DNA from: a bacterium
GTDB lineage: Bacteria > JAJVIF01
Reading direction: 5' to 3'
Length of the DNA: 64,000 nt
NCBI GenBank assembly: GCA_022072165.1
Contig: JAJVIF010000004.1
Coordinates: 126,262-190,261, forward strand
How positions within the stretch are numbered: position 1 is the first letter of the stretch; every line of letters begins with the position of its first letter. Below are positions 1 to 64,000 of this stretch, piece by piece. The notes under the pieces are model-generated. The model was not told the DNA's origin, made no database searches, and saw only the letters and a list, made by a program, of their open reading frames with translations. The position numbers and the translations under genes were made by a program.

Positions 1-2271
1 CAGCACCATGTTGACCGCCTGGATCGCCGGGAGGTCCGGGTCATGCAGGGCGACGCCGGGGAGTCCCAGCACACTCATCGTTTGGGCCTTGGCGGTCTGC
101 TGGACAATCCGCTGCAGGCCCGTGGCGCTCCGGGGGATAGCGGGAGAGAGCACGGTGCCGGTCTGACGTTTCCGCACCGGTAACCCTCCAAAAATGGTTT
201 CCAGCTCAGGCTGCACAGTGGCGGGATCGATGTCACCTGTCAGGGTCAGGACTAACGTAGAGGGATCAAAGATGTGCACCGCGTGATCCAGCAGATGCTC
301 CCGGGTCAGAGCACTGACCGCCGCAGGGCGTCCCAACGGCGGACGGCCGTACGCCACGTCCTGGCCCCACATCGCCAGCGTCAGCTGATCATGTGTGGTG
401 TTGTACGACTCATCGGCCCGGGCGGTGATCTCCGCGAGAAGGATGTCGCGGGCGACTGCCACTTCCTCTTCGGGGAAGGTGGCCTGACTGATGAGATCGG
501 CGATCAACGGCAATGCTGTGGCGAGGTCATCGGCGGCATAGAGTCCGCTCAGCGAGGTGGTGTCGTAGCTGACACTCACTTCGAAGCGTCCGCCGAGGTG
601 GTCGATGAGTCCCAGGATGTCATCGGCAGAACGGGTGGTCGTCCCCTTGGTCAGGGTCCGCTCCAGCAGCGCGCCGAGTCCGTTGGTCTCCCAGGACTCC
701 AGATCGAGTCCCTGCGGCGCGGCGAGAGTGAGCCCCACCGTCCCGGTCCCAAGGACCGGCTTCACCAGCACCCGCATCCCGTTCCGGAGCGTCAGCGTGG
801 TGGGTGCCGCCCCCGCTCCGGCGGCCTGACTGGCGGGATAGATCGGCTGTGTGGATGTCCCCAGCCGGCCGATGTCGCCAGGTCGCTCCAGGGGAGCGGC
901 TGAGGGGTCCAGCAATGACCAGTTCGGGGTCAGGGGAGCCGCACCAGTCTCGGCGGTGGCGAGGCCGAGGGTGATGTGCGCGGCGGGGAGGAAATGCTGC
1001 GCCGCCCACTGGACATCCGCAGCGTTGACCCCCGCCAGGCGAGCGGCATAGTCTTCGAAGAAGAGGGGAGACCCGGTGGCGTTGATGTAATAGCCGAGGG
1101 TGTAGGCCTGACTCTGGACATCCTCCCCCAGGAACAAATGCTGGAGCATCAGCTGTCGGCGCGCGCGGTCAAGCTCGCTCGCGGTGGGGCCCTGCTCCTT
1201 GAGCTGCCGAATGACCCTGAAGATTTCCTCGGTAGCAGCGAGGGTCTGCGCGGGGTCCGCCATCTCCGCGCTGAGCCAAAAGGCGGACTGCGTGATCAGT
1301 TCTTGTGTGCTGGTAGAGATGTCGGAGACGAGCCCGAGCTCGTCGCGCAGACGTCGCACCAGCCGACTTGCATCCCCCTGTCCGAGAATCGCGGCCAGCA
1401 CCTGCAGAGCATAGGTTTCATCGGCACGGGCGGCGGTTGTGGGCCAGACAGCAGCGATGTGATTGGTGGCGTAGTCCCGGACTCCCACCAGCGACTGCGG
1501 CGCAGTCTGGGAGTAGGGAGTCGTGCCGGGGTCCGGGGCGATTTCAGTCGGCTGCCAGGCACTGAACTCTTCGGTGAGGATCTGCAGCGCATCCTCCGCG
1601 TTAAAGTCACCGACGGCAATGGTGAATGCGTTGTTGGGACCATAAAAGCGACGGTAGTACTCCCGCATCTGCTCATTGGTCTGGGCATCGAGGGTCGGGG
1701 CATCGCCGATGACCGGATGCCGATAGCCAGCGTGGGCCATGGCTGCCGGGAGCACCAGATCGCCCAGGAACCAGCCGGGGTTGTCGAGTCCCTGCCGGAG
1801 CTCTTCCTTCACGACTTCGCGCTCCCGTCCGAACTCGCTGTCCAGGAGCACGGGCTGGCTCACGAGGAGGGCGGTCATATGCGCGATTTCCCGGAGCTTG
1901 TCGGCGGGTCCGACATGGAAGTAGTTGGTGTTGTCCTGATCCGTGGAGGCGTTGTTGTCGATGGCGTTCTGAAACAGGATGCGGTTGAAGTCATCCAGGG
2001 GCATCCCGACTGATCCATCAAAGAGCATGTGCTCGAGGAAATGGGAGATGCCGGCATCGGCTGGTTGCTCGTTGCGGGCCCCGACCCGAAACCAGGTATT
2101 CACGACCGCCACTGGCGCCGCGTGGTTCTCGACAATGAGCAATTGCATCCCATTGGGAAGGGTCGCCATGAGCATCCCCCCGGGAGTGCGGACCGGTTCG
2201 GCAGCGGGGGCAGGGGTGGCAACGGTGAGGGACATCAGGACTCCGGTGAGCAGCAGCACGAGGGCGCGCAT
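1..2271 (-). CDS. M16 family zinc metallopeptidase (pitrilysin/insulinase-like), C-terminus outside window
   Basis: A secreted or periplasmic M16 peptidase. The reading frame is open from the ATG at 2271 to the window edge (757 codons), so the stop is missing. An N-terminal signal peptide (residues about 1-24, ending APAA) precedes the inverted zinc motif H77-F-L-E80-H81 and, further on, the VVKEEL segment that normally carries the third zinc ligand. The later half has the weaker second M16 domain, and the visible end reads like the middle of a further M16 domain, so this is probably a long fused two-chain type of about 900 residues. The start has a GGAGG Shine-Dalgarno. Family assignment is secure; substrate is unknown. 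Confidence 0.9.
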   Translation of the reverse strand, partial: MRALVLLLTGVLMSLTVATPAPAAEPVRTPGGMLMATLPNGMQLLIVENHAAPVAVVNTWFRVGARNEQPADAGISHFLEHMLFDGSVGMPLDDFNRILFQNAIDNNASTDQDNTNYFHVGPADKLREIAHMTALLVSQPVLLDSEFGREREVVKEELRQGLDNPGWFLGDLVLPAAMAHAGYRHPVIGDAPTLDAQTNEQMREYYRRFYGPNNAFTIAVGDFNAEDALQILTEEFSAWQPTEIAPDPGTTPYSQTAPQSLVGVRDYATNHIAAVWPTTAARADETYALQVLAAILGQGDASRLVRRLRDELGLVSDISTSTQELITQSAFWLSAEMADPAQTLAATEEIFRVIRQLKEQGPTASELDRARRQLMLQHLFLGEDVQSQAYTLGYYINATGSPLFFEDYAARLAGVNAADVQWAAQHFLPAAHITLGLATAETGAAPLTPNWSLLDPSAAPLERPGDIGRLGTSTQPIYPASQAAGAGAAPTTLTLRNGMRVLVKPVLGTGTVGLTLAAPQGLDLESWETNGLGALLERTLTKGTTTRSADDILGLIDHLGGRFEVSVSYDTTSLSGLYAADDLATALPLIADLISQATFPEEEVAVARDILLAEITARADESYNTTHDQLTLAMWGQDVAYGRPPLGRPAAVSALTREHLLDHAVHIFDPSTLVLTLTGDIDPATVQPELETIFGGLPVRKRQTGTVLSPAIPRSATGLQRIVQQTAKAQTMSVLGLPGVALHDPDLPAIQAVNMVL

Positions 2272-2417
2272 GGGGCCTCCAGGCATACCTCCCGGGCTGG
2301 TGGGTCCGGGGAGGGTGAGAAAGGCGAAGTGCCGGGGGGAAGGATACGCGAGCCGCCCGGGGGGCCGGGCGGCGAAGGCAGGCTTACATCAAAGTCGGTC
2401 GGTCGTGCCGACGAGCC

Positions 2418-3479
2418 TCAGAGCCCTGGGAGGATGGCATCGGCGGCGGGGGTCAGAGTGAAGGCCGCCAGGGGCTGCCAGGCGAGACCCTCCACGGCAT
2501 CGGCCCGGAGTCCCTGGGTGACGAACTCTCCCGGTCCCGACACCGTGACCTGCACGATGCCAGCTTCCTCGAGGCCGCTGGGGTAACGGAGCAGGAAGCG
2601 CAGATGTGTCCCGGCAGGTTCACTAAAGAGGGCGAACCCGCTGGCGGTGCCATCGGTGAACGCCGCGCTGTCGATGGGGTCCAGATTGACCGGACCCAGC
2701 GCGGTTCCCCAGCCGATCTCTTCCATGCTTGCTGGCATCTGTCCGGTGTTAGCCAGGGTCGCGCTGGCGGCGTGGAGCCACTGGCTCAGCGCTTCTGCGA
2801 CCCGGGCATCCTGCAGGGGACGGGCGGTCTGGCGGTACCCCTCCAGGATCTGCTGCCGGACTGCAGGCCGGCTGCTCTCGCGCTCGGCGGCCAGCATCGT
2901 GTCGAGGCTGTCAGGTGTCAGACTCTCCAGCGCTGCGATCTTCGGATTGACGAGCGGCGCAGGCGGCGCGGACTGACCCATACGGACGGGCTCCAGATGG
3001 AGGAGTCCATCGGTTTCGCCATAGACCGGGAGGTGTCCGGCAGGGGGCTGATTTGCCACGAGGGTCAAAGTCCACTGCGCGGCCTGCGAGCGCCAGGCTT
3101 CCGGGGTCACGGTGCCGGTGAGCGGGTCGGTGGTCGCGGCAGCGAGGATGCCCGTTGCGGGGTCGGCCAAAGTCCAGGCGAAGACAAAGGGGGCCAGGCC
3201 CTCCGGAGTCGCGGGCCAGCTCCCCTGGACCTGCGAGGCCCGGATGGCTCCCTGCGAGATGCCATGAAAGGTCAGGGGCAACAGAGAGAACCAGGTCGCA
3301 GAGTCCCGTTGCTGCAGACGAGTCGTGCGGGTCGCGAGCCAGGCCTCGACTCCCTCCACCTGCTGACTCCGGGGCTGATCGTTGACCGCAGTTGCGGTCT
3401 CCTTGGGGGGCGCGGTGATACACGCCGCGATGAACAATAGCGGCAACGGCACCAGCCAGCACAACGTACGGGTAGTCAT
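2418..3479 (-). CDS. Hypothetical lipoprotein
   Basis: A 353-residue exported protein of unknown function. The start chosen at 3479 follows a strong AAGGAG site; an in-frame upstream codon would add eight residues but spoil the signal peptide. Residues 1-20 form a lipoprotein signal peptide with lipobox FIAAC. The mature part is Ala/Pro/Leu rich with no motif I recognise. It lies upstream of the M16 gene on the same strand, 146 bases away, so the two could be co-transcribed. It may be an envelope-anchored accessory protein; no function is proposed. Confidence 0.75.
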   Translation of the reverse strand: MTTRTLCWLVPLPLLFIAACITAPPKETATAVNDQPRSQQVEGVEAWLATRTTRLQQRDSATWFSLLPLTFHGISQGAIRASQVQGSWPATPEGLAPFVFAWTLADPATGILAAATTDPLTGTVTPEAWRSQAAQWTLTLVANQPPAGHLPVYGETDGLLHLEPVRMGQSAPPAPLVNPKIAALESLTPDSLDTMLAAERESSRPAVRQQILEGYRQTARPLQDARVAEALSQWLHAASATLANTGQMPASMEEIGWGTALGPVNLDPIDSAAFTDGTASGFALFSEPAGTHLRFLLRYPSGLEEAGIVQVTVSGPGEFVTQGLRADAVEGLAWQPLAAFTLTPAADAILPGL

Positions 3480-3570
3480 GGGATTCTCCTTGTGAGTTCT
3501 CACTTTTGTGGGACTTTTCCTCAGTGCGATCGGCTAAGAAAGACTGCTAGCATGGGCTGGTGGGCGCAGG

Positions 3571-3948
3571 CTAACAGCACTCTGCGGACTCCTCCTCACC
3601 ACAGACGAAAGGCTCTCCAATCGGGTACGACGGATAGCCGGGTGGGAAGCAAGTGCAGCTTCCTGCGCAGGTATAAGAAGTGTAGGTCTTGTACTCTCGC
3701 CAGTGTTGACCTGTGCATGGGATGCAGTTTAGGCAAGCACAATTTGCGGGAGGGCAGCTCAGGAATGCAGCTTTCTGAATATTGTAAAAGTGTGTACAAG
3801 GTGAGAAGCCCGACCCGTTCCAGCACCAGCAAACCTCAAAGCCGGTGCCCCCAAGAGAGATCTCCATCTCGCAGCAGTCTGCAAAAGTAACTGATGGGAG
3901 CAAAAGCACGCTCCAGCCTAGTACAGCAGAAAGGAAAAACCTTAACAC
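3571..3948 (-). CDS. Small secreted cysteine-rich protein
   Basis: A 125-residue protein with an N-terminal hydrophobic signal (LSAVLGWSVLLLPSVTFA) and a mature part of about 100 residues holding 16 cysteines, including the CC pairs just after the cleavage site and at the extreme C-terminus. I chose the GTG at 3948 because GGAGG lies six bases upstream; a TTG at 3990 in the same frame has no ribosome site. Base composition is more AT-rich than the flanking genes. Even cysteine numbers and export suggest a disulfide-knotted extracellular peptide, but metal binding is also possible. I recognise no family. Confidence 0.65.
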   Translation of the reverse strand: MLRFFLSAVLGWSVLLLPSVTFADCCEMEISLGGTGFEVCWCWNGSGFSPCTHFYNIQKAAFLSCPPANCACLNCIPCTGQHWREYKTYTSYTCAGSCTCFPPGYPSYPIGEPFVCGEEESAECC

Positions 3949-4187
3949 GGGTTTCCTCCAGGCTGGGATTTGGGTGATCGGACGCGACAAAATCTACCCT
4001 GCTTCCTCATTGCAGTCAATGAGCTTTTCTAAAAAATGCGTCCATACTGAACGAGTTGCTGCAGCAATGCCGCCAGCGCTGCATCGCTGGTAGTATCAAT
4101 CGGCAAACGGCGGTGGGTCTGAAGAGCAGTTTCCCGCATCGGGCAGTATCAGCTAAAGAGGGGAGCGAAGGCCGGTACAATCAGCAG
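3949..4187. other. Intergenic region, AT-richer than flanks
   Basis: This 239-base divergent spacer separates the cysteine-rich protein gene (minus) from the GrpE-like gene (plus). It is visibly less GC-rich than its surroundings. It holds the GGAGG site of the minus-strand gene at its left end and the TACAAT box of the plus-strand gene at its right end. I see no other gene or RNA. Confidence 0.5.
4176..4181 (+). promoter_or_regulatory. -10 box TACAAT abutting the GrpE-like start (leaderless-type)
   Basis: TACAAT (preceded by GG) ends six bases before the ATG at 4188, and there is no Shine-Dalgarno. Transcription would begin at or next to the start codon. Confidence 0.5.
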
Positions 4188-5744
4188 ATGCCCTTCGAAG
4201 TGACCTTCGATGACCAGCCCTATCCCCTGCCACCGGAGTTGGTGCCACCCCCCTTAGGGTTGCTGCCCGCCGATGAGGGGCCAGATAAACTCGCCCTGTT
4301 TGAAGCGCTTGGGCGGCTACAGCGCGACCTCTCCCGGCTCTCCGGACGCCTCCAGCTCAACATCAAGAGTCAGCAGGAAGGGCAGATGAAGGTCGAGGAA
4401 GCGATGGGGGCTCTGGAGTCCCGCTTCCGCGAAGCGAGCCTGGTGAAGCCCCCGCCACCCCCGGTCGTGACTGGTGGTGGGGCGAGCCTCGAACAGTTGA
4501 CCCCCCATCTGGCGAAGCTGAGCGAGCAGCTGGTCGGCATCCAGCGGAAGGTCAATCCCCTCAGCGAGCAGCTCGAAGCGGTGAAGGGGAGTTACAGGGA
4601 GAAGGTCGAGGAGAGTCAAATCGAGCGGATTCTCCCGGTCCTCGACTCCTTCGAGCGCCTCTTCGAGCAGGCGGGTCAGAGTGAAGACCCGAAGATGCAG
4701 AAGTGGCTCGAAGGAGTCCGGATGATCTACAACCAGCTGCGCAGCTTCCTGCGAGGTCAGGGGGTCGAGGAGATTCCGGCTCTGGGTGAGGTGTTTGATC
4801 CGAAGCTCTTCGCAGCGGTCGGGACCGACCCTACGGATGCGTATCCGCCGAACGTGGTCAGCCGGGTCGGTCGGACTGGGTATCGCCGTCAGACCGAATC
4901 GGGTACGAAAATCCTGCGAGTCCCGGAAGTCTTTGTGGCCAAGCCTCCGACGGAAGCGATGCGCCTCGATGAGTCGCAGCTGACCCGGGCGGAAATCCTG
5001 GAGCAGCAGCGTCGGGAGGATGCGGGGGAAGTTTCTGCGTCATCATCGTCGACGTCTGCGCCTCCGCCAGCGACTGCTGCACCACCTGCACCACTCATCG
5101 CTGCCCCACCGGCCCCATCACCAGCGCCTGTCGTGATGACGGAGCCTGCACCGGAGCCACCACCAGCGTTAGTTGCAGAATCTGTAGCAGAGCCAGCCGC
5201 CGCCGAGGATCTGTTACCCGATCCTGCGACTCTCACCATTGGTCCGGGGGAGGACAAGTTTGCCGACATCCGGGCGAAGGCGGAAGCCGCGCTCAAAGGG
5301 CTGTTCGAGCCCGCCGCGCATCTGGAGTCCGCCCATCCGACCCCGGTGGCGGAGCCGCCAGCACCATCCGTGTCGCCATCGCAGCAGACCAGCTTCGCTG
5401 GCTGGGGTGGTCTTGGGACCGAAGCGACTGTGCCGGACACGCCACCGCAGATGCCAGCAGTCGAGGGAGGAGTCCCGATGGATGCACCGCCGCTGGAAGG
5501 GGGAGGCGAGGAGTACTACGCCTCCGGGGATGGGTTGTATGAACTCCGGATGGCGCGGGGTCTGAGCCTCGCGGACTTCTGGGGACATGCGTTCGGCAAG
5601 CAGTTGGGTGACCAGCAACTGATGGACCTGGGGGAAGCGGTCGAGCGGGAAGAGGAGTGTATCGATGAGAAGGAGCTGCGTCGGCTGGCTCAGGGTCTGG
5701 GACTGACCGTCGAGGACCTGCTGCCACTGCTCCGTCGGGAGTAA
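4188..5744 (+). CDS. GrpE-domain fusion protein
   Basis: A 518-residue protein built from an N-terminal coiled-coil (about 28-140), a GrpE-like nucleotide-exchange region (about 142-250, with the family pattern ILPVLDSFERLF, GVEEIPALGEVFDPKLFAAVG and a final beta domain), a long Pro/Ala/Ser linker (about 285-440) and a C-terminal helical segment (about 447-518) resembling an XRE-type helix-turn-helix. Ordinary GrpE is about 200 residues, so the tail is unusual. GrpE releases ADP from DnaK, but no dnaK or dnaJ is nearby, so a specialised co-chaperone or regulator is possible. The ATG at 4188 is chosen because a -10 box sits just ahead of it; the frame is open 44 codons further upstream. Confidence 0.75.
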   Translation: MPFEVTFDDQPYPLPPELVPPPLGLLPADEGPDKLALFEALGRLQRDLSRLSGRLQLNIKSQQEGQMKVEEAMGALESRFREASLVKPPPPPVVTGGGASLEQLTPHLAKLSEQLVGIQRKVNPLSEQLEAVKGSYREKVEESQIERILPVLDSFERLFEQAGQSEDPKMQKWLEGVRMIYNQLRSFLRGQGVEEIPALGEVFDPKLFAAVGTDPTDAYPPNVVSRVGRTGYRRQTESGTKILRVPEVFVAKPPTEAMRLDESQLTRAEILEQQRREDAGEVSASSSSTSAPPPATAAPPAPLIAAPPAPSPAPVVMTEPAPEPPPALVAESVAEPAAAEDLLPDPATLTIGPGEDKFADIRAKAEAALKGLFEPAAHLESAHPTPVAEPPAPSVSPSQQTSFAGWGGLGTEATVPDTPPQMPAVEGGVPMDAPPLEGGGEEYYASGDGLYELRMARGLSLADFWGHAFGKQLGDQQLMDLGEAVEREEECIDEKELRRLAQGLGLTVEDLLPLLRRE

Positions 5745-5769
5745 ACTGGTTCACGAGGAGGACGTCGAC

Positions 5770-6468
5770 GTGGAAACGCTGATCGGACAGGGCGCATACA
5801 CGTTGCGTGAAGCCGGGCGCATCCTCGGACGTCCGAAGCGTTGGGTCGAGGGCTGGCTGAAGTCGTTAGACCGCACCAAATCCGGTGTACTGCAGGACCG
5901 TTGGGTGTTTGAAGATGTTCGTCTGCTCACTTTTGCAGATTTAATCGAGCTATACCTGATTTCGGAATTCCAGGAGGTCGGGATCAAACGTGCTGTCATC
6001 AGAAAGGCAGCACAGACTCTGACCGAGCGCTACAACTCGCCGCACCCCTTCTCCCTGCGTGCCTGTTTCGCCGATGTGCAGGCGATCTTTTTTAAGTATC
6101 AGGGCGTTCAGGGTGAGTTGAATGAGGATGCTTCCGGCCGGAAGGGACAGCTGGTGATCCCGGCACTTCTGGATGTCATCAGGCATGTCGAAACTCGGCT
6201 GGAGTTTGATGCGGATGGGAAAGCAATTCGGTTCTGGCCGATGGCTACCGGCACTAAGCGTGGTTTGGTGGTGCTGGATCCGATGCGCCAGATGGGGCGA
6301 CCAATCGTGGCGGCCTGCGGCGTTTCCACCCGGGTGCTGGACCTGGCTGTTAAAGCCGAGGGTGTGGAGTATCTGAACGACATCGCGAAGTCCTATCGGG
6401 TGTCCCCTGCTGATGTCCGTGCGGCCGTTGAGTATGAGGAATCATTGCTGCACCGCTCCGCTGCATGA
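5770..6468 (+). CDS. DUF433-family antitoxin
   Basis: A 232-residue protein matching the long form of DUF433, the predicted antitoxin partner of PIN-like (DUF5615/VapC45-type) toxins. The N-terminus carries the family opening (GQGAYTLREAGRILG) and a MerR-like helix-turn-helix around residues 10-30. The middle has the FADLIELYLISEFQEVGIKRAVIRKAA pattern in two parts, and the C-terminal DUF433 repeat ends with VSPADVRAAVEYEESL. The GTG start has a GAGGAGG site. It overlaps the toxin start by four bases (ATGA), implying translational coupling. Such antitoxins usually bind their own promoter. Confidence 0.82.
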   Translation: METLIGQGAYTLREAGRILGRPKRWVEGWLKSLDRTKSGVLQDRWVFEDVRLLTFADLIELYLISEFQEVGIKRAVIRKAAQTLTERYNSPHPFSLRACFADVQAIFFKYQGVQGELNEDASGRKGQLVIPALLDVIRHVETRLEFDADGKAIRFWPMATGTKRGLVVLDPMRQMGRPIVAACGVSTRVLDLAVKAEGVEYLNDIAKSYRVSPADVRAAVEYEESLLHRSAA

Positions 6469-6890
6469 AAATCCTGCTGGACGAGCATCATCCTGTGGAG
6501 GTTCAGAATGCCCTGAACACCCTGGGTGATGTGGCGGAAATGATGATTAGGCTGCTGCAACAGGGAATGTCCGATGAAGCACTGTTGGCCTACTCAAAGC
6601 AGGAAAAGTTTGAAGTCTTCCTGACCGCAGACCGAGGTATGCGAGGGAAGCAGACGCACAGGGCCAGCCTGGCCGGCTTCCTAGATATGGGTTGCGTGAT
6701 CTTCCTGCCAGCGAAGTACACAAAGCTGGGTCGGTCGCAAAAGGCTGCCTGGCTGCTGGAGTATTGGCCTGACATCCGCAGTGTGGTGGACAAATGTCCT
6801 GCCGGTCACTTCATCAAAGTGACTGCGACAGGACTGCCGCAGATTCGGCCGTACAATCCCCCGACTCATTCAAGCGGGGGACCGGTGTAA
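6465..6890 (+). CDS. PIN-like (DUF5615-type) toxin
   Basis: A 141-residue protein of the PIN-like fold, the toxin partner of the DUF433 protein immediately upstream. Likely catalytic acidic residues are D6 in the opening KILLDEH strand, D37/E38 in GMSDEALL, and D56 in FLTADRGM. The family is predicted to cleave RNA using a metal held by these residues. The ATG overlaps the antitoxin stop by four bases. Its 3' end overlaps the convergent GNAT gene by 25 bases. Assignment rests on motif pattern and operon context; the RNA target is unknown. Confidence 0.8.
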   Translation: MKILLDEHHPVEVQNALNTLGDVAEMMIRLLQQGMSDEALLAYSKQEKFEVFLTADRGMRGKQTHRASLAGFLDMGCVIFLPAKYTKLGRSQKAAWLLEYWPDIRSVVDKCPAGHFIKVTATGLPQIRPYNPPTHSSGGPV

Positions 6891-7786
6891 CGACGCTGGA
6901 CCTCCAGCACCTGATATGGCAGCGCAGCGAAGAGGTGTTGACAGGGCAAACTCCGTAAATCGACACCACCCACATAAGTCGACACCCAGGCATCTTTCAG
7001 CTGACGCAAGCCCTCGGTGAAGAGCGCTCGCCCGTAGCCCTGTCCCTGCGCCGCGGGCTCGACATGCAGTGCCAGTAACGCGCCAGTCCGGGGATCGGCG
7101 GGCCAGCTTTGCGGCAACACCGCTCCGATGGGCCGCCCGTTGTGGTAGCCGATCCGCCAGCGCTGAGGTTCCAGTTGCGCCCCGGCAACCTGCCGCATCG
7201 CGAGCAGGGTGGCGGTGGCAGTCCCTTCAGGCATCGCTCCAATGGTTTCCAGCATCTGTCCGAACTGGAGATTGCCGACATCATGCAGGCTCCGCCAGGC
7301 GAGGGGGAGCTGCTTTGTGGGAGGAGTCCAGCCTGCCAGATCAGCTTTGAGCATGGACTGCTCATCGAGGTCCTGAAAGCCCATCGCCACGAAAAGCTGA
7401 TCCAGCCGATCCGGGTCGCCCTGCACAGGGTCCAGTAGCAGGACCCCTTCGATCTGCTTAATCTGCCGCGACCAGCACTCCGCCAAAAAGCGGGCCAGCA
7501 GACTCCGCCCGATTTCATCGATGTGAGCGGGGTCGGGGATGAGGGGGGCGAGGACCTCCGCGCGCCGTCCGGGGCGAAAGCGTGCCCGGAGGACTCCCAG
7601 CCATTGCCCCCGGGATCCTTCAGCGACCAGGAACTCGGCGGGGTCGAAATCCGGGGCATGGAGGGCCGGCACCAGCCGATTCAGGGCGGCTTCGGCGGTC
7701 CCACCCGTCAGGGACTGGGTCAGGGCGACCCACTGGGGGCCTTCCACGGGCGTCAATGAGCGGACCGAGAAGTGCAAAGGAGCCAT
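6866..7786 (-). CDS. GNAT family N-acetyltransferase
   Basis: A 306-residue protein with two GNAT-like halves. The C-terminal half has the acetyl-CoA pyrophosphate loop motif QGQGYGRAL at about residue 246 after a LLALHVEP strand; the N-terminal half is degenerate, with a GVLLLDPVQ strand. Tandem GNATs of this size acetylate small molecules or protein amines, but no substrate can be inferred. The minus-strand sequence just upstream has CATAAT, a plausible -10, 11 bases before the ATG. It is convergent with the toxin-antitoxin pair. Confidence 0.8.
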   Translation of the reverse strand: MAPLHFSVRSLTPVEGPQWVALTQSLTGGTAEAALNRLVPALHAPDFDPAEFLVAEGSRGQWLGVLRARFRPGRRAEVLAPLIPDPAHIDEIGRSLLARFLAECWSRQIKQIEGVLLLDPVQGDPDRLDQLFVAMGFQDLDEQSMLKADLAGWTPPTKQLPLAWRSLHDVGNLQFGQMLETIGAMPEGTATATLLAMRQVAGAQLEPQRWRIGYHNGRPIGAVLPQSWPADPRTGALLALHVEPAAQGQGYGRALFTEGLRQLKDAWVSTYVGGVDLRSLPCQHLFAALPYQVLEVQRRYTGPPLE

Positions 7787-7818
7787 GCTGAAGGGGCATT
7801 ATGGACGAGTCTGGCGGG

Positions 7819-7824
7819 TACAAT
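7819..7824 (+). promoter_or_regulatory. -10 box TACAAT upstream of the ADP-ribosylglycohydrolase gene
   Basis: GGTACAAT matches the extended -10 seen repeatedly in this window. Transcription would begin near 7831, giving a leader of about 145 nt before the chosen start at 7975. Confidence 0.4.
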
Positions 7825-7897
7825 AGTAAGTCGCGACCTCTGGCCACCGGTTCCGGTCCCTGGGCCTTCCACTGAGGGATGACAGGTGGAGAGAGAG

Positions 7898-7957
7898 ATG
7901 CCAGTCGCCGCTGTCACCAGCCCGGCCGTCGTTGGCCCGGTGTTGCCCAGGAAGTAG
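7898..7957 (+). CDS. Possible 19-residue leader peptide
   Basis: The ATG at 7898 is preceded by a purine-rich GGTGGAGAGAGAG stretch, the best ribosome site in this leader. It opens a 19-codon frame (MPVAAVTSPAVVGPVLPRK) ending in TAG 17 bases before the ADP-ribosylglycohydrolase start. It could couple translation to the downstream gene. It may equally be chance. Confidence 0.25.
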   Translation: MPVAAVTSPAVVGPVLPRK

Positions 7958-7974
7958 TGAGGCTCGCCACTCTC

Positions 7975-9093
7975 ATGGCTGTCTGTCAACCAGGGACTGC
8001 TCCCACGACGCTCGAACGGAGCATCGGGACGTTGTTTGGGCTGGCCATCGGGGATGCCCTGGGGGCGCCGGTGGAAGGCTGGCCCCGGGAGACGATCCGA
8101 ACGGCGCTCGGTTTTGTGCGGGATTATCAGTACACGATTTTGGGGCGGGGGACCGTCAGCGATGACACCCAGATGACCTTGGCCCTCGCCGAAAGCATCA
8201 CGCAGGAGAGGCAGTTCGAACCGGAGCATTTCGCTTTCTGTCTTGGCGAATGGATGCGGAAGCACGACCAGGGGATCGAGGCCGCCCGTGGGGCGAGCAA
8301 AACAGTCACCCTCACCACCCGGGCGCTCTACCGGGGGATCCCCTGGACCGAGACCGGTCAGCCCTCAGCCTCGAATGTCCCGGCCGTCCGGGTCGCGCCG
8401 CTGGCGCTCTACCACCTGCACAGCGATGAGGCTGCGCTGCTGCGGGATGTGGAAGATTCCGCGCTCCCGACGAATGTCGATCCCCTGGCTATCAGCGGCG
8501 CGAAGCTCATCGCCCTGGCGATCCGGGCGCTGCTCCGGACCGATCCTGGCGAGTTCTCACCATCATCGTTCCTCGATTACCTTGAGATCCATGCCCGCCA
8601 TTTCTCGCCCCGTCTGGCAGAAGCCCTACGACCCATCCGGGAGTTTCTCTGTCAGACCCCGCTGGAAGATCAGGTCTTCGGGTCGCCGGTGGCAGGCTAT
8701 GCCCATCCGGAGTACTGCCTCGACCTGCAGGCGGAAATCATGGACCGGTTCGAGGTGCTGCAGCGGATCGGCACCGGCAAGTTCGTGCTGGAGTCGATCC
8801 CGGCGGCAATTTACTGCTTCCTGCAGAGCCCCCACAATTTCGAGATGAGCATTACGACCGCTGTCAATGCGGGGGGCGACACCGACTCCATCGCAGCAAT
8901 GACTGGTGCCCTGTCCGGGGCGTTTAACGGCACCACCGGGATCCCGCAGCGCTATCTGGAAGAACTGGAGCATCGGGATCGACTGATGGACCTGGCGACC
9001 CAGCTCTATGCGATGGCGGATGACTCGGACCATACGGAGCCGACCACCTGGTCGTTGTCGGTGCAGATCACCCAATTGCGCCAGTCGGAGTGA
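7975..9093 (+). CDS. ADP-ribosylglycohydrolase family protein
   Basis: A 372-residue enzyme of the ARH/DraG fold, which removes ADP-ribose from proteins, nucleic acids or small molecules using two magnesium ions. The family signatures are clear: LFGLAIGDALGAPVEG near the N-terminus, the metal motif SDDTQM at about residue 62, and the second metal motif NAGGDTDSIAAMTGAL at about 300. The ATG at 7975 is chosen because the domain starts 18 residues later; the frame is open to an ATG at 7879, which would add 32 low-complexity residues. The next gene starts inside its stop codon. Confidence 0.85.
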   Translation: MAVCQPGTAPTTLERSIGTLFGLAIGDALGAPVEGWPRETIRTALGFVRDYQYTILGRGTVSDDTQMTLALAESITQERQFEPEHFAFCLGEWMRKHDQGIEAARGASKTVTLTTRALYRGIPWTETGQPSASNVPAVRVAPLALYHLHSDEAALLRDVEDSALPTNVDPLAISGAKLIALAIRALLRTDPGEFSPSSFLDYLEIHARHFSPRLAEALRPIREFLCQTPLEDQVFGSPVAGYAHPEYCLDLQAEIMDRFEVLQRIGTGKFVLESIPAAIYCFLQSPHNFEMSITTAVNAGGDTDSIAAMTGALSGAFNGTTGIPQRYLEELEHRDRLMDLATQLYAMADDSDHTEPTTWSLSVQITQLRQSE

Positions 9094-9743
9094 GCGATTC
9101 GTTTCAGTCGTTGCTGGCGGACTATCGTGCTCTGGCCCTGACGGACCCTTTTCAGCCACCCCGTGATCTTGAGGTCTACGCCCGCTGGCAGCAGTCACCA
9201 ACGGAGGCGGTGGTCATGGCCGGGAATCTGGCGGCCTCGCTCTGCATCCTGGGGCGGGACCTGGGGAAAGACGAGGTCCGCTATCAGCAGCCGCTCATCG
9301 GCGCAGCGGGCCAGAAAGTGCGTCGCACCCTGCAGCAAGTGCTGGCCCCCTCGACCCTCGAGGACAAGCCCTGGTTTACGGCGGGTCTGGCGCATTACTG
9401 CATCACCAACACGGTGCCGTACAAGCCGCTCGGCAACGCCCCATTTAGTGAGACCACCAGGGAAAAGTGTCGTCCGCTGGTGGAGCGATTCTTAGCGGAC
9501 CTCTGGCAGGGAGATGTGCTGATGCCGCTGGGGCTTGGTGCGCTGGAATGGTGCCGTCCCTATGGCGCTGCGACCGTCGATCGCTTCGTCGCCCTCCCGC
9601 TCCCCGCCTGGCATGAGGCGGAGGGGCAGATCAAAATCGGCGGCAAAGTCATCCGCCTGCTCCCCCTGCCGCATCCTTCACCGCTGAGCCAGTACTCGCG
9701 TCATTTTCCCGAGTGGCTGGCTGCCCGCATCGCGCAGCTGTAA
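9090..9743 (+). CDS. Uracil-DNA glycosylase superfamily protein
   Basis: A 217-residue protein of the UDG fold. The motif region reads LGRDLGKDEV followed by QPLIGAAGQKVR at about residues 55-75, in place of the usual GEAPG...E of family 4/5 enzymes. The second loop is LPLPHPSPLSQ at about 190. Superfamily members excise damaged bases, but the altered first motif makes the substrate uncertain. The GTG start overlaps the ADP-ribosylglycohydrolase stop (GTGA), so the two are translationally coupled and may act on a common substrate. Confidence 0.75.
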   Translation: MSDSFQSLLADYRALALTDPFQPPRDLEVYARWQQSPTEAVVMAGNLAASLCILGRDLGKDEVRYQQPLIGAAGQKVRRTLQQVLAPSTLEDKPWFTAGLAHYCITNTVPYKPLGNAPFSETTREKCRPLVERFLADLWQGDVLMPLGLGALEWCRPYGAATVDRFVALPLPAWHEAEGQIKIGGKVIRLLPLPHPSPLSQYSRHFPEWLAARIAQL

Positions 9744-9877
9744 CGGCACGCCGGTCGCGCCAGCAGCGCGATTGTTTCCCCCGCGATACCGGGAAATCGG
9801 GGCTGACCGGTGTCGATTGTGCGGGCGACATCCTATCCTGAGAGGAGTCGACCACCTCTCGCTTGCCGGAGCTTTCC

Positions 9878-10909
9878 ATGCACTACCGTCTGTTGGCTAA
9901 CACGGGACTCTACGTTTCCGAACTCTGTCTTGGGACGATGACATTCGGGGGACGGGGCAACTGGAAAGTGGTCGGTGCGCTGGATCAGGCGGCATCCGAA
10001 GCGTTGGTCAGGCAGGCCCTGGAAGGCGGCATCAACTTCTTCGACACTGCCAATATCTATTCAGAAGGCGAGTCGGAGACGATCTTTGGGCAGGCCCTGC
10101 AGAACCTGGGGACCGACCGTGAGACGCTGGTGATCGCGACCAAGTGCCGGGGTCGGATGGGGGCGGGTCCGAATCAGGTGGGTCTGAGCCGCAAGCATAT
10201 TTTTGAGGCGGTCGATGCCAGTCTGCGCCGGCTGCAGATGGACTACATCGACCTCTACCAGATTCATGGGGTCGATCCCCTGACTCCCATCGAAGAGACC
10301 ATGGATGCGCTGGATGCCCTGGTCACCAGCGGGAAAGTGCGCTACATCGGATACTGCAACCTGCCCGCCTGGTACGCGATGAAAGCGCTGGCCTACGCCG
10401 GCAGCCGACAGCAGGCGCGATTTATCAGCGCGCAGATGTACTACTCCATCGCGGGTAGGGACATCGAGCGGGAAGTCGTGCCGCAGGTGCAGGATCAGCA
10501 CCTGGCGCTCCTGCCCTGGAGTCCCCTGGCGGGGGGGCTCCTCTCCGGCAAGTTTGATCTCGACTCTCCCGGCCCGGAAGGGGCGCGACGTGCCAGCTTT
10601 GATTTCCCGCCGGTGGATCTGGATCGGGCGCGCGGGGTCCTGCAGGTGATGCGGGAAGTCGCGACTGAACAGGAGCGGAGTGTCGCGGAAGTCGCGCTGG
10701 CCTGGCTTCTGACCCGCCCGTATGTCACCAGCGTGATTATTGGGGCCCGGACCCCGGAGCAGCTGACGGCGAATCTGCAGTCGACGGATGTCGAGCTCAC
10801 GGCGGACCAGGTCACGCGCCTTGATGAAGCCAGTGCACTGCCCCCGGAGTACCCCGGCTGGATGGTGGGGCGTCAGGCCGGCGACCGGATCCCCAAGGAC
10901 GCGCGTTAG
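9878..10909 (+). CDS. Aldo/keto reductase
   Basis: A 343-residue NAD(P)H-dependent oxidoreductase with the full catalytic tetrad: D56 and Y61 in FFDTANIYSEGESE, K89 in VIATKCRG and H130 in LYQIHGVDP. The length and the potassium-channel beta-subunit-like pattern match the AKR family that reduces aldehydes. The ATG at 9878 follows GGAG; a TTG 15 bases upstream is the alternative. Its stop overlaps the convergent yifB stop by three bases. The substrate is not predictable. Confidence 0.9.
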   Translation: MHYRLLANTGLYVSELCLGTMTFGGRGNWKVVGALDQAASEALVRQALEGGINFFDTANIYSEGESETIFGQALQNLGTDRETLVIATKCRGRMGAGPNQVGLSRKHIFEAVDASLRRLQMDYIDLYQIHGVDPLTPIEETMDALDALVTSGKVRYIGYCNLPAWYAMKALAYAGSRQQARFISAQMYYSIAGRDIEREVVPQVQDQHLALLPWSPLAGGLLSGKFDLDSPGPEGARRASFDFPPVDLDRARGVLQVMREVATEQERSVAEVALAWLLTRPYVTSVIIGARTPEQLTANLQSTDVELTADQVTRLDEASALPPEYPGWMVGRQAGDRIPKDAR

Positions 10910-12447
10910 ACTGCCACGCCGGCCCGGTCCAGGGAGCGGTACTGGATGGCTTCCGCGATATCAGCGGTGGAACAGGCTTCCCGTCCATCCAGGTCCGCAA
11001 TGGTCCTGGCGATCTTCAGTACCCGGGTGTAGGCACGCGCCGACAGCCCCAGCGAGTCCACGGCCCGTTTCAGGAGCGACTGTGCCTCCGGGGGGAGGGG
11101 CCGGTCCTGCTCAATCAGACGGGCTGGGGCGATCGCGTTGCTGGAGTACGGCGTCCCCTGGTACCGCCGCAACTGGCGCTCCCGGGAGGCCAGCACCCGC
11201 TCCCGGACCTGCGCGCTCGATTCCCCCTCATGCTTCAGTCGCAGATGCTCGTAGGGGACACGCGGCACGATGACATGGAGGTCGATGCGGTCCATGAGTG
11301 GACCTGAAATGCGCTTGAGGTAAGAAGCGACCTGCTGCGGCGAGCAGGAACAGGTCCGCAGGCCATCGCCGTAGAACCCGCAGGGACAGGGATTCATCGC
11401 TGCGACCAGGGAAAACTGTGCCGGGAAAGTGACGGTCGTGGAGGCCCGGGAGATCGTGACCTTGCCATCCTCCATCGGCTGACGCAGCACTTCCAGGACA
11501 TCCCGTCGGAACTCCGGCAGCTCATCGAGAAAAAGCACTCCCAGATGCGAGAGGGAGACCTCGCCGGGGGTCGGGAAGGAGCCGCCACCGATGAGCCCCG
11601 CTCCGGAAATTGTGTGGTGTGGCGACCGGAAGGGGCGATGCTGAATCACGCCGGTTGATTCCGGGAGGAGTCCCATGATGCTGTAGATCTTGGTGATCTC
11701 CAGGGCTTCCTCGAATCCCAGGGGGGGGAGGATGCCCGGAAGGCGCTTCGCGAGCATACTTTTGCCTGATCCCGGAGGGCCGACCAGCAGGATGTTGTGA
11801 CCGCCGGCGGCGGCGATCTCCAGCGCCCGTTTCGCCTGCTCCTGGCCTTTGACTTCGGACAGATCGAGATCCGCCAGCTCCTGTAACTGCTGCTCGAAAT
11901 TGCCGGGAGCCGGGGGCTGGACCGGCAACGCCGCCTGTTCATCGGCGAGCGCTTCCACGACTTCCGCCAGGGTCCCCACCGGGTGAATCGGCAGCTCCTG
12001 CACCAGAGCGGCCTCCGCGCCGTTTCCCCGGGGACAGATGAAGCCCTTTGCCTGATCCCGCTTGCACTGGATCGCGGCGGGCAACACGCCGGTGACTCGC
12101 CGGACCTGCCCATCCAGGGCCAGCTCGCCCATCACCGAGAGCCCCTCCAGACGTTCCGGGCGGATCTGATGGCTCGCCGCGAGAATGCCCAGCGCAATCG
12201 GGAGGTCGTAGGCCGGGCCGACCTTGCGAACATCCGCCGGGGCGAGATTGACCGTGATCGGCTTCATGGGAAATCCAAAGCCGCTGTTCTTGATGGCCGC
12301 ACGCACCCGCTCCCGGGACTCCTTCACGGCGGCATCTGGCAGCCCGACAATGTCAAAACGGGGTAACCCCTGGGCGACATCGATTTCGACGGACACCGGA
12401 TGGGCATCGACACCGACAATGCCGGCGGAACGGATAGCTGACAGCAT
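10906..12447 (-). CDS. YifB/ComM-family Mg-chelatase-like AAA ATPase
   Basis: A 513-residue cytoplasmic ATPase. It has an N-terminal Lon-protease-like fold without catalytic residues, a central Mg-chelatase AAA module with Walker A GPPGSGKS at about 222, Walker B LFLDELPEF, and a C-terminal domain with the cysteine cluster CPCGFYGD and LKIARTIADLDG. In naturally competent bacteria ComM drives branch migration during integration of transformed DNA. The GAGGAG site supports the ATG. It is a single-gene unit upstream of the DMT gene on the same strand. Confidence 0.92.
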   Translation of the reverse strand: MLSAIRSAGIVGVDAHPVSVEIDVAQGLPRFDIVGLPDAAVKESRERVRAAIKNSGFGFPMKPITVNLAPADVRKVGPAYDLPIALGILAASHQIRPERLEGLSVMGELALDGQVRRVTGVLPAAIQCKRDQAKGFICPRGNGAEAALVQELPIHPVGTLAEVVEALADEQAALPVQPPAPGNFEQQLQELADLDLSEVKGQEQAKRALEIAAAGGHNILLVGPPGSGKSMLAKRLPGILPPLGFEEALEITKIYSIMGLLPESTGVIQHRPFRSPHHTISGAGLIGGGSFPTPGEVSLSHLGVLFLDELPEFRRDVLEVLRQPMEDGKVTISRASTTVTFPAQFSLVAAMNPCPCGFYGDGLRTCSCSPQQVASYLKRISGPLMDRIDLHVIVPRVPYEHLRLKHEGESSAQVRERVLASRERQLRRYQGTPYSSNAIAPARLIEQDRPLPPEAQSLLKRAVDSLGLSARAYTRVLKIARTIADLDGREACSTADIAEAIQYRSLDRAGVAV

Positions 12448-12563
12448 GGCGGGACTCCTCGGCAGGACAGATACGTTGCCCCTGGTGGGGCGTTGTCGGG
12501 GGGAGTGATGCCGCCCCTGCGACGGATTCCGCGCAGTTTGTGCAGAAAATCCAAAATTTCTTT

Positions 12564-13499
12564 TTAGGGCGTCCGGGATCGGCTGGCGCGACGGGTATCC
12601 CAGGCAATGACCCCGAGGCCACCCAAGGTCAGGACCATCCCGAGCCCCTGCACAGGCGTGAAGCGTTCCCCAAGCAAGAGGGTCGCCAGCATCAGCGCTG
12701 ATAAGGGGATCAGCAACGTCACCAACAGGGTATTAGTGGGGCCGGCACTCTGGAGGAGTGAGAAGTAAAGGAGATACGCGATCCCAGTACACATGACACC
12801 AAGCGCCAGGACCGCCCAGAGCAGGGTCGCCGAGGGCATCGGCAAGTTCCAGGGGGGCGAGACGATGAGGATCACCGGGAGGAGGGTCGCGGCGGTGCAG
12901 ATGAGCGAACCGGTGGCTGTGACAGTCGATGGCAGGTGCACGAAGCGACGTCCCCACAACCCCGCGACCGCATAGAGCCCCGCACCGATGACCACTGCCA
13001 GCGCGCCGATGACGGCATCGAGATTCCCCTCCATCGCTTCCGGCCCGGCAATAGCGCCGACTCCTCCAATGCCCAGGAGGAGTCCAAGGACCCGCAGTGG
13101 GGTGAGAGGCTCCTGCCGGGTATACCAGTGCCCGAGGGCCGCACTGAACAGGGGAGTCGTGCTGTTGAGCAATGAGGCCAAACCAGCGCCGACAAACGCC
13201 TGCCCCCAGAAAATGAGGGAGAAGGGGAGGATGATGTTGATCAGGCCCATGATGACCCAGTCGCGCCAGACTATTCCAATAGCGGGGAGCCGATGCCCCT
13301 GCAAGCGCATGATGACCCAGAGCATCGCGGCCGCGATGCAGGTTCTGGCGAAGATGAACCACTGCAGGGGCCATTCCCGGAGGGTCAGTTCGCCAAAGTA
13401 AAACGACGAGCCCCAGATGAGGCCGAGCAGGAGCAACTGTCCCCATTCGAGCGGGGTCATTGGTCGCGGCGAGTTGATAACAGGTGGAGTGTCAGACAC
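12564..13499 (-). CDS. EamA/DMT-family inner-membrane transporter
   Basis: A 311-residue membrane protein with about ten hydrophobic helices in two EamA repeats; the first begins LLLGLIWGSSFYFGELTLREWP and the second LALGVMCTGIAYLLYFSLLQSAG (each given in part). DMT proteins export metabolites or drugs. The GTG at 13499 lies inside the last codons of wecC (overlap eight bases), which suggests translational coupling; an ATG 13 codons later is the alternative. Linkage to wecC hints at, but does not prove, a role in envelope sugar metabolism. Confidence 0.85.
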   Translation of the reverse strand: MSDTPPVINSPRPMTPLEWGQLLLLGLIWGSSFYFGELTLREWPLQWFIFARTCIAAAMLWVIMRLQGHRLPAIGIVWRDWVIMGLINIILPFSLIFWGQAFVGAGLASLLNSTTPLFSAALGHWYTRQEPLTPLRVLGLLLGIGGVGAIAGPEAMEGNLDAVIGALAVVIGAGLYAVAGLWGRRFVHLPSTVTATGSLICTAATLLPVILIVSPPWNLPMPSATLLWAVLALGVMCTGIAYLLYFSLLQSAGPTNTLLVTLLIPLSALMLATLLLGERFTPVQGLGMVLTLGGLGVIAWDTRRASRSRTP

Positions 13500-14733
13500 C
13501 GGGGTCCCGCAGGAGACCCACGAGGTCCAGGATCGGGCGTGTCCAGGCGCTGACAGGCAGATCGCGATAGACCTGATGCTTCACAAGAATCACGACCAGG
13601 TCCTGCTGCAGCACTTCTTCCAGCGATGCTCCCACGAGGGAGGTCGGCACCACCGCGAGCGGATCGTGCACCAGGACTGTTCCCGGACGTTCATCGGTGC
13701 AACGTTGCGCGATATGCAGCGCGGGGGACTCCCGCAGGTCGGCGACATCTGGCTTATAGGTCAGCCCCAGGAAGCCGAGTGTGGTCGAGGGGCTCACGCG
13801 GTCGGCCATCGCCAGAATCTGCGTGGTGACCCACTCGGTTTTGTACTCATTGACACGGCGCGCTGTCCGGATGAGATTGGCATCGGTCGGAGCGGCGTCC
13901 ACCAGAAACCAGGGATCGACTCCGATGCAATGCCCGCCAACTCCGATGCCTGGCTCCAGAATGCGGACCCGGGGGTGGTGGTTGGCGAGGGCAATGACCT
14001 GAAATGGGTCCACTCCCAGATGGGCCGCGATGAGGCTCACTTCGTTGGCGAAGGCGATATTGACATCGCGATAGGCGTTCTCGACCAGCTTCACGGTCTC
14101 CGCGGTGGTGGCATCGGAAATCAGCAGCTGACCCGACACGAAGCGCCCATAGAACCCTGCCGCGGCAGCGCTCGCTTCAGGAGTCGTGCCGCCCAGAATC
14201 CGGTCATTGGCGCGCAATTCTTCCAGCAGTCGCCCTGGCAGAACCCGTTCCGGGCAATAGGCCAGATGGAAGTCGACCCCGGGGGTGAGTCCGCTCCCCT
14301 GGGCGAGGATCGGTGCCAGGATCTGGGTCGTGGTGCGGGGCGGCGAGGTCGATTCGAGGATCACCAGACATCCTGAAGTCAGGTGGGGCGCAATGGCCGC
14401 ACCGGCCGCTTCCACCATCCGCAAATCAGGGGCTTTGTTTTCAAGAAACGGTGTCGGGACCGCGATCAGAAACGTCCGTGCGGGTACCGGTGTCGTTTGC
14501 GCCGTGAGCTGTCCCGAGGCGACCGCTGTTCCAACGAGGGCTGACAGCGCGGGTTCCGGGAAATGGGGAATCCCGGCGTTCACCGATTCCACGATGGCGG
14601 CATCGATGTCGACTCCCACGACTCGCAACCCAGTGCTGGCCGCCAGCGCTGCGGTTGGCAGGCCGATATAGCCGAGGCCTACGACACACAGGTCGATAGT
14701 CGTGCTGGCGGTGGTGTCAGACGTTGGAGTCAC
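13492..14733 (-). CDS. wecC: UDP-N-acetyl-D-mannosamine dehydrogenase
   Basis: A 413-residue enzyme that oxidises UDP-ManNAc to UDP-ManNAcA using two NAD. It shows the Rossmann start VVGLGYIGLPTAALAA, the nucleotide-sugar binding KLVENAYRDVNIAFANE, and the active-site motif GVGGHCIGVDP with catalytic C269, the HCIGVDP form being typical of WecC rather than UDP-glucose dehydrogenase. The start is GTG with GATAAT ten bases upstream. Its partner epimerase wecB lies about 31 kb away in this window. It is divergent from the TPR gene by only 37 bases. Confidence 0.88.
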   Translation of the reverse strand: MTPTSDTTASTTIDLCVVGLGYIGLPTAALAASTGLRVVGVDIDAAIVESVNAGIPHFPEPALSALVGTAVASGQLTAQTTPVPARTFLIAVPTPFLENKAPDLRMVEAAGAAIAPHLTSGCLVILESTSPPRTTTQILAPILAQGSGLTPGVDFHLAYCPERVLPGRLLEELRANDRILGGTTPEASAAAAGFYGRFVSGQLLISDATTAETVKLVENAYRDVNIAFANEVSLIAAHLGVDPFQVIALANHHPRVRILEPGIGVGGHCIGVDPWFLVDAAPTDANLIRTARRVNEYKTEWVTTQILAMADRVSPSTTLGFLGLTYKPDVADLRESPALHIAQRCTDERPGTVLVHDPLAVVPTSLVGASLEEVLQQDLVVILVKHQVYRDLPVSAWTRPILDLVGLLRDPGV

Positions 14734-14758
14734 AGCGCCGGGGATTATCCCATCCTGC

Positions 14759-14764
14759 TAGACT
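14759..14764 (+). promoter_or_regulatory. -10 box TAGACT abutting the TPR gene start
   Basis: TAGACT ends six bases before the ATG at 14771. A short GGAG lies between but only two bases from the start, too close for normal initiation. Confidence 0.35.
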
Positions 14765-14770
14765 GGAGCT

Positions 14771-15568
14771 ATGACTACGGACACCTCGCCGCTCACCGAC
14801 CTCCTGACCCGCATCGAATCCACCCTCCGCGCCGGCGATTTCTCAGGCGCAAAAGCCCTGCTCGACAACGCGCAGGATCTCGCCGCCAGCGCCGATCCGC
14901 TGACCCAGGCCCGCGTGCAGAAGCTCCTGGGGGACTTTTGGCGCTACCAGAGCAATCCCTATGAAGCAGCGAGCCTGTACGAGCAGGTCCTGGGTGCCGC
15001 GACTGCGGCGGGGGATCAGCGACTTCTGGCTGACACGCAGCTGGCCTATGGGCGGCTCAAGATGCCCCAGGGTCAGCAGGACCTCGCCTGGGGGCTGTAT
15101 GAAGCCGCAGGCGCGATCTATGCTGCTCTCGGCGAGCCGGGCCTGCAGGGGCAGACGCTGGCGGGACAGGGGGATGTGGCGTTTCATCGGGGCGATGCGG
15201 CCACCGCCCGGGCGCTGTTTGATCAGGCGCTGACGCTCTGTCGGCAGGGAGAAGATGCCCTGGGTGAGGCGCACACGCTGAAATCGCTGGGGCGTCTGAT
15301 TCAACAGCAGGAGGGGGCCGAGGCGGCTCTCGTCACACTCAAGGCGAGTGTGGAGGCGTATCAGAGATCGGGCTTCAAGTACGGGGAGGCGTTTACCTGG
15401 CAGTATTACGCCCAGGTCCTGGGGCAGGAGCGGCGGCTGCCGGAAGCCTCAGAAGCGCTGGGGCAGGCGGCGGATCTTTTCCACGCGATCGGCTTGCCGG
15501 GTCAGGAAGGCCGGATGCGCGATTTCAAGGCGCAGGTCGATGCAGCCATCGCGGACGGTCTGAGATAA
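14771..15568 (+). CDS. TPR-repeat protein
   Basis: A 265-residue soluble protein made of about six tetratricopeptide repeats (A..L.....A..A and similar helix pairs, for example EAASLYEQVLGAATAAGD and DAATARALFDQALTL). No signal peptide or catalytic domain is present. TPR scaffolds mediate protein contacts; no partner can be named. It is one of several TPR proteins in the window and is divergently transcribed from wecC. Confidence 0.8.
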   Translation: MTTDTSPLTDLLTRIESTLRAGDFSGAKALLDNAQDLAASADPLTQARVQKLLGDFWRYQSNPYEAASLYEQVLGAATAAGDQRLLADTQLAYGRLKMPQGQQDLAWGLYEAAGAIYAALGEPGLQGQTLAGQGDVAFHRGDAATARALFDQALTLCRQGEDALGEAHTLKSLGRLIQQQEGAEAALVTLKASVEAYQRSGFKYGEAFTWQYYAQVLGQERRLPEASEALGQAADLFHAIGLPGQEGRMRDFKAQVDAAIADGLR

Positions 15569-15584
15569 GCGAAAAGGGGCTGAC

Positions 15585-16568
15585 CTATAGCCCGGCCTGG
15601 AGGAGATCCAGCAGCCGGATCAGCCCCAGCACCCGGTCGTCGTCATCGACCACCGGCGCTTGCTGATGCTGACGCTCCCGCATTCGTTCGAGTACGACAC
15701 TCGCCAGTTCATTCGGATACGCCCGCTTCGGATTCGGGGTCATCACGTCACTGACCGGCAGGGCGAAGGTCGCTTCGATGGTCCGGTCGCGACTCCGGTC
15801 CAGGGTGCGACGGACATCGCCATCAGTCAGGAACCCCGCGAGACGGCCATCCGGATGCTGGATCATGATCGCCCCGAGATGGGTCCGGGTGAGCGCATCG
15901 ATGGCCTGCCCAAAGGTGCTCGCGACCGGGAGCATCGCGGCGGTCGCGCCATCGTGCATCACATCTTCCACCCGGAGTAGCAGGCGTTTCCCCAGCGTGC
16001 CTCCCGGATGAAACTGCGCGAAATCAGCCGCTGAGAGCCCCCGCTCTTCGAACAGCACGATCGCCAGGGCATCGCCGAAGGCCATCAGCGCCGTGGTCGA
16101 TGTGGAGGGGACCAGATTGTGGGGGTCCGCTTCGGCGGGGACACCGATGTTGCAGACCAGGTCGCAGGCCCGGGCGAGCGTGGAGTCCGGACGTCCCGTG
16201 AGGGCGACCAGCCGCACCTGACGTCGGCGCAGGCTCGGCAATAACTGCAGCAGTTCTTCGGTGGTCCCGGAATTGGAGATCAGCAGGACCAGGTCGCCAT
16301 CCTGGACCAGCCCAAGGTCGCCGTGGAACCCTTCAGCGGGCGACAGAAAGTATGCGGGAGTGGCGAGGGACTGGAGCGTCGCGGTGATTTTGCGTCCTAC
16401 CAGTCCGCTTTTCCCCATCCCCATCAGGATGATCCGGCCGCGACACTGCAGACAGTCATCCACCAGGGTGGCGAAGGTCTCATCGAGTTGGGCCGCGACC
16501 TGCTGGAGGCCCTCAGCCTCGGCGGTCAGGATGGCCCGTGCCCGGGTGAGACGGTCAATGGCGTTCAT
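15585..16568 (-). CDS. kdsD: D-arabinose 5-phosphate isomerase (KdsD/KpsF/GutQ family)
   Basis: A 327-residue enzyme that interconverts ribulose 5-phosphate and arabinose 5-phosphate, the first step toward Kdo of lipopolysaccharide. An N-terminal SIS domain carries GMGKSGLVGRKITATL and SNSGTTEELL, and two CBS domains follow (VSDVMTPNPKRAYP near the second). Length equals the family norm (about 328). Its presence supports a double-membraned cell with Kdo. No Shine-Dalgarno is seen; TTCAAT ends six bases before the ATG. Confidence 0.92.
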   Translation of the reverse strand: MNAIDRLTRARAILTAEAEGLQQVAAQLDETFATLVDDCLQCRGRIILMGMGKSGLVGRKITATLQSLATPAYFLSPAEGFHGDLGLVQDGDLVLLISNSGTTEELLQLLPSLRRRQVRLVALTGRPDSTLARACDLVCNIGVPAEADPHNLVPSTSTTALMAFGDALAIVLFEERGLSAADFAQFHPGGTLGKRLLLRVEDVMHDGATAAMLPVASTFGQAIDALTRTHLGAIMIQHPDGRLAGFLTDGDVRRTLDRSRDRTIEATFALPVSDVMTPNPKRAYPNELASVVLERMRERQHQQAPVVDDDDRVLGLIRLLDLLQAGL

Positions 16569-16574
16569 GAGCGC

Positions 16575-16580
16575 ATTGAA
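16575..16580 (-). promoter_or_regulatory. -10-like TTCAAT abutting kdsD
   Basis: TTCAAT matches four of six consensus positions and lies six bases before the ATG at 16568, the same geometry as other leaderless-type starts here. Confidence 0.3.
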
Positions 16581-16603
16581 GCACAGAGGTGTCGGCGAGT
16601 TTG

Positions 16604-17149
16604 TCAGTCATCGGGCAGCTCCGGCAGCGCGATGTCCCGCCAGCGCAGGGAGGGATACCCGAGGTCCTGGGCGAAGTAGGCCAGCAGCGGTGCGCGGCAC
16701 TCTTTCCGCATAACGCCGCCGATCACTTCGGGGAGTCGCTGGACCGTGTCGGGGTCATTCGGCCGGGGGGCGAGGATCGCGGGATTGGTCAGGATGTCGA
16801 GGGCGGTGCCGCAGGCCCCAAGAATGAGGTCGTACTCACCAAAAACCACCCGTCCGATGCGGTAGTGAAGGATCGCGCCGCTGCACATGGCGCAGGGCTC
16901 CAGTGTGGAGTAGAGGGTAATGTCCTGGAGATTGAGATTGGTGGCCTCCGGGAGTCCCAGGGCGCGTAAACAGGCCATTTCCGCATGGCAGGTGAGATCG
17001 TTGAGGGCGTGGCGAAGGTTATGTCCCCTGGCGATGATTACGCCATCCCGGACCGCCACTGACCCGATCGGGACTTCCCCTTCGGCCAGTCCCTGATGGG
17101 CTTCCGCGACGGCCTGCTGCATCAGGGCGAGATCGTTGGGTGTCAGCAT
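16604..17149 (-). CDS. tadA: tRNA adenosine deaminase / nucleoside deaminase
   Basis: A 181-residue zinc deaminase of the CDA fold. The zinc and proton-shuttle motif is H55-A56-E57 (CHAEMACL) and the second ligand set is P85-C86-A87-M88-C89 (EPCAMCSGA), the arrangement of TadA, which converts A34 to inosine in tRNA-Arg. The ATG at 17149 matches the family N-terminus and has TACAAT seven bases upstream; the frame extends to an ATG at 17194. A guanine deaminase-like role is a lesser possibility. Confidence 0.87.
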   Translation of the reverse strand: MLTPNDLALMQQAVAEAHQGLAEGEVPIGSVAVRDGVIIARGHNLRHALNDLTCHAEMACLRALGLPEATNLNLQDITLYSTLEPCAMCSGAILHYRIGRVVFGEYDLILGACGTALDILTNPAILAPRPNDPDTVQRLPEVIGGVMRKECRAPLLAYFAQDLGYPSLRWRDIALPELPDD

Positions 17150-17156
17150 GAGAGGG

Positions 17157-17162
17157 ATTGTA
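17157..17162 (-). promoter_or_regulatory. -10 box TACAAT abutting tadA
   Basis: GGTACAAT ends seven bases before the ATG at 17149, with no Shine-Dalgarno between. This also argues against the upstream start at 17194. Confidence 0.5.
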
Positions 17163-17400
17163 CCGGGGCGGACCTGGGGTCCTTTGAGAGTCATAAACTC
17201 TGACTCAATCTGGATGGTATGTCAGCGAAATGGTGGCCGATAGTGGCTCCAGGCCGCATGCACACCGGACAGGGTGACATCTGTGTAAGAGGAGCCCGGT
17301 GAGGGATGGTTCCGGGAGCACGAGCGTGGTAGGTTAGAAGTCCTGCGCTTGTTGCTTCGCCACACTCTGTCCGTAGTACTGTCACGAAAGCAGGCACACG

Positions 17401-20400
17401 ATGGCACCCACCCGGCTGGTGCCCTGGACGATGCTGGTCGTCCTGGGTCTTCTGGGCTGCAATGGTCAGCGCAGCCCCCTCTCGCTTAGCTCCGGTCCCT
17501 CCGGCGACTACCTCCTGGGCGTTGGCGGCCAATATGACCGCGCTCCGGTGGTGGCACAGGGGGATGACACCTACATTCTGCCGATGCAGCATGTCCAGCT
17601 CCGCCTGAACGAGGATCTCAGCGGCGAGCTCCTCTTTCCTCACAGCGCGAATGCTTTTGGGCAGTTGCTGACCGCTGACATTGATCAGCTGGTTCCGCAG
17701 CGGAACATCCGGCTGCAGAGTGTCACCCGATCCCCCGCGGGCAACTTCGTGGTAGACCTCGAAGTCGAACATCCCTTCCCGGCTCCGGACTTGAGCGGTG
17801 TGGTCTCCCCCACGAACCGGGCGGACCTCCATGCCAATCACCTGCGGGCGATTTTCTTCCTCGATGGCAATGAAGGCTTCACGGTCAGCGGCAATCCGGT
17901 CACCGTCAATCCGGGGCTGTTGGTGAATGCCGATGGCTACACCGACCAGGTGCCGCCACCAACCGGCGCGTCACTGAATGCCACTGCCTTCCCCTATGTG
18001 GTCTTTGGGACTGAAGACTCCCGTCAGCTGACCAACGGCAACTTCCACATTACGGATGCCGGCGGTCTGGGCTGGAATCATGTTCCCACCGGCGAAACCA
18101 GGAACCGACTGGAAGAGCCCCTCGGTTTCAATGTCTTTCGACAGGGGGGGCTCTCGCGGGGAACCTTCGAATTCAAAATCCCCAACGGCGGCGGCGCTTC
18201 GCTGGACTTCCTGCTGGTGGTGAACTACTCCCCGGCTGCCCGAAGCAAAAGCCAGCGGCTGACCCCCGAGTACTTCCTGCCGGCGAATGCGCCGCAGGAA
18301 GCCTGGCGGGTCCTGGTGAACCGGACCGCCGGCCAGCTGGAAGCGGGTCCCTCTCCGGGATCGCCTCAGTTCGCAAACTCTGCAACCTATCAAATCGAGG
18401 TCTATGACTGGCAGCATGGACACAGCGGTGACGTGGTGTCCGACTTCCCCCGCAGTACGTTCCGGGTAGGGCTGGCAGCGGCCAGCGACATTCAGTCGGT
18501 CCGGGTCGTTGCGCCGGGCTTTATCGGCGGCACCCTGAGCCTGCCGGTACCGCCCATCCTGCCGGAAGATGCTCCGATGTATGGCTCACCGCAGGTGTTT
18601 GAGTTTTCGCTGAACAACGCTACATCGGAACTACCTGTCGGAACGTATTACGGCCTGGTGGAAGTCACCGACAGCCGGACCCCGGATGTCGACCTGTCGA
18701 CCCTGGGCGACAGCAAGAGTGTTTTCGGGGTGGATGCCTCTACGCTGGAGTTCCGGACGCTGCCGGCCTTCCGGACCTGGCAGGTCTTCCCTCTGGAAGT
18801 GGTGGAGGGCAACGTTGCTCCCGTGGCGGCTGCTGTCGCGACCTCGAGCACCAGCATCCTGCAGGGACAGACTGTGAGCTTTGAATCGCAGTCCACGGAT
18901 GACAACGGCGATGCCCTGACCTACGAATGGGACTTTGATGGCGATGGACAGTTTAACCATCCGGTCAAAGACGCCTACACCGGTGCGCCGGATGCCCCGA
19001 CTGCGACGTTTCTTGCGGCAGGCAGCTTCAGTGTCAATCTGCGCGTGAGTGATGGCCGGGGGGGGACCGATACCCTGAACGCGGCGGGTGTCAGCCCGTT
19101 CATCCGGATTCCGGTGACGGTTGGTGCGCAGAACATTCCACCAGTCGCCTGCTTCAGTATCGTCACACCGACGGACTATCTGACGCCGGGGGCGATTGTG
19201 ACCTTTGATGCGTCCTGCAGCTTCGACACGTCGGTGCCGCTGATCTATGAGTGGGATTTCGACAACGACGGAGTGTTTGGCGATGCCTGGCACGCCTCCA
19301 GCCCAGCGCCTCCGGTGACGGTCAGCTATCAGTGTGTGGCGGCTGACAAGTACTCCGTCTCTGTGCGAGTGCGGGAGGCGAGCACCCCTGAGCTGTACTC
19401 GAACGACGCACCGTATCAGGACTTTGTCGTTCGTGGACCGGGCGCGATTCTCACGAACCCGACCGGCGGCAGCCCCCGTTACTTTGGAAAAACCCTGGCG
19501 ATGGGGGATCTCAACAACGATGGTCTGGATGATCTCGTGGTCGCCGCGACTGGCTTTCACAATGTCCCGACCGAAGAGCAGCCGGGGCGGGTCTATGTCT
19601 ATCTCAACACGGGTGGTGATCCGCCTTATTCCAGCACACCCACCACCATCATCACGGCCGCGCATGGTGGCGGCCAGGGGGCCTATGGCGTGACCGTCGC
19701 CATCGGCGATGTCAACAACGATGGGTATGGCGACATCGCGGTGGGGCAGTACCAGGCGCTCTCGTTCCAGGGCTATGCGGAAGTCATCGTGAATCAGGGC
19801 GCTGCTGCCGCACCGTTCTACTTCCGGACCGCCGCAACCGCCGGGCGTCCAATTCAGGTGATCCCCGTCATCAATCCGACGCCGGAGTCCGGATCAGAGA
19901 GCTTCGGCAACATCGTGGACTTCATCGATGTCGATGGTGACGGGTTCGACGATCTCGCTGTCGGAGCCTACGCCGCCGCCCGTCCGGGAGGCCACTGGCA
20001 GGCGGGCGAGTGCTATCTCTTCCATTCCGATGGAGTCACTCTCACCAAAGTGGCGGTGCTGCAGAAGTTCCCCGCCCTGACTGCGGACTATCTGGGGACC
20101 GGCATCGTGGCCGGCGACTTCGATGGCGATGGCGACCTGGATATTGTCGGTGGCGCACCGGGGACCAAGGTCTCAGGTGTCACTGGCGCAGGCGTAATCG
20201 CCTACTGGGAAAACAAGATGGGCGAAGTCGGGATCACCGCGCCGTACTACTTCGGTGGCGACGCTACCAACAACAACGTCATTCAACGCTACCTGGCCAC
20301 CGCGCCGGCTATTGTCGGCGATGGCGCCTTTGGCCAGGTGCTGAAAGCGGCGGACCTCAACAACGATGGCTACTGGGAACTGCTGGTCGGATCACCCGGG

Positions 20401-20853
20401 TACTACACCGGGAATGACCAGGTGAAGAGTGGACGGGTCTTCATTTACCCGGGGAACGCGAACTTCTCCAATATCTTCCCGGCCCCAATCCAACAACTGC
20501 GGAGTTCCGCACCAAAGTTCCGGGCCTTCTTCGGCAGCTCGATCGCCCTGGGGGATGTCACCGGCGATGGGGTACTGGACCTCGCGGTTGGATCTCCCTT
20601 CCGTGACGAGAGCTCGACCGTGCTCGAGACTGGTTTTGTCGAACTCTTCCGTGGGCTCGGGTCCACCTTCACCACGACCGCCACTATCGTGACCCCACCG
20701 AATCAGAGCCATCGCGGCGAGTCAGGATTCGCGGTGGCGATCGGCGATGCCTTCGTGGGGCAGAACTTTAAGGAAGTGGTCTATGGCGCGCCGCGTCAGA
20801 CCACCTATCCCACCGGACCCGGACGGGTCCACATCAGTCGCGGACCCTACTAA
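17401..20853 (+). CDS. Large FG-GAP/PKD surface lipoprotein
   Basis: An 1150-residue exported lipoprotein (lipobox LGLLGC at about 16-21). Domains in order: an N-terminal module of about 450 residues shared with the minus-strand gene ending at 54407 (landmarks LEVEHPFP, LLVNADGYT, YFLPAN, IEVYDWQHG, GTYYGLVEVTDS, FRTWQVFPLEV); two PKD domains with YEWDFDGDG and YEWDFDNDG; then seven FG-GAP blades with calcium loops (DLNNDGLDD, DVNNDGYGD, DVDGDGFDD, DFDGDGDLD, DLNNDGYWE, DVTGDGVLD and a degenerate last), giving a seven-bladed integrin-like propeller. Likely surface adhesion or binding. No clear ribosome site is visible. Confidence 0.85.
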   Translation: MAPTRLVPWTMLVVLGLLGCNGQRSPLSLSSGPSGDYLLGVGGQYDRAPVVAQGDDTYILPMQHVQLRLNEDLSGELLFPHSANAFGQLLTADIDQLVPQRNIRLQSVTRSPAGNFVVDLEVEHPFPAPDLSGVVSPTNRADLHANHLRAIFFLDGNEGFTVSGNPVTVNPGLLVNADGYTDQVPPPTGASLNATAFPYVVFGTEDSRQLTNGNFHITDAGGLGWNHVPTGETRNRLEEPLGFNVFRQGGLSRGTFEFKIPNGGGASLDFLLVVNYSPAARSKSQRLTPEYFLPANAPQEAWRVLVNRTAGQLEAGPSPGSPQFANSATYQIEVYDWQHGHSGDVVSDFPRSTFRVGLAAASDIQSVRVVAPGFIGGTLSLPVPPILPEDAPMYGSPQVFEFSLNNATSELPVGTYYGLVEVTDSRTPDVDLSTLGDSKSVFGVDASTLEFRTLPAFRTWQVFPLEVVEGNVAPVAAAVATSSTSILQGQTVSFESQSTDDNGDALTYEWDFDGDGQFNHPVKDAYTGAPDAPTATFLAAGSFSVNLRVSDGRGGTDTLNAAGVSPFIRIPVTVGAQNIPPVACFSIVTPTDYLTPGAIVTFDASCSFDTSVPLIYEWDFDNDGVFGDAWHASSPAPPVTVSYQCVAADKYSVSVRVREASTPELYSNDAPYQDFVVRGPGAILTNPTGGSPRYFGKTLAMGDLNNDGLDDLVVAATGFHNVPTEEQPGRVYVYLNTGGDPPYSSTPTTIITAAHGGGQGAYGVTVAIGDVNNDGYGDIAVGQYQALSFQGYAEVIVNQGAAAAPFYFRTAATAGRPIQVIPVINPTPESGSESFGNIVDFIDVDGDGFDDLAVGAYAAARPGGHWQAGECYLFHSDGVTLTKVAVLQKFPALTADYLGTGIVAGDFDGDGDLDIVGGAPGTKVSGVTGAGVIAYWENKMGEVGITAPYYFGGDATNNNVIQRYLATAPAIVGDGAFGQVLKAADLNNDGYWELLVGSPGYYTGNDQVKSGRVFIYPGNANFSNIFPAPIQQLRSSAPKFRAFFGSSIALGDVTGDGVLDLAVGSPFRDESSTVLETGFVELFRGLGSTFTTTATIVTPPNQSHRGESGFAVAIGDAFVGQNFKEVVYGAPRQTTYPTGPGRVHISRGPY

Positions 20854-20893
20854 CCCCAGGGCCCGGACTGCAGGACAACCTGCCTGCTTTCGC

Positions 20894-20921
20894 ATCAGCC
20901 CCGGCCAGCACCGGGGCTGAT
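20894..20921. terminator. Bidirectional hairpin terminator
   Basis: A perfect 11-bp stem (ATCAGCCCCGG / CCGGGGCTGAT, loop CCAGCA) lies between the convergent FG-GAP and FMN reductase genes, followed on the plus strand by a T-rich stretch. Confidence 0.75.
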
Positions 20922-20964
20922 CTGTTCAGTTGAGGATGCGAGAGCAAGCGCACCCCGAGGTCCG

Positions 20965-21567
20965 TTAACTCTGACGTCGGCGACGCTGATGGAAGCTGGC
21001 GAAGCCCGGCGCAGGGGACGCATCGAGGTCGGTCTCGAACTGGTGGCTCAACAGCTGGCTGTAGACCGCGACATCCCGCCCCAGCCGCGTGAGCCGCTCC
21101 AGGATCTTCGGGTCCTCTGGCGGACCATCGGGGCGGAACTTCGCCGCTTCCACGCCGACGTGATACGGCAGGGTCCAGCCGTGGCAAAACTGCACCGTGG
21201 CGCGCATATGGGTAAAGCAGGAGGTGCCGGGTCCGCCTCCGGTGGCACCCACCAGGGCGAAGCACTTCCCGGCGAACTCGTGGTAGTAGTGATCGAACCA
21301 GTTTTTGGTTGCGCCGGTCATGGAGCCGTGATACTCCGGACTCCCCACGACAAAGCCCTCCGCCCACAGGATGTCCGCGCGGACCGCCCGGATAGCGTCA
21401 TGGCCCGAGTAGTCCTCGTGATCCGCATAGAGGGGGAGGGGGGTGACGCGCAGGTCAAGGAGGCGCGTCTCCGCGCCGGCCGCCTGCGCCGCAGCGAGGA
21501 CGTAGTGCACCAGATGGGCGGTATGCGACTTGTCGCGCAGGCTGCCGATGACACCAAGAATGCGCAT
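20965..21567 (-). CDS. NADPH-dependent FMN reductase (flavodoxin-like)
   Basis: A 200-residue flavoprotein of the NAD(P)H:FMN/quinone reductase family. Signatures are the N-terminal phosphate-binding GVIGSLRDKSHT and the flavin-contact motif VVGSPEYHGSMTGATKNWFDH (in part). A GAGAGGA site precedes the ATG. It probably reduces FMN, quinones or azo compounds in the cytoplasm. It is convergent with the FG-GAP gene and shares a terminator with it. Confidence 0.87.
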   Translation of the reverse strand: MRILGVIGSLRDKSHTAHLVHYVLAAAQAAGAETRLLDLRVTPLPLYADHEDYSGHDAIRAVRADILWAEGFVVGSPEYHGSMTGATKNWFDHYYHEFAGKCFALVGATGGGPGTSCFTHMRATVQFCHGWTLPYHVGVEAAKFRPDGPPEDPKILERLTRLGRDVAVYSQLLSHQFETDLDASPAPGFASFHQRRRRQS

Positions 21568-21621
21568 GTGGGGGTGGTCCTCTCGTGCCTCACGGGATGC
21601 GCAGAGGATACCCGGTGCAGG

Positions 21622-21861
21622 CTACCAGGACCCGTCGGCGGTGGCGAGCCAGAGGGGGCTATCGGGAGCGGCGGACGCGAAGTCGGCGTCGCGCGCATAG
21701 AGGACGAAGCAGTCCAGGCCCTGCGTCGCGATGGAAGCATAGAGCCCATCGCGAGCCTGGAAATCGCCGCCCAGTTGCGTTTCATCTGCGAGTCGCTGGG
21801 TCGGTCATCCTGCTGGTCCCGGCATGCCGGGTTCCAAAGCCCGAGCGAGCCCGATACGCCC
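21622..21861 (-). pseudogene. Decayed 3' extension of the neighbouring lipoprotein gene
   Basis: Beyond the TAG that ends the 466-residue lipoprotein (21862-21864), the same frame continues with coding-like sequence. It gives 18 codons (GRIGLARALEPG...), a TGA at 21805, then 60 codons ending ...SPLWLATADGSW before a TAG at 21622. The continuation resembles the lipoprotein's own repeat (RLILAYSPGG... then GLGLAMTGDPTG...). I read it as the old C-terminus lost to two in-frame stops, which include a 14-base palindrome at 21818-21831. Confidence 0.45.
21818..21831. repeat. Perfect 14-bp palindrome CCCGGCATGCCGGG
   Basis: This perfect palindrome sits between the two in-frame stops of the decayed lipoprotein tail. 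It may be part of a small palindromic insertion or a terminator. Confidence 0.4.
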
Positions 21862-23262
21862 CTAGTCCTGCACGAGCAGAATGAGCCGATCGCCCCAGAC
21901 ATCGAGTACGGAGCGGACCAGCGGTCGCAGCAGCGCGTGGTGGGGAAAGGGAGCCAACTGCGGGACTTGCTGGAATGTCCAGGGCGCATTGACACCGGTG
22001 GGATCGCCAGTCATGGCTAAGCCGAGGCCTCGGGAGGGGTCTGGCACTTCGTCCGGCCCTCCGGGGGAGTAGGCCAGGATAAGACGGTCCTGATGCGTCA
22101 CGAGTCCAGCAGGCACTCCGGTTTGAGATGGGCCCGTGCCGATCGGCTGCAGACGCCAGGCATTCGCGCGGACTGCGGCTTCGCTCGCCCCGTAGTAACA
22201 ATCGAGCAGGGCGGAACCATCGGTCTGGATGTACGTGAATCCACCATCCGGAAGCGAGACCGCGTGGGCGGCAAAAGCATCGTCGTCCCAGGCGGCGATG
22301 GTTCCAAACGTGACGCGCTTTGCCGATCCGGTCCCGAAGCCATCGATGAGATCGGGCAGGCGGAGGACATCCCAATCGTCGTTGGAGTCCGGCAAGGGGG
22401 TATTCGCAATGGCGACGTAGTTGGTGTAGAAGGAGGCCAGGGTGATCTGATTCTCGCGCAGGATCGAGGTGCCCATCAACACGGGCTTATCTCCGGCGAA
22501 AGTGAGGACAGCCGGACATATCCCGTCGCCAGAGCCAGTCACATCGGCAGGAGTGAGAGTCTCGCTGGAACTCCAGTCATCTAATGAACCAGGCAACGGA
22601 CTGGCTGAGCAAGCAAGAAACTCCCTGTCAAATCGTGCATGGCCGCGCAGATAAACGCGCCCCATATGTTCACGCAGTTCTGCTGTTCGAAGTTTACCGA
22701 GAGATGGAAAGCTTCTTCCCGACAGCGAATCGCTGTAACTTATCCAGCCTGTGGATTCCGAAGCATCACGAGCTCGCACAAAAAATGTAGCTGCGTTGGA
22801 CTCATCCCGTGGCGTGTAGTACACGATGATTGCTGTCGAAGTAACCAGCAGTGCGGGTTCAAGCATCGAGCCTGTCACGCCGATCTCCATTTGTTCCCAA
22901 ATAGGAGTCACCGGGGCAGTGGCGATCTCAACATCCAAATTCATACTCCCGGATGTCCCCAGAGTGTTTTCCGCGCGGACCGTTACTTGCCCTGTTCCGG
23001 CAGCGCCGAGAAGCACTCTGGGAGTATTCGAGGTTTCGGAGCTAGCGCCAATTTGCGAAAAGTCCCAAACCCAGGTGGTTGGATTGTTTGTCGCCTTGGC
23101 TCGGAATCGCACCCAACCTCCTGCACTTCCTACCACGCCGGTTGGCTTGACTTCCGTGATCATCGGTACGTCTGGCGGAGGAGTGGTCTGACCACTTCCG
23201 CTGCAGGCGGACAGGCCACAGAGAACAAGCGCGAATCCCAGGACTGTGAGCTTCCAATTCAT
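21862..23262 (-). CDS. Hypothetical lipoprotein with PKD/Ig-like N-terminus
   Basis: A 466-residue exported protein. The signal peptide ends in lipobox LSAC. Residues about 35-115 form a PKD-like sandwich (GWVRFRAKATNNPTTWVWDF, then VTVRAENTLGTSG). The rest has short repeated strands (DRLILAYSPGG, DKPVLMGTSIL, DDAFAAHAVSLPDGG) like a degenerate propeller. The ATG overlaps the stop of the 132-residue gene by four bases, with GAGGTG upstream. It is the last of a three-gene operon and seems truncated at its C-terminus. Confidence 0.7.
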   Translation of the reverse strand: MNWKLTVLGFALVLCGLSACSGSGQTTPPPDVPMITEVKPTGVVGSAGGWVRFRAKATNNPTTWVWDFSQIGASSETSNTPRVLLGAAGTGQVTVRAENTLGTSGSMNLDVEIATAPVTPIWEQMEIGVTGSMLEPALLVTSTAIIVYYTPRDESNAATFFVRARDASESTGWISYSDSLSGRSFPSLGKLRTAELREHMGRVYLRGHARFDREFLACSASPLPGSLDDWSSSETLTPADVTGSGDGICPAVLTFAGDKPVLMGTSILRENQITLASFYTNYVAIANTPLPDSNDDWDVLRLPDLIDGFGTGSAKRVTFGTIAAWDDDAFAAHAVSLPDGGFTYIQTDGSALLDCYYGASEAAVRANAWRLQPIGTGPSQTGVPAGLVTHQDRLILAYSPGGPDEVPDPSRGLGLAMTGDPTGVNAPWTFQQVPQLAPFPHHALLRPLVRSVLDVWGDRLILLVQD

Positions 23263-23657
23263 GCCAGCACCTCACGCTCGTAGATGCGGACTTCATTTGC
23301 CAGGAGGGGCAGGATGAGGCCAGTGGTGTTTTCCGACATGGTAAACCGGTAAGGCGTGTCGCCGGATGCCACGGTCCCTTGTGGTTGCGGCAAGACGATG
23401 TTCTGCAGGCTAGCGACCGCTGCCCCGTAGTGATACATTTGCCAACCCTCCCCATCGGGATTCAGAGCAGCTACTTCCGAGAAGTTCAGACCGATCCGGC
23501 GAGTTCGCCAACTCGGATTCGCCATGAACAGCACTTGTTTCCCGGCTGGCCGGGTGGGTTTTGTTAAAGCAGTCCGCCGCTCAACGAGGAGTGCCAGCAG
23601 CGGCAATTCAACCCGCCCTTCAGGCTCAGCCGGTGATTGTGCACTCAACTTGACCAA
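23259..23657 (-). CDS. Hypothetical protein in lipoprotein operon
   Basis: A 132-residue protein without a signal peptide or a domain I recognise. It begins at a TTG inside the last codons of the 335-residue gene (13-base overlap) and ends within the ATG of the lipoprotein gene (ATGA overlap). That spacing is typical of a co-translated operon. The sequence is beta-rich. Function unknown; the weak start leaves doubt about the exact N-terminus. Confidence 0.5.
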   Translation of the reverse strand: MVKLSAQSPAEPEGRVELPLLALLVERRTALTKPTRPAGKQVLFMANPSWRTRRIGLNFSEVAALNPDGEGWQMYHYGAAVASLQNIVLPQPQGTVASGDTPYRFTMSENTTGLILPLLANEVRIYEREVLA

Positions 23658-24652
23658 CTCCCGGGCGTTTCCTCGCCGGGTCGAATCCAGCTCGGATAGG
23701 GATTTATCCGCTGCCGTTGGATCACCAGGCGTAAGTTCTGCGTCACGATGTCAGCTCCGGAACCAACCTTTACGGAGCAGCGTTCCACTGTAGTATGGCC
23801 TGAAGCATTGTTCAGGTCGCCGGTATAGGGAGGAAAACTGAGCTTAGCCGTTTCATTAGAACTGCGATCTGACATGAATGCTCTGTCATCGATCGTCCAG
23901 TCAGATTCGTGAAACGCTAGCTCTTCGTGCGGCACACTAAAGGTACTGATGACTTCCTCTGATGCGTGGACGGCACAATAGCCGAGAAAACCATCCTGCC
24001 CCACAGCCCCAAACACTGAACCAGCAGGCGTCCACTCCAGTGTCACATCAGATTGCGGATCATCATCGGACTTTTCCAGGGCGATCCCGCGGACGACACC
24101 TTCAGTGGTTCGAGAATAGTGGCCCGTGATGACCGGGGCGACGGGTCCGGCGGTCTCCAGGGCATCGAAGTGAAACTGGTATTCCCGCCCTGCGCCCCAC
24201 CAGTTCCCTGCGCGAACTTTCACGATGGCTCTGCCAGCAAAAGGAAAGCGAACCTTCGGCTCAAATGTGGCTCCGAAAGCTACCGTGCCTCCCGCGTCTG
24301 TGACTTCGACACCATTAATGAAGAACTGCCAGGACCATTCGGTCGGGCGATTGGTGCTGACCACCCGAAAAGCACACTCTTCGCTCATAACGACTTTCCC
24401 GGCCAGAAGACCTACGATTTCCGGGGCCTCCTGGGGCAGGCGGCGAGGGATGTCTGGCTCGTCGAAAATAAAGAACCCAGCGATAAAAGGTGTGATGGCA
24501 AGATCGGTGAGACAGATGTTCACAAACTTGTCAATGTGCTTGAAGCTGGTCACGGCATTGCGCTGCTGAAGCGGAAAGGCATCAGCAGCGACATTCAGAT
24601 AATCGCCCGTGTCGGAATCATTTGCAGTAGCCCGATCAAACATCATCAGCAA
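23645..24652 (-). CDS. Hypothetical Ig/PKD-like protein
   Basis: A 335-residue protein, first gene of the operon. Residues about 78-180 resemble the PKD-like domain of the downstream lipoprotein (CAFRVVSTNRPTEWSWQF, later AIVKVRAGNWWGAG), so the two are probably related. There is no signal peptide, no Shine-Dalgarno and three possible starts (TTG 24652, ATG 24646, ATG 24643). An in-frame TAG lies 21 bases upstream. The coding region is AT-richer than the neighbours. It may be a gene that lost its 5' export signal. Confidence 0.55.
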   Translation of the reverse strand: MLMMFDRATANDSDTGDYLNVAADAFPLQQRNAVTSFKHIDKFVNICLTDLAITPFIAGFFIFDEPDIPRRLPQEAPEIVGLLAGKVVMSEECAFRVVSTNRPTEWSWQFFINGVEVTDAGGTVAFGATFEPKVRFPFAGRAIVKVRAGNWWGAGREYQFHFDALETAGPVAPVITGHYSRTTEGVVRGIALEKSDDDPQSDVTLEWTPAGSVFGAVGQDGFLGYCAVHASEEVISTFSVPHEELAFHESDWTIDDRAFMSDRSSNETAKLSFPPYTGDLNNASGHTTVERCSVKVGSGADIVTQNLRLVIQRQRINPYPSWIRPGEETPGSWSS

Positions 24653-24956
24653 CGGTCGGCCAGCCAGCCAACGCTAACTGAGTGCTGCCCCGGCGTTCAA
24701 CCCGTCCGTCAGATACCCGGCTGCCCCCCCCCGCTTTGACCGGAGCGCGACGGATCATCTCCACCGCTACCCACCACGTCCTCCACGTCGCTCGTTGTCG
24801 ACGTCACTTCAAACGTTCCCGATGTCGAACTCACGTTCCCGCTGGTGCTCTCAGGGGCCATAACTGCCCACCGTCCTTCTCGCTTCTGACCACGCCGAAC
24901 TTAATACCATTCATACCACGCTGTCGTTCAAGCAACAAGCCTCCATGTCCGCCCCC
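24653..24956. other. 304-base spacer with a 50-codon ORF and a nine-base G/C run
   Basis: No recognised gene. On the minus strand an ATG at 24861 opens a 50-codon Ser/Thr/Gly-rich frame ending at 24709; near its end is a run of nine G (minus strand, 24724-24732). A change of run length would extend or alter the frame's tail. The rest looks like plain intergenic DNA. Confidence 0.35.
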
Positions 24957-27500
24957 TTAGTACTGCACGGCGGGGCGGGTGTCGAGAAGCTCCTGATTGG
25001 GGAAGTTTGCCCGCAGCATCGCCTTGAGCGATGGGAGTTCCAGCTGCCGAAAGTCGAGCAGATAGACCGCCGCCTGGCCCGCCCGGAAGGTGGACCACTG
25101 CCACAACGCCCGCTTGAGATCCAGGACGCCCAGGGGGGTCATCACCTGCTCCCGGAAAGCGTCAGCGCTCAGGCCCAACTGCTGCTGCAGCGCGACACAC
25201 ACCAGCTCGTTTGGCGGACGGGTCGGGACATGCAGGATCACGATGGTGTCGGGGGGCTCCGGGAAGCGATTGAGTTCCTGGAGAATTTCGCCGGTCGCCA
25301 CCATCACGACCTTGTCGAAGCTGCCGAACTCCCGCATCAGGAAGCCCTTGGTGCCATCGTGACGCTGGAAGAGGGGCTGCCAGCCTGCCTGGAGCATGGG
25401 TTCGCGCAGCCGATGATGGAGGCTCACCACTTCCTGGGGGTTGCGGGCCACCAGGAGCCAGCGTCCGGACTCCTGTGTCATCAGGCGTCGCAGGATCGTC
25501 ATCTGCCAGTTCTGCCAGGTTTTCTTCGCCGGGACGCCACTCATGTGGGGTGGCGGGAGGGGCGTATGGAGGGTGTTTCCCCGGGGGATGGCGGTCGCCT
25601 GATCGGTATAGGTCACCGGTCGGGCCGGGGCTTGCCAGAGTCTTTCCACTGCCTGCCAGTCAGCGGGCTCCATGAACGCGGAGACCAGTGGCAGGGGCTG
25701 ATTGCCGGGGATGAGACCCGCGACATCCCGGGGCAATTGCGGGGCGGCGGCAAGTCCCCACCAGAGGTGATCGCGATGCCACTGCTGCCGGACCACGATC
25801 AGGGAGGCGCTGGTATCTGGCGCGACCATCCAGTCGGCTTTCACACGGAGGGATTCGAGTCGTCGGCAGAAAATGGCCAGGACTCGTTGCGTTTCGGCTG
25901 GGAGGTCGGCATCCGCCAGGATGGTGCGGAACGATGGCAGATGGGTCCCCAGGAGGGTCGCGATGGTGGCGATCGCGTCCCGGACCGCAACGGCCTGTGG
26001 CTGGGCGGATCCGGGGGCGGGCAATGGCCAGTAGTGCTCATCGCCACGGGCGACCGAGGCAGGATCCTGCTGATCGGACCCGGCAGTGGCAAGAGCGGCT
26101 TCCAGCTGCTGGGTTGCATCCAGGAGCGCGAAACCACCAGCACTCCACCAGTCGCGCAAGGGGCCCTGCATATGCCGTAGTAGTCCGCTGAGCCAGTGGC
26201 ACTCCTCTTTGAGGGCGGTGACCTGCCAGATCCGAATGGCGGCCCGCAGCGCGTGAAGTGGGTAGTAGACCGGCACCAGCACGCTCCAGGGAGCGGCGAG
26301 GTCGGTGTCCGAGAGTGTGGCGCTCCAGGGAACCCGACGGGTGAGCGCGGTCTCCCAGGGGAGGAGCGCGACCCCATCTGCCGGTGGTGCGACCGGCGGA
26401 TGCGCCAGGACATCACTCCGCTCAACGGACAGGCGGGGGAGTGTCGCGGCGAGATTTGGGAAATTGTTCAGGACCCACCAGGAGAGTCGCGAGAAGTCGT
26501 GACTGGTGCTGGTGGTCGCCCAGGCTCGCGCCAGGGCACGTTCGAAGGGCAGTAGTGGTGCAGGAACTGCCATGCCGCCGGCCAGCAGCAGTTCCAGCTT
26601 CTCCGGGTCGAGCAGGCAATGCTCCCCACTGTCGCAGGGGATGTCCTGTTGCTCCGCCTGGTGGCGGAGTTCCTTGTCCGGACCGTGAAACTGACCGGGA
26701 TAGAGATGGGGCGGATAGAGAAGGCGATGTCCTGCCAGCGTCGGGTGATGCAGGGCATCGGCGACCTGATCGACCCGCAGGAGATGCAGCGGACGCTGGG
26801 GGTCGCCGGTGGGGATGTCGCCCCGGAATGGCGCTGCGGCAGGGGTAATCGGCAGGGGGGCTAATGGTGCGGCTGCCGGTCGCTCCGGCAACGGCAGCCG
26901 CTGCAGCAGCTGTCCGAAATGATGTGCTGCCAGGTCTGTGGACCGGATCGTCTCAATCAGCGAAGCGGGCCAGTAGGTCGCGATGAACTCGAAGAGGGCC
27001 GAGAAGACCCGACCCGCCAGCAGCGCATCGGCATCGGCGCGATGGAGCGTGCCGAATTCCAGATGCAGGGCGGTAGCGACATGCTCCAGCGCCAGGGACT
27101 CCAGCTCCGGAAAGACCAGGGCGGCGAGCTCCAGCGAGTCCCACCAGGGATTGTCGGTGAGGTCGACCCCATCGAGCCCCTTCGAGAACCGGATGAGGAA
27201 CTCCCGATCCAGTGACACGTTATGCGCGACCAGCGGAAGATCTCCGGCGAACGCATCAAGACGCCGTATAGCTTCGGCGGCGGGGAGTCCGGCGGCGAGG
27301 GCGGAGTCGGTGAGCCCGGTGAGTCGCGCGGTACGTCGGGCCAGGGCGTGGTCGATTTGCAGGGTGGTGGAAAAATGATCCACCGCCTCACCTCCCACAA
27401 ACCGAACACCGGCGATTTCCAGCAATTCATCGTGCTGTGCCGCGAGGCCGGTAGTCTCGATGTCGACCGCGACAAAGTCCGGCAGCCATTGGCAAGGCAT
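24957..27500 (-). CDS. DEDDh exonuclease fused to a degenerate DinG-like helicase region
   Basis: An 847-residue cytoplasmic protein. Residues 1-180 are a DnaQ-type 3'-5' exonuclease: D13 and E15 in VAVDIETTG, LVAHNVSLDREFL, and HRADADALL near the end. In DinG/YpvA-type proteins this domain is joined to an iron-sulfur-like helicase. Here the C-terminal 250 residues resemble the second RecA lobe (RWLLVARNPQEV, GFLMREFGSFDKVVMVATGE, VILHVPTRPPN), but no Walker A or DEAH box is visible in the middle 400 residues. It probably keeps nuclease activity without helicase function. A TATACT box lies about 60 bases upstream. Confidence 0.78.
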   Translation of the reverse strand: MPCQWLPDFVAVDIETTGLAAQHDELLEIAGVRFVGGEAVDHFSTTLQIDHALARRTARLTGLTDSALAAGLPAAEAIRRLDAFAGDLPLVAHNVSLDREFLIRFSKGLDGVDLTDNPWWDSLELAALVFPELESLALEHVATALHLEFGTLHRADADALLAGRVFSALFEFIATYWPASLIETIRSTDLAAHHFGQLLQRLPLPERPAAAPLAPLPITPAAAPFRGDIPTGDPQRPLHLLRVDQVADALHHPTLAGHRLLYPPHLYPGQFHGPDKELRHQAEQQDIPCDSGEHCLLDPEKLELLLAGGMAVPAPLLPFERALARAWATTSTSHDFSRLSWWVLNNFPNLAATLPRLSVERSDVLAHPPVAPPADGVALLPWETALTRRVPWSATLSDTDLAAPWSVLVPVYYPLHALRAAIRIWQVTALKEECHWLSGLLRHMQGPLRDWWSAGGFALLDATQQLEAALATAGSDQQDPASVARGDEHYWPLPAPGSAQPQAVAVRDAIATIATLLGTHLPSFRTILADADLPAETQRVLAIFCRRLESLRVKADWMVAPDTSASLIVVRQQWHRDHLWWGLAAAPQLPRDVAGLIPGNQPLPLVSAFMEPADWQAVERLWQAPARPVTYTDQATAIPRGNTLHTPLPPPHMSGVPAKKTWQNWQMTILRRLMTQESGRWLLVARNPQEVVSLHHRLREPMLQAGWQPLFQRHDGTKGFLMREFGSFDKVVMVATGEILQELNRFPEPPDTIVILHVPTRPPNELVCVALQQQLGLSADAFREQVMTPLGVLDLKRALWQWSTFRAGQAAVYLLDFRQLELPSLKAMLRANFPNQELLDTRPAVQY

Positions 27501-27561
27501 ATGGGTGCCTGGTCCCTTCCCGATCCACCAGTCTGGTTGTACTGCCGGGGATCAGCCGACA

Positions 27562-27567
27562 AGTATA
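27562..27567 (-). promoter_or_regulatory. -10 box TATACT for the exonuclease fusion gene
   Basis: TATACT on the minus strand lies 61 bases upstream of the ATG at 27500, giving a leader of about 55 nt. No clear -35 box is seen. Confidence 0.35.
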
Positions 27568-27623
27568 CGGGGCAGGGCAATCTCCGGCTGGATGCTTGAG
27601 AGTCGGGTCAGATGCCTGCATCC

Positions 27624-27629
27624 TACGGT
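27624..27629 (+). promoter_or_regulatory. -10-like TACGGT abutting the metalloprotease start
   Basis: TACGGT ends five bases before the ATG at 27635 and no Shine-Dalgarno is present, matching the leaderless-type pattern, though the hexamer is weak. Confidence 0.25.
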
Positions 27630-27634
27630 GACTC

Positions 27635-30313
27635 ATGACGTCCTTGCCCGCACATCCCCCCCGCGATGGATTTGGGGACTTCCTCACCGCCCCGGTGCTG
27701 TTGGGACGCTTGCGGTTTCCGTACGGCGTGGTAGCGGGTGTGCTGCTGCTGCTGCTGGGGATCGGTCTGAGCCTGTCGCGATCTCCCCTGCTGGGAGTCC
27801 TGGGTTACGAAACGAGTGCGATTGTGGCAGTCGCGATCGCGCTCATCCTCCCCTGGGGACTCGCCCATCGACTCACCGATCTGCGGGCGCAAGTGGAAGC
27901 AGATGAAGCGGGGGGGGCGTCCTGGGCCTCGCAGGCGGAGGGGCGGGGCGCAGGATGGCTCCTGGCCGCGATCCTCCTTGCCTCGATTCCCGGCGCGGTC
28001 CTGGTGCTCGCTGCCGGTATCCGGCAGCTGATCCCGGCGAGTCCCTTTGTCCGGAACTGCGACCTGGTCGGGGGGCTGGCGTGGTACGCCGGCATCACGG
28101 GCGTCACGACCTTCCTCGTTTTCGGCATGACCGCCGGCATGGCCGCCTGGTGCCGGCACGGACGGGGCGTCGGATGGTTCACCACCAGCTGGGTCATCGG
28201 CAGCATCGTGCTGGTCCTGGGGCACTGGATTCTCGGACCCCGGGTAGCGTTCCTGCATCCGATTGCCGGTGCGATCATCCTGCCCAACTACAGCCCGGTC
28301 GTGAACCAGGACCTTCCTTACTGGGTGAGTCGAGCTATCGCCCTCCACTGGGGGCTGCTGGGGTGGCTCCTCTATCTGCTGGCCTGGCACGGCAGCGAGC
28401 GTCGCTTCTCCGGCCTCGCGACCTGGCGTCACGATGCCCTGCATGGCTGGCGGGGCGCGCGGCAGGTCCAGGCACTGCTGATCGTAGCGGGACTCGCCTT
28501 CACCTGGTGGTATCGGGGACCGTTGGGACTGGCGACACCGATGTCGTGGTTGCGTCATGAACTGGCTGGGCTCCGGACCACCCCCCACTTCCGCATCCAC
28601 TACGACAAGGATGTCGCGAGTCCGGCGCAACTCGATGATGTGGAACTCCTTTGCGAGTTTCACTACGACGCCATCGCCCGTGCCTTTGAACTGACGGAGC
28701 CGCTCATCATCGATGTCTGGCTCTATCCCAGCGCTGCGGAGAAGGAACGTCTCACTGGTGCTCGGGGGAGTGTGTTCGCCAAGCCCTGGATAAACGCCAC
28801 GCATGTGTTCGCGACCGGCACGGACATCTCAGCCCTGCGCCATGAACTGACGCACATCATGGGTCGGGAGTTTGGTCCGCCGCCGACCTACGTCAATCTC
28901 CTCGCGGGGATTGCGGAGGGGACTTCAGAGGCCATCGCCTGGGATGCGGGTCCCGATCTGACCTTTCATCAGTGGGCGCGTGGCGGGCAGGAACTCCGGC
29001 TCGCGGGGTCGCTGCCGGTCGTCCTGAGTAATGAAGGCTTCTTCACCGGACGGGTTCCGCTGAACTACGCCACCAGCGGCTCCTTCATGCGCTACCTGAT
29101 CGACACCTATGGCATGGCCAAATTCCGGGAGCTGTTTCGTCACTACAACCCCTTCATGCCGGGGCACATCCGGCAATGGAAACAGCATTACGGCAAGTCC
29201 TTGCAGGAACTGGAACAGGAGTGGCGAACCTGGCTTGCAGCGCAGGTTCCGTTTAGCGATCGCGACCGGGAGACCGTGCAGTTCACATATGAGCAACCAG
29301 CGTTTACGAACCAGGTCTGCGCCCGGGTAGTGGCTTCGGCCCAGGTCAAAGCACAACAGGCCTCAGCTTTCCGGCTGTGGGACCTGGCCCTCGCGCAGTA
29401 CGACCTCCTCTGGCAGTACCAGCCGGGAAACCTCTACCATCGCTTCGGGAAGCTGGATGTCCTTGTGCAGGCGGAGCGTTACGACGCGGCACTCGCGCTG
29501 TATGAGGAGATGCTCAGCAGTCCACAGTTGAATCAGGGACTTCGATCACGCCTGTTAGGTGTACGGGCCGACATCGCGCTGCGGCAGAGTGACTGGGACG
29601 CCGCGGCGGCAGCGCTTGAAGAAGCGCTGAGTCTGGCGGTCTTCAGCTGGCAGGATCGTGACGGCAGCATCAAGCAGGCGTTGCTGGGGCTGCCAGAGGG
29701 AGCGCGATCGCCCCTCATCGCAGGACTCACCGGCCGGGCGGAGTACGCGCTGTTCCACTTCGCGCGGGCCGAGGCCGGGATCCCTTTCACCAGCTGGATT
29801 CCATCGTATTTGCAGGCGCGGCGACTCTCTTTCGCTGGTGAGTACGCCGCTGCGATGGAGGGCCACACCCGCTTCCTGCTCTCCGACGGAGTCCAGCAGG
29901 CGCTGCACGGAAGTACGGCTGCCGCGCTGGGCGACCCGGCGATTCCGATCGCAGTCCTGCGGGAGGGCCTGCTGGTGGCACTGCATGACGCTGTCTGGTC
30001 GCACGATCTGGCGGCGGCGGCAGCGCTGGAAGCGTGGATCGATGAAGGCTCGCAGATGCGGCATGGCGCATCGGTCCCCTGGTCGCCGGCGGATGAAGTA
30101 CGGATTCAGCTCTATCGGGATTACGCCGCCTTTCAGCGGCATCGCGCCGTGCCACCGCCAGCGATCATTCAGGCGGGACTATGGTCCCGGGCACTAGTGC
30201 CTCCCGTACCGGTGGTCCCTCTGGAAGCACCCCCGGCTGCGGCTGACGATAGACCCGGTACAGCATCCCGGCAGGACGCCAGCCAAAGCGTTCCGGATCC
30301 TGCCAGGGAATGA
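27635..30313 (+). CDS. Membrane-anchored metallopeptidase (MA clan) with TPR tail
   Basis: An 892-residue protein. The first 300 residues hold about eight hydrophobic helices (for example VVAGVLLLLLGIGLSL). A periplasmic or extracytoplasmic peptidase domain follows with the zinc motif H-E-L-T-H at about residue 402 (LRHELTHIMGREFG) and a likely third ligand in GIAEGTSEAIAWD. The C-terminal 300 residues are TPR-like (YDAALALYEEMLSS). It resembles peptidase MA-like proteins of unknown substrate. Its last 149 bases overlap the convergent DUF2723 gene. Confidence 0.78.
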   Translation: MTSLPAHPPRDGFGDFLTAPVLLGRLRFPYGVVAGVLLLLLGIGLSLSRSPLLGVLGYETSAIVAVAIALILPWGLAHRLTDLRAQVEADEAGGASWASQAEGRGAGWLLAAILLASIPGAVLVLAAGIRQLIPASPFVRNCDLVGGLAWYAGITGVTTFLVFGMTAGMAAWCRHGRGVGWFTTSWVIGSIVLVLGHWILGPRVAFLHPIAGAIILPNYSPVVNQDLPYWVSRAIALHWGLLGWLLYLLAWHGSERRFSGLATWRHDALHGWRGARQVQALLIVAGLAFTWWYRGPLGLATPMSWLRHELAGLRTTPHFRIHYDKDVASPAQLDDVELLCEFHYDAIARAFELTEPLIIDVWLYPSAAEKERLTGARGSVFAKPWINATHVFATGTDISALRHELTHIMGREFGPPPTYVNLLAGIAEGTSEAIAWDAGPDLTFHQWARGGQELRLAGSLPVVLSNEGFFTGRVPLNYATSGSFMRYLIDTYGMAKFRELFRHYNPFMPGHIRQWKQHYGKSLQELEQEWRTWLAAQVPFSDRDRETVQFTYEQPAFTNQVCARVVASAQVKAQQASAFRLWDLALAQYDLLWQYQPGNLYHRFGKLDVLVQAERYDAALALYEEMLSSPQLNQGLRSRLLGVRADIALRQSDWDAAAAALEEALSLAVFSWQDRDGSIKQALLGLPEGARSPLIAGLTGRAEYALFHFARAEAGIPFTSWIPSYLQARRLSFAGEYAAAMEGHTRFLLSDGVQQALHGSTAAALGDPAIPIAVLREGLLVALHDAVWSHDLAAAAALEAWIDEGSQMRHGASVPWSPADEVRIQLYRDYAAFQRHRAVPPPAIIQAGLWSRALVPPVPVVPLEAPPAAADDRPGTASRQDASQSVPDPARE

Positions 30314-31817
30314 AGCCGGTAAAGACAGGACGGCGATCGATGTTCTCGGCGATGAGATGCTCGATGACTTTGCTCTCATCAGGGGTCAGAGGCGACTCCA
30401 GCACGACACTGGGATTGGTCCGCTTCAAAAGCTCGCGACCCCAGGGGGCGCGCAGCGACTCCACATACACGATGTCGATGTCATGGTCACGCCAGTAGGG
30501 ATCGGTCTCCCGAAAGTACCACCACGCAAAGCCGCGTCCATAGAAGCGCTCCACCAGCAGCGCTCCGGGGGGGAGTTGCTGACGGGCATCCTCCCGCATC
30601 AGCACAGGATCCGTCGGGACTGGAATTGCTGTGCGTTCGAAATTCCCGGCACCATTGACGAGTACTGTCACGATGGTCCAGGCCCAGAGTGATGGCATCA
30701 GTTGGGCGGGTCCGGTCGCCCGGGCGAGGGTCGCCAGTCCGGCAATGCCGATGGTCGCCAGCAGTTGCAGCATCAGGGCCGCTGGCAGCAGGAAGGCTTC
30801 GAAATCCTCGACAGCGTAGTTACAGATATGCCAGATGTTGAAGCCCCAGATGGTCAGCAGCCCCAGGGTGAAGGCTCGTCCAGCAGGACGTGCCCCGGTG
30901 AGTCCCCAGACCATCCCCCCCAGTGCCAGGATCGCCATCCAGGGGCCCGCATCGGTGGTGAAGTCCATTTCGATGATGAGGCGATTGATCACCTGGACCG
31001 CATGAGAGCCGAGGAGCATGAAGCGGAACTGACGCCCGGTCGCGTGGGTGATCAGATTTGCCGGGTGCTGAGTGTCGGTCCAGTCGAGCGGTGGCTGTTG
31101 GGCCGAAAAGAGCATCAGCACGCCATAGAGGGAGAGGGGTGCGAGCAGGGCGACCGGAATCCGCCGCCAGGTGTCGGGCCGGGGCCAGTGGCGACTCCAG
31201 AGCAATACCACCAGCCCCGCGATCCCGGCATAGATGCTGGTCAGATGATTGGTCAGGGCGAACCCCTGGAGGAGTGCGAAGCGGGGGAGATAGCGATCCC
31301 GCGCGGGATCCTCCGGCTGGCTCAGCCACAGACTCACCACCAGCAGCATCGCGGCGACAAACGCGAGACTGGCGGCGTAGACCTCAGCGATGATGCTCTG
31401 ACTCCAGACCGGGAACGACACGCCGGCGAGGAGCGTGGCGGTGGCTTGCAGCCATGGACGGGTCCGCTCTGCGGGGAGCCCGGGAAGAAAGGCGGGTGCC
31501 AGCTGACGCATGGCGAGTCCGGCGAGGACGCAGGCCAGGACACCGTTGATGATGGTGTAGAGATGTGCACGCCAGGCGATGGTCCCGAGGGGGACCAGGT
31601 CCATCACGGCTTTGCAGGTCAGGAGATACCAGGGATAGCCGGTGGGGTGGGGGATCCCCCGCACCCAGGCCGCCGCGATGAGGTCACCGGAGTCTTCATT
31701 GGAATGGGTCCAGGTGATGTCCGGTGCGGTGGTTCGCAGGTAGAGCATGAACAGCATGAGGGCGCAAAGGATCGCGACCCCGGTCGGCCCTGCCAGTATG
31801 GTGCGCAGTCGGGTCAT
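30165..31817 (-). CDS. DUF2723-family membrane protein
   Basis: A 550-residue multi-spanning membrane protein. The N-terminal region has the family pattern: a first helix, then PDITWTHSNEDSGDLIAAAWVRGIPHPTGYPWYLL (in part), resembling lipid-linked-sugar protein mannosyltransferases. About ten helices are followed by a soluble C-terminal domain. The ATG at 31817 is chosen because the frame upstream (to 31940) runs into the next gene and lacks hydrophobicity. A role in protein or lipid glycosylation is inferred from family resemblance only. The last 149 bases overlap the convergent metalloprotease gene. Confidence 0.8.
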   Translation of the reverse strand: MTRLRTILAGPTGVAILCALMLFMLYLRTTAPDITWTHSNEDSGDLIAAAWVRGIPHPTGYPWYLLTCKAVMDLVPLGTIAWRAHLYTIINGVLACVLAGLAMRQLAPAFLPGLPAERTRPWLQATATLLAGVSFPVWSQSIIAEVYAASLAFVAAMLLVVSLWLSQPEDPARDRYLPRFALLQGFALTNHLTSIYAGIAGLVVLLWSRHWPRPDTWRRIPVALLAPLSLYGVLMLFSAQQPPLDWTDTQHPANLITHATGRQFRFMLLGSHAVQVINRLIIEMDFTTDAGPWMAILALGGMVWGLTGARPAGRAFTLGLLTIWGFNIWHICNYAVEDFEAFLLPAALMLQLLATIGIAGLATLARATGPAQLMPSLWAWTIVTVLVNGAGNFERTAIPVPTDPVLMREDARQQLPPGALLVERFYGRGFAWWYFRETDPYWRDHDIDIVYVESLRAPWGRELLKRTNPSVVLESPLTPDESKVIEHLIAENIDRRPVFTGFIPWQDPERFGWRPAGMLYRVYRQPQPGVLPEGPPVREALVPGTIVPPE

Positions 31818-31861
31818 CAATCCGGGGGGATCGTACCGCGCTGTCCCGCCTTCGCCGCAGG

Positions 31862-33265
31862 TCAGCGCTGCTCGGTGCCGTAGCGCTCCTTGCGGAGGCC
31901 ACCGAAGTCGTTCTCGGGATCCGAGATGTTCCAGGACCACCGACTCCCCCGGGCCTTCGTGTAGACATAGACCGCCCGGTCCTTTTCCTCAAACACGACC
32001 CGCATGGCTTCGGGATCGATGCTTCGGACCTTCACGACATAGCCGCTGACCGGCATGACGACTTCTTCGCCGACATGAATCCGCTGGTTGCCAGCCATGT
32101 CCGCGTTCACCATCCGGACATACCAGACTTTCTCTTCAGTCCCGTTGGGAAGCACTTTGAAGTAGGAGTCGATGGCGTTGGGCCGGACCCGGGGGCCGGG
32201 ACCGCGTCCTGTCGCCCCCTCGAGAATCGAAGGCGTCTCATTGGGACGACCATCGGGGGAGAGTCCTGGCGAAGGAGCCAGCGCACCGCCACCCCGACCG
32301 GGGATCCCAATCGCCGGACTGGGGAACGCAGGACCGGCAGGAGTCTCACCATCGAGGGGAATGATGCTGCCCGGGACGGGGGCCTGGGGGATCGCGCCAG
32401 TGGGTGGGACTGCCAGCGGGGGGGTCGGGATGGGCGGATCGATCGTTTCCTCCGCCAGGACCAGGAACGCCTGGAAACTTGGCAGGTTGATGCCATCGAT
32501 GGTCGCCATCCGGTCATAGGCCTGCTGACGTGCTTCGTTGGACTCACCCTGCAGCAATGCCAGAGCGCTGTCGGCGCTGTCGAGGAGGGCAGCGTCAGTG
32601 TCGCCGAGATCGCGGAGCCGATTCAGGTGCATGGCCGCCAGTTCGGGGCTGGCCTCGGCGAGATCAAGTCCGGCAGCGCGAGGATCGAGCCCGGCAACCG
32701 TGAACCCGAAAAGGCGGGTCCAGTCGCGGATCATCGCTTTGCGCAGATCGACATCAAAGCCATCGACCCGCTGCAGCAGGATGTCGAGGCCATAGAGGTA
32801 GAGCAGGCCCTGGCGGGCCAGCGTGTCTTCCGGCTGACGGGCCACATGGGCTGCCAGTAACGCTTCCGCTTCACTGAAACGGGCCTGCCCGAGGCTGACC
32901 AGCCCCTGGTAGCGTCCGAGATCGGGATGGTCCGGCGAGGTAGCGGCGAAGGTATCGAGGGTGGTTTGCGCGGCGGTGAGTTCGCCCGCCAGGATTTGGG
33001 CATCGAGGGTCTGCTTCAACTGTTGCCGTTCATACCAGGGACGCAGCCCCAGCCAGGCCCCGCACAGGACCGCCACGAGGAGGCCGACGCCGATCCCGAC
33101 GCGCCAGGTCAGGGGCAACGGCGCGATCGTCGGCTCCGGGTTAACCGCTACGGGTTCGGAGGATGCCAGCGCGGCCTCGTCCAGTCGCAGGAGGAGTGGG
33201 GAAGTCGGCAGGACCGGAGCGGGCTCCGGTAACTGGCGATCTGCTGGCAGGGACCCCTCAGCCAT
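31862..33265 (-). CDS. Single-span membrane protein with TPR-like repeats
   Basis: A 467-residue protein: a cytoplasmic N-terminus of about 60 residues, one membrane helix (VGIGVGLLVAVLCGAWLGL), a helical repeat domain (about 90-280), a Pro/Gly-rich linker and a C-terminal beta domain (VWYVRMVNADMAGNQRI). The downstream DUF2723 gene starts 44 bases after its stop, suggesting one operon. The ATG at 33265 is supported by a TACGCT box seven bases upstream; a further 13 codons upstream are open. Function unknown. Confidence 0.7.
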   Translation of the reverse strand: MAEGSLPADRQLPEPAPVLPTSPLLLRLDEAALASSEPVAVNPEPTIAPLPLTWRVGIGVGLLVAVLCGAWLGLRPWYERQQLKQTLDAQILAGELTAAQTTLDTFAATSPDHPDLGRYQGLVSLGQARFSEAEALLAAHVARQPEDTLARQGLLYLYGLDILLQRVDGFDVDLRKAMIRDWTRLFGFTVAGLDPRAAGLDLAEASPELAAMHLNRLRDLGDTDAALLDSADSALALLQGESNEARQQAYDRMATIDGINLPSFQAFLVLAEETIDPPIPTPPLAVPPTGAIPQAPVPGSIIPLDGETPAGPAFPSPAIGIPGRGGGALAPSPGLSPDGRPNETPSILEGATGRGPGPRVRPNAIDSYFKVLPNGTEEKVWYVRMVNADMAGNQRIHVGEEVVMPVSGYVVKVRSIDPEAMRVVFEEKDRAVYVYTKARGSRWSWNISDPENDFGGLRKERYGTEQR

Positions 33266-33272
33266 GCCGAAA

Positions 33273-33278
33273 AGCGTA
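33273..33278 (-). promoter_or_regulatory. -10-like TACGCT abutting the membrane TPR gene
   Basis: GGTACGCT ends seven bases before the ATG at 33265, with no Shine-Dalgarno. Confidence 0.35.
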
Positions 33279-33311
33279 CCACCCAGGGCCGGTGCCGGGA
33301 GCACAAGCAGA

Positions 33312-33336
33312 CCCCCGGGAGGCCTGATCCCGGGGG
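33312..33336 (-). terminator. Hairpin downstream of the Flp pilin gene
   Basis: CCCCCGGGA and TCCCGGGGG form a perfect 9-bp stem around a seven-base loop, 71 bases past the pilin stop. The following T content is modest, so termination is probable rather than certain. Confidence 0.5.
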
Positions 33337-33407
33337 GTGTGGTGTTTCAGCGTGGGCGGTTGAAAGCGAGGGGGGCGTTCTGCCCGAAGATGCCCCTCAG
33401 TCGCCTT

Positions 33408-33590
33408 CTAGACCGAGTCCAGGACGTCGCTAATTTCCGTGATGTAGTAGGCAACCAGCTGGTTACCGAAGGTCGAAAGTGCCGCGACCACAGCGATAGC
33501 GACGAGACCAATGATGAGGGCGTATTCCGTCAGGCCCTGGCCGCGTCGGGGCTGGAGCCGGGGGACAACGCGCAGCAAGTGAAAGAGCAT
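33408..33590 (-). CDS. Flp/Fap-type pilin
   Basis: A 60-residue type IVb (Tad) pilin. A short basic leader ends at G18 and the mature N-terminus is QGLTEYALIIGLVAIAVVAAL, with the conserved Glu at position five of the mature chain. TadV/CpaA-type prepilin peptidases cleave such leaders, and pilins polymerise into thin adhesive fibres. A GGAGG site lies nine bases upstream. No other tad gene is in the window, so the assembly machinery must be elsewhere. Confidence 0.85.
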   Translation of the reverse strand: MLFHLLRVVPRLQPRRGQGLTEYALIIGLVAIAVVAALSTFGNQLVAYYITEISDVLDSV

Positions 33591-33869
33591 GGCTGAGCCT
33601 CCTCCGTTCCGTCAGCAGTCCCGGCGACTCTCTGCGGAGTCACCGTCCAAACGCCTCACCGGACTCTGCCCAAGGGCCCGGGCTGGCTGGCGTCGCCCCC
33701 TTTACCTGTGTCGGCCGCCAAAGCGTGCAGATCGCACTGGCAGCGGAGGGTGACGCGCTTTGTGACTAATATCGGCAGGGTTGACGCGTCAGAGTTAATG
33801 CCACTGAAGCCAATCCATTGAAGTGCAGCCTCAACCGGGCGATTTTCCGGCGAGCTGCGGGGAGACTGC

Positions 33870-33875
33870 TACACT
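33870..33875 (+). promoter_or_regulatory. -10-like TACACT abutting the PQQ-propeller start
   Basis: TACACT ends eight bases before the ATG at 33884, no Shine-Dalgarno being visible. It supports this start over the in-frame upstream ATG at 33818. Confidence 0.4.
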
Positions 33876-33883
33876 CGGTCCTC

Positions 33884-35530
33884 ATGCGCGCTCTGCTCCT
33901 CCTCAGTCTCGCACTGGGGGCCCTCAGTGTGACCGCCTGCGCCCATGTGGTCACCGGTCCCCGCTTCAAAGACCAGATCCCCAAGGGGCAGACCTACTTT
34001 GGGGAAGTCTTCTCCCCAGTCCATTTCACCAGCGCCAGCCCGGTCAAAGTCCCCCTGGGGAACGACCAGGGGTACTTCCTGGTGGCTGCCATCGATGGAT
34101 CGCTCTACTCCTATGACATCGTGCAGGGGAAGCGTCGCGAAAAGCGTCCCTGGGCCAAGCTCCCGAAAGGGGTCCGCGGGACTCCGGTTTTTGACCCCAG
34201 CCACAAACACCTGATTTTGGGGACGTACGACCGCAAGGTCTATGCGCTGGACATGCACAGCAGCGCAGAGCACTGGGCGGTACCGGTCGATGGCTATGTC
34301 CAGGCACCGGTAGCCCTCATCGGTCAAACCGCAGTCGTGGGGACCTTACGCGGGACCGTCTATGGGCTCGCGTCGATCGATGGCTCCATCCAGTGGCAGT
34401 ACAAATTGGGCGGCGAGGTCTATGGGCAGGCGGGTGTGCATCCGGACTGGCCCCAGCGAGCGGTCGTCTCGAACTCCCGCGGCAAACTCGCGGTTCTGAA
34501 CACCGCGACCGGCGACGCCCTCGCGGAATTTCAGGCGGACTCTGGTCTGCACGATGGCGTGGCGGTCACGCTCATCGATGGCGCGCCACGGCTCTTCTTC
34601 GGCACCGACAAGGGGGAGGTCCAGGCCTGGGATGTGCCGGCCAGTGGTGCCCCGGCACGCGTCTGGTCGCAGGACGCTGGGGGAGAGGTCTGGGCGACTC
34701 CAGCGCTGGCCCCCCGGGGAACCGGTGGTGCCGGCTGGGATGGTGTCGGGGTGTACGTCGTCACCACAAACTCCCGGGTGCTGGCGCTGCAGGGTGACAC
34801 CGGCGCAACTTTGTGGGAGCGGACACTGGAGCCGGTGGATCGACTCCATGCCACGCCGCTGGTGGCCGGGGACCGGATGTACCTGGGGTCGCTGAATCAT
34901 CACCTGTACTGCCTGCAGCGGGAGGATGGCACCACCCTCTGGGACTACGAGGCGTATGGCGAGTTCCGGACCGCCCCGATTCTCGATGCAGGTCGCATCA
35001 TCGCTGTCTCCAACGACCACTTTCTGTATGCCCTCACCTGGGACACGGGCGAACCCCTCATCGGGGAAAAGCAGATCGCTACGGCTCCGCCGGTCCTCGA
35101 CCTGACCCGCGAGGTGCTGGGAGCGGGCGGGATCACCGCCGAAGCCCCCCTGGATGACCAGGTCCTGCAACAGGAAGTCACGCCAGTCATCAACGACCTG
35201 ATCGCGGCACTGGCGACAGGCGACGCCAAGGCTCTGACTCCCTTTCTGGCCGAAAATGACCAGGTCCGGCAATCGACATTTGCGGTGGCGATTCAGGACA
35301 ACTTCCGCCCTTATGTGCTGCAGCAGCATGAGGTCCGGACCGTGATTCCGGCGACCGCTGGCGATCTTGTGGCGATTGTGAATGTCCAGGGAGTCCAGGC
35401 GGGTCAGCCGATCCGGATGGTGCTGACCCTGCGGCTGCTGAAAGACGCGAGTCAGACGCCAGTCTGGCGGGTGGAGCCCTCCACGCTGAAGCCGGAAAAT
35501 GTCCTGCAGGTCCCGGTGGTTCGCAACTAA
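33884..35530 (+). CDS. PQQ-like beta-propeller lipoprotein
   Basis: A 548-residue lipoprotein (lipobox VTAC). Residues about 40-400 are a propeller of PQQ/BamB-like repeats (ALDMHSSAEHWAVPVDGYV, GLASIDGSIQWQYKLGGEV, ALQGDTGATLWERTLEPV, CLQREDGTTLWDYEAYGEF). The C-terminal 130 residues are a separate alpha/beta domain (about DLIAALATGDAKALTPFLAEND onward). BamB-like proteins scaffold outer-membrane assembly, but many paralogues have other roles, so I do not assign bamB. The start at 33884 gives a clean signal peptide. Confidence 0.8.
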   Translation: MRALLLLSLALGALSVTACAHVVTGPRFKDQIPKGQTYFGEVFSPVHFTSASPVKVPLGNDQGYFLVAAIDGSLYSYDIVQGKRREKRPWAKLPKGVRGTPVFDPSHKHLILGTYDRKVYALDMHSSAEHWAVPVDGYVQAPVALIGQTAVVGTLRGTVYGLASIDGSIQWQYKLGGEVYGQAGVHPDWPQRAVVSNSRGKLAVLNTATGDALAEFQADSGLHDGVAVTLIDGAPRLFFGTDKGEVQAWDVPASGAPARVWSQDAGGEVWATPALAPRGTGGAGWDGVGVYVVTTNSRVLALQGDTGATLWERTLEPVDRLHATPLVAGDRMYLGSLNHHLYCLQREDGTTLWDYEAYGEFRTAPILDAGRIIAVSNDHFLYALTWDTGEPLIGEKQIATAPPVLDLTREVLGAGGITAEAPLDDQVLQQEVTPVINDLIAALATGDAKALTPFLAENDQVRQSTFAVAIQDNFRPYVLQQHEVRTVIPATAGDLVAIVNVQGVQAGQPIRMVLTLRLLKDASQTPVWRVEPSTLKPENVLQVPVVRN

Positions 35531-35540
35531 AGAGCGGGAG

Positions 35541-36896
35541 CTATGCGCCCTGTCCCACCATCTCGTCCATGTTGAGATCGGTGGCGAGCTTCTTGAGGAT
35601 GGTCCAGGTTTTCTGCCGATCGCCCCAGTCGACAAACAGGGTGATGTCGGCCTGTGACGTGATCACTTCCAGCACATTGATCCCTTCTGTCGCGAGGGGT
35701 CGCATGATTTGCTCCAGGACACCGGGGGCATCGATGAATTTGGGGCTCGCGATGTTGAGGCGGGCGATTCCTTCACGAATCACGAGGGGCTTGATCGCGG
35801 GCCAGTCGGCGAGGGTCGTCGAGAGCTGGCGATAGACCTCCACGGCGCGGTCTTCTGGCAGGTAGACCGCCAGGAAGCCTTCCGTGAGCGAGATGCCATA
35901 GAGGGGGAGTTCCGCCACCCGCACGAGACGTCCGAGCTGCCCTAACAGTTCATTCGCTTCGAAGAGGCGATGCCCCACCAGCGTAAGCATGGTGAGTCGC
36001 TGGGGGGTGCTCCGGAGGAGGGCGCGATAGAACCCTGAAATCTCGGTGCCGCCGGTGGCGTAGTCGGGTTCGTCGTAGTGCACGACCCGGGCTTTAAAGC
36101 GGTCGGTTTTGTACTCGAGGCTCTTGGGATGCAGGACCTGCGCTCCCGCCTTCGCCATGGAGTCGATTTCCTCAATCGTGAGATGCCGGATGGTGGTCGG
36201 CTGCGCCACGACCCGGGGGTCCGCCTGCAGAATGCCCGGTGTGTCGGTGACGATGATCACCTGATTGGCAGCGCAGAGCTTCGCGAGCATGAATGCCGTG
36301 ACATCAGAGCCTCCGCGCCCCAGCGTGGTGAGTCGTCCACCGGTGGTCTCGGCGAGGAATCCGGTCACGACGGGGATGACCCCTTCGGCGATGAGCCGCT
36401 GGAGTCCATCGCGCGCCCGGTCCCGGCTCAGGTCCTCTTCCAGCTCGACCGACACCTGCTGATTGACTTTGCTGGCCGCCAGACTCTGCCCCCCCAGTTC
36501 CCGTACGAGCAATGGCCAGCGGGGGTCGCCGGGGACAATCGCAGCGGCGCGTCCGCCGAGGGCGGTCAGGGCCGCTTTGAAGACATACGCGCTGGTGATT
36601 TCTCCCTGTGCCGCGACCGTGATCAGGTCCTGGGGGTCGGGATGCTCGCCGCTGGCGGCAGTGGCGATGTCGATCAGTTCCGATGTCTGATTCCCCATCG
36701 CGGACACCACAATCAGCAAATCGTGGGTTGCCTGCAGCTGCAGAACATGCTGCGCCAGCTGCTGGATACGAACGGGGTCACCGAGCGTCTTGCCCCCAAA
36801 CTTGAGGACCAGGAGTTCGCGTACGGCAAGGGGGGGCGTTTCCGGCTCCGGTGACATGCCCGACCACTCAGCATCCGGTACGCCATTCTGGGTCAT
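35541..36896 (-). CDS. lysC: Aspartate kinase
   Basis: A 451-residue aspartokinase, which phosphorylates aspartate in the first step toward lysine, threonine, methionine and diaminopimelate. The N-terminal kinase domain opens with LVLKFGGKTLGD (usually KFGGTS), has TLGRGGSDVTAFMLA for catalysis and GAQVLHPKSLE. Two ACT domains at the C-terminus (NIASPKFIDAPGVLEQIM, ITSQADITLFVDW) suggest feedback control. The ATG overlaps the lysA stop by four bases, so the two are translationally coupled. Confidence 0.93.
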   Translation of the reverse strand: MTQNGVPDAEWSGMSPEPETPPLAVRELLVLKFGGKTLGDPVRIQQLAQHVLQLQATHDLLIVVSAMGNQTSELIDIATAASGEHPDPQDLITVAAQGEITSAYVFKAALTALGGRAAAIVPGDPRWPLLVRELGGQSLAASKVNQQVSVELEEDLSRDRARDGLQRLIAEGVIPVVTGFLAETTGGRLTTLGRGGSDVTAFMLAKLCAANQVIIVTDTPGILQADPRVVAQPTTIRHLTIEEIDSMAKAGAQVLHPKSLEYKTDRFKARVVHYDEPDYATGGTEISGFYRALLRSTPQRLTMLTLVGHRLFEANELLGQLGRLVRVAELPLYGISLTEGFLAVYLPEDRAVEVYRQLSTTLADWPAIKPLVIREGIARLNIASPKFIDAPGVLEQIMRPLATEGINVLEVITSQADITLFVDWGDRQKTWTILKKLATDLNMDEMVGQGA

Positions 36897-38191
36897 GCGG
36901 GGAGCTCGTGCGGAAAATAGAGATCGCGCCGCCCCAGATCATCGGGTTGCTCGCGGTCGCGGATCAGCGAGAAACTCGCGCCATCCACGAGGACTTCTGC
37001 CGGACGGAGTCGCCCGTTGTACTGCATCTGCATGGCGTAGCTGTAAGCCCCTACGCAGGCCTGGGCGAGGAGGGCATCCCGCTCAAGGAGCGGGAGCTCG
37101 ACATCCAGCGCCAGAAAGTCGCCGGACTCGCAGAGTGGCCCCACGAGATCGACCAACGCGCTTTCGTTGGTATCCACCACCGGCACCACCGGATGTCGGG
37201 CGTGATAGAGGGCAGGACGCAGGTTGTCGCTCATGCCGGCATCCACCACCAGGAACGATTTCGCCGGAGTTGTCTTGACTCCCCGCACGGACATCACGAG
37301 CATCGCGGATTCGGCAAAGAGGTAGCGCCCTGGTTCCTGTCGCAGACGCCAGTCGGTGCCCTGCAGACGGCTCGCCAGTCCGGCAGTGTATTCCCCCAAC
37401 GGGAAGCGGTCGCCTGCCAGATAGGGGATGGCGAAGCCGCCGCCAAGGGAGAGATCAGTCAGGGGCCAGCCATCGGCGCGAAGGATTGCGCCCTGTTCCA
37501 GCATCCAGTCGAGGGCCTGCAGCAGGGGAGCGGGGTCCGCGATCTGACTGCCGATGTGGCAATGGAGCCCGGTGAGCAGCAACTGAGGATGCTGTCGCAG
37601 AAAGTCGAGCACGGCCGGCAGGTCGGCGGGGGGGATGCCGAATTTGCTGGAGGCGAGTCCGGTCGCCAGGTAGGGATGTGTTTCGGCATCGATGGCGGGA
37701 TTGAGCCGGAGAGCGACCGGGACCATGTCGCGGCCGGTGATGGCGGCAGTCTCGACCAGGGCCGGGAGTTCGAACAGGGCATCGATGACGATCTGCCCGA
37801 CTTCCATCCGGTGCGCCCGGATGAGATCTGCTTCGCCCTTCCCGTTGCCATTCAGCACCAGTTCGGTCCCCTCGAAGCCAGCGGCATCGGCGCGATGCAG
37901 TTCCCCGAGGGAAGCGGCATCCGCCCCAAAGCCCTGAGTTCGCAGGAGATGGAGGAGGGTCAGATTGTCATTCGCCTTCAGTGCGACATGATGCTTCACC
38001 CGCAGGTCCCCAAAGGCCTGCAGGTAGGTCGCAGCGCGCTGCATCAGCGCCTGCTGTGAATAGACAAAGAGAGGAGTCCCAAAGCGCCTGGCCAGCTCCA
38101 CCAGGGGGACTTCTTCCACCCAGAGGGTGCCATCGCGGTAGGTGAAGGCGGGGCCATAGGGAGCGATGCGCTGGGGGTAGTCGACAGTCAT
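36893..38191 (-). CDS. lysA: Diaminopimelate decarboxylase
   Basis: A 432-residue PLP enzyme of fold type III that converts meso-diaminopimelate to lysine. Visible motifs are the PLP lysine in HVALKANDN (about residue 72), GLHCHIGSQI, LSLGGGFAIPY, EPGRYLFAESA and VVDAGMSDNLRPALY, with the catalytic Cys in GPLCESGDFLA. It is first in a two-gene operon with lysC, the beginning and end of the lysine branch. The start ATG has TTTAAT nine bases upstream and no Shine-Dalgarno. Confidence 0.94.
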   Translation of the reverse strand: MTVDYPQRIAPYGPAFTYRDGTLWVEEVPLVELARRFGTPLFVYSQQALMQRAATYLQAFGDLRVKHHVALKANDNLTLLHLLRTQGFGADAASLGELHRADAAGFEGTELVLNGNGKGEADLIRAHRMEVGQIVIDALFELPALVETAAITGRDMVPVALRLNPAIDAETHPYLATGLASSKFGIPPADLPAVLDFLRQHPQLLLTGLHCHIGSQIADPAPLLQALDWMLEQGAILRADGWPLTDLSLGGGFAIPYLAGDRFPLGEYTAGLASRLQGTDWRLRQEPGRYLFAESAMLVMSVRGVKTTPAKSFLVVDAGMSDNLRPALYHARHPVVPVVDTNESALVDLVGPLCESGDFLALDVELPLLERDALLAQACVGAYSYAMQMQYNGRLRPAEVLVDGASFSLIRDREQPDDLGRRDLYFPHELPA

Positions 38192-38200
38192 ACGCCGGTC

Positions 38201-38206
38201 ATTAAA
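38201..38206 (-). promoter_or_regulatory. -10 box TTTAAT close to lysA start
   Basis: TTTAAT matches five of six consensus positions and ends nine bases before the ATG at 38191, giving a leader of two or three bases at most. Confidence 0.4.
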
Positions 38207-38248
38207 GCACCGGACCTGCTGTGAGGTGGCAATGGCGGGGAGATGCCC

Positions 38249-38285
38249 AAAAAGCGAACCGCCCTGTCCAGTCAGGACAGGGCGG
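38249..38285 (-). terminator. Intrinsic terminator of the hicB-like gene
   Basis: An 11-bp perfect stem (CCGCCCTGTCC / GGACAGGGCGG, five-base loop) at 38259-38285 is followed on the minus strand by TTCGCTTTTT. It ends transcription of the hicB-like gene before lysA. Confidence 0.8.
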
Positions 38286-38323
38286 CGATCAGCTTTCCGA
38301 AGGGGGAGCAGGCAGGGGAGTCG

Positions 38324-38560
38324 CTAGTTTGCGGAGGGCATTTTGATCGCGACGACATCCACCACCGGCTCCTGAGCAAAGTCCGGGGGGACGAGGTCGC
38401 CGGACTGCGCGACGACCAGCTGAATGGCCTCGGCAATCCGGGCCTTCGCCTGCTCCTTCGTGGTACCGAAGGACTGAACTTCGGGGAGGGCCGGGACCGA
38501 AGCGAGATAGCCATCTTCGCAAGGCTGCAAAATGACCCGATAACTGAGGTGTGACGACAT
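38324..38560 (-). CDS. HicB-like antitoxin, solitary
   Basis: A 78-residue HicB-fold protein (degenerate RNase H-like): YRVILQPCEDGYLASVPALPEVQSFGTTKEQAKARIAEAIQ (in part) matches the family. The ATG at 38560 has AAGGA upstream; 26 further codons upstream are open but not family-like. HicB normally blocks the HicA mRNA-cleaving toxin, yet no HicA-sized frame lies on either side. There is no DNA-binding tail. It may be an orphan antitoxin or a general UPF0150-type protein. Confidence 0.72.
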   Translation of the reverse strand: MSSHLSYRVILQPCEDGYLASVPALPEVQSFGTTKEQAKARIAEAIQLVVAQSGDLVPPDFAQEPVVDVVAIKMPSAN

Positions 38561-38638
38561 GGGGGGGATCCTTTGTCGGATGCGCCTGGAATGTGTAATG
38601 CCTGTGGTTGCTGAGAGGTTCAGACCAGCCGTTGTCAC

Positions 38639-38981
38639 TTCGGTCTTAAGGCGAGTTTACCCGCCTGAGACGTCCTGAACAAGGGGAGGCCCAGGGGGTA
38701 TACCTCTGTGACCCGGCGTCGACATCGCCATGGGTCAGACTGGCGACATGGCACGCCCGGGAACAACAGTGGTTTGGCAGGCAGGGTCGACCTAATATCG
38801 CGTAAGTGGAAGACGCTGGAACCGGAGGCGGATCAACGCAGGGGCAGAATTTCGCCGTGCGGTGGGCATCGATTCAACCCAGAGGCAGGCTATGCGCTCT
38901 TACGCCCCGACAGCGGAGACATCGTCCTCGTCGTCCCAACCCGACCGGTCAGCGTTTTGGATCCCCCCAAGGAGGCCTCCT
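38639..38981. other. 343-base spacer
   Basis: The divergent spacer between the hicB-like gene and the VIT/VWA gene holds no gene I can support. The VIT/VWA frame is open from 38862, but its ribosome site is at 38969-38976. A TATACC near 38699 and TAATAT near 38800 are possible promoter pieces; neither has a convincing -35. Confidence 0.35.
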
Positions 38982-41570
38982 GTGCCCCCCGAACGATTCG
39001 CCACTTCCTTCACTCCGTTAGTGCGCATATTTGATCCCTCCCGACTCCTGCAAGCCGGCCTGTGGGCCGGTCTGGCGGGACTGCTGGTATTGCAAAGCGG
39101 ACCCAGCCGCGCACAAACGGTCGGCATCGCGCCTCCGGGGATGCCTCCGCCCGACCGGCCCTGGCAGCCGCCGGACCGGGTCGCGCCCCATCCGATCATC
39201 ACGCGCAATTTGTCATTGCTGAAGTACCAGGCGGCCATCAGCATCACCAATGGCATGGCGACCACCCGGGTCACTCTCGATTTTCGCAATGACACACCCA
39301 GCACCCTGGAGGGGGACTTTGTGTTCCCGGTCCCGGCGGGGGCGATTCTGTCGGATTTCGCGTTGCGGGATGGTGATCAGCGGCTGAAGCCGGAGTTGCT
39401 GGAAGCCGAGCACGCCCGGCAGTGGTACCTCGACATCGTGCGGCAGGCGATCGATCCTGGGCTGCTGGAGTATGTGAATCAGTCGGCGTATCGCGTGCGG
39501 GCCTTCCCGTTCACCGCCGGGCAGACCCGGTCGATTGAGATTTCCTTTACGCATCAGCTCCCTTCCCGGGGGAGCCTGCGGCACTACACCCTGCCGCTGC
39601 AGTTCGCCGCACCGAATGTGAATCTGATCCGGAATCTCCAGATGATGCCGGAGACTTCCGGTCGTCCTGCAAATGCCATCGCGCCGGTGCCCCGGATGCC
39701 CGCACCGATGCCGCCGCCTGCGGCGACCTTTGTCGCCACCGTGGAACTGAACGACACCACGGGCCTGGGGGCCATCACCTGCCCGACCCACGGTCTGTCG
39801 TTGAGTCGGGATGGCGCGCAAAAAGCACATGGGAATGTCGAGGGGACCATCACGCCGAGCGCCGGGACGTTCGAGTTGCTCATCGGACGCGCCTCGGAAG
39901 AGTTCGCGGCCTCGATGATCGCGTATCCCGGCGAACGGGGAGAGGATGGCTACTTCACCCTCACGATCTATCCCTCGACCCGGGGCATCAGCCAGGTGCT
40001 CCCCAAAAATGTTGTGCTGGTGCTGGACACCTCGGGGTCCATGGATGGCGAAAAATGGCAGCAGGCCCGGGAGGCGCTGCAGTATGTCGTGGACCATCTG
40101 GGACCAGACGACAAGCTGTCGCTCATCGACTATGACGATCTGGTGAACGAAGCCTGGAAGGGATTCAAGCCAGCGTCAGCACCGGTCAGGCAGGAAGCCC
40201 GCAGCTATCTCGCGAGCCTGTCTGCCGATGGCGGGACCAACATCTATGACGCGTTGCGGCGGGGCTCTCAAACCATTGCCGGGAACTCCCGGGAGGGACG
40301 TCCGGAGTATCTGCTTTTCTTCACCGATGGCCTGCCGACAGTGGGTCAGACTGACCCGGCGTCGATCCTGGGGATGATGGAGTCATCGCTGCCAGCGCAT
40401 GTCCGGCTCTTCACGTTCGGGGTGGGCTATGACGTCAACACGCAGCTGCTGAACTCACTGGGACGGAATCACCGGGGAGCCAGCGACTATGTGGAGCCGA
40501 ATCAGAGCATCGAGAGCGTGGTGTCGGCGTTCTACCAGAAGATCCAGCATCCGGCGCTGACCGATGTTGCCATCGACTGGGGCGGCCTCCAGGTCTACGA
40601 CCTGATGCCCAATCAGAGTGTCGATCTCTTTCATGGCACCCAGCTCACGCTGGCCGGGCGGTATCGCGGTACGCCACCGGCGAACCTGACCCTGCGACTC
40701 AGCGGCAAGGCGGGCAATCAGAGCAAAACGATTCCGCTGACGATTCCAAGCCAGCCGAGTCGGGAAGCGAGCTTCGTGCCCCGGCTGTGGGCGAATTTCC
40801 GGGTCGCACGGCTGCTGGAGCAGCTGCAGGCGCAGCCGGGGAACGCTGAATTGCTGGAACAGGTACGGAGCCTTGCCATGCGCTACGGCATCGTGACGCC
40901 TTACACCAGCTACCTGGTCCGTGAGGACCTCCGCTTCACCAGCGAAGGGCAGCGGGATGCGCTGATGGAGCGTGCGGCCCCCGCTCCGGTCAGTGGCTAC
41001 GGTGCCGTCCAGAAGTCCCAGAGTCTGAATCGTCGTGCCGACCAGGCACAGCTGGGAGGGAGTGGCGGTGGTGCATGGAACGCGGTGGCGGATGAGGAGA
41101 TCGCCGACGAGGACAGGGCGGCGTTTGAGGCCAACAAGCAGGGGCCGACGATCGATGGGCAGCCGCCAGCGGTCGCCAATGCCCTGCCGGTGCAGTTCAT
41201 GAACCAGCTCGGGAATCTCACCTTCCTGCAGGCCGGCATCGGGATGGTCGACAGCCGGTATGACCCCGCCGGGAATGTCCGGGTCGTGCAGGTCGCGGCC
41301 TTCTCGGATCGGTATCTCGCGCTGCTGAAGGCGGTGCCTAACCTGGGACGGTTGCTGTCGCAGAGCGCCGAAGTGACCGTGATGGTAGGTCCGGACCTCG
41401 TGTTGCAGACTGTGCTGACCGATACGCGTCAGCAGCCCGTGAGCGAGTCGCAGGTCAACGCGCTGCGGGCACAATCGGGGGACAAGAGTCCGGCAGGCTA
41501 TCGCTCCGCTTCGGACCAGGAATGGCAGGAGCTGATCGCGGCACTGAAGACAGGGTACTTCGAGGGGTAG
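38982..41570 (+). CDS. VIT and von Willebrand factor A domain protein
   Basis: An 862-residue exported protein. The GTG at 38982 has AAGGAGG five bases upstream and gives a clean signal peptide (ending SRAQ at about 45); the frame extends to 38862 but without a site. An N-terminal VIT domain (about 60-190, ISITNGMATTRVTLDFRN) is followed by a VWA domain with an intact metal-site motif DTSGSMDG at about 348 and TDGLPTVGQTD. The last 300 residues are a helical region of unknown kind. Such proteins resemble inter-alpha-trypsin inhibitor heavy chains and mediate metal-dependent binding. Confidence 0.88.
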   Translation: MPPERFATSFTPLVRIFDPSRLLQAGLWAGLAGLLVLQSGPSRAQTVGIAPPGMPPPDRPWQPPDRVAPHPIITRNLSLLKYQAAISITNGMATTRVTLDFRNDTPSTLEGDFVFPVPAGAILSDFALRDGDQRLKPELLEAEHARQWYLDIVRQAIDPGLLEYVNQSAYRVRAFPFTAGQTRSIEISFTHQLPSRGSLRHYTLPLQFAAPNVNLIRNLQMMPETSGRPANAIAPVPRMPAPMPPPAATFVATVELNDTTGLGAITCPTHGLSLSRDGAQKAHGNVEGTITPSAGTFELLIGRASEEFAASMIAYPGERGEDGYFTLTIYPSTRGISQVLPKNVVLVLDTSGSMDGEKWQQAREALQYVVDHLGPDDKLSLIDYDDLVNEAWKGFKPASAPVRQEARSYLASLSADGGTNIYDALRRGSQTIAGNSREGRPEYLLFFTDGLPTVGQTDPASILGMMESSLPAHVRLFTFGVGYDVNTQLLNSLGRNHRGASDYVEPNQSIESVVSAFYQKIQHPALTDVAIDWGGLQVYDLMPNQSVDLFHGTQLTLAGRYRGTPPANLTLRLSGKAGNQSKTIPLTIPSQPSREASFVPRLWANFRVARLLEQLQAQPGNAELLEQVRSLAMRYGIVTPYTSYLVREDLRFTSEGQRDALMERAAPAPVSGYGAVQKSQSLNRRADQAQLGGSGGGAWNAVADEEIADEDRAAFEANKQGPTIDGQPPAVANALPVQFMNQLGNLTFLQAGIGMVDSRYDPAGNVRVVQVAAFSDRYLALLKAVPNLGRLLSQSAEVTVMVGPDLVLQTVLTDTRQQPVSESQVNALRAQSGDKSPAGYRSASDQEWQELIAALKTGYFEG

Positions 41571-41595
41571 CCGACATCGCTAGCGCAACCACGTT

Positions 41596-41701
41596 CCGGC
41601 CTCCGGAATTCCGCCGGAGGCCGGGTCTTGAGACCCGGCTGGTCCAGACAACGCCGGACGCTGACTGCCAGCGCTGGCGGGTCGAGTCTAAAGACTCGAC
41701 C
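41596..41701. repeat. Array of four adjacent perfect hairpins
   Basis: Four inverted repeats sit in 106 bases between convergent genes. They are: an 11-bp stem CCGGCCTCCGG/CCGGAGGCCGG (41596-41624), an 8-bp stem CCGGGTCT/AGACCCGG (41621-41638) sharing CCGG with the first, the 12-base palindrome GCCAGCGCTGGC (41667-41678), and a 10-bp stem GGTCGAGTCT/AGACTCGACC (41680-41701). They could be a bidirectional terminator or a REP/MITE-like dispersed element. Confidence 0.75.
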
Positions 41702-41733
41702 TCCGGGGGGAGATGAAATTGCGAACTGGCTGG

Positions 41734-42561
41734 TTACAGCGTCAGGTGCGACGCCACCGAACGGACTTCATTGTGGCTCTGAGCACGGAGCAACTGCGCC
41801 AGGCTCTGCTCAACTTCCACCCGCCACTCGTCGTGGCGCTCCAGCAGGGTCTGGGCGGTCGTCAGATGGACCCGGGCTTCAGAATACTGTCCCGATTGCA
41901 ATGCCAGTTCGCCGAGCGTCAGGCTGGCCAGCCCCAGGTTGTAGGCATCCTCATCCGCCGGGCTCAATTCGCGGGCCGACAGCGCTGTGGTACGGGCCTC
42001 AGTGAACAGACGGGCTTCGTAGTGGATGCGGGCTTGCTGATTGAGTGCATAAGCCGCCATGCCCAGACGCTCGCTGTCGAGTCCCAGCTTTTCCAGTCGC
42101 TGCCACTGGGTGAGGGAGTCTTCCGTGTCGCCGAGTTCTGCCGATGCCTCAGCGGCGTACTGACAGGCCGCTGCTTGCGCCAGCAAAAAATCGGAGCGAA
42201 TGGCATGGAGATAGGCCTGATGAAAGGTGTCCCGGGCCTGCTCAAAGTCCCGCAATTCGACATGACAATTGCCCAGCGAAAGGAGCGTCTGTGCGATGGA
42301 TCGTTCGTCCTGTGCCAGCCGCTCCAGGTCCAGCGCCCGACGGAAGTGGACCATGGCACCCCGGCTGTCACCCTTCATCTGGTGGGCGAGCCCCAGGTTG
42401 TGATGCATGATCCCCTCGCCCTTGGGATCCCCCAACTGCTGCATCGCTCCGAGGCACGAGTGGAAGAGGTTGATCGCCAGGTCATGCCAGCCCTGTGCTG
42501 CGGACCACTGGGCGAGTCGCTGCAGCAGACAGACCTGGAGGCAATGTAGCAGGCGGGGCAT
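41734..42561 (-). CDS. TPR-repeat protein
   Basis: A 275-residue soluble protein with about six TPR units (GEGIMHHNLGLAHQMKGDSRGAMVHFRRAL, in part; RDFEQARDTFHQAYLHA). No signal peptide or enzyme motif. It is convergent with the VIT/VWA gene and lies 56 bases downstream of another TPR gene on the same strand. A TATATT box nine bases before the ATG implies its own leaderless-type promoter. Function unknown. Confidence 0.75.
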   Translation of the reverse strand: MPRLLHCLQVCLLQRLAQWSAAQGWHDLAINLFHSCLGAMQQLGDPKGEGIMHHNLGLAHQMKGDSRGAMVHFRRALDLERLAQDERSIAQTLLSLGNCHVELRDFEQARDTFHQAYLHAIRSDFLLAQAAACQYAAEASAELGDTEDSLTQWQRLEKLGLDSERLGMAAYALNQQARIHYEARLFTEARTTALSARELSPADEDAYNLGLASLTLGELALQSGQYSEARVHLTTAQTLLERHDEWRVEVEQSLAQLLRAQSHNEVRSVASHLTL

Positions 42562-42570
42562 AGCCTGACA

Positions 42571-42576
42571 AATATA
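42571..42576 (-). promoter_or_regulatory. -10 box TATATT close to the TPR gene start
   Basis: GGTATATT ends nine bases before the ATG at 42561 with no Shine-Dalgarno; the predicted leader is about two bases. Confidence 0.4.
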
Positions 42577-42617
42577 CCCGGAAAGCCTCGGGTTGGAGGG
42601 TATCGGGAGCCAAAAAT

Positions 42618-43940
42618 TCAGCGTCGACCGGCGGCGGTAGGACGCATGGGTGGGGGACGCTGGATGCCAAGTCGCCGCCGCAGGGCATCCCCTTCCTGTT
42701 CATAGCGGACCCCTTCGGTCAGCAGGCCCATCCGGTGATGCAGCAGCGCCAGGCGATAGGGGAGGTCCGGATCCAGTGTCGGCTGATCGAGCCCCGAGAG
42801 GAGTCGCTCGCCCAGTCGGAAATGGGCATAGGCCTCCCGGTCATCGCCCTGCTCCAGAAACCATTCACCCCATGCCAGGAGCGTTTGCGCCAACTGTGAT
42901 CCCGGCTCTTCGCTCAGCAACTCCACCTGCAGGCGCAACAGCAGGTCCCGGGCGGGGGCATGTTGCTGCTGCTGGCGCAGCTGCCGCGTGAGGGCGAGTC
43001 CGATCTGGCAGGCGAGCTCCGGGTCTGTCACCTGTGAGGCATCCATTCGGGCCTGCTCCAGGGCCAGTCGTGCTGCCTGGGGCTGCTGTGCCAGATGGTG
43101 AATCCTGGCGAGGGCGAGATGGTGCCAGCCGCGGAGGGTTGAGGCGGATGGAGGGAGCCGCTGCAGGTTGCGCTCGAGGACCTGGACCGCCCGGTCGAAC
43201 GCCCCCCGCTCCAGATCGATGCGGGCATGGAGCAGCAACGATTCGGTGTTGACCAGCGACCCCTCGGTGCTATGAGCCTGCGCTTCGTCGAGGCGCAGCA
43301 GCGCTTCATCCCAGAGTCCCAGTTCGTGACACAGCCTGCCGAGCTCATAACAGAGCCGGGGGTGCGTGAACGCTGATTTGGGATACCGGCTGACATCGCT
43401 GCAGGCTGCGCGGGCGTAGTCGAGTGCGAGTTGTCGATTCCCGATGGCGAGATGCGCCTGGCCCAGGGCGGTCCGGATGAACATCCGGGGTTCCTGGAGA
43501 TTGAGCGTAGTGGCGCGCAGTTCAGCAGCCTCGAGGGGCTTGCGAGCCTCTTCGGGACGACCCATTACAACGAGCGCCCAGCCATACGCGATTTCGCTCA
43601 GCAACTGCTGCCAGGGCTTGCCAGCGACCAGGGCTTCATCAACGGCTCGTCGCGACTGATCCGCCAGCTTCCGGGGCTCGTGATTTTCCCAGGCCCGGGC
43701 AGCGATCCAGAGACGGACCGTAGCGAGGTCACGATAGAGACGCAGATTTTCCAGCCGCGGGAGCATGGACTTCGCGAGAGTCGCCGCTTCTTCATGCTGG
43801 CCGCGCCGCCACAGCGCTCGGATGCGTCGCACCACAGGACGGGGCCATTTGAAGTAGAACCAGCTCCAGAGGAGCAGCAGCAGTCCCCCCAGAATCAGGG
43901 AAACGATGAGAATCGACTGTTGCAACTGGGCATTCGTCAT
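42618..43940 (-). CDS. Membrane-anchored TPR-repeat protein
   Basis: A 440-residue protein with one N-terminal membrane helix (SILIVSLILGGLLLLLWSWF) followed by about nine TPR units on the cytoplasmic or periplasmic side, ending in a basic tail. An AAGGAG site 11 bases upstream supports the ATG. It starts 15 bases after the stop of the TPR/DUF5343-like gene, so the two form an operon. It may be a membrane scaffold; no partner is known. Confidence 0.78.
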   Translation of the reverse strand: MTNAQLQQSILIVSLILGGLLLLLWSWFYFKWPRPVVRRIRALWRRGQHEEAATLAKSMLPRLENLRLYRDLATVRLWIAARAWENHEPRKLADQSRRAVDEALVAGKPWQQLLSEIAYGWALVVMGRPEEARKPLEAAELRATTLNLQEPRMFIRTALGQAHLAIGNRQLALDYARAACSDVSRYPKSAFTHPRLCYELGRLCHELGLWDEALLRLDEAQAHSTEGSLVNTESLLLHARIDLERGAFDRAVQVLERNLQRLPPSASTLRGWHHLALARIHHLAQQPQAARLALEQARMDASQVTDPELACQIGLALTRQLRQQQQHAPARDLLLRLQVELLSEEPGSQLAQTLLAWGEWFLEQGDDREAYAHFRLGERLLSGLDQPTLDPDLPYRLALLHHRMGLLTEGVRYEQEGDALRRRLGIQRPPPMRPTAAGRR

Positions 43941-43955
43941 CGCGCCACTTTCTCC

Positions 43956-45803
43956 TTAGGGAATCAGGAACTCCAGGCCCTCAGAGGTCCGGCGTATCTC
44001 AATCACGCTGTTATCCGACGCCACACTCACCCGCACCGCCGCCCCTGCTGGAAGCGCCACCAGCCCTGGCAGATCGAAAGTCGCCAGCAGCGGGACAAAC
44101 TGGAGCGCCTTCGGTGCACCCGCCAGGAGTCCAGCACCTGATTCGGCAGACTCTGATGCGATGGTGGCAGGTTTCGCCAACGGACGAGTCCTGACGACCG
44201 GAGGCGGCGAGGCGACCCGCCGGGGTCCTGCACTCTTGCGGATGCTGACTTTTTCCGGCAGGGCCAGACCAGCGGCCTGGCAGGCTCGGATGAAGAACGT
44301 TCGCATCTTGCGGGCGGTCTCAGCGGAATTGGTGACCTGAAAGTCCTGCAGAGCCTGATCGATGCCTTCGTTGGTGGCATAGAAAAAGGCGCCGGTTTCG
44401 TAGTCCAGCAGGAGCGGGGCATAGGCCGCCAGGACCACCGGACGGAAGGCCGCGGCGAAAGCGGAGGGGGACGCCGAATCCGACAACGATTCAAGGAGGG
44501 TCATCAGGGGGCGGCTCGGCCAGAGCGCGCTGGTCATCAGGCCGAGGCTCGCAAGGGCAAAGCGATACTGCTGCGCCAATGCCGGGGGATGCACGCCCCC
44601 TTCCAGCAGGGCTTCCAGCGCGACCTGGACCGCAGCCTCTTCTGTGGAGCCATCCGCCGCGACCCGGATCGACCGGAGGAAATCGACAAAGCTGGCAAAG
44701 CTCAGGTAGGGATAGCTGGGAGCATGGGGAGATGGCCTCCCTGAAAGATCCAGCGACACCGGCGCTTCGGGCAGTGATGGGATCGGCGCGACCGGATCCC
44801 CCAGGATGCCTGCAAACCGTCGGAGCATCCGGGCCAGCAACGCCTGCTCTGCACCGGCTTCGGTGAGCTGCTGCAGCAGTCGTTCACGAAGCGCTTCGAT
44901 GGCAGGGCGATGGGTCGCGAGGGATTGTTGCGCGAGGATGGTCGCCTGCGTGAAAACAAAGCCCTGATAGATGGAATCGAGGGGGGAGTAGCAGGCGTCG
45001 GCATAGGCGAGCACATGCGACTGGATTTGTGCGGCCGCCTCCAGATCCGTTGAGGTGCCCCGGGTTTGCAGGAGGTCCGCCACGGAGTCGGCAAACGCGA
45101 GAGTGAGTTTTGCCGTTTCACCATACTGCGCCACGACCCGCGCATAGACCTCGTGGATCAGCGCGATGGCTTCATCGTGGCGGGCACAGGCACTGAGGGT
45201 GTAGGCCAGGGCGTTGTCGGCCCAGAGGACCGGTTCGCTTTCCGCCGGATGCAGACTCCGGAGGCGCTTTACCCGTTCCCGGGTGAGGGCCAGAGCCGCT
45301 TCGGCCTCCCCCATCCGGAGGAGATTCCCCTCGAGGTTGCTCATCACATGGAGCGTGGCGGAATCCGCCGGCCCCAGGGAGGTCTCCATCGACGCAAGGA
45401 GCGCGGTGCGCAGGTCCCGGGCGTCGTCGTAGCGCTCGGCGTGGAAGTAAATGACCGCGAGGTCGTCCTGCGCCAGGAAGGCATCGCGATGGGCGGGCCC
45501 ATGTACCTGGTGATAGGCCTCGATCAGGGTCTGCTGCAGGGCCTCAGCCTGGTCGTAGTTGCCGAGACGGTCATGGACCCGGGCGAGCATCCGGTGAATG
45601 CTGAAGCGTCGTTCATCCGCCGGGTCCAACAATCGCTGGGCATCGCGCCAGGCCCGTTCCCAGAGCTGTCGCGCTTCGGCGAGTGCCCCCGCCTCGAAAG
45701 CGCGGGTAGCGCGCCAGTGCAACAAGTCGAGCCCCCGGGTGTCGGGGGGAGCGGCGACTATCGCGCTGGGAGCGCCCATGTGGGGGCGCAGCCGGGAGAA
45801 CAC
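43956..45803 (-). CDS. TPR protein with DUF5343-like C-terminal domain
   Basis: A 615-residue protein. Residues about 25-330 are TPR repeats of the Tpr_12 style (AHRDAFLAQDDLAVIYFHAERYDDARDL, in part). Residues about 370-545 resemble DUF5343: SYPYLSFASFVDFLRSI, ALASLGLMTSALWPSRPLMTLLE, DYETGAFFYATNEGIDQALQDF, and RKMRTFFIRACQAAGLALPE, the last being the family's RKA..FF..A..AG signature. A short beta tail follows. DUF5343 has no known function but is often met in accessory regions. The start GTG is at 45803; an ATG eight codons later is possible. Confidence 0.7.
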   Translation of the reverse strand: MFSRLRPHMGAPSAIVAAPPDTRGLDLLHWRATRAFEAGALAEARQLWERAWRDAQRLLDPADERRFSIHRMLARVHDRLGNYDQAEALQQTLIEAYHQVHGPAHRDAFLAQDDLAVIYFHAERYDDARDLRTALLASMETSLGPADSATLHVMSNLEGNLLRMGEAEAALALTRERVKRLRSLHPAESEPVLWADNALAYTLSACARHDEAIALIHEVYARVVAQYGETAKLTLAFADSVADLLQTRGTSTDLEAAAQIQSHVLAYADACYSPLDSIYQGFVFTQATILAQQSLATHRPAIEALRERLLQQLTEAGAEQALLARMLRRFAGILGDPVAPIPSLPEAPVSLDLSGRPSPHAPSYPYLSFASFVDFLRSIRVAADGSTEEAAVQVALEALLEGGVHPPALAQQYRFALASLGLMTSALWPSRPLMTLLESLSDSASPSAFAAAFRPVVLAAYAPLLLDYETGAFFYATNEGIDQALQDFQVTNSAETARKMRTFFIRACQAAGLALPEKVSIRKSAGPRRVASPPPVVRTRPLAKPATIASESAESGAGLLAGAPKALQFVPLLATFDLPGLVALPAGAAVRVSVASDNSVIEIRRTSEGLEFLIP

Positions 45804-45876
45804 GCGGACCAGAGACCTCCGGAAAGCGAGTATGACCGTATCACAAGGCGGCGTGTGAGAGGGTCAGAAACGAACA

Positions 45877-45901
45877 GGGCATGGCCGATGCGGCCATGCC
45901 C
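45877..45901 (-). terminator. Terminator-like hairpin downstream of wecB
   Basis: A perfect 10-bp stem (GGGCATGGCC / GGCCATGCCC, five-base loop) is followed on the minus strand by TGTTCGTTTCTG. It lies between wecB and the TPR/DUF5343-like gene. Confidence 0.6.
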
Positions 45902-46068
45902 GGATGCACTCCCTGGTGTGAAACTGGTCGTGCGACTCTGCCAGGTCCGGTCGAAGCTTGCAGCTCTTCTTCCGGAAGGGGGTCAGCGGTGCTCTCTCTC
46001 GGTCTTGGCCCGGGCTTTGCGCCGGGGCGTTCGTCGGATGCAGGAGGAAGATACCCGACATCCGGCAA

Positions 46069-47193
46069 TCAGGCAAGGGCATTTCCGAAAAATTGCCGGA
46101 TTGCCGTAAGAATTTTTTCCGCCGCCTGACCGTCACCATACGGGTTCTGGGCGGTCGCCATGTGCTGATAAATGCCGGGGTCGCTGAGGATTTCCCGGGC
46201 GGCCCCGACGATCCCGGCTGTCTGGGTCCCCACGAGCCGGACACAACCTGCGGCGATGCCTTCAGTTCGTTCCGTCACATCCCGCATCACCAGAACCGGC
46301 AAATTGAGGGAGGGCGCTTCCTCCTGGATGCCGCCACTATCGGTGAGGACCAGGTGCGACCAGCGCATCGCCTGGACGAACGCCTCGTAATCCAAGGGCT
46401 CGACCAGGGCGATCCGGGGGTGGTCCTCGAGCAACGGCCCCATCTGCTCCCGGACCACCGGGTTCTTGTGGATGGGAAAAAGAACCGCCGTGTCGGGGAA
46501 CTCTTCCACCAACCGCCGCAGGGCCCGGGCAATGTTGGCGAGTCCTTCATCCCAGGATTCCCGTCGATGGGCGGTCACCAGCAGGATCCGGTAACCCCCA
46601 AGCTGCTCATGCCAGGGGGGGAGCGGGAGATGATCAATTCGATCCCGGACATAGAGCAGGGCATCGACCACGGTGTTGCCCGTCACGAAAACCCCGCTGG
46701 TGATCCCTTCCCGCGCAAGGGCTTCCTGGGCGGTAGGGGTGGGGGCGAAAAAGAGGGTCGAGAGGCGGTCGATGACCCGACGATTCATTTCTTCCGGAAA
46801 GGGGATCATCAGGTCCGGGGTCCGGAGCCCCGCCTCGACATGTCCCACCGGGATCTGCTGATAGAAGCTCGCCAAAGCGGCAGCCATGCCCGTGGTGGTG
46901 TCGCCGTGGACGAGTACCAGGTCCGGCTGCAATTCAGCGAGGACTGGTGTCATCTGGAGGAGGACCCGGGCGGTGACATCCTGGACGGTCTGCCGGGCGG
47001 TCATGAGGTCGAGGTCGACATCGGGTGTGATGCGGAAGATCTCCAGCACCTGGTCCAGCATTTGGCGATGCTGGGCGGTCACCACGACCTGACAGTCCAG
47101 GTCGTCCGCCGCCTGCAGGGCATGGACTACCGGGGCCATCTTGATGGCGCAGGGACGGGTCCCGAAGCAGCAGAGGACACGGGGTCGCCTCAT
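46069..47193 (-). CDS. wecB: UDP-N-acetylglucosamine 2-epimerase (non-hydrolysing)
   Basis: A 374-residue GT-B-fold enzyme that converts UDP-GlcNAc to UDP-ManNAc, the substrate of WecC (also in this window). Motifs include the start VLCCFGTRPCAIKMAPVV, VHGDTTTGMAAALAS, VGHVEAGLRT, LVTAHRRES and LTDSGGIQEEAPSL, all typical of WecB/MnaA. Length equals the family norm. The ATG is five bases after the surE stop, so the genes are co-transcribed. Confidence 0.93.
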   Translation of the reverse strand: MRRPRVLCCFGTRPCAIKMAPVVHALQAADDLDCQVVVTAQHRQMLDQVLEIFRITPDVDLDLMTARQTVQDVTARVLLQMTPVLAELQPDLVLVHGDTTTGMAAALASFYQQIPVGHVEAGLRTPDLMIPFPEEMNRRVIDRLSTLFFAPTPTAQEALAREGITSGVFVTGNTVVDALLYVRDRIDHLPLPPWHEQLGGYRILLVTAHRRESWDEGLANIARALRRLVEEFPDTAVLFPIHKNPVVREQMGPLLEDHPRIALVEPLDYEAFVQAMRWSHLVLTDSGGIQEEAPSLNLPVLVMRDVTERTEGIAAGCVRLVGTQTAGIVGAAREILSDPGIYQHMATAQNPYGDGQAAEKILTAIRQFFGNALA

Positions 47194-47198
47194 GGGGC

Positions 47199-48077
47199 TT
47201 ACTCGGTATCCAGCAGGTGCATGCTGGTGTAGGGGATTTCGCCGGCATCCGGACCAGGGGAGGTCCAGTCAGTGATGGCATCAAGGACCCCCTGCGCGGT
47301 CTGATGCCGCTGCTCGAGGGCCTCCAGTTGCAGGCTGTGGGTCATGTCCATATCGAGGGGAGTAATGCTGATGCGATTCTGCTTCAGGGCCCAGGTGTCG
47401 GTCCCTTCCGCGAGGTCCTCTTCGTACTTGTCCCCCGCGATCCAGTAGTAGGCCTGCCCCTTGGGGTCGACCCGCTTTTCGATGACATCCTTGAAGGTGC
47501 GATGCCCCAGCCGGGTAAAGCTGATGCCGCTGAAGTCCTCGAGGGGGAGATTGGGGAGGTTGATGTTCCAGAGCAGCCGCCCCGCAGGAGGAGCCGCCTG
47601 CCAGAGTTCGACCAGTGACCGAATCGCCCGGGCGGCATCGGCGTAGTAAAAGTGATTGGCGAACCAGCCCATGGAACAGGCGAAGGCGGGGAGACCCATC
47701 AGGACGGCTTCCATGGCAGCGGCGATGGTTCCGGAGTAGGTGACGTCATCGCCGACATTGGGTCCTGAATTGATGCCAGAGACCACGAGGTCGGGGGCGT
47801 CGCCACCGAAGACTTCGTACATCCCGAGAATGACGCAGTCGCCGGGGGTCCCGGTGGTGCCATAGGCTCGAATGCCCCGCTCCAGGAATTCGTGAATCTT
47901 CGGCTCAGACATCCGCAAGGGCTTATGAAGCGTGATGGCGTGTCCGGCTGCGCTGCGGGGGCGGTCCGGGGCTACGACCGTCACCTCCGCGATGGCCGAG
48001 AGCGCGCAGGCCAGGGCGATGATGCCGGGGGCGTGGACGCCATCATCATTCGTGACCAGGATGCGCAGGGGAGCCAT
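47199..48077 (-). CDS. surE: 5'-nucleotidase SurE
   Basis: A 292-residue metal-dependent survival phosphatase that removes phosphate from nucleoside monophosphates. The family start ILVTNDDGVHAPGI carries the metal aspartates; VVAPDRPRSAAGHAIT and VVSGINSGPNVGDDVTYSGTIAAAMEA (in part) complete the site. The ATG at 48077 has AAAGGA upstream; 47 further codons upstream are open but not family-like. It leads the surE-wecB pair. Slightly longer than the usual 250-260 residues because of a C-terminal tail. Confidence 0.92.
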   Translation of the reverse strand: MAPLRILVTNDDGVHAPGIIALACALSAIAEVTVVAPDRPRSAAGHAITLHKPLRMSEPKIHEFLERGIRAYGTTGTPGDCVILGMYEVFGGDAPDLVVSGINSGPNVGDDVTYSGTIAAAMEAVLMGLPAFACSMGWFANHFYYADAARAIRSLVELWQAAPPAGRLLWNINLPNLPLEDFSGISFTRLGHRTFKDVIEKRVDPKGQAYYWIAGDKYEEDLAEGTDTWALKQNRISITPLDMDMTHSLQLEALEQRHQTAQGVLDAITDWTSPGPDAGEIPYTSMHLLDTE

Positions 48078-48172
48078 AGGACCAGTCCTTTGCCGACCGA
48101 GGATGGAAGCGAGCCCGGTGAGGATAACAGCCCCGGCTGGCCAGGCAGGCAGGATGCCGGGGAAGATGTCGC

Positions 48173-48207
48173 AAAAAGAGACCGGGGACCCTGACAGATC
48201 CCCGGTC
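48173..48207 (-). terminator. Intrinsic terminator of the pseudopilin gene
   Basis: A 9-bp stem GACCGGGGA/TCCCCGGTC (48180-48207) is followed directly on the minus strand by CTCTTTTTGC. This is a strong rho-independent terminator 40 bases past the pseudopilin stop. Confidence 0.85.
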
Positions 48208-48247
48208 AACGCACGCAAGTTGTCGGTCCGCCATTGGACCAGACCAG

Positions 48248-49312
48248 CTAGAAGGTCTGGGTCTCGCCGGCGGGAGTGAAGACCTGCACGATGCCGTCAG
48301 GCGCGCCATCGGGGGCGCCATAGGCGTACTCTTCGGTCGCCTCAGCGGTGTTATCCGAGCGGAGGCTGACCTTCACATACGGGAAGTACGGGTTGTTATC
48401 CGCATCGCCACCACCCATGACTTCGGGCAGGCTGGAGAAAGTCCCCTGGTTGTTGGTGAGGGCCACGTTCGGATAAGTAGAGCCGGTGGTGGGGGGCTGG
48501 CGATAGTAGATGTCGTTGCCAGCGATCCGCATCCGGACGACGTCGGCACCATTGGTGGTCTTGTCGCCATAGCCGCCGAGGATGTAGCTCTCATAGCGGG
48601 TGGTGTAGTAGCTCCAGCGCTCCGGGGGATTCTCCACGTTGCGGCTCGGATGTGGCGTGGAGAAGTCGACCGGTCCGACGGCGCGATAGAAGAAGTTGCC
48701 GGGCCACCAGTTCGCGACGAAGACTTCCTGGCCGTTGGCCATATTCTTCAGTCCGCCGGCGGGATACGGGGTGTCGCGGTTGTCGGCGGCGGCGCCGCGA
48801 CGGGACCAGGAGAACATCCGGCCGTATTCGTTGGGGTTCGTGACATCGTTGTAGAAGCGGGTGTCATCCATGATGTTCCCCATGCTCAGGCCATTGGGGC
48901 CGAAGCGGGGGTCACCGGACCCCGGATCGGTCTCGATGCCACCGGAGGCGACCACGATGGTCTGGCCTTCGCTCACGAAGGGATTCCGGGGGTAGGCATC
49001 GACGTAGCCGTTGATGATCAGGGGATCGACCAGCTGGGCATGGTTGGCATCGGAGACACTCAGCCGGTTGAAGAACATCTGCCAGCCTGGAGCGGTCCCG
49101 CCTGCGATGTAGTGGGGGTACTGCTCGTTGTCGACATAGAAGCGCTCGACGGAGGTCTGGATGCTGTGGAGGTTCGCCTTGACTTCGGTTTCCTTGGCCT
49201 TAATGCGGGCTTTGGTGAAGTTTGGCAGGGCCAGCGCCGCCAGGATCCCGATGATGGTGATCACGACGAGCAACTCGACGAGGGTAAATCCCGCGCGATG
49301 ACGACAGCGCAT
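48248..49312 (-). CDS. Type II secretion-like pseudopilin with long C-terminal domain
   Basis: A 354-residue protein with a class III signal: basic MRCRHRAG, then FTLVELLVVITIIGILAALAL, with Glu at position five after the cleaved Gly. GspG-type major pseudopilins are about 140 residues, so the 280-residue globular part (no calcium-loop motif visible) is unusual. PilD-type peptidases process such proteins and they assemble into pseudopili. The ATG at 49312 has AAAGGAGAA upstream. A strong terminator follows. Probably a surface or periplasmic fibre subunit of unknown role. Confidence 0.82.
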   Translation of the reverse strand: MRCRHRAGFTLVELLVVITIIGILAALALPNFTKARIKAKETEVKANLHSIQTSVERFYVDNEQYPHYIAGGTAPGWQMFFNRLSVSDANHAQLVDPLIINGYVDAYPRNPFVSEGQTIVVASGGIETDPGSGDPRFGPNGLSMGNIMDDTRFYNDVTNPNEYGRMFSWSRRGAAADNRDTPYPAGGLKNMANGQEVFVANWWPGNFFYRAVGPVDFSTPHPSRNVENPPERWSYYTTRYESYILGGYGDKTTNGADVVRMRIAGNDIYYRQPPTTGSTYPNVALTNNQGTFSSLPEVMGGGDADNNPYFPYVKVSLRSDNTAEATEEYAYGAPDGAPDGIVQVFTPAGETQTF

Positions 49313-49500
49313 GCGACTGGTTCTCCTTTGATGAGCCTCCGCTACGGGCTGCCGGGCCCGGCGGTGCAACAAACGGACGATGCAGGTGGGGGGGCCTGGG
49401 GACGCCTCGCGGCAACTACACTGAGGGTCCTGGCCAGCGGCTGACGATCATTGGGCTGACGGTTGCGACGCCGTCAGAGTGAGGCCACCCGCACTCTCGC

Positions 49501-49506
49501 ATCATA
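49501..49506 (-). promoter_or_regulatory. -10 box TATGAT for the pseudopilin gene
   Basis: GGTATATGAT on the minus strand gives a transcript starting about 180 bases before the ATG at 49312. No convincing -35 box is seen. Confidence 0.35.
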
Positions 49507-49634
49507 TACCAGAGTTTCGGCAGCGTGGCGAGGGGTCCAGAGAGAGAAGTTTGGCGTACGCCGTGCTACCCCCTTGGTTGGTGCGACTTTCCGGGACTTT
49601 GGAGCAGGGAGGCGATCGGCAGTGATCCCTCGGC

Positions 49635-49664
49635 TTGCGATGGAGTCGCGGCACTCACTATAAT
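49635..49664 (+). promoter_or_regulatory. Sigma-70-type promoter of the lipoprotein gene
   Basis: TTGCGA (49635-49640) and a perfect TATAAT (49659-49664) are separated by 18 bases, predicting a start near 49671 and a 70-nt leader. Confidence 0.65.
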
Positions 49665-49741
49665 CCTGAGCGGCCTGCCGTACCCGGTGTGCGCCCCTCA
49701 ACAGGAACTTCCGCCCCTGGTGGCGGTGCAGGAGCCATTGC

Positions 49742-50734
49742 ATGTCCCGTGCATTCCTCGCTGGCAGTCTCGCGACCCTTCTTCTGGCGCTGGCCGGCTG
49801 TAGTTCCAGCGGCCGGGACCCCCAGGTCGGGGAGCCGAGTAACACGGACATTCAGCAGGTCCGGATCGGCAGCCACATCGTCGACTTCAATGGCCAGAAC
49901 CTGGTCTATCTGGAGGGGGCGGGGCGGGTCCGGATCGATGTCAACCAGGAAGTCAACCTGGATCGCGTCCGGGAGACTCTGGCGATCAACCTGCTGGCCC
50001 TGAGCCCGCTGCCGGAAGACAGTCGGCAATTCACCGGCTTCGATGTCACGAACTTCGGTCGGCTGGAACTGGTCAGTCGGGAGTTAGGGATCTTCGACTG
50101 GATTCCTTACAGCGGCTCCCTCGCTGGGCTCCAGCCTGGTGTGCCGTACCGGATGCGGGTCTCTTCGTTCTATGCGCAGGTCGGCAACAAGCCCCCGGAT
50201 GGCATCGGCCTCTCGAAAGAAGAGTTTGATCTGATTCCGCTGTCGCGCCCCCGGACGGCTTTCGCGACGAAGCTCCAGTCGGATGGCCTCATCAACCGGA
50301 TCTTCCTCGGCAATACGGTCGTGGATCGTCGGGATAACGAGTTCACCCTGGTGGCACTTAGCAGCACCAATACCGTGCAGGTGGACCTCGCCACCGACAT
50401 CAATCCGGCGACGTTTGAGCCGGGACTCCAGTACGAACTGGTGATCAACAACCTGACCCGGGGCGAGTCGTTCAGCTTTGGGTATGCGGAGCTGATCGCG
50501 AATGGCGAATTCTCCTTCCCGGATGCGAACAACTCGAAGATCGTCTGGACCAAGACCTCTCCTGGCGGGCTGGCGAGCTTTGTGAACGCCGGCACCGGCG
50601 GCGCGATTAATGTGTCGTCGGTGGGCGACGAGCTGGAACTGCGGATCGACCGGGTGTCGGGTCTCCGGGCCAACGGCGATCGGCTGACACTGCGGGACCG
50701 GTCGTTCCGGATCGTGCACATCTACGGCGAATAG
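49742..50734 (+). CDS. Hypothetical lipoprotein of the pilin cluster
   Basis: A 330-residue lipoprotein (signal peptide with lipobox LAGC). The mature part is beta-rich with no recognised domain; short motifs such as IGSHIVDFNGQNL and FSFGYAELIANGEF suggest a sandwich fold. An AGGAG site precedes the ATG and a near-consensus promoter lies 70 bases upstream. It is placed between two pseudopilin genes and may take part in the same envelope structure. Confidence 0.7.
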   Translation: MSRAFLAGSLATLLLALAGCSSSGRDPQVGEPSNTDIQQVRIGSHIVDFNGQNLVYLEGAGRVRIDVNQEVNLDRVRETLAINLLALSPLPEDSRQFTGFDVTNFGRLELVSRELGIFDWIPYSGSLAGLQPGVPYRMRVSSFYAQVGNKPPDGIGLSKEEFDLIPLSRPRTAFATKLQSDGLINRIFLGNTVVDRRDNEFTLVALSSTNTVQVDLATDINPATFEPGLQYELVINNLTRGESFSFGYAELIANGEFSFPDANNSKIVWTKTSPGGLASFVNAGTGGAINVSSVGDELELRIDRVSGLRANGDRLTLRDRSFRIVHIYGE

Positions 50735-50799
50735 CGTTCAGGTGTAAAAGGCGGGGTCGGGAGCCACAGAGTTTCTGAAAGAAGTCGGTCCGGCCCCCC

Positions 50800-50827
50800 T
50801 TGCATACCTTCAATCACAGGGTATACT
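50800..50827 (+). promoter_or_regulatory. Sigma-70-type promoter of the second pseudopilin
   Basis: TTGCAT (50800-50805) and TATACT (50822-50827) are separated by 16 bases, predicting a start near 50834 and a leader of about 150 nt before the ATG at 50983. Confidence 0.6.
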
Positions 50828-50982
50828 CAGTTCCGTCAGTCCGCCCCGTTCGCCGGGCGCTACTTGACAGGCGGGGATGTGGGTGGGATAACCATCAGCA
50901 CTGCGTGCCGCACCCTGCGGCTGGTTGCATCCTCGCAGTTCCCCCTTCGACCTCACGCCTGAGTCTGCATGGAGTCTCCTGC

Positions 50983-52032
50983 ATGACGTACTGTCTGTCC
51001 CCCCGAAAGCGCGGCTTTACACTGGTCGAGATGATCGTCGTCTTCTCGGTGCTGGCGGTAATCGCGGTGATCGCGGCCAAAACCTACTCCAGCGTCTACA
51101 ACCGGGGCAAGCTCGCCCGGGTGGAGGCGGGCATCGGCGAGATCGATGCCGCGCTGCAGCGCTTCAAGATGGCGAATGGGGGGTACTACCCTGGCCTGTC
51201 GCCCTGGCCGATTACTTCGACCGGGGGCTCGGTCGCCGCCTACCCGCGGGACCAGTACTTCGCCGGTCCCCGGGTGATCGGTGGGTCCGCTGGATTTGCT
51301 GATGACCCGACGGCGGTCGCGCAGGACGACTACCTGTACGACAAGAAGAATCCCCAGAGCCCGTTCGTGAACGCCGCGTTCACGGCTTCTTACCCTCTGT
51401 ATCTCTCGAACATCACCCGTCCGAACAGCCCGATGAAGCCGGTGGACTCGCTGGTGGCGGGGGGCTTCTTCAACGAGAACAAGTACCCCAACAACCCGTA
51501 CCGGCCAGGTTCCAGCATGGTGAACGTGGCGTTCATGCTGGGGTCGTACCGCAAAAGCACCAATGCGTTCTCGCTGGTCGCGCTGCCGAACGTCAGTGGG
51601 TACAACCCGAGGGGACTGACGATCGGTCGTCCCGAAGCCGATCCGGTCTCTGGGCAGCTCAACAGCTTCTATCGGTACTCGCTCCAGGCGACACACTGGA
51701 GCCTGACCAGCCTGCCGCCGGGAGTTCGGGTCGAGGATGTCTATCCGGAAGGGGACTTCGCTTACATTCCCCTGGGGCGCAAGGACCCGAAAGCGCAATT
51801 AGTGCCCGATTATTGGCTAATTGGCTACGGGAGCATTGAGACCCGGAGCGGGAGCCCGTACAATGAGTGGCTACAGGAGAACCCCACACTCCCGGATTTC
51901 CCACCGCCCATGGGTGACGGTAATCCGAACAGTTTGACCGGGTTCGAGCGTACGGTCCGATCCTTGCTCTACGGGGCACTGACGGTCCGGGGGAGTAAGT
52001 ACGTGGATCAGCTGAACTCTGTCCGGCAGTAG
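50983..52032 (+). CDS. Type II secretion-like pseudopilin with long C-terminal domain
   Basis: A 349-residue protein with a class III signal: basic MTYCLSPRKRG, then FTLVEMIVVFSVLAVIAVIAA, Glu five residues after the Gly. A 300-residue Tyr/Asn/Pro-rich C-terminal part replaces the short GspG domain. The ATG at 50983 has GGAG eight bases upstream; the 61 open codons upstream lie in the leader and are not signal-like. It pairs with the pseudopilin at 48248-49312; the two share architecture but little sequence beyond the N-terminus. Confidence 0.82.
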   Translation: MTYCLSPRKRGFTLVEMIVVFSVLAVIAVIAAKTYSSVYNRGKLARVEAGIGEIDAALQRFKMANGGYYPGLSPWPITSTGGSVAAYPRDQYFAGPRVIGGSAGFADDPTAVAQDDYLYDKKNPQSPFVNAAFTASYPLYLSNITRPNSPMKPVDSLVAGGFFNENKYPNNPYRPGSSMVNVAFMLGSYRKSTNAFSLVALPNVSGYNPRGLTIGRPEADPVSGQLNSFYRYSLQATHWSLTSLPPGVRVEDVYPEGDFAYIPLGRKDPKAQLVPDYWLIGYGSIETRSGSPYNEWLQENPTLPDFPPPMGDGNPNSLTGFERTVRSLLYGALTVRGSKYVDQLNSVRQ

Positions 52033-52065
52033 GCAGTCCCAGCAGATACGCGGTATACTTACCGG

Positions 52066-52275
52066 AGGATAGACAGACAGGGCAGGTGGTCCCAGAGCCG
52101 TCAAGAGTACAGCGACGACAAGGGGCCTGCCGGCTGGGTACGGAGTTCACCGCCTGTTTCGAACTCCATACCAGGCTGCGGAAGCCAACGGTCAGCGGAC
52201 CTCTGCCCCATTCATCCTCTTTATCGCCTCTTTTCATCTTATGATACCCTGGCCCCAAGCCGGGGTATCATTCCT
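52066..52275 (+). ncRNA. Candidate structured RNA (rod-like fold with terminator)
   Basis: After a TATACT box (52054-52059) the sequence can fold into a rod. The closing stems are GGGCAG (52080-52085) with CTGCCC (52203-52208) and GGTCC (52088-52092) with GGACC (52197-52201). An inner stem is GCCTG with CAGGC, and the apical hairpin is GGAGTTC (52142-52148 region) with GAACTCC, extended by GGTA/TACC. A terminator hairpin follows at 52242-52270. The shape recalls 6S RNA, but no family consensus is recognised. It could also be the 3' leader of the neighbouring genes. Confidence 0.35.
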
Positions 52276-52279
52276 TTTA
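52242..52279 (+). terminator. Intrinsic terminator
   Basis: TGATACCC and GGGTATCA form an 8-bp stem with further G/C pairing in the 13-base loop, followed by TTCCTTTTAT. It ends the pseudopilin transcript or the candidate RNA, 34 bases before the transglutaminase start. Confidence 0.65.
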
Positions 52280-52312
52280 TGCGGGGCTGCACGCCCCTGG
52301 AGGATCCCCGGT

Positions 52313-53839
52313 ATGCGCAGAGGGAGCAGTCTGTGGATGCAGCGATTTTTGGGCTGTATGAGCCTGATCGGGTGCTTGTTCGCCACTGGGATTCCAGGAC
52401 ATGCGTCCGCCTCCATCGATGAGCAGCACTGGTACGGCGCGTATATGCAGGGGACCAAGATCGGCTTTGCGGTCATGGGCAAGCGTGCCACGACGTTTGC
52501 TGGTGTCCCGGCGGTGGAGTCGTTCATGGACACCACCCTGGAGATCAGTCTCCTGGGAGCGAAGCAACAGCTGACAATTCAGGAACGGGACTATGTTGAT
52601 CCCGACACGCGTGGCTTCCTGGGCGCTGAGGTCTTCATGCAGACCGGCTTGCCGGGAATGGACCAGCACACCCGAATGCGCCGGGAAGGCAACGAAGTCG
52701 TAATCGAGCTGTTAAGCGGTGAGGTGGTGACCTCCAGCGAACGCCGGCCGTGGGAAGCGGGAGCCATCAGCGCACAGGAAGCGGCGTTCCAGATCGCGGA
52801 GCAGCTCGACCCGGCGACCGGCGGCGAGTTCAGCTTTCTGATCTTCAGCGCCGCGACCCAGTCGGCGACCCAGTCGACGATGACCTACAGCCCGGCACGG
52901 ATGGTCTACCACGAGGGGGTCGAGATCCAGGTGTATGAAGTCACGAGTCGGCTGCCCGCGATGGGGATGACTTCCACGGCCACAGAGACGGTTGATGGGG
53001 TCGTGCTTAAAACGACGATGCTCAGTGGTCTGTTTGAGCTGCGACTGGAAGATGAAACACTGGCGCAGAGCCCAACGGGCACGCCGGATATGCTGGCGAT
53101 GTCACGAGTGGAGACCACGGGAGAACGCCTCCCCCGGCAGCCGGTGAGGCACCTGGAACTGCGACCGGTCATCGACGACCCGGTGGAGCAGCTCTTTCCG
53201 GAAACGGGACGCCAGCGGCTGCAGCAGTCACTGGAGGGTCCGGTGCTGGTGATCGACATGCTTGGGGTCGGGCAGGGGCCGCAGGTGTCACTGACACTGG
53301 AGGAGCGGGAGCGCTGGACCGGCAGGTCGCTGCATGTACAGAGCGATGACCCTCGCATCGTGGAACTTGCCCGTCACATCACCGGGCATCTGTCACCCGA
53401 TGATGATGCCGGTCGGGCCTTCGCCATCACGCGGTATGTCTTCGAGACGCTGAAAAAGGAAATGGTTCCGACGACCCCCAATGCCCTGCAGGTCCTCGAG
53501 ATGGGGAAGGGCGACTGCGGCGAACACGCGGTGCTGACGGTCGCGTTGCTGCGGGCAGCGGGGCTGCCGGCGAAGACGCTGTACGGGCTGGTGTACACGC
53601 CGCTTTATGGCCAGGGGTTCTTCTATCACGCCTGGAACGCGGTCCTGGTGGACGACCGCTGGCTGGAGGTCGACAGCGCGCTGGGGATGTTCCCGGCGGA
53701 CGCGACACATGTCGTGGTGGGGGAGGCGGATGATCTGGCGACTGCCACGGCCATCATGCCTCTGTATGGGCGCCTGGCTTTCGACATCCAGCGGGCCCTG
53801 GGCGGGAGCTTCCCGGCGGAGTACCGGCTGACCCCGTAA
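52313..53839 (+). CDS. Transglutaminase-like domain protein
   Basis: A 508-residue exported protein (signal peptide about 1-33, ending HASA). The C-terminal third is a transglutaminase-like fold with all three catalytic residues in context: Cys in GKGDCGEHAVL (about 402), His in FFYHAWNAVLVDDRW (about 440) and Asp in LEVDSALGMF (about 453). The N-terminal 330 residues are beta-rich and unassigned. Such proteins act as cysteine proteases or cross-linkers in the envelope. The ATG has GGAGGA nine bases upstream, just after a terminator hairpin. Confidence 0.85.
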   Translation: MRRGSSLWMQRFLGCMSLIGCLFATGIPGHASASIDEQHWYGAYMQGTKIGFAVMGKRATTFAGVPAVESFMDTTLEISLLGAKQQLTIQERDYVDPDTRGFLGAEVFMQTGLPGMDQHTRMRREGNEVVIELLSGEVVTSSERRPWEAGAISAQEAAFQIAEQLDPATGGEFSFLIFSAATQSATQSTMTYSPARMVYHEGVEIQVYEVTSRLPAMGMTSTATETVDGVVLKTTMLSGLFELRLEDETLAQSPTGTPDMLAMSRVETTGERLPRQPVRHLELRPVIDDPVEQLFPETGRQRLQQSLEGPVLVIDMLGVGQGPQVSLTLEERERWTGRSLHVQSDDPRIVELARHITGHLSPDDDAGRAFAITRYVFETLKKEMVPTTPNALQVLEMGKGDCGEHAVLTVALLRAAGLPAKTLYGLVYTPLYGQGFFYHAWNAVLVDDRWLEVDSALGMFPADATHVVVGEADDLATATAIMPLYGRLAFDIQRALGGSFPAEYRLTP

Positions 53840-53940
53840 GGGATCTGCTATCGCGGCATACTCTGTGCTGTAGAGGACCTGGACACGCCAGCCTTCATGC
53901 GCCAGGTGGAGTCAGTCTGCGACGCAAAGGAGCCCCAAGG

Positions 53941-54396
53941 ATGCCGACCGGACTTGAATCTATCGGCTGGACGATCCAGATCTGCCTGCTGCTGGCGGGG
54001 CTCTGCGCCCTGCTGGCCATGATCTTTGGAGTCCGGACCATGACGCTGGCGCTGGCCTGCTTTGCTCTCTCGTTTGTCGGGATGGCGATGCGCGGCGAGC
54101 CGGCGGCCCTGGTGGCCGTGGCGATGGGCACCATGATGGAACTGCGGCTGGTGCCGCGAAAGCGACACCGGGGCCTGGTGGAATGGCTGCTGGTGGCGGT
54201 TGCGATGTGTCAGGTCGCGCTGATCCTGCTGACACCGACGCTGGATGTCCGCTTTTGGATCGCCCAGGGACTCGGGACGAGTGTGCATCTGCTGGCGATT
54301 GTGGCGGCGTTCGCGCCCCACTGGTGGAGCCCTGGGGGGTATGGCGCGCCGACGCCCCGGTCGCACGGACCGTTGCTGCCGCCGGGCGAAATCTGA
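53941..54396 (+). CDS. Small integral membrane protein
   Basis: A 151-residue protein with about four hydrophobic helices (IQICLLLAGLCALLAMIFGV; LALACFALSFVGMAM; LLVAVAMCQVALILL; LLAIVAAFAPHW) and a polar tail. AAGGAG lies upstream of the ATG. It is 101 bases after the transglutaminase gene on the same strand and may share its transcript. No family is recognised. Confidence 0.7.
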   Translation: MPTGLESIGWTIQICLLLAGLCALLAMIFGVRTMTLALACFALSFVGMAMRGEPAALVAVAMGTMMELRLVPRKRHRGLVEWLLVAVAMCQVALILLTPTLDVRFWIAQGLGTSVHLLAIVAAFAPHWWSPGGYGAPTPRSHGPLLPPGEI

Positions 54397-54406
54397 TACC
54401 GGATCG

Positions 54407-57400
54407 CTAGTAGGCGACGACCAGGATGTCGTCGATGCTCCACCCGATGTGGGAGGGGTGCTGCGCCCACTCATCACCTGCAAAGCCGAACTGCAGCACG
54501 GGCTGAGTCATGTTCCGTGCGGGTGTGAGGTCGAAGACGCTGCGGGTCCAGTCAGGAGCCCCGGAGCCAGGGACGCGATAGTCGCCCGCAAGGAAATGCA
54601 TTTTGGGAATCTGTTGCTCCGGCTTGCGGCTGGAGACCGGCCAGTTCTGTTGATCCAGGAAGGGATTGACACCCGGCGCGGCGGAGTCGTAGCCCTTGCC
54701 ATCGATGATGGGGAGGTCGACCAGCTTGTTGAAGCGATTCGCTTCCCAGTCCGCGTGGGGCGTGACACAGACATAGCCCATATCTGCGGCGACCTCGACC
54801 CCCTGGTTGGGGTCGTAGTAGGTCTCCATCTGGTACTTATGCCAGAGTTGCATCTGCCGGAAAGTGACCCCGGAGAAGGGATTGGAGTCCAGATCAGTGA
54901 AGAGTTGCGGACCGAAACTGTTCCAGTAGCCATCATCGATGAAGTCATCGAAGTTGCTGCCCGCGGCATACGGGGCGTGGTTAGTGGGACCGTAGCCGCC
55001 CGAGGCGATGTCGGCAGACTCATCCAGACAGTGGGAGCCGGTGTTGCCGAGGTTGGTGGCGATCTCAAAGCCATAGTTGAAGGCGGTGAGGTCCGGGTAG
55101 GCCAGGGCATTCACCAGTCCCCAGGAGAAGCCGGAGCGGGTGCCACGGAAGGTCCCGCCGGTGAGCTGGGTCATTCCTTCGAAATCGTTGACGTAGACGA
55201 AGACCCGATTGGAGTCGAGGCTGCTCAGGATCGAGCTCCCCGGTCCCTGGGAAACTGTCCGCACCACATACATGTAGTACTTGTTGGTGGTGGGGAAGCC
55301 GCTGGCGCTCCAGGAGTTCTCCGTCCAGGTGGTATCGGTGAGGACCTCGTTGGCGTCGATCTGATTGTCGCCATCCAGGTCGTGCATCAGCCGCCAGGTA
55401 TTGTCGGGGCCGACCCGGGTCGAGCGCCAGACGGCATAGCCGAGCAGACAGCCGTTGGGATCCGGTGGCGCGGTCCAGGCAAGGGTGATGGGATTGGTGC
55501 TGTAAGGGGGTGTCGGCCAGTTGCTCATCCGGAACGAGGATGGGGCCTGGAGGGGTTCCGGGCAGTTCTGTTGCGGCGCCGGATTCACCGTGATGACGAT
55601 GTCCTCGATGTCAGTCGCGCCATGGGTGTCTTTGACCCGCAGGGAGGCGGTGATCTGAATCGGGGCGGTTCCGGTGTTGGTGTAGGTCGTTTTCGCGCGA
55701 TTGGGCAGGGTGTTCACGGAGTCAGTGTATGTTGCGCCATTGGCGAGATCGTAGTCCCAGGCATACTCCACGACTTTGTCCGGGGCCGGGTCGGGGTCAT
55801 AGGAATTGGAGTCCAGGAACTCCACGAGTTCGCCGGAATCGACGGTCGTTTTGATGGCTTCTGCCACCGCCACGGGTGGTCGATTGCCGGCGGTCGGCTC
55901 CGGATTCACCGTGATGACGATGTCTTCGGTATCGCTCGCCCCATTGGTGTCGGTGACCCGGAGGGACGCAGTGATTTCGATAGGTGCGGTGGTGCTGTTG
56001 GTGTAGGTGGCGAAGGCGACATTGGGGGTCGCGGAGACACTGTCGGTGTAGGTGCGGCCGTTGCTGACATCGAAGTCCCATTCATACAGGACCACGGAGT
56101 CGCCAGGATCCGGGTCATAGGACTGGCCATCGCGAAGATTCACCGGGTTGCCCGAAGCGACCGGATTGGGGGTCGCGCTGGTGACCGCCACTGGGGGATT
56201 GTTCCCCGCCACTGGGGGCTGCACCTGGATGATGAGGTCTTCCGTATCGGTCGCCCCGTGGGCATCGGTGACCCGCAGCGAGGCCGTAACTTGAATGGGA
56301 GTGGACTGCGTATTGATGTACTGGGTGATGGCGGCGTTGGGGGAGCTGCTGATGCTGTCCACGTAGGTGCGTCCGTTGCTGACATCGAAGTCCCACTCGT
56401 ACTTCACGATGCTGTCGCCCGGATCGTTGTCGTAGGAGTTGATGTCGATCAACTGAATGTCTGCGCCGGAGGCGACCGGATTCGGGGTGGCATCGGCGAC
56501 GGCCACGGGCGGTGTGTTGTTGCCGGTGAACTCGTCCACTTTCACACGGACTACCTGCCAGGTGCAAAAGCTGTAGTAGATCTCGCCTGGTGTGGCAGTC
56601 AGGCGGAAGCCGGTGCCGTCGATGGAGTCGCTGACGCTCACCAGCCCGAGATACTCCCCGGGAGGGGCGCCGAATTCATTGCGGATGGTCCACTCATAGC
56701 GATAGGGATCGTTGAGGGTCCCCTGACCGCTTAAGCGCGGCAGTTCCTGGACACCGTTCATCAGGCCGGTCAACTCGCCGGTGACCCGGGCGACCTCGCT
56801 GGTCACCGGAATCTCGCTTGGCTTGTTCAGACTACCGTAGGTGGGGCTGCCGGTGAGTCCCGCCTGCCAGTCTTCGACTTCGATGGCGACCGTCAGGGTT
56901 TTGGACGGCGGGTCGACTGATGAAAAAGTACCGTTCACCTGCGCCTGGACCCGGTACGCCTCGGCCTGATTGAACGCGGGCAGGAAGTAGACCGGGCTGG
57001 TGCGGGAGCCGGGTGAGCCAGGAAAATCGCGAGTCTGGGCAAAGGTGGCGGAGACCCCGTAGCTGGCCTCGATGACGATGATCACCCGCAATTGAGCCGC
57101 CTGCCCCTGGGGCATCCGGAAGGCAAAGCGCTTGATGTCCCGGACAGGAGTCTGGGAAAAGCGGTGATTCGTGATGGGGAAGCCGTTGCGAGTGGGGCTG
57201 GGGTCGTTTTCCGTGAAGAATTTGATGTAGGGGTTGACGGTGCCCTTGATGTCGAGGGGCGGGTTGAAGTAGCGCGTGTCCTCGACTTTGCGATCGAAAT
57301 GATGGGTGTAGCCATCGGCGTTCATCAGGAGATCGAAATTGCCCTGCACGACCCGGTCGCCGGTGCCATCGCCATTGACATGAATCCGGGGTGAGAGCAG

Positions 57401-57859
57401 GAACGCCGTGTGCCCTTCGGTAATGACGATGGCGCGGGTGTCGAAGACATCGAGGTCGCGGCGCTTGTCGGTGTTTGGGAAGGGATGGCGGAGTCCGAAG
57501 TCGACCAGCAGATTGCCATCGGGGTCCTTGCTGAGGGCCGTGACTTCGAAGCAGTCGGTGCAGGGGGAATCGGTCAGATAGGGGGAGATGTCGGGGACAT
57601 AGAGATCGCCAAAGGCGGCCCCGGTGTGAGCCGGTGGAATGGGAGTCAGCGCGACCGTGCCCCGTTCAAAGTCGAGGACCGCGTCGAAGAGTCCCAGAGT
57701 CCCGGTGCCAGCATCAGCCATCCGGCTGGCAGTTGCGAGCTCTGCGGTTGGCAGTAGCGCCGGGTTCTGCGAAGCCGGACTTACCGGAACCCGTCCGCCT
57801 GTGTTGCAGGCGGCGAGCAGGAGGAGTGGCAGAGTCAGGAGCCAGGGCAGGTATCGCAT
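54407..57859 (-). CDS. Large PKD-repeat surface lipoprotein
   Basis: An 1150-residue lipoprotein (lipobox LAAC). Its N-terminal 450 residues share landmarks with the FG-GAP lipoprotein at 17401-20853 (FGLRHPFPN, LLMNADGYTHH, YFLPAFNQAEAYRV, IEVEDWQAG, GEYLGLVSVSDS, FCTWQVVRVKV). Then come three PKD domains, each with YEWDFDVSNGRTYVDS or YAWDYDLANGATYTDS, a fibronectin-type region (PITLAWTAPPDPNGCLLGYAVWRS, in part) and a C-terminal jelly-roll-like region ending GWSIDDILVVAY. A GGAGG site and a TATACT box upstream support the start. Likely surface binding or adhesion. Confidence 0.85.
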   Translation of the reverse strand: MRYLPWLLTLPLLLLAACNTGGRVPVSPASQNPALLPTAELATASRMADAGTGTLGLFDAVLDFERGTVALTPIPPAHTGAAFGDLYVPDISPYLTDSPCTDCFEVTALSKDPDGNLLVDFGLRHPFPNTDKRRDLDVFDTRAIVITEGHTAFLLSPRIHVNGDGTGDRVVQGNFDLLMNADGYTHHFDRKVEDTRYFNPPLDIKGTVNPYIKFFTENDPSPTRNGFPITNHRFSQTPVRDIKRFAFRMPQGQAAQLRVIIVIEASYGVSATFAQTRDFPGSPGSRTSPVYFLPAFNQAEAYRVQAQVNGTFSSVDPPSKTLTVAIEVEDWQAGLTGSPTYGSLNKPSEIPVTSEVARVTGELTGLMNGVQELPRLSGQGTLNDPYRYEWTIRNEFGAPPGEYLGLVSVSDSIDGTGFRLTATPGEIYYSFCTWQVVRVKVDEFTGNNTPPVAVADATPNPVASGADIQLIDINSYDNDPGDSIVKYEWDFDVSNGRTYVDSISSSPNAAITQYINTQSTPIQVTASLRVTDAHGATDTEDLIIQVQPPVAGNNPPVAVTSATPNPVASGNPVNLRDGQSYDPDPGDSVVLYEWDFDVSNGRTYTDSVSATPNVAFATYTNSTTAPIEITASLRVTDTNGASDTEDIVITVNPEPTAGNRPPVAVAEAIKTTVDSGELVEFLDSNSYDPDPAPDKVVEYAWDYDLANGATYTDSVNTLPNRAKTTYTNTGTAPIQITASLRVKDTHGATDIEDIVITVNPAPQQNCPEPLQAPSSFRMSNWPTPPYSTNPITLAWTAPPDPNGCLLGYAVWRSTRVGPDNTWRLMHDLDGDNQIDANEVLTDTTWTENSWSASGFPTTNKYYMYVVRTVSQGPGSSILSSLDSNRVFVYVNDFEGMTQLTGGTFRGTRSGFSWGLVNALAYPDLTAFNYGFEIATNLGNTGSHCLDESADIASGGYGPTNHAPYAAGSNFDDFIDDGYWNSFGPQLFTDLDSNPFSGVTFRQMQLWHKYQMETYYDPNQGVEVAADMGYVCVTPHADWEANRFNKLVDLPIIDGKGYDSAAPGVNPFLDQQNWPVSSRKPEQQIPKMHFLAGDYRVPGSGAPDWTRSVFDLTPARNMTQPVLQFGFAGDEWAQHPSHIGWSIDDILVVAY

Positions 57860-57929
57860 ACAGCCTCCACGACTAGTCGCAGTCGCGCGGATGAGAGTCC
57901 GGTCACCGGGAACGGTCGGCGAGAGGGAG

Positions 57930-57935
57930 AGTATA
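57930..57935 (-). promoter_or_regulatory. -10 box TATACT of the PKD lipoprotein gene
   Basis: TATACT on the minus strand predicts transcription about 63 bases before the ATG at 57859, which has its own GGAGG site. Confidence 0.45.
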
Positions 57936-58048
57936 GCGTGAGTTGGGGGCGGATTTACTGGTGAAATCTGGTGGAGTCAGGGTCGGGTAGTGAGGATAAC
58001 GGGAACATCCAGACTCCACATGTCCCGGTCATCGCTCACCAGGATGAG

Positions 58049-58510
58049 CTACTGGGTGCGGCAGATCATCGCCAGGCAGACGTCGTTAAAGTCTGCCTGA
58101 TTCAGACTCGTGGCTGCAGACAAGGCGACCAGTTCCGATCGACCAAGCGAGAGTGTCATGGCACTGGTGAGTGCGCAGACTTGCGTCAGTGCATGGCTGG
58201 CATCTTGCCTTGCATCCGCAGAGTCGGAATGCGCTCGCCACCGCTTGAAGGATTGTGTGGCCCAACCAGAATTGTTGAAGCTGCGGCGCAGGATAACGTT
58301 CGCAATCTCTGACATGACCAGCAAGTCAGCTAACAAGGTGCTGCCAGCGACTTGGCAGCGGCTAAGGAAGACCGAAGAATCTGTCGTGGCTCTTGCGGGT
58401 GAGGACCGAAAAGAGGGAGCCACAATCGGGAGCCAGATGTTCGTGTCGAAGAGGAATCGATGTTCGCTGGTCGAGATAAACGTGGCGGCGTCGTGGACCA
58501 CAGGGGGCAC
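58049..58510 (-). CDS. PIN-domain nuclease, interrupted by an in-frame TAG
   Basis: A 153-residue frame of PIN fold, predicted metal-dependent ribonuclease. Acidic residues are D22 (FLFDTNIWL), E68 (MSEIAN) and D140/D143 (NQADFNDV). The TAG at 58049-58051 stops it before the last strand, but the same frame continues for 23 codons (LILVSDDRDMW...) to TGA at 57977, restoring the typical PIN ending with the fourth acidic site. Full length would be about 176 residues. The GTG start shares one base with the stop of the DUF4325 gene. It is the third gene of the STAS-HATPase operon and could be disabled or made in a short form. Confidence 0.65.
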   Translation of the reverse strand: MPPVVHDAATFISTSEHRFLFDTNIWLPIVAPSFRSSPARATTDSSVFLSRCQVAGSTLLADLLVMSEIANVILRRSFNNSGWATQSFKRWRAHSDSADARQDASHALTQVCALTSAMTLSLGRSELVALSAATSLNQADFNDVCLAMICRTQ

Positions 58511-58860
58511 TATGCTGCTTCCTCCTGTGCAGCGCGCCAGGCCGCTTCAGCCGCCTCCGGGTTCCTGAAGTACTCAATGGCGTTCTCGCGAACACGTTCT
58601 ACCAGCCCCTGCTGGAAGCTGCTGAGATTCTCCAGCTGTAGCAGGCTGCTGATCAGCTCAGGAGTAAACTCCTCATAGAGTGCGCCAATGGCCCCATTCA
58701 GGAAGGCAGATGTCACGATTTCCAGGCCCGTGAAATCCAGAGTGATCATCTCGCCCTGACGCAGCGCGTCACGGATTTGCTGAGCCAGCTTGTCGCCATC
58801 GACACGCGAGACTGCGTAAGCCGAGTTGATGAGCGAAGCGATGCGCAGTTGTCGGACCAT
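58510..58860 (-). CDS. STAS-like protein (DUF4325)
   Basis: A 116-residue protein of the STAS-like DUF4325 family: DGDKLAQQIRDALRQGEMITLDFTGLEIVTSAFLNGAIGALYEEF (in part), with the strand-loop LDFTGLEIVTSAFLN aligned to the phosphorylatable loop of anti-anti-sigma factors. A helical tail follows. The ATG at 58860 is chosen because the open frame further upstream lies inside the HATPase gene. TAAAAT lies ten bases upstream. DUF4325 genes commonly accompany an ATP-binding partner, which is present here. Confidence 0.75.
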   Translation of the reverse strand: MVRQLRIASLINSAYAVSRVDGDKLAQQIRDALRQGEMITLDFTGLEIVTSAFLNGAIGALYEEFTPELISSLLQLENLSSFQQGLVERVRENAIEYFRNPEAAEAAWRAAQEEAA

Positions 58861-58889
58861 AGCAAGAGTAATTTTATCAGAAGCCACAA

Positions 58890-59717
58890 TTACGGACGGG
58901 GAGTAGCGGGAAGCGTTCTGAGTTCGAGCACGACCAGGGTGCCCGGAAAGCGATCGGCTATGGAAGTGCAGGAACCCGCGTCCCCATCTTGCATGTAGAG
59001 CGCTAAGCCGGAAAGGATGCACAAGCGCCCTCCATTCTGCCTGACCACTGCTGCAACGTCGGGCAATCCAATGCCCCCGATTTCCGGCAGGGAGCTAAAG
59101 CCTCGCTGTAGCGCCCAGTCGAGGGCCTGGACAGCAGTCAAAGCACGCCGATCTTGCCGGCTTTGCTGAACGGATCCTGGAATGGTCACTCCCAGATCAC
59201 ACACGGAGAAGCCTACAAGGCGGACATTGGGATAGTGCTGGCCGGAGGCCAGACAACCGGCAGCGGATTGGGCATGGCGGTCCACATTTGAGAAGACTTC
59301 GCACAGGCTGGCCAGGAGGGGCTCCCGGACTTCCTGAGTCAGTGTCGGTAGCTCATTGCGCACGAATCCCTCAAGCAGGTACTTTGCAGCATCGGAGGTC
59401 AGCCCGGCGGTGCTGTCCCAGACCCGGTACTGAATGCTCGTGTGGTACCGGTCCTCAGTAAAACTCTCAGTAAAGCCGATTTGGCTGAGGGCATGGGCGA
59501 CCTGGGATGACATCCCCGACAGTTGTCCTTGCGATCCCGCTCCGGCCAGTCTTTTGAGTGCTCCCAGCCCTGCACACAAGTGCGCTGAAATCCAGGTTGT
59601 CTGCCTGGCATCGAGATGAATCACTGCCGGCTGTTCCGCAAGCACGCTGGCGGCGGCGGCGGCGAGCCATCGCAAGCTGGCTTCATCGTCCTTGAATTGC
59701 TGCGGCAGCTGAATCAT
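58890..59717 (-). CDS. STAS-like and HATPase fusion (RsbW-type ATP-binding protein)
   Basis: A 275-residue protein. Residues about 1-85 look like a STAS-type strand-helix region (VIHLDARQTTWISAHLCAGLGAL, in part). Residues about 140-260 are a GHKL ATPase domain with N box LCEVFSNVDRHAQS and G box EIGGIGLPDVAAVVRQNGG. There is no histidine-phosphorylation domain. RsbW-like kinases phosphorylate STAS partners; here the DUF4325 protein, 29 bases downstream, is the obvious candidate partner. TACAAT lies eight bases upstream of the ATG. The region is less GC-rich than the flagellar genes beside it. Confidence 0.78.
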   Translation of the reverse strand: MIQLPQQFKDDEASLRWLAAAAASVLAEQPAVIHLDARQTTWISAHLCAGLGALKRLAGAGSQGQLSGMSSQVAHALSQIGFTESFTEDRYHTSIQYRVWDSTAGLTSDAAKYLLEGFVRNELPTLTQEVREPLLASLCEVFSNVDRHAQSAAGCLASGQHYPNVRLVGFSVCDLGVTIPGSVQQSRQDRRALTAVQALDWALQRGFSSLPEIGGIGLPDVAAVVRQNGGRLCILSGLALYMQDGDAGSCTSIADRFPGTLVVLELRTLPATPRP

Positions 59718-59725
59718 GTCCAGGG

Positions 59726-59731
59726 ATTGTA
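59726..59731 (-). promoter_or_regulatory. -10 box TACAAT abutting the STAS-HATPase start
   Basis: CATACAAT ends eight bases before the ATG at 59717, no Shine-Dalgarno being present; a leaderless-type promoter for the three-gene operon. Confidence 0.5.
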
Positions 59732-59788
59732 TGGAAGGCTGCCTGAGAGCGTGGCGACTCAGCGATAATCGGGGCGGGACCTGCCCGC

Positions 59789-61927
59789 ATGGATACCGCC
59801 AACGCCCCGACTCTGCTGCAGCGACTCGCCCGGTCGTCGGACCTGGTGATTCCGTTCATGCTCGTGCTGAGCGTGGTGATGCTGATCGTGCCCCTCCCCG
59901 CGGGGCTGATCGACTTTTTTGTCGCGCTGTCGCTCTCCCTGAGCCTGATGACGATCCTGGTGGCGATGAATGTCCTGCGGCCGCTGGAGTTCAGTGTCTT
60001 TCCCACCTGGATCCTGATGATCACGCTTTTTAGGCTGAGTCTGAATGTCAGCACGACCCGGTCGATTCTCATTAATCCCCAGGACGCGCCGGACATGGTG
60101 CGGACCTTCGGGCAGTGGGTCGTGGGGGGCGATGTCATTGTCGGGATCGTGATTTTCGCCATCCTGGTGGTGGTGAATTACATCGTGATCGCCAATGGCG
60201 CTCAGCGCATCGGCGAGGTGGCGGCGCGCTTCACCCTCGACGCCATGCCGGGCAAGCAGATGGCGATCGATGCCGAACTGACCAACGGCCTGATCGATGA
60301 AAAGGAAGCCCGTCAACGGCGCAAAGATGTCGGACGGGAAGCTGATTACTACGGGGCCATGGATGGCGCGAGTCGCTTCATCAAGGGCGAGGCGATCGCG
60401 GGCATTGTCATCACGCTGATCAACATCGCTGCGGGTTTCATCATGGGGATGGTGCGGCACGGGATGTCGGCGGGACAGGCGTTCGAGACCTACACCCAGC
60501 TGACAGTCGGCGATGGCCTGGTGAGTCAGCTGCCGGCCCTGATGATGTCAGTTGCGACCGGTCTTTTGGTCACGAATGCCGCCGGTGACATGAACATCGG
60601 GGCGAGCCTGATGCAGCAACTCGGACGGCAACCGACGGCGATCCTGGTCTCCGGGGGGCTGCTGGCGATGATCGGGCTGCTCCCGGGGATGCCGAAGCTC
60701 TTCATGTGGCCACTGGCGGCAGCGCTGATTTTTGCCGGACGGCAGTTAGGTCAGCAGGTAGCGCAGGTCCGGGTGGCTGAGGAAGCGCGGCAGGCGGCAG
60801 AGCTCCAGGAAGGACGCCCGGGAGAAGGGGGAGCCGCGTCGGCAGCGGCGGCTCCGGAGCCGGGGAGTCCGGAAGCGATCATGGAGCTTCTGGCGGTCGA
60901 TACCCTGGAGCTGGAGTTAGGGTATTCGCTGATTCCCCTGGTCGATGCCCAGCAGGAAGGGGACCTGCTGTCACGCATCCGGAATCTGCGACGTCAGCTG
61001 GCGCTGGAACTGGGCATCGTGATTCCCGCGATCCGGATACGCGACAACATTCAGCTGAAGCCGCAGGAATATATCATTCGTCTGAGGGGGAGCGGCATCA
61101 CGCGGTACGAGCTGCAGGTGGATCGCTTGCTGGCGATTCAGACCGGCGAGGCAGACTCCAATCTCGGCGGGACCCCCACCACAGATCCCGCCTTCGGACT
61201 CCCGGCGCGCTGGATCGCCGAAGGACAGCGGGGACAGGCGGAACTCGCTGGGTACACCGTGGTGGACCCCACCAGTGTCCTCACGACGCATCTCACGGAG
61301 ACGATCCGGTCCCGGGCGGGGGAGTTGCTGGACCGGGAAGCGGTGAAGGGGCTGCTCGACAAGTTGCGGGAGCGTCAGCCGGTGGTGGTCAACGAGCTGG
61401 TGCCGCAGGTCCTGGGCCTGGGGGACATCCAGCGGGTGTTGCGGCGACTCCTCCTGGAGGGCGTCAGCATTCGCGACCTGGGAACGATCCTCGAAGCGCT
61501 GGCGGACGCCGCGCCGTTAAGCAAGGATCTCGACTACCTGGTGGAGCAGGTGCGCCTGGCGCTGGCGCGTCAGATTACGCAGTCGCTGGACAATGGCGAT
61601 GGGGTGGTGCGGGTCTTCACGACTTCGCTGGAAGTCGAGGAAGCGATCCAGGCGCAGATGCAGGCGAGCATGGGCACCGGAGGGCGTCCGTTGGCCCCGG
61701 CGACCCTGGATGCTATGCTCACCGCCTTCCGTCAGTGTGCGGAACGGGCGCAGGAACTGGGAGTCCGCCCAGTGCTCGTGTGTTACCCGCGCAGCCGAAC
61801 GTTCCTGCGTCGGCTGGTGGAAAAGGAATTCCCCCGGACGGCGGTGATCTCGTATGCCGAGGTCACGCCGGATGTGCGCATGGAAGCCATCGGCATGCTG
61901 GAGGTGGCCCAGCTCCATGCGGTTTAA
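59789..61927 (+). CDS. flhA: Flagellar export gate protein FlhA
   Basis: A 712-residue inner-membrane component of the flagellar type III export gate. The N-terminal half has about eight helices and the family signature region (LIDFFVALSLSLSLM, FPTWILMITLFRLSLNVSTTR, MPGKQMAIDAELTNGLIDEKEARQRR in part). The C-terminal cytosolic domain follows a linker at about 330-360. The flhF ATG overlaps its last codons by 11 bases. Length is close to the usual 690-700. The start has no clear ribosome site; GATAAT lies 19 bases upstream. Confidence 0.96.
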   Translation: MDTANAPTLLQRLARSSDLVIPFMLVLSVVMLIVPLPAGLIDFFVALSLSLSLMTILVAMNVLRPLEFSVFPTWILMITLFRLSLNVSTTRSILINPQDAPDMVRTFGQWVVGGDVIVGIVIFAILVVVNYIVIANGAQRIGEVAARFTLDAMPGKQMAIDAELTNGLIDEKEARQRRKDVGREADYYGAMDGASRFIKGEAIAGIVITLINIAAGFIMGMVRHGMSAGQAFETYTQLTVGDGLVSQLPALMMSVATGLLVTNAAGDMNIGASLMQQLGRQPTAILVSGGLLAMIGLLPGMPKLFMWPLAAALIFAGRQLGQQVAQVRVAEEARQAAELQEGRPGEGGAASAAAAPEPGSPEAIMELLAVDTLELELGYSLIPLVDAQQEGDLLSRIRNLRRQLALELGIVIPAIRIRDNIQLKPQEYIIRLRGSGITRYELQVDRLLAIQTGEADSNLGGTPTTDPAFGLPARWIAEGQRGQAELAGYTVVDPTSVLTTHLTETIRSRAGELLDREAVKGLLDKLRERQPVVVNELVPQVLGLGDIQRVLRRLLLEGVSIRDLGTILEALADAAPLSKDLDYLVEQVRLALARQITQSLDNGDGVVRVFTTSLEVEEAIQAQMQASMGTGGRPLAPATLDAMLTAFRQCAERAQELGVRPVLVCYPRSRTFLRRLVEKEFPRTAVISYAEVTPDVRMEAIGMLEVAQLHAV

Positions 61928-63389
61928 GACCTACATCGGTGGGTACAAAGAACTGTCGCGGCTCATCGCCGATGCCCAGCACGATCTCGGGCCTGAAGTC
62001 GTCATCAAGACGGAGTACTTCACCGAGGGCGGGTTTTTCGGCATCGGGGCCCGGAATATGGTTCGGGTGACCGCTGGCGTGGAAGACCACCCAGGCGAGT
62101 CGCCCTTCAGCCTGCATACCCGGACCGCACCGCTCCCTTCCCCCGCTGCGCCGATGCCCGGTGTCGCTGAAATGGTCACGGACTCGCCGTGGCATGTGGG
62201 ACATGTCCCCGGATCCATGAATGGCACGAACGGGACCGCGACTCCGGTCGCAGCGGTGACGCCGGCTGATCCGCTGGATGTCGCGCCGGTCCTGGAGGCC
62301 AGCGCGCCGGTGAGTCATCCGGAGCTCGCCCCGGAGTTGCCCTTCGCTGCGCCGGTCCAGAGCAATGTGCCTGATGTTGTGGAGTCGGAGCCAACGGAGA
62401 GTTTCGCGCCGTCTCCCGAGCCATCGCCTGTGATGGCGAGTGAAGAGTTAGCCGCGACTGCACCTGTCGAAGTCCCGGTCGCGCCCGCTGATGCTGCGCT
62501 GGCAGTCGTGCTGGCGGAGCTCCGGGCCTTGCGGGGCGAATTTGATGCGATTCGCCAGGGCAGCGGAACGCCTGCCACTGCCACTCCCGGCTTTGCGCCG
62601 CCGGTCCAGACGCTGTATGAGCGACTGCTCGAACGGGAACTGCCACCATCGCTGGCGCGGGTCCTCGCCACCGATGTCGAGCAACGCCTCGGGGATGTCA
62701 CGCATGCAACAGGCGCTGAAATCGAAGAAGCAGCCATCGCGACGTTGCTGGCGCATTGCCGTCCCGCGACGCCTGTCGAACCACTGACACATTCGACGCC
62801 GAAAGTATTGATGCTCATCGGACCGACCGGCGTTGGGAAGACCACCACGCTCGCGAAGCTCGCCGCCTCGTTCCATCTGGTTGACGAGCAGCAGGTGGCA
62901 CTGATCACCGCCGACACCTATCGCATCGCTGCCATTGATCAGCTTCGGACGTTCGCGCAGATCATTAATCTGCCGCTGGAGGTCGTGTTCGACCCGCTGG
63001 AGTTCAGCAAAGCGCTGGGGCTGCATGAGCAGGCGCAGGTGGTGCTGGTGGATACCGCGGGGCGGTCGCCGAAGGATGAGTTACGTCTCGGCGAACTCAA
63101 GCGCTTCCTGTCAGTGGAGCATCCCGTGGAGACCCTCCTGGTGGTGACCGCGACCACCAAAGCCCCGGATCTGCGGCTCATCCTCGACCGCTTTGGGGCG
63201 CTGGGCCTCGATGGGCTGATCGTGACCAAGCTCGATGAGACCATAGCCATCGGGCCGATCCTCGAACTCCTCTGGGAGCGGCAGCTGCCGGTCCGCTTCC
63301 TCGCGAATGGGCAGAATGTCCCGGACGATCTGGTGCGGGGCGACGAAGCGTCGCTGGTGCGTGTGCTAGCGGAGCAGCTTGTCCGGTAA
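61917..63389 (+). CDS. flhF: Flagellar biosynthesis GTPase FlhF
   Basis: A 490-residue SRP-type GTPase that helps place polar flagella. An N-terminal B domain (MRFKTYIGGYKELSRLI) is followed by a long Pro/Ala-rich linker (about 60-200) and the NG domain: G1 IGPTGVGKTTTLAKL at about 301, the insertion box TADTYRIAAIDQLRTFAQI (in part), DTAGRSPKDE, and TKLDET. The ATG at 61917 overlaps flhA by 11 bases. The frame extends upstream to 61854 inside flhA and is not family-like. Confidence 0.94.
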   Translation: MRFKTYIGGYKELSRLIADAQHDLGPEVVIKTEYFTEGGFFGIGARNMVRVTAGVEDHPGESPFSLHTRTAPLPSPAAPMPGVAEMVTDSPWHVGHVPGSMNGTNGTATPVAAVTPADPLDVAPVLEASAPVSHPELAPELPFAAPVQSNVPDVVESEPTESFAPSPEPSPVMASEELAATAPVEVPVAPADAALAVVLAELRALRGEFDAIRQGSGTPATATPGFAPPVQTLYERLLERELPPSLARVLATDVEQRLGDVTHATGAEIEEAAIATLLAHCRPATPVEPLTHSTPKVLMLIGPTGVGKTTTLAKLAASFHLVDEQQVALITADTYRIAAIDQLRTFAQIINLPLEVVFDPLEFSKALGLHEQAQVVLVDTAGRSPKDELRLGELKRFLSVEHPVETLLVVTATTKAPDLRLILDRFGALGLDGLIVTKLDETIAIGPILELLWERQLPVRFLANGQNVPDDLVRGDEASLVRVLAEQLVR

Positions 63390-63499
63390 ACGGTCAGGGT
63401 CGTGGGAAAGCGCGGGGGACAGCCCCAGTCTGGAGCAAGGGGAACGCGGCAACTTAGCCACTTTTGTGGGGAGTCCGGGGCAATCAAACGCAACATCGG

Positions 63500-63505
63500 T
63501 ACAAT
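63500..63505 (+). promoter_or_regulatory. -10 box TACAAT upstream of flhG
   Basis: TCGGTACAAT predicts a start near 63512 and a leader of about 43 nt, suggesting flhG can be transcribed separately from flhAF. Confidence 0.4.
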
Positions 63506-63554
63506 GTCCTGACACCCAGCAGCCGGCAGAGGACGGAGCAGTAACGACCGACCC

Positions 63555-64000
63555 ATGGGAGATCAACTCGACCAGTTACGGCTGGAGTTGGCCCGTCGGC
63601 CCCAGACCGGCCCGGCCCCAACTGCGCGCCCCTTCCGTCATGCCCGGGTGCTGGCGATCGCCTCCGGGAAGGGAGGGGTCGGCAAAACCAATCTGGTGGT
63701 GAATCTTGGAACCACGCTAGCCCAGCAGGGGCAGCGGGTCCTGATCTTTGATGCGGACCTTGGACTGGCAAACGTGGATGTGCTGCTGGGGATCTACCCG
63801 CCGCATACGCTCTATCACGCCCTCTATGGCCAGATTCCGCTGAACGATGTCATTTACCACACACCCAATGGTCTGCAGATTCTGGCGGGAGCGAATGGGG
63901 TCGATGGCCTCGCGGACCTGCCGGACACCCAGCGCCAGCAGTTGCTGCAACGCCTGGGCTACCTGGAAGAGCAGTACGACTGGCTGATCATCGATTGTGG
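63555..64000 (+). CDS. flhG: FlhG/MinD-like ATPase, C-terminus outside window
   Basis: A P-loop ATPase of the ParA/MinD superfamily, cut by the window edge after 148 codons. The deviant Walker A is SGKGGVGKTNLVVNLG with the signature lysine K39 and P-loop K44. DADLGLANVDVLLG is the second motif, and LIIDC at the edge is the start of Walker B. The position after flhF identifies it as FlhG/YlxH, which controls flagellar number, rather than MinD. A weak GGAG-like site and an upstream TACAAT support the ATG. Confidence 0.9.
   Translation, partial: MGDQLDQLRLELARRPQTGPAPTARPFRHARVLAIASGKGGVGKTNLVVNLGTTLAQQGQRVLIFDADLGLANVDVLLGIYPPHTLYHALYGQIPLNDVIYHTPNGLQILAGANGVDGLADLPDTQRQQLLQRLGYLEEQYDWLIIDC

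What the first reader, a model, noticed from the sequence alone, without database searches (positions are those of the whole stretch)
57977..59731. Compact STAS-HATPase / DUF4325 / PIN operon: candidate switchable nuclease system
Three tightly packed minus-strand genes encode an RsbW-like ATPase with its own STAS-like N-terminus, a STAS-like DUF4325 protein, and a PIN-fold nuclease. The last two share a base (TAGTG). Kinase/anti-anti-sigma logic normally controls sigma factors, and no sigma factor is present here. The output instead appears to be a ribonuclease. This suggests a partner-switching toxin-antitoxin or defence module (inference). The block is less GC-rich than the flagellar genes beside it.
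Basis: partly seen in the sequence, partly recalled or inferred. Interest (0 to 1): 0.75.

Follow-up and report, generated by a model that had tools for sequence, protein, structure and literature searches.

The report
VapKSC-type toxin switch, toxin gene broken
This is a divergent copy of VapKSC, a recently published bacterial switch in which a kinase frees a toxic RNA-cutting enzyme when the cell is damaged or infected; here the toxin gene is cut short by a stop codon, so the copy is probably disarmed and the find is close to ordinary.

Summary
The three minus-strand genes are real. They form a VapKSC operon: a STAS-GHKL kinase (VapK), a STAS/DUF4325 antitoxin (VapS) and a PIN toxin (VapC), described by Chambers et al., EMBO J 2026 (PMC13373217). 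The window VapS alone matches the solved Escherichia VapS (PDB 9Z7O) at 1e-9. A PIN profile from this operon family matches VapC of the same entry at 2e-13. Of 80 genome loci found with the kinase, 77 carry kinase, DUF4325 and PIN in that order. The other three run off the contig before the missing part. The last 23 codons, which encode the invariant catalytic Asp161 and the last sheet strands, lie behind it. VapK and VapS keep the residues that count: Glu140, Asn144, the G1/G2 glycines, the aromatic Trp42 and the phospho-acceptor Ser54. The likeliest reading is a horizontally acquired, divergent VapKSC whose toxin has been lost by nonsense mutation. Additions to the published picture are modest: near-perfect linkage, instances in archaeal MAGs, and several independently broken copies.

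The parts
58890..59717 (-). VapK-like kinase, 275 aa: N-terminal STAS-like domain (about 1-100) and GHKL ATPase/kinase domain (about 105-268)
   Evidence: Order and homology to 66 VapKSC kinases. E140, N144, H148, D174, G176 and G215xG217L invariant; W42 is at the aromatic position, W/F in 66 of 68. AF2 model pLDDT 88.5, best PDB hit SpoIIAB.
58510..58887 (-). VapS-like antitoxin (STAS-like, DUF4325), about 125 aa from the GTG at 58887
   Evidence: PF14213 3.7e-14; phmmer to PDB 9Z7O 'Escherichia VapS' 1.1e-9; Ser at the phospho-acceptor position (S54 of the aligned fragment), S/T in 68 of 68.
57977..58510 (-). vapC-like PIN toxin gene, full homologous extent including the stretch behind the internal stop
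   Evidence: Profile hit 3.1e-21 spanning 12-177 of 182 positions with one internal TAG; family profiles match PDB 9Z7O 'Escherichia VapC' at 1.8e-13 and 7.3e-17.
58049..58510 (-). open part of vapC, 153 aa: keeps D22, E68, D140, D143
58049..58051 (-). in-frame premature TAG at a position that is mostly N or G in relatives
57977..58048 (-). orphaned C-terminus of vapC (LILVSDDRDMWSLDVPVILTTRP, stop): carries invariant D161 and near-invariant D163 and the last two sheet strands

Best explanation
This is a VapKSC operon. By homology, VapS (DUF4325) binds the PIN nuclease VapC and keeps it silent. When the kinase VapK is activated (inferred by the paper's authors: by single-stranded DNA from damage or phage), it phosphorylates the conserved Ser/Thr of VapS, VapC is released and cuts RNA, and growth stops. 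In this copy vapK and vapS look functional, but vapC carries a nonsense codon before its last catalytic aspartate. The product of this copy is probably an inactive toxin fragment: a disarmed, probably horizontally acquired module beside, and unrelated to, the flagellar genes. Shown here: gene order, homology, conserved residues and the stop codon. Shown in the paper for Escherichia: inhibition, the phosphomimic effect and phage protection. Inferred: all function in this organism, and that the stop abolishes activity.
For: Three-gene order in 77 of 80 kinase-ascertained loci from many phyla; the other 3 run off contig ends. In 385 diverse genomes, all seven PIN-profile hits with E below 1e-10 and a readable neighbourhood lie beside DUF4325; one further hit is a fragment at a contig end (with 33, 46). 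Window VapS hits only PDB 9Z7O VapS; PIN profiles hit 9Z7O VapC first. Phospho-acceptor S/T in 68/68 VapS; E140, N144, D174, G176, G215 and G217 in 68/68 VapK; aromatic W/F in 66/68, W in the window. SpoIIAB is the best structural match of the VapK model. TAG confirmed twice; D161, lost behind it, is invariant in 67/67. No PylS gene in this genome. Mechanism from PMC13373217.
Against: The window copy is very divergent: branch 3.77 against a median of 0.26 for VapK, 4.93 against 0.44 for VapC. Its VapK departs from 18 of 49 near-invariant columns, including G178T in the G1 box and F224V. The comparison set was chosen by conserved motifs and so exaggerates this. The 23 codons behind the stop stay open and homologous, so the stop may be very recent, leaky or an assembly error. 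No function was tested.
Confidence: 0.8

Rival explanations
1. The locus is a working VapKSC: the TAG is an assembly error, or is read through at some rate, so that full-length VapC is made.
For: The frame behind the TAG is open and matches the conserved C-terminus, including D161 and D163. With the TAG read as a residue the protein folds confidently as a PIN domain (pLDDT 92.5) with VapC matches in the PDB.
Against: VapS itself ends in TAG, and no pyrrolysine synthetase was found in the genome. The assembly is 4 contigs at 99.1% completeness with intact neighbouring genes. Other copies have independently broken genes.
Confidence: 0.17
2. The whole operon is decaying: after loss of the toxin, VapK and VapS are no longer selected.
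For: VapK is the most deviant of 68 at conserved columns. The second most deviant, L004, also has a broken vapC.
Against: Every column that is invariant among the relatives is also kept in the window VapK and VapS, including all ATP-site residues. The reference set was selected for conserved motifs, so divergence alone is weak evidence; L006 is also divergent but intact.
Confidence: 0.25
3. It is an RsbW/RsbV-type switch controlling a sigma factor or the adjacent flagellar genes, and the PIN gene is a chance neighbour.
For: The fold resembles SpoIIAB; flhA starts 71 bp away on the other strand.
Against: The PIN gene follows the pair across phyla. In same-class genomes flhA has other upstream neighbours. 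VapS matches VapS of 9Z7O.
Confidence: 0.02

Closest known systems
VapKSC (Chambers et al., EMBO J 2026, PMC13373217; PDB 9Z7O)
   Same: Same three proteins in the same order, a VapS close enough to match by single-sequence search, the conserved phospho-acceptor, the kinase motifs and the aromatic at the proposed ssDNA site.
   Different: The vapC frame is broken by a TAG; the sequences are divergent; the host is an unnamed flagellated lineage outside the paper's experiments.
CapK + CapS (same paper)
   Same: STAS-GHKL kinase with a STAS substrate.
   Different: CapK has an N-terminal HTH and CapS a C-terminal wHTH and represses transcription. Neither extension is present here (VapK 275 aa, VapS about 125 aa), and no immune operon follows.
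SpoIIAB/SpoIIAA and RsbW/RsbV partner switches
   Same: GHKL serine kinase with a STAS substrate; SpoIIAB is the top fold match.
   Different: The output is a PIN nuclease rather than a sigma factor.
VapBC type II toxin-antitoxin
   Same: PIN-domain VapC toxin.
   Different: The antitoxin is a STAS protein under kinase control rather than a DNA-binding VapB.

Membership tests
VapKSC | Three-gene order STAS-GHKL kinase, STAS protein with short C-terminal region, PIN protein | tested here: met
   models of VapK and read-through VapC
VapKSC | VapS homologous to Escherichia VapS (9Z7O) | tested here: met
   phmmer 1.1e-9 with the window sequence alone, the only PDB hit
VapKSC | Conserved Ser/Thr phospho-acceptor in VapS (S48 of Escherichia) | tested here: met
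   S54 of the aligned fragment; S or T in 68 of 68
VapKSC | Aromatic residue in VapK at the ssDNA site (F54 of Escherichia VapK, W68 of CapK) | tested here: inconclusive
   W42 sits in a W/F column (66 of 68).
VapKSC | GHKL active site in VapK | tested here: met
   E140, N144, D174, G176, G215, G217 present; G178 is T here, as in 6 of the 68
VapKSC | Intact PIN active site in VapC | tested here: not met
   D22, E68, D140, D143 present, but D161 (67 of 67) lies behind an in-frame TAG. The locus is therefore filed as a homologous but interrupted VapKSC locus, not as a working one.
VapKSC | VapS neutralises VapC; VapK phosphorylates VapS; phage protection | not testable with these tools
   shown for Escherichia in PMC13373217, except direct VapK activity, which the authors could not test
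CapKS | HTH on the kinase, wHTH on the STAS protein, downstream immune operon | tested here: not met
   protein lengths, Pfam, neighbours
PADLOC DrmA (DISARM) | Full-length DrmA helicase | tested here: not met
   Only 131 residues match positions 144-272 of a 1750-position model: an ATPase-region cross-match

The most novel reading that the evidence does not exclude
The interrupted vapC is kept on purpose: either rare TAG readthrough adds a second layer of control on toxin output, or the truncated, non-catalytic VapC serves as a partner or decoy for an intact VapKS switch.
Probability: 0.05. Interest if true: 0.5.

Novelty: new member of a known kind. Interest (0 to 1): 0.25.

Why it matters
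It also extends that system's range (archaeal MAGs, many candidate phyla) and gives a natural example of a copy that has probably lost its toxin while keeping kinase and antitoxin. As a discovery it is minor.

Tried and rejected
The PADLOC 'DrmA' hit on VapK was rejected as an ATPase-region cross-match. Pyrrolysine decoding of TAG: no PylS in the genome. A flagellar link: upstream neighbours of flhA differ in same-class genomes. Selective decay (toxin and kinase break, antitoxin does not): vapC breaks in L004, L063, L083, L113 and the window, vapK breaks in L005, L020 and L095, both truncated in L012/L135, no broken vapS seen. The numbers are too few, the searches were ascertained on vapK or DUF4325, and some breaks may be MAG errors, so no claim is made. 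Close relatives of the equally odd L004 copy could not be sampled (only one genome in its phylum). The seven-row alignment A6 was too diverse for the pattern search; a five-row alignment (A8) worked.

Full report
Observation. VapK-like HATPase: 58890-59717. DUF4325: ends at 58510; its best start is the GTG at 58887, 2 nt after the HATPase stop. PIN: starts at 58510 and shares a base with the DUF4325 stop. Pfam gives DUF4325 at 3.7e-14; the other two are too divergent for Pfam. The block has lower GC (0.586; GC3 about 0.66) than flhA (0.640; 0.80).

Linkage. A diverse sample of 385 genomes gave 40 with DUF4325, in several contexts. A seven-row PIN profile searched over the same genomes gave seven strong hits with a readable neighbourhood (G002, G037, G084, G259, G320, G384 and the window), all directly beside DUF4325; an eighth, G082, is a fragment at a contig end. 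A search of 84,980 species genomes with the kinase found 131 relatives. Of the 80 fetched, 77 have kinase, DUF4325 and PIN in that order and the other 3 run off the contig. Hosts include Pseudomonadota, Thermodesulfobacteriota, Nitrospirota, Planctomycetota, Chlorobiota and Bacteroidota, MAGs labelled as archaea (L055, L071, L073, L098), a Deinococcus plasmid (L006) and viral or phage-like contigs (L010, L053). The kinase tree mixes phyla: 28 label changes where 17 is the minimum. Desulfamplus and Nitrosomonas copies are about 0.12 apart. This suggests horizontal transfer, though binning errors cannot be excluded.

Identity. The library holds one paper that describes this operon: Chambers et al., EMBO J 2026, PMC13373217, which names it vapKSC. 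There VapS binds and inhibits VapC in a 2:2 complex (X-ray structure), the phosphomimic S48E abolishes inhibition and binding, and the operon protects E. coli about 100-fold against phage Bas42, depending on VapC D28, VapS S48 and VapK F54. 289 instances were listed, 36% near known defence genes. Direct activation of VapK was not shown. The PDB copy contains this structure (9Z7O). The window VapS alone hits its VapS at 1.1e-9 and nothing else; family profiles hit its VapC at 1.8e-13 and 7.3e-17 and its VapS at 3e-22.

Residues. Against 66-67 relatives the window VapK keeps all GHKL residues (E140, N144, H148, D174, G176, GxG of the G2 box) and has W42 in a W/F column that probably corresponds to the published aromatic. 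VapS has Ser at the column that is S or T in 68 of 68. VapC keeps D22, E68, D140 and D143, but the invariant D161 and near-invariant D163 lie behind the TAG. The VapK model (pLDDT 88.5) has SpoIIAB as best PDB match. The read-through VapC model (pLDDT 92.5) is a PIN domain; the part behind the stop holds the strands 156-159 and 171-173. A 153-aa product would thus lack part of the core sheet and a catalytic residue. That it is inactive is inference.

State of the copy. The window copy lies on very long branches, and its VapK deviates at 18 of 49 near-invariant columns, the most of 68. This may reflect decay, or simply a divergent lineage, because the comparison set was chosen by conserved motifs. 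No PylS gene was found, so TAG is not expected to be read as pyrrolysine. Other copies carry broken vapC (L004, L063, L083, L113) or broken vapK (L005, L020, L095), or truncations of both (L012/L135). Some may be MAG errors.

Surroundings. On one side lies a large PKD-domain lipoprotein, on the other flhA and an SRP54-type GTPase (flhF-like) on the opposite strand. In two same-class genomes flhA has different upstream genes, so the location carries no functional message. A PADLOC scan of 35 main window ORFs gave no convincing defence system. In 19 relatives' flanks, defence-type genes (type I specificity subunit, OLD/GajA/PtuA-like ATPases, type III restriction, Cas1) occur among housekeeping genes. 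This agrees with the published 36%, but I had no matched control.

Verdict. This locus is a new, divergent member whose toxin gene is probably inactivated. Interest is low.

Noticed in passing
L014-L017, L019, L023, L025-L030, L032, L036, L038 (single-gene DUF4325 loci): About 340-375 aa one-gene proteins with the order winged HTH, GHKL ATPase, DUF4325. In 15 of 15 the phospho-acceptor S/T of VapS-type DUF4325 is replaced by Gln (GQ[AG]F), so a kinase, a DNA binder and a non-phosphorylatable STAS-like domain sit in one chain.
   Followed up: partly
L007, L008 (about 4575-5773), also L009, L018, L039, L040: GHKL-DUF4325 pairs without a PIN gene, for example in Streptococcus phages between lysin and a CsbD-like gene; their output is unknown.
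   Followed up: partly
L035 276-2329: A more divergent kinase-DUF4325 pair followed by a small putative membrane protein (weak VIT1-like match), possibly another output for the same switch.
   Followed up: no
L055, L071, L073, L098: VapKSC operons in MAGs labelled Methanothrix, Euryarchaeota, Methanosarcinaceae and Thermoplasmata; the paper speaks of bacterial groups only. The archaeal origin of the contigs was not checked.
   Followed up: partly
window 54407-57859: 1150-aa PKD-domain putative lipoprotein with 52 matching places in this genome and 65-97 in each of three same-class genomes: a large lineage-specific family.
   Followed up: no
L063 3-2882: VapK sits at the end of a 960-aa open frame that reaches the contig start, a possible fusion to an upstream protein.
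   Followed up: no
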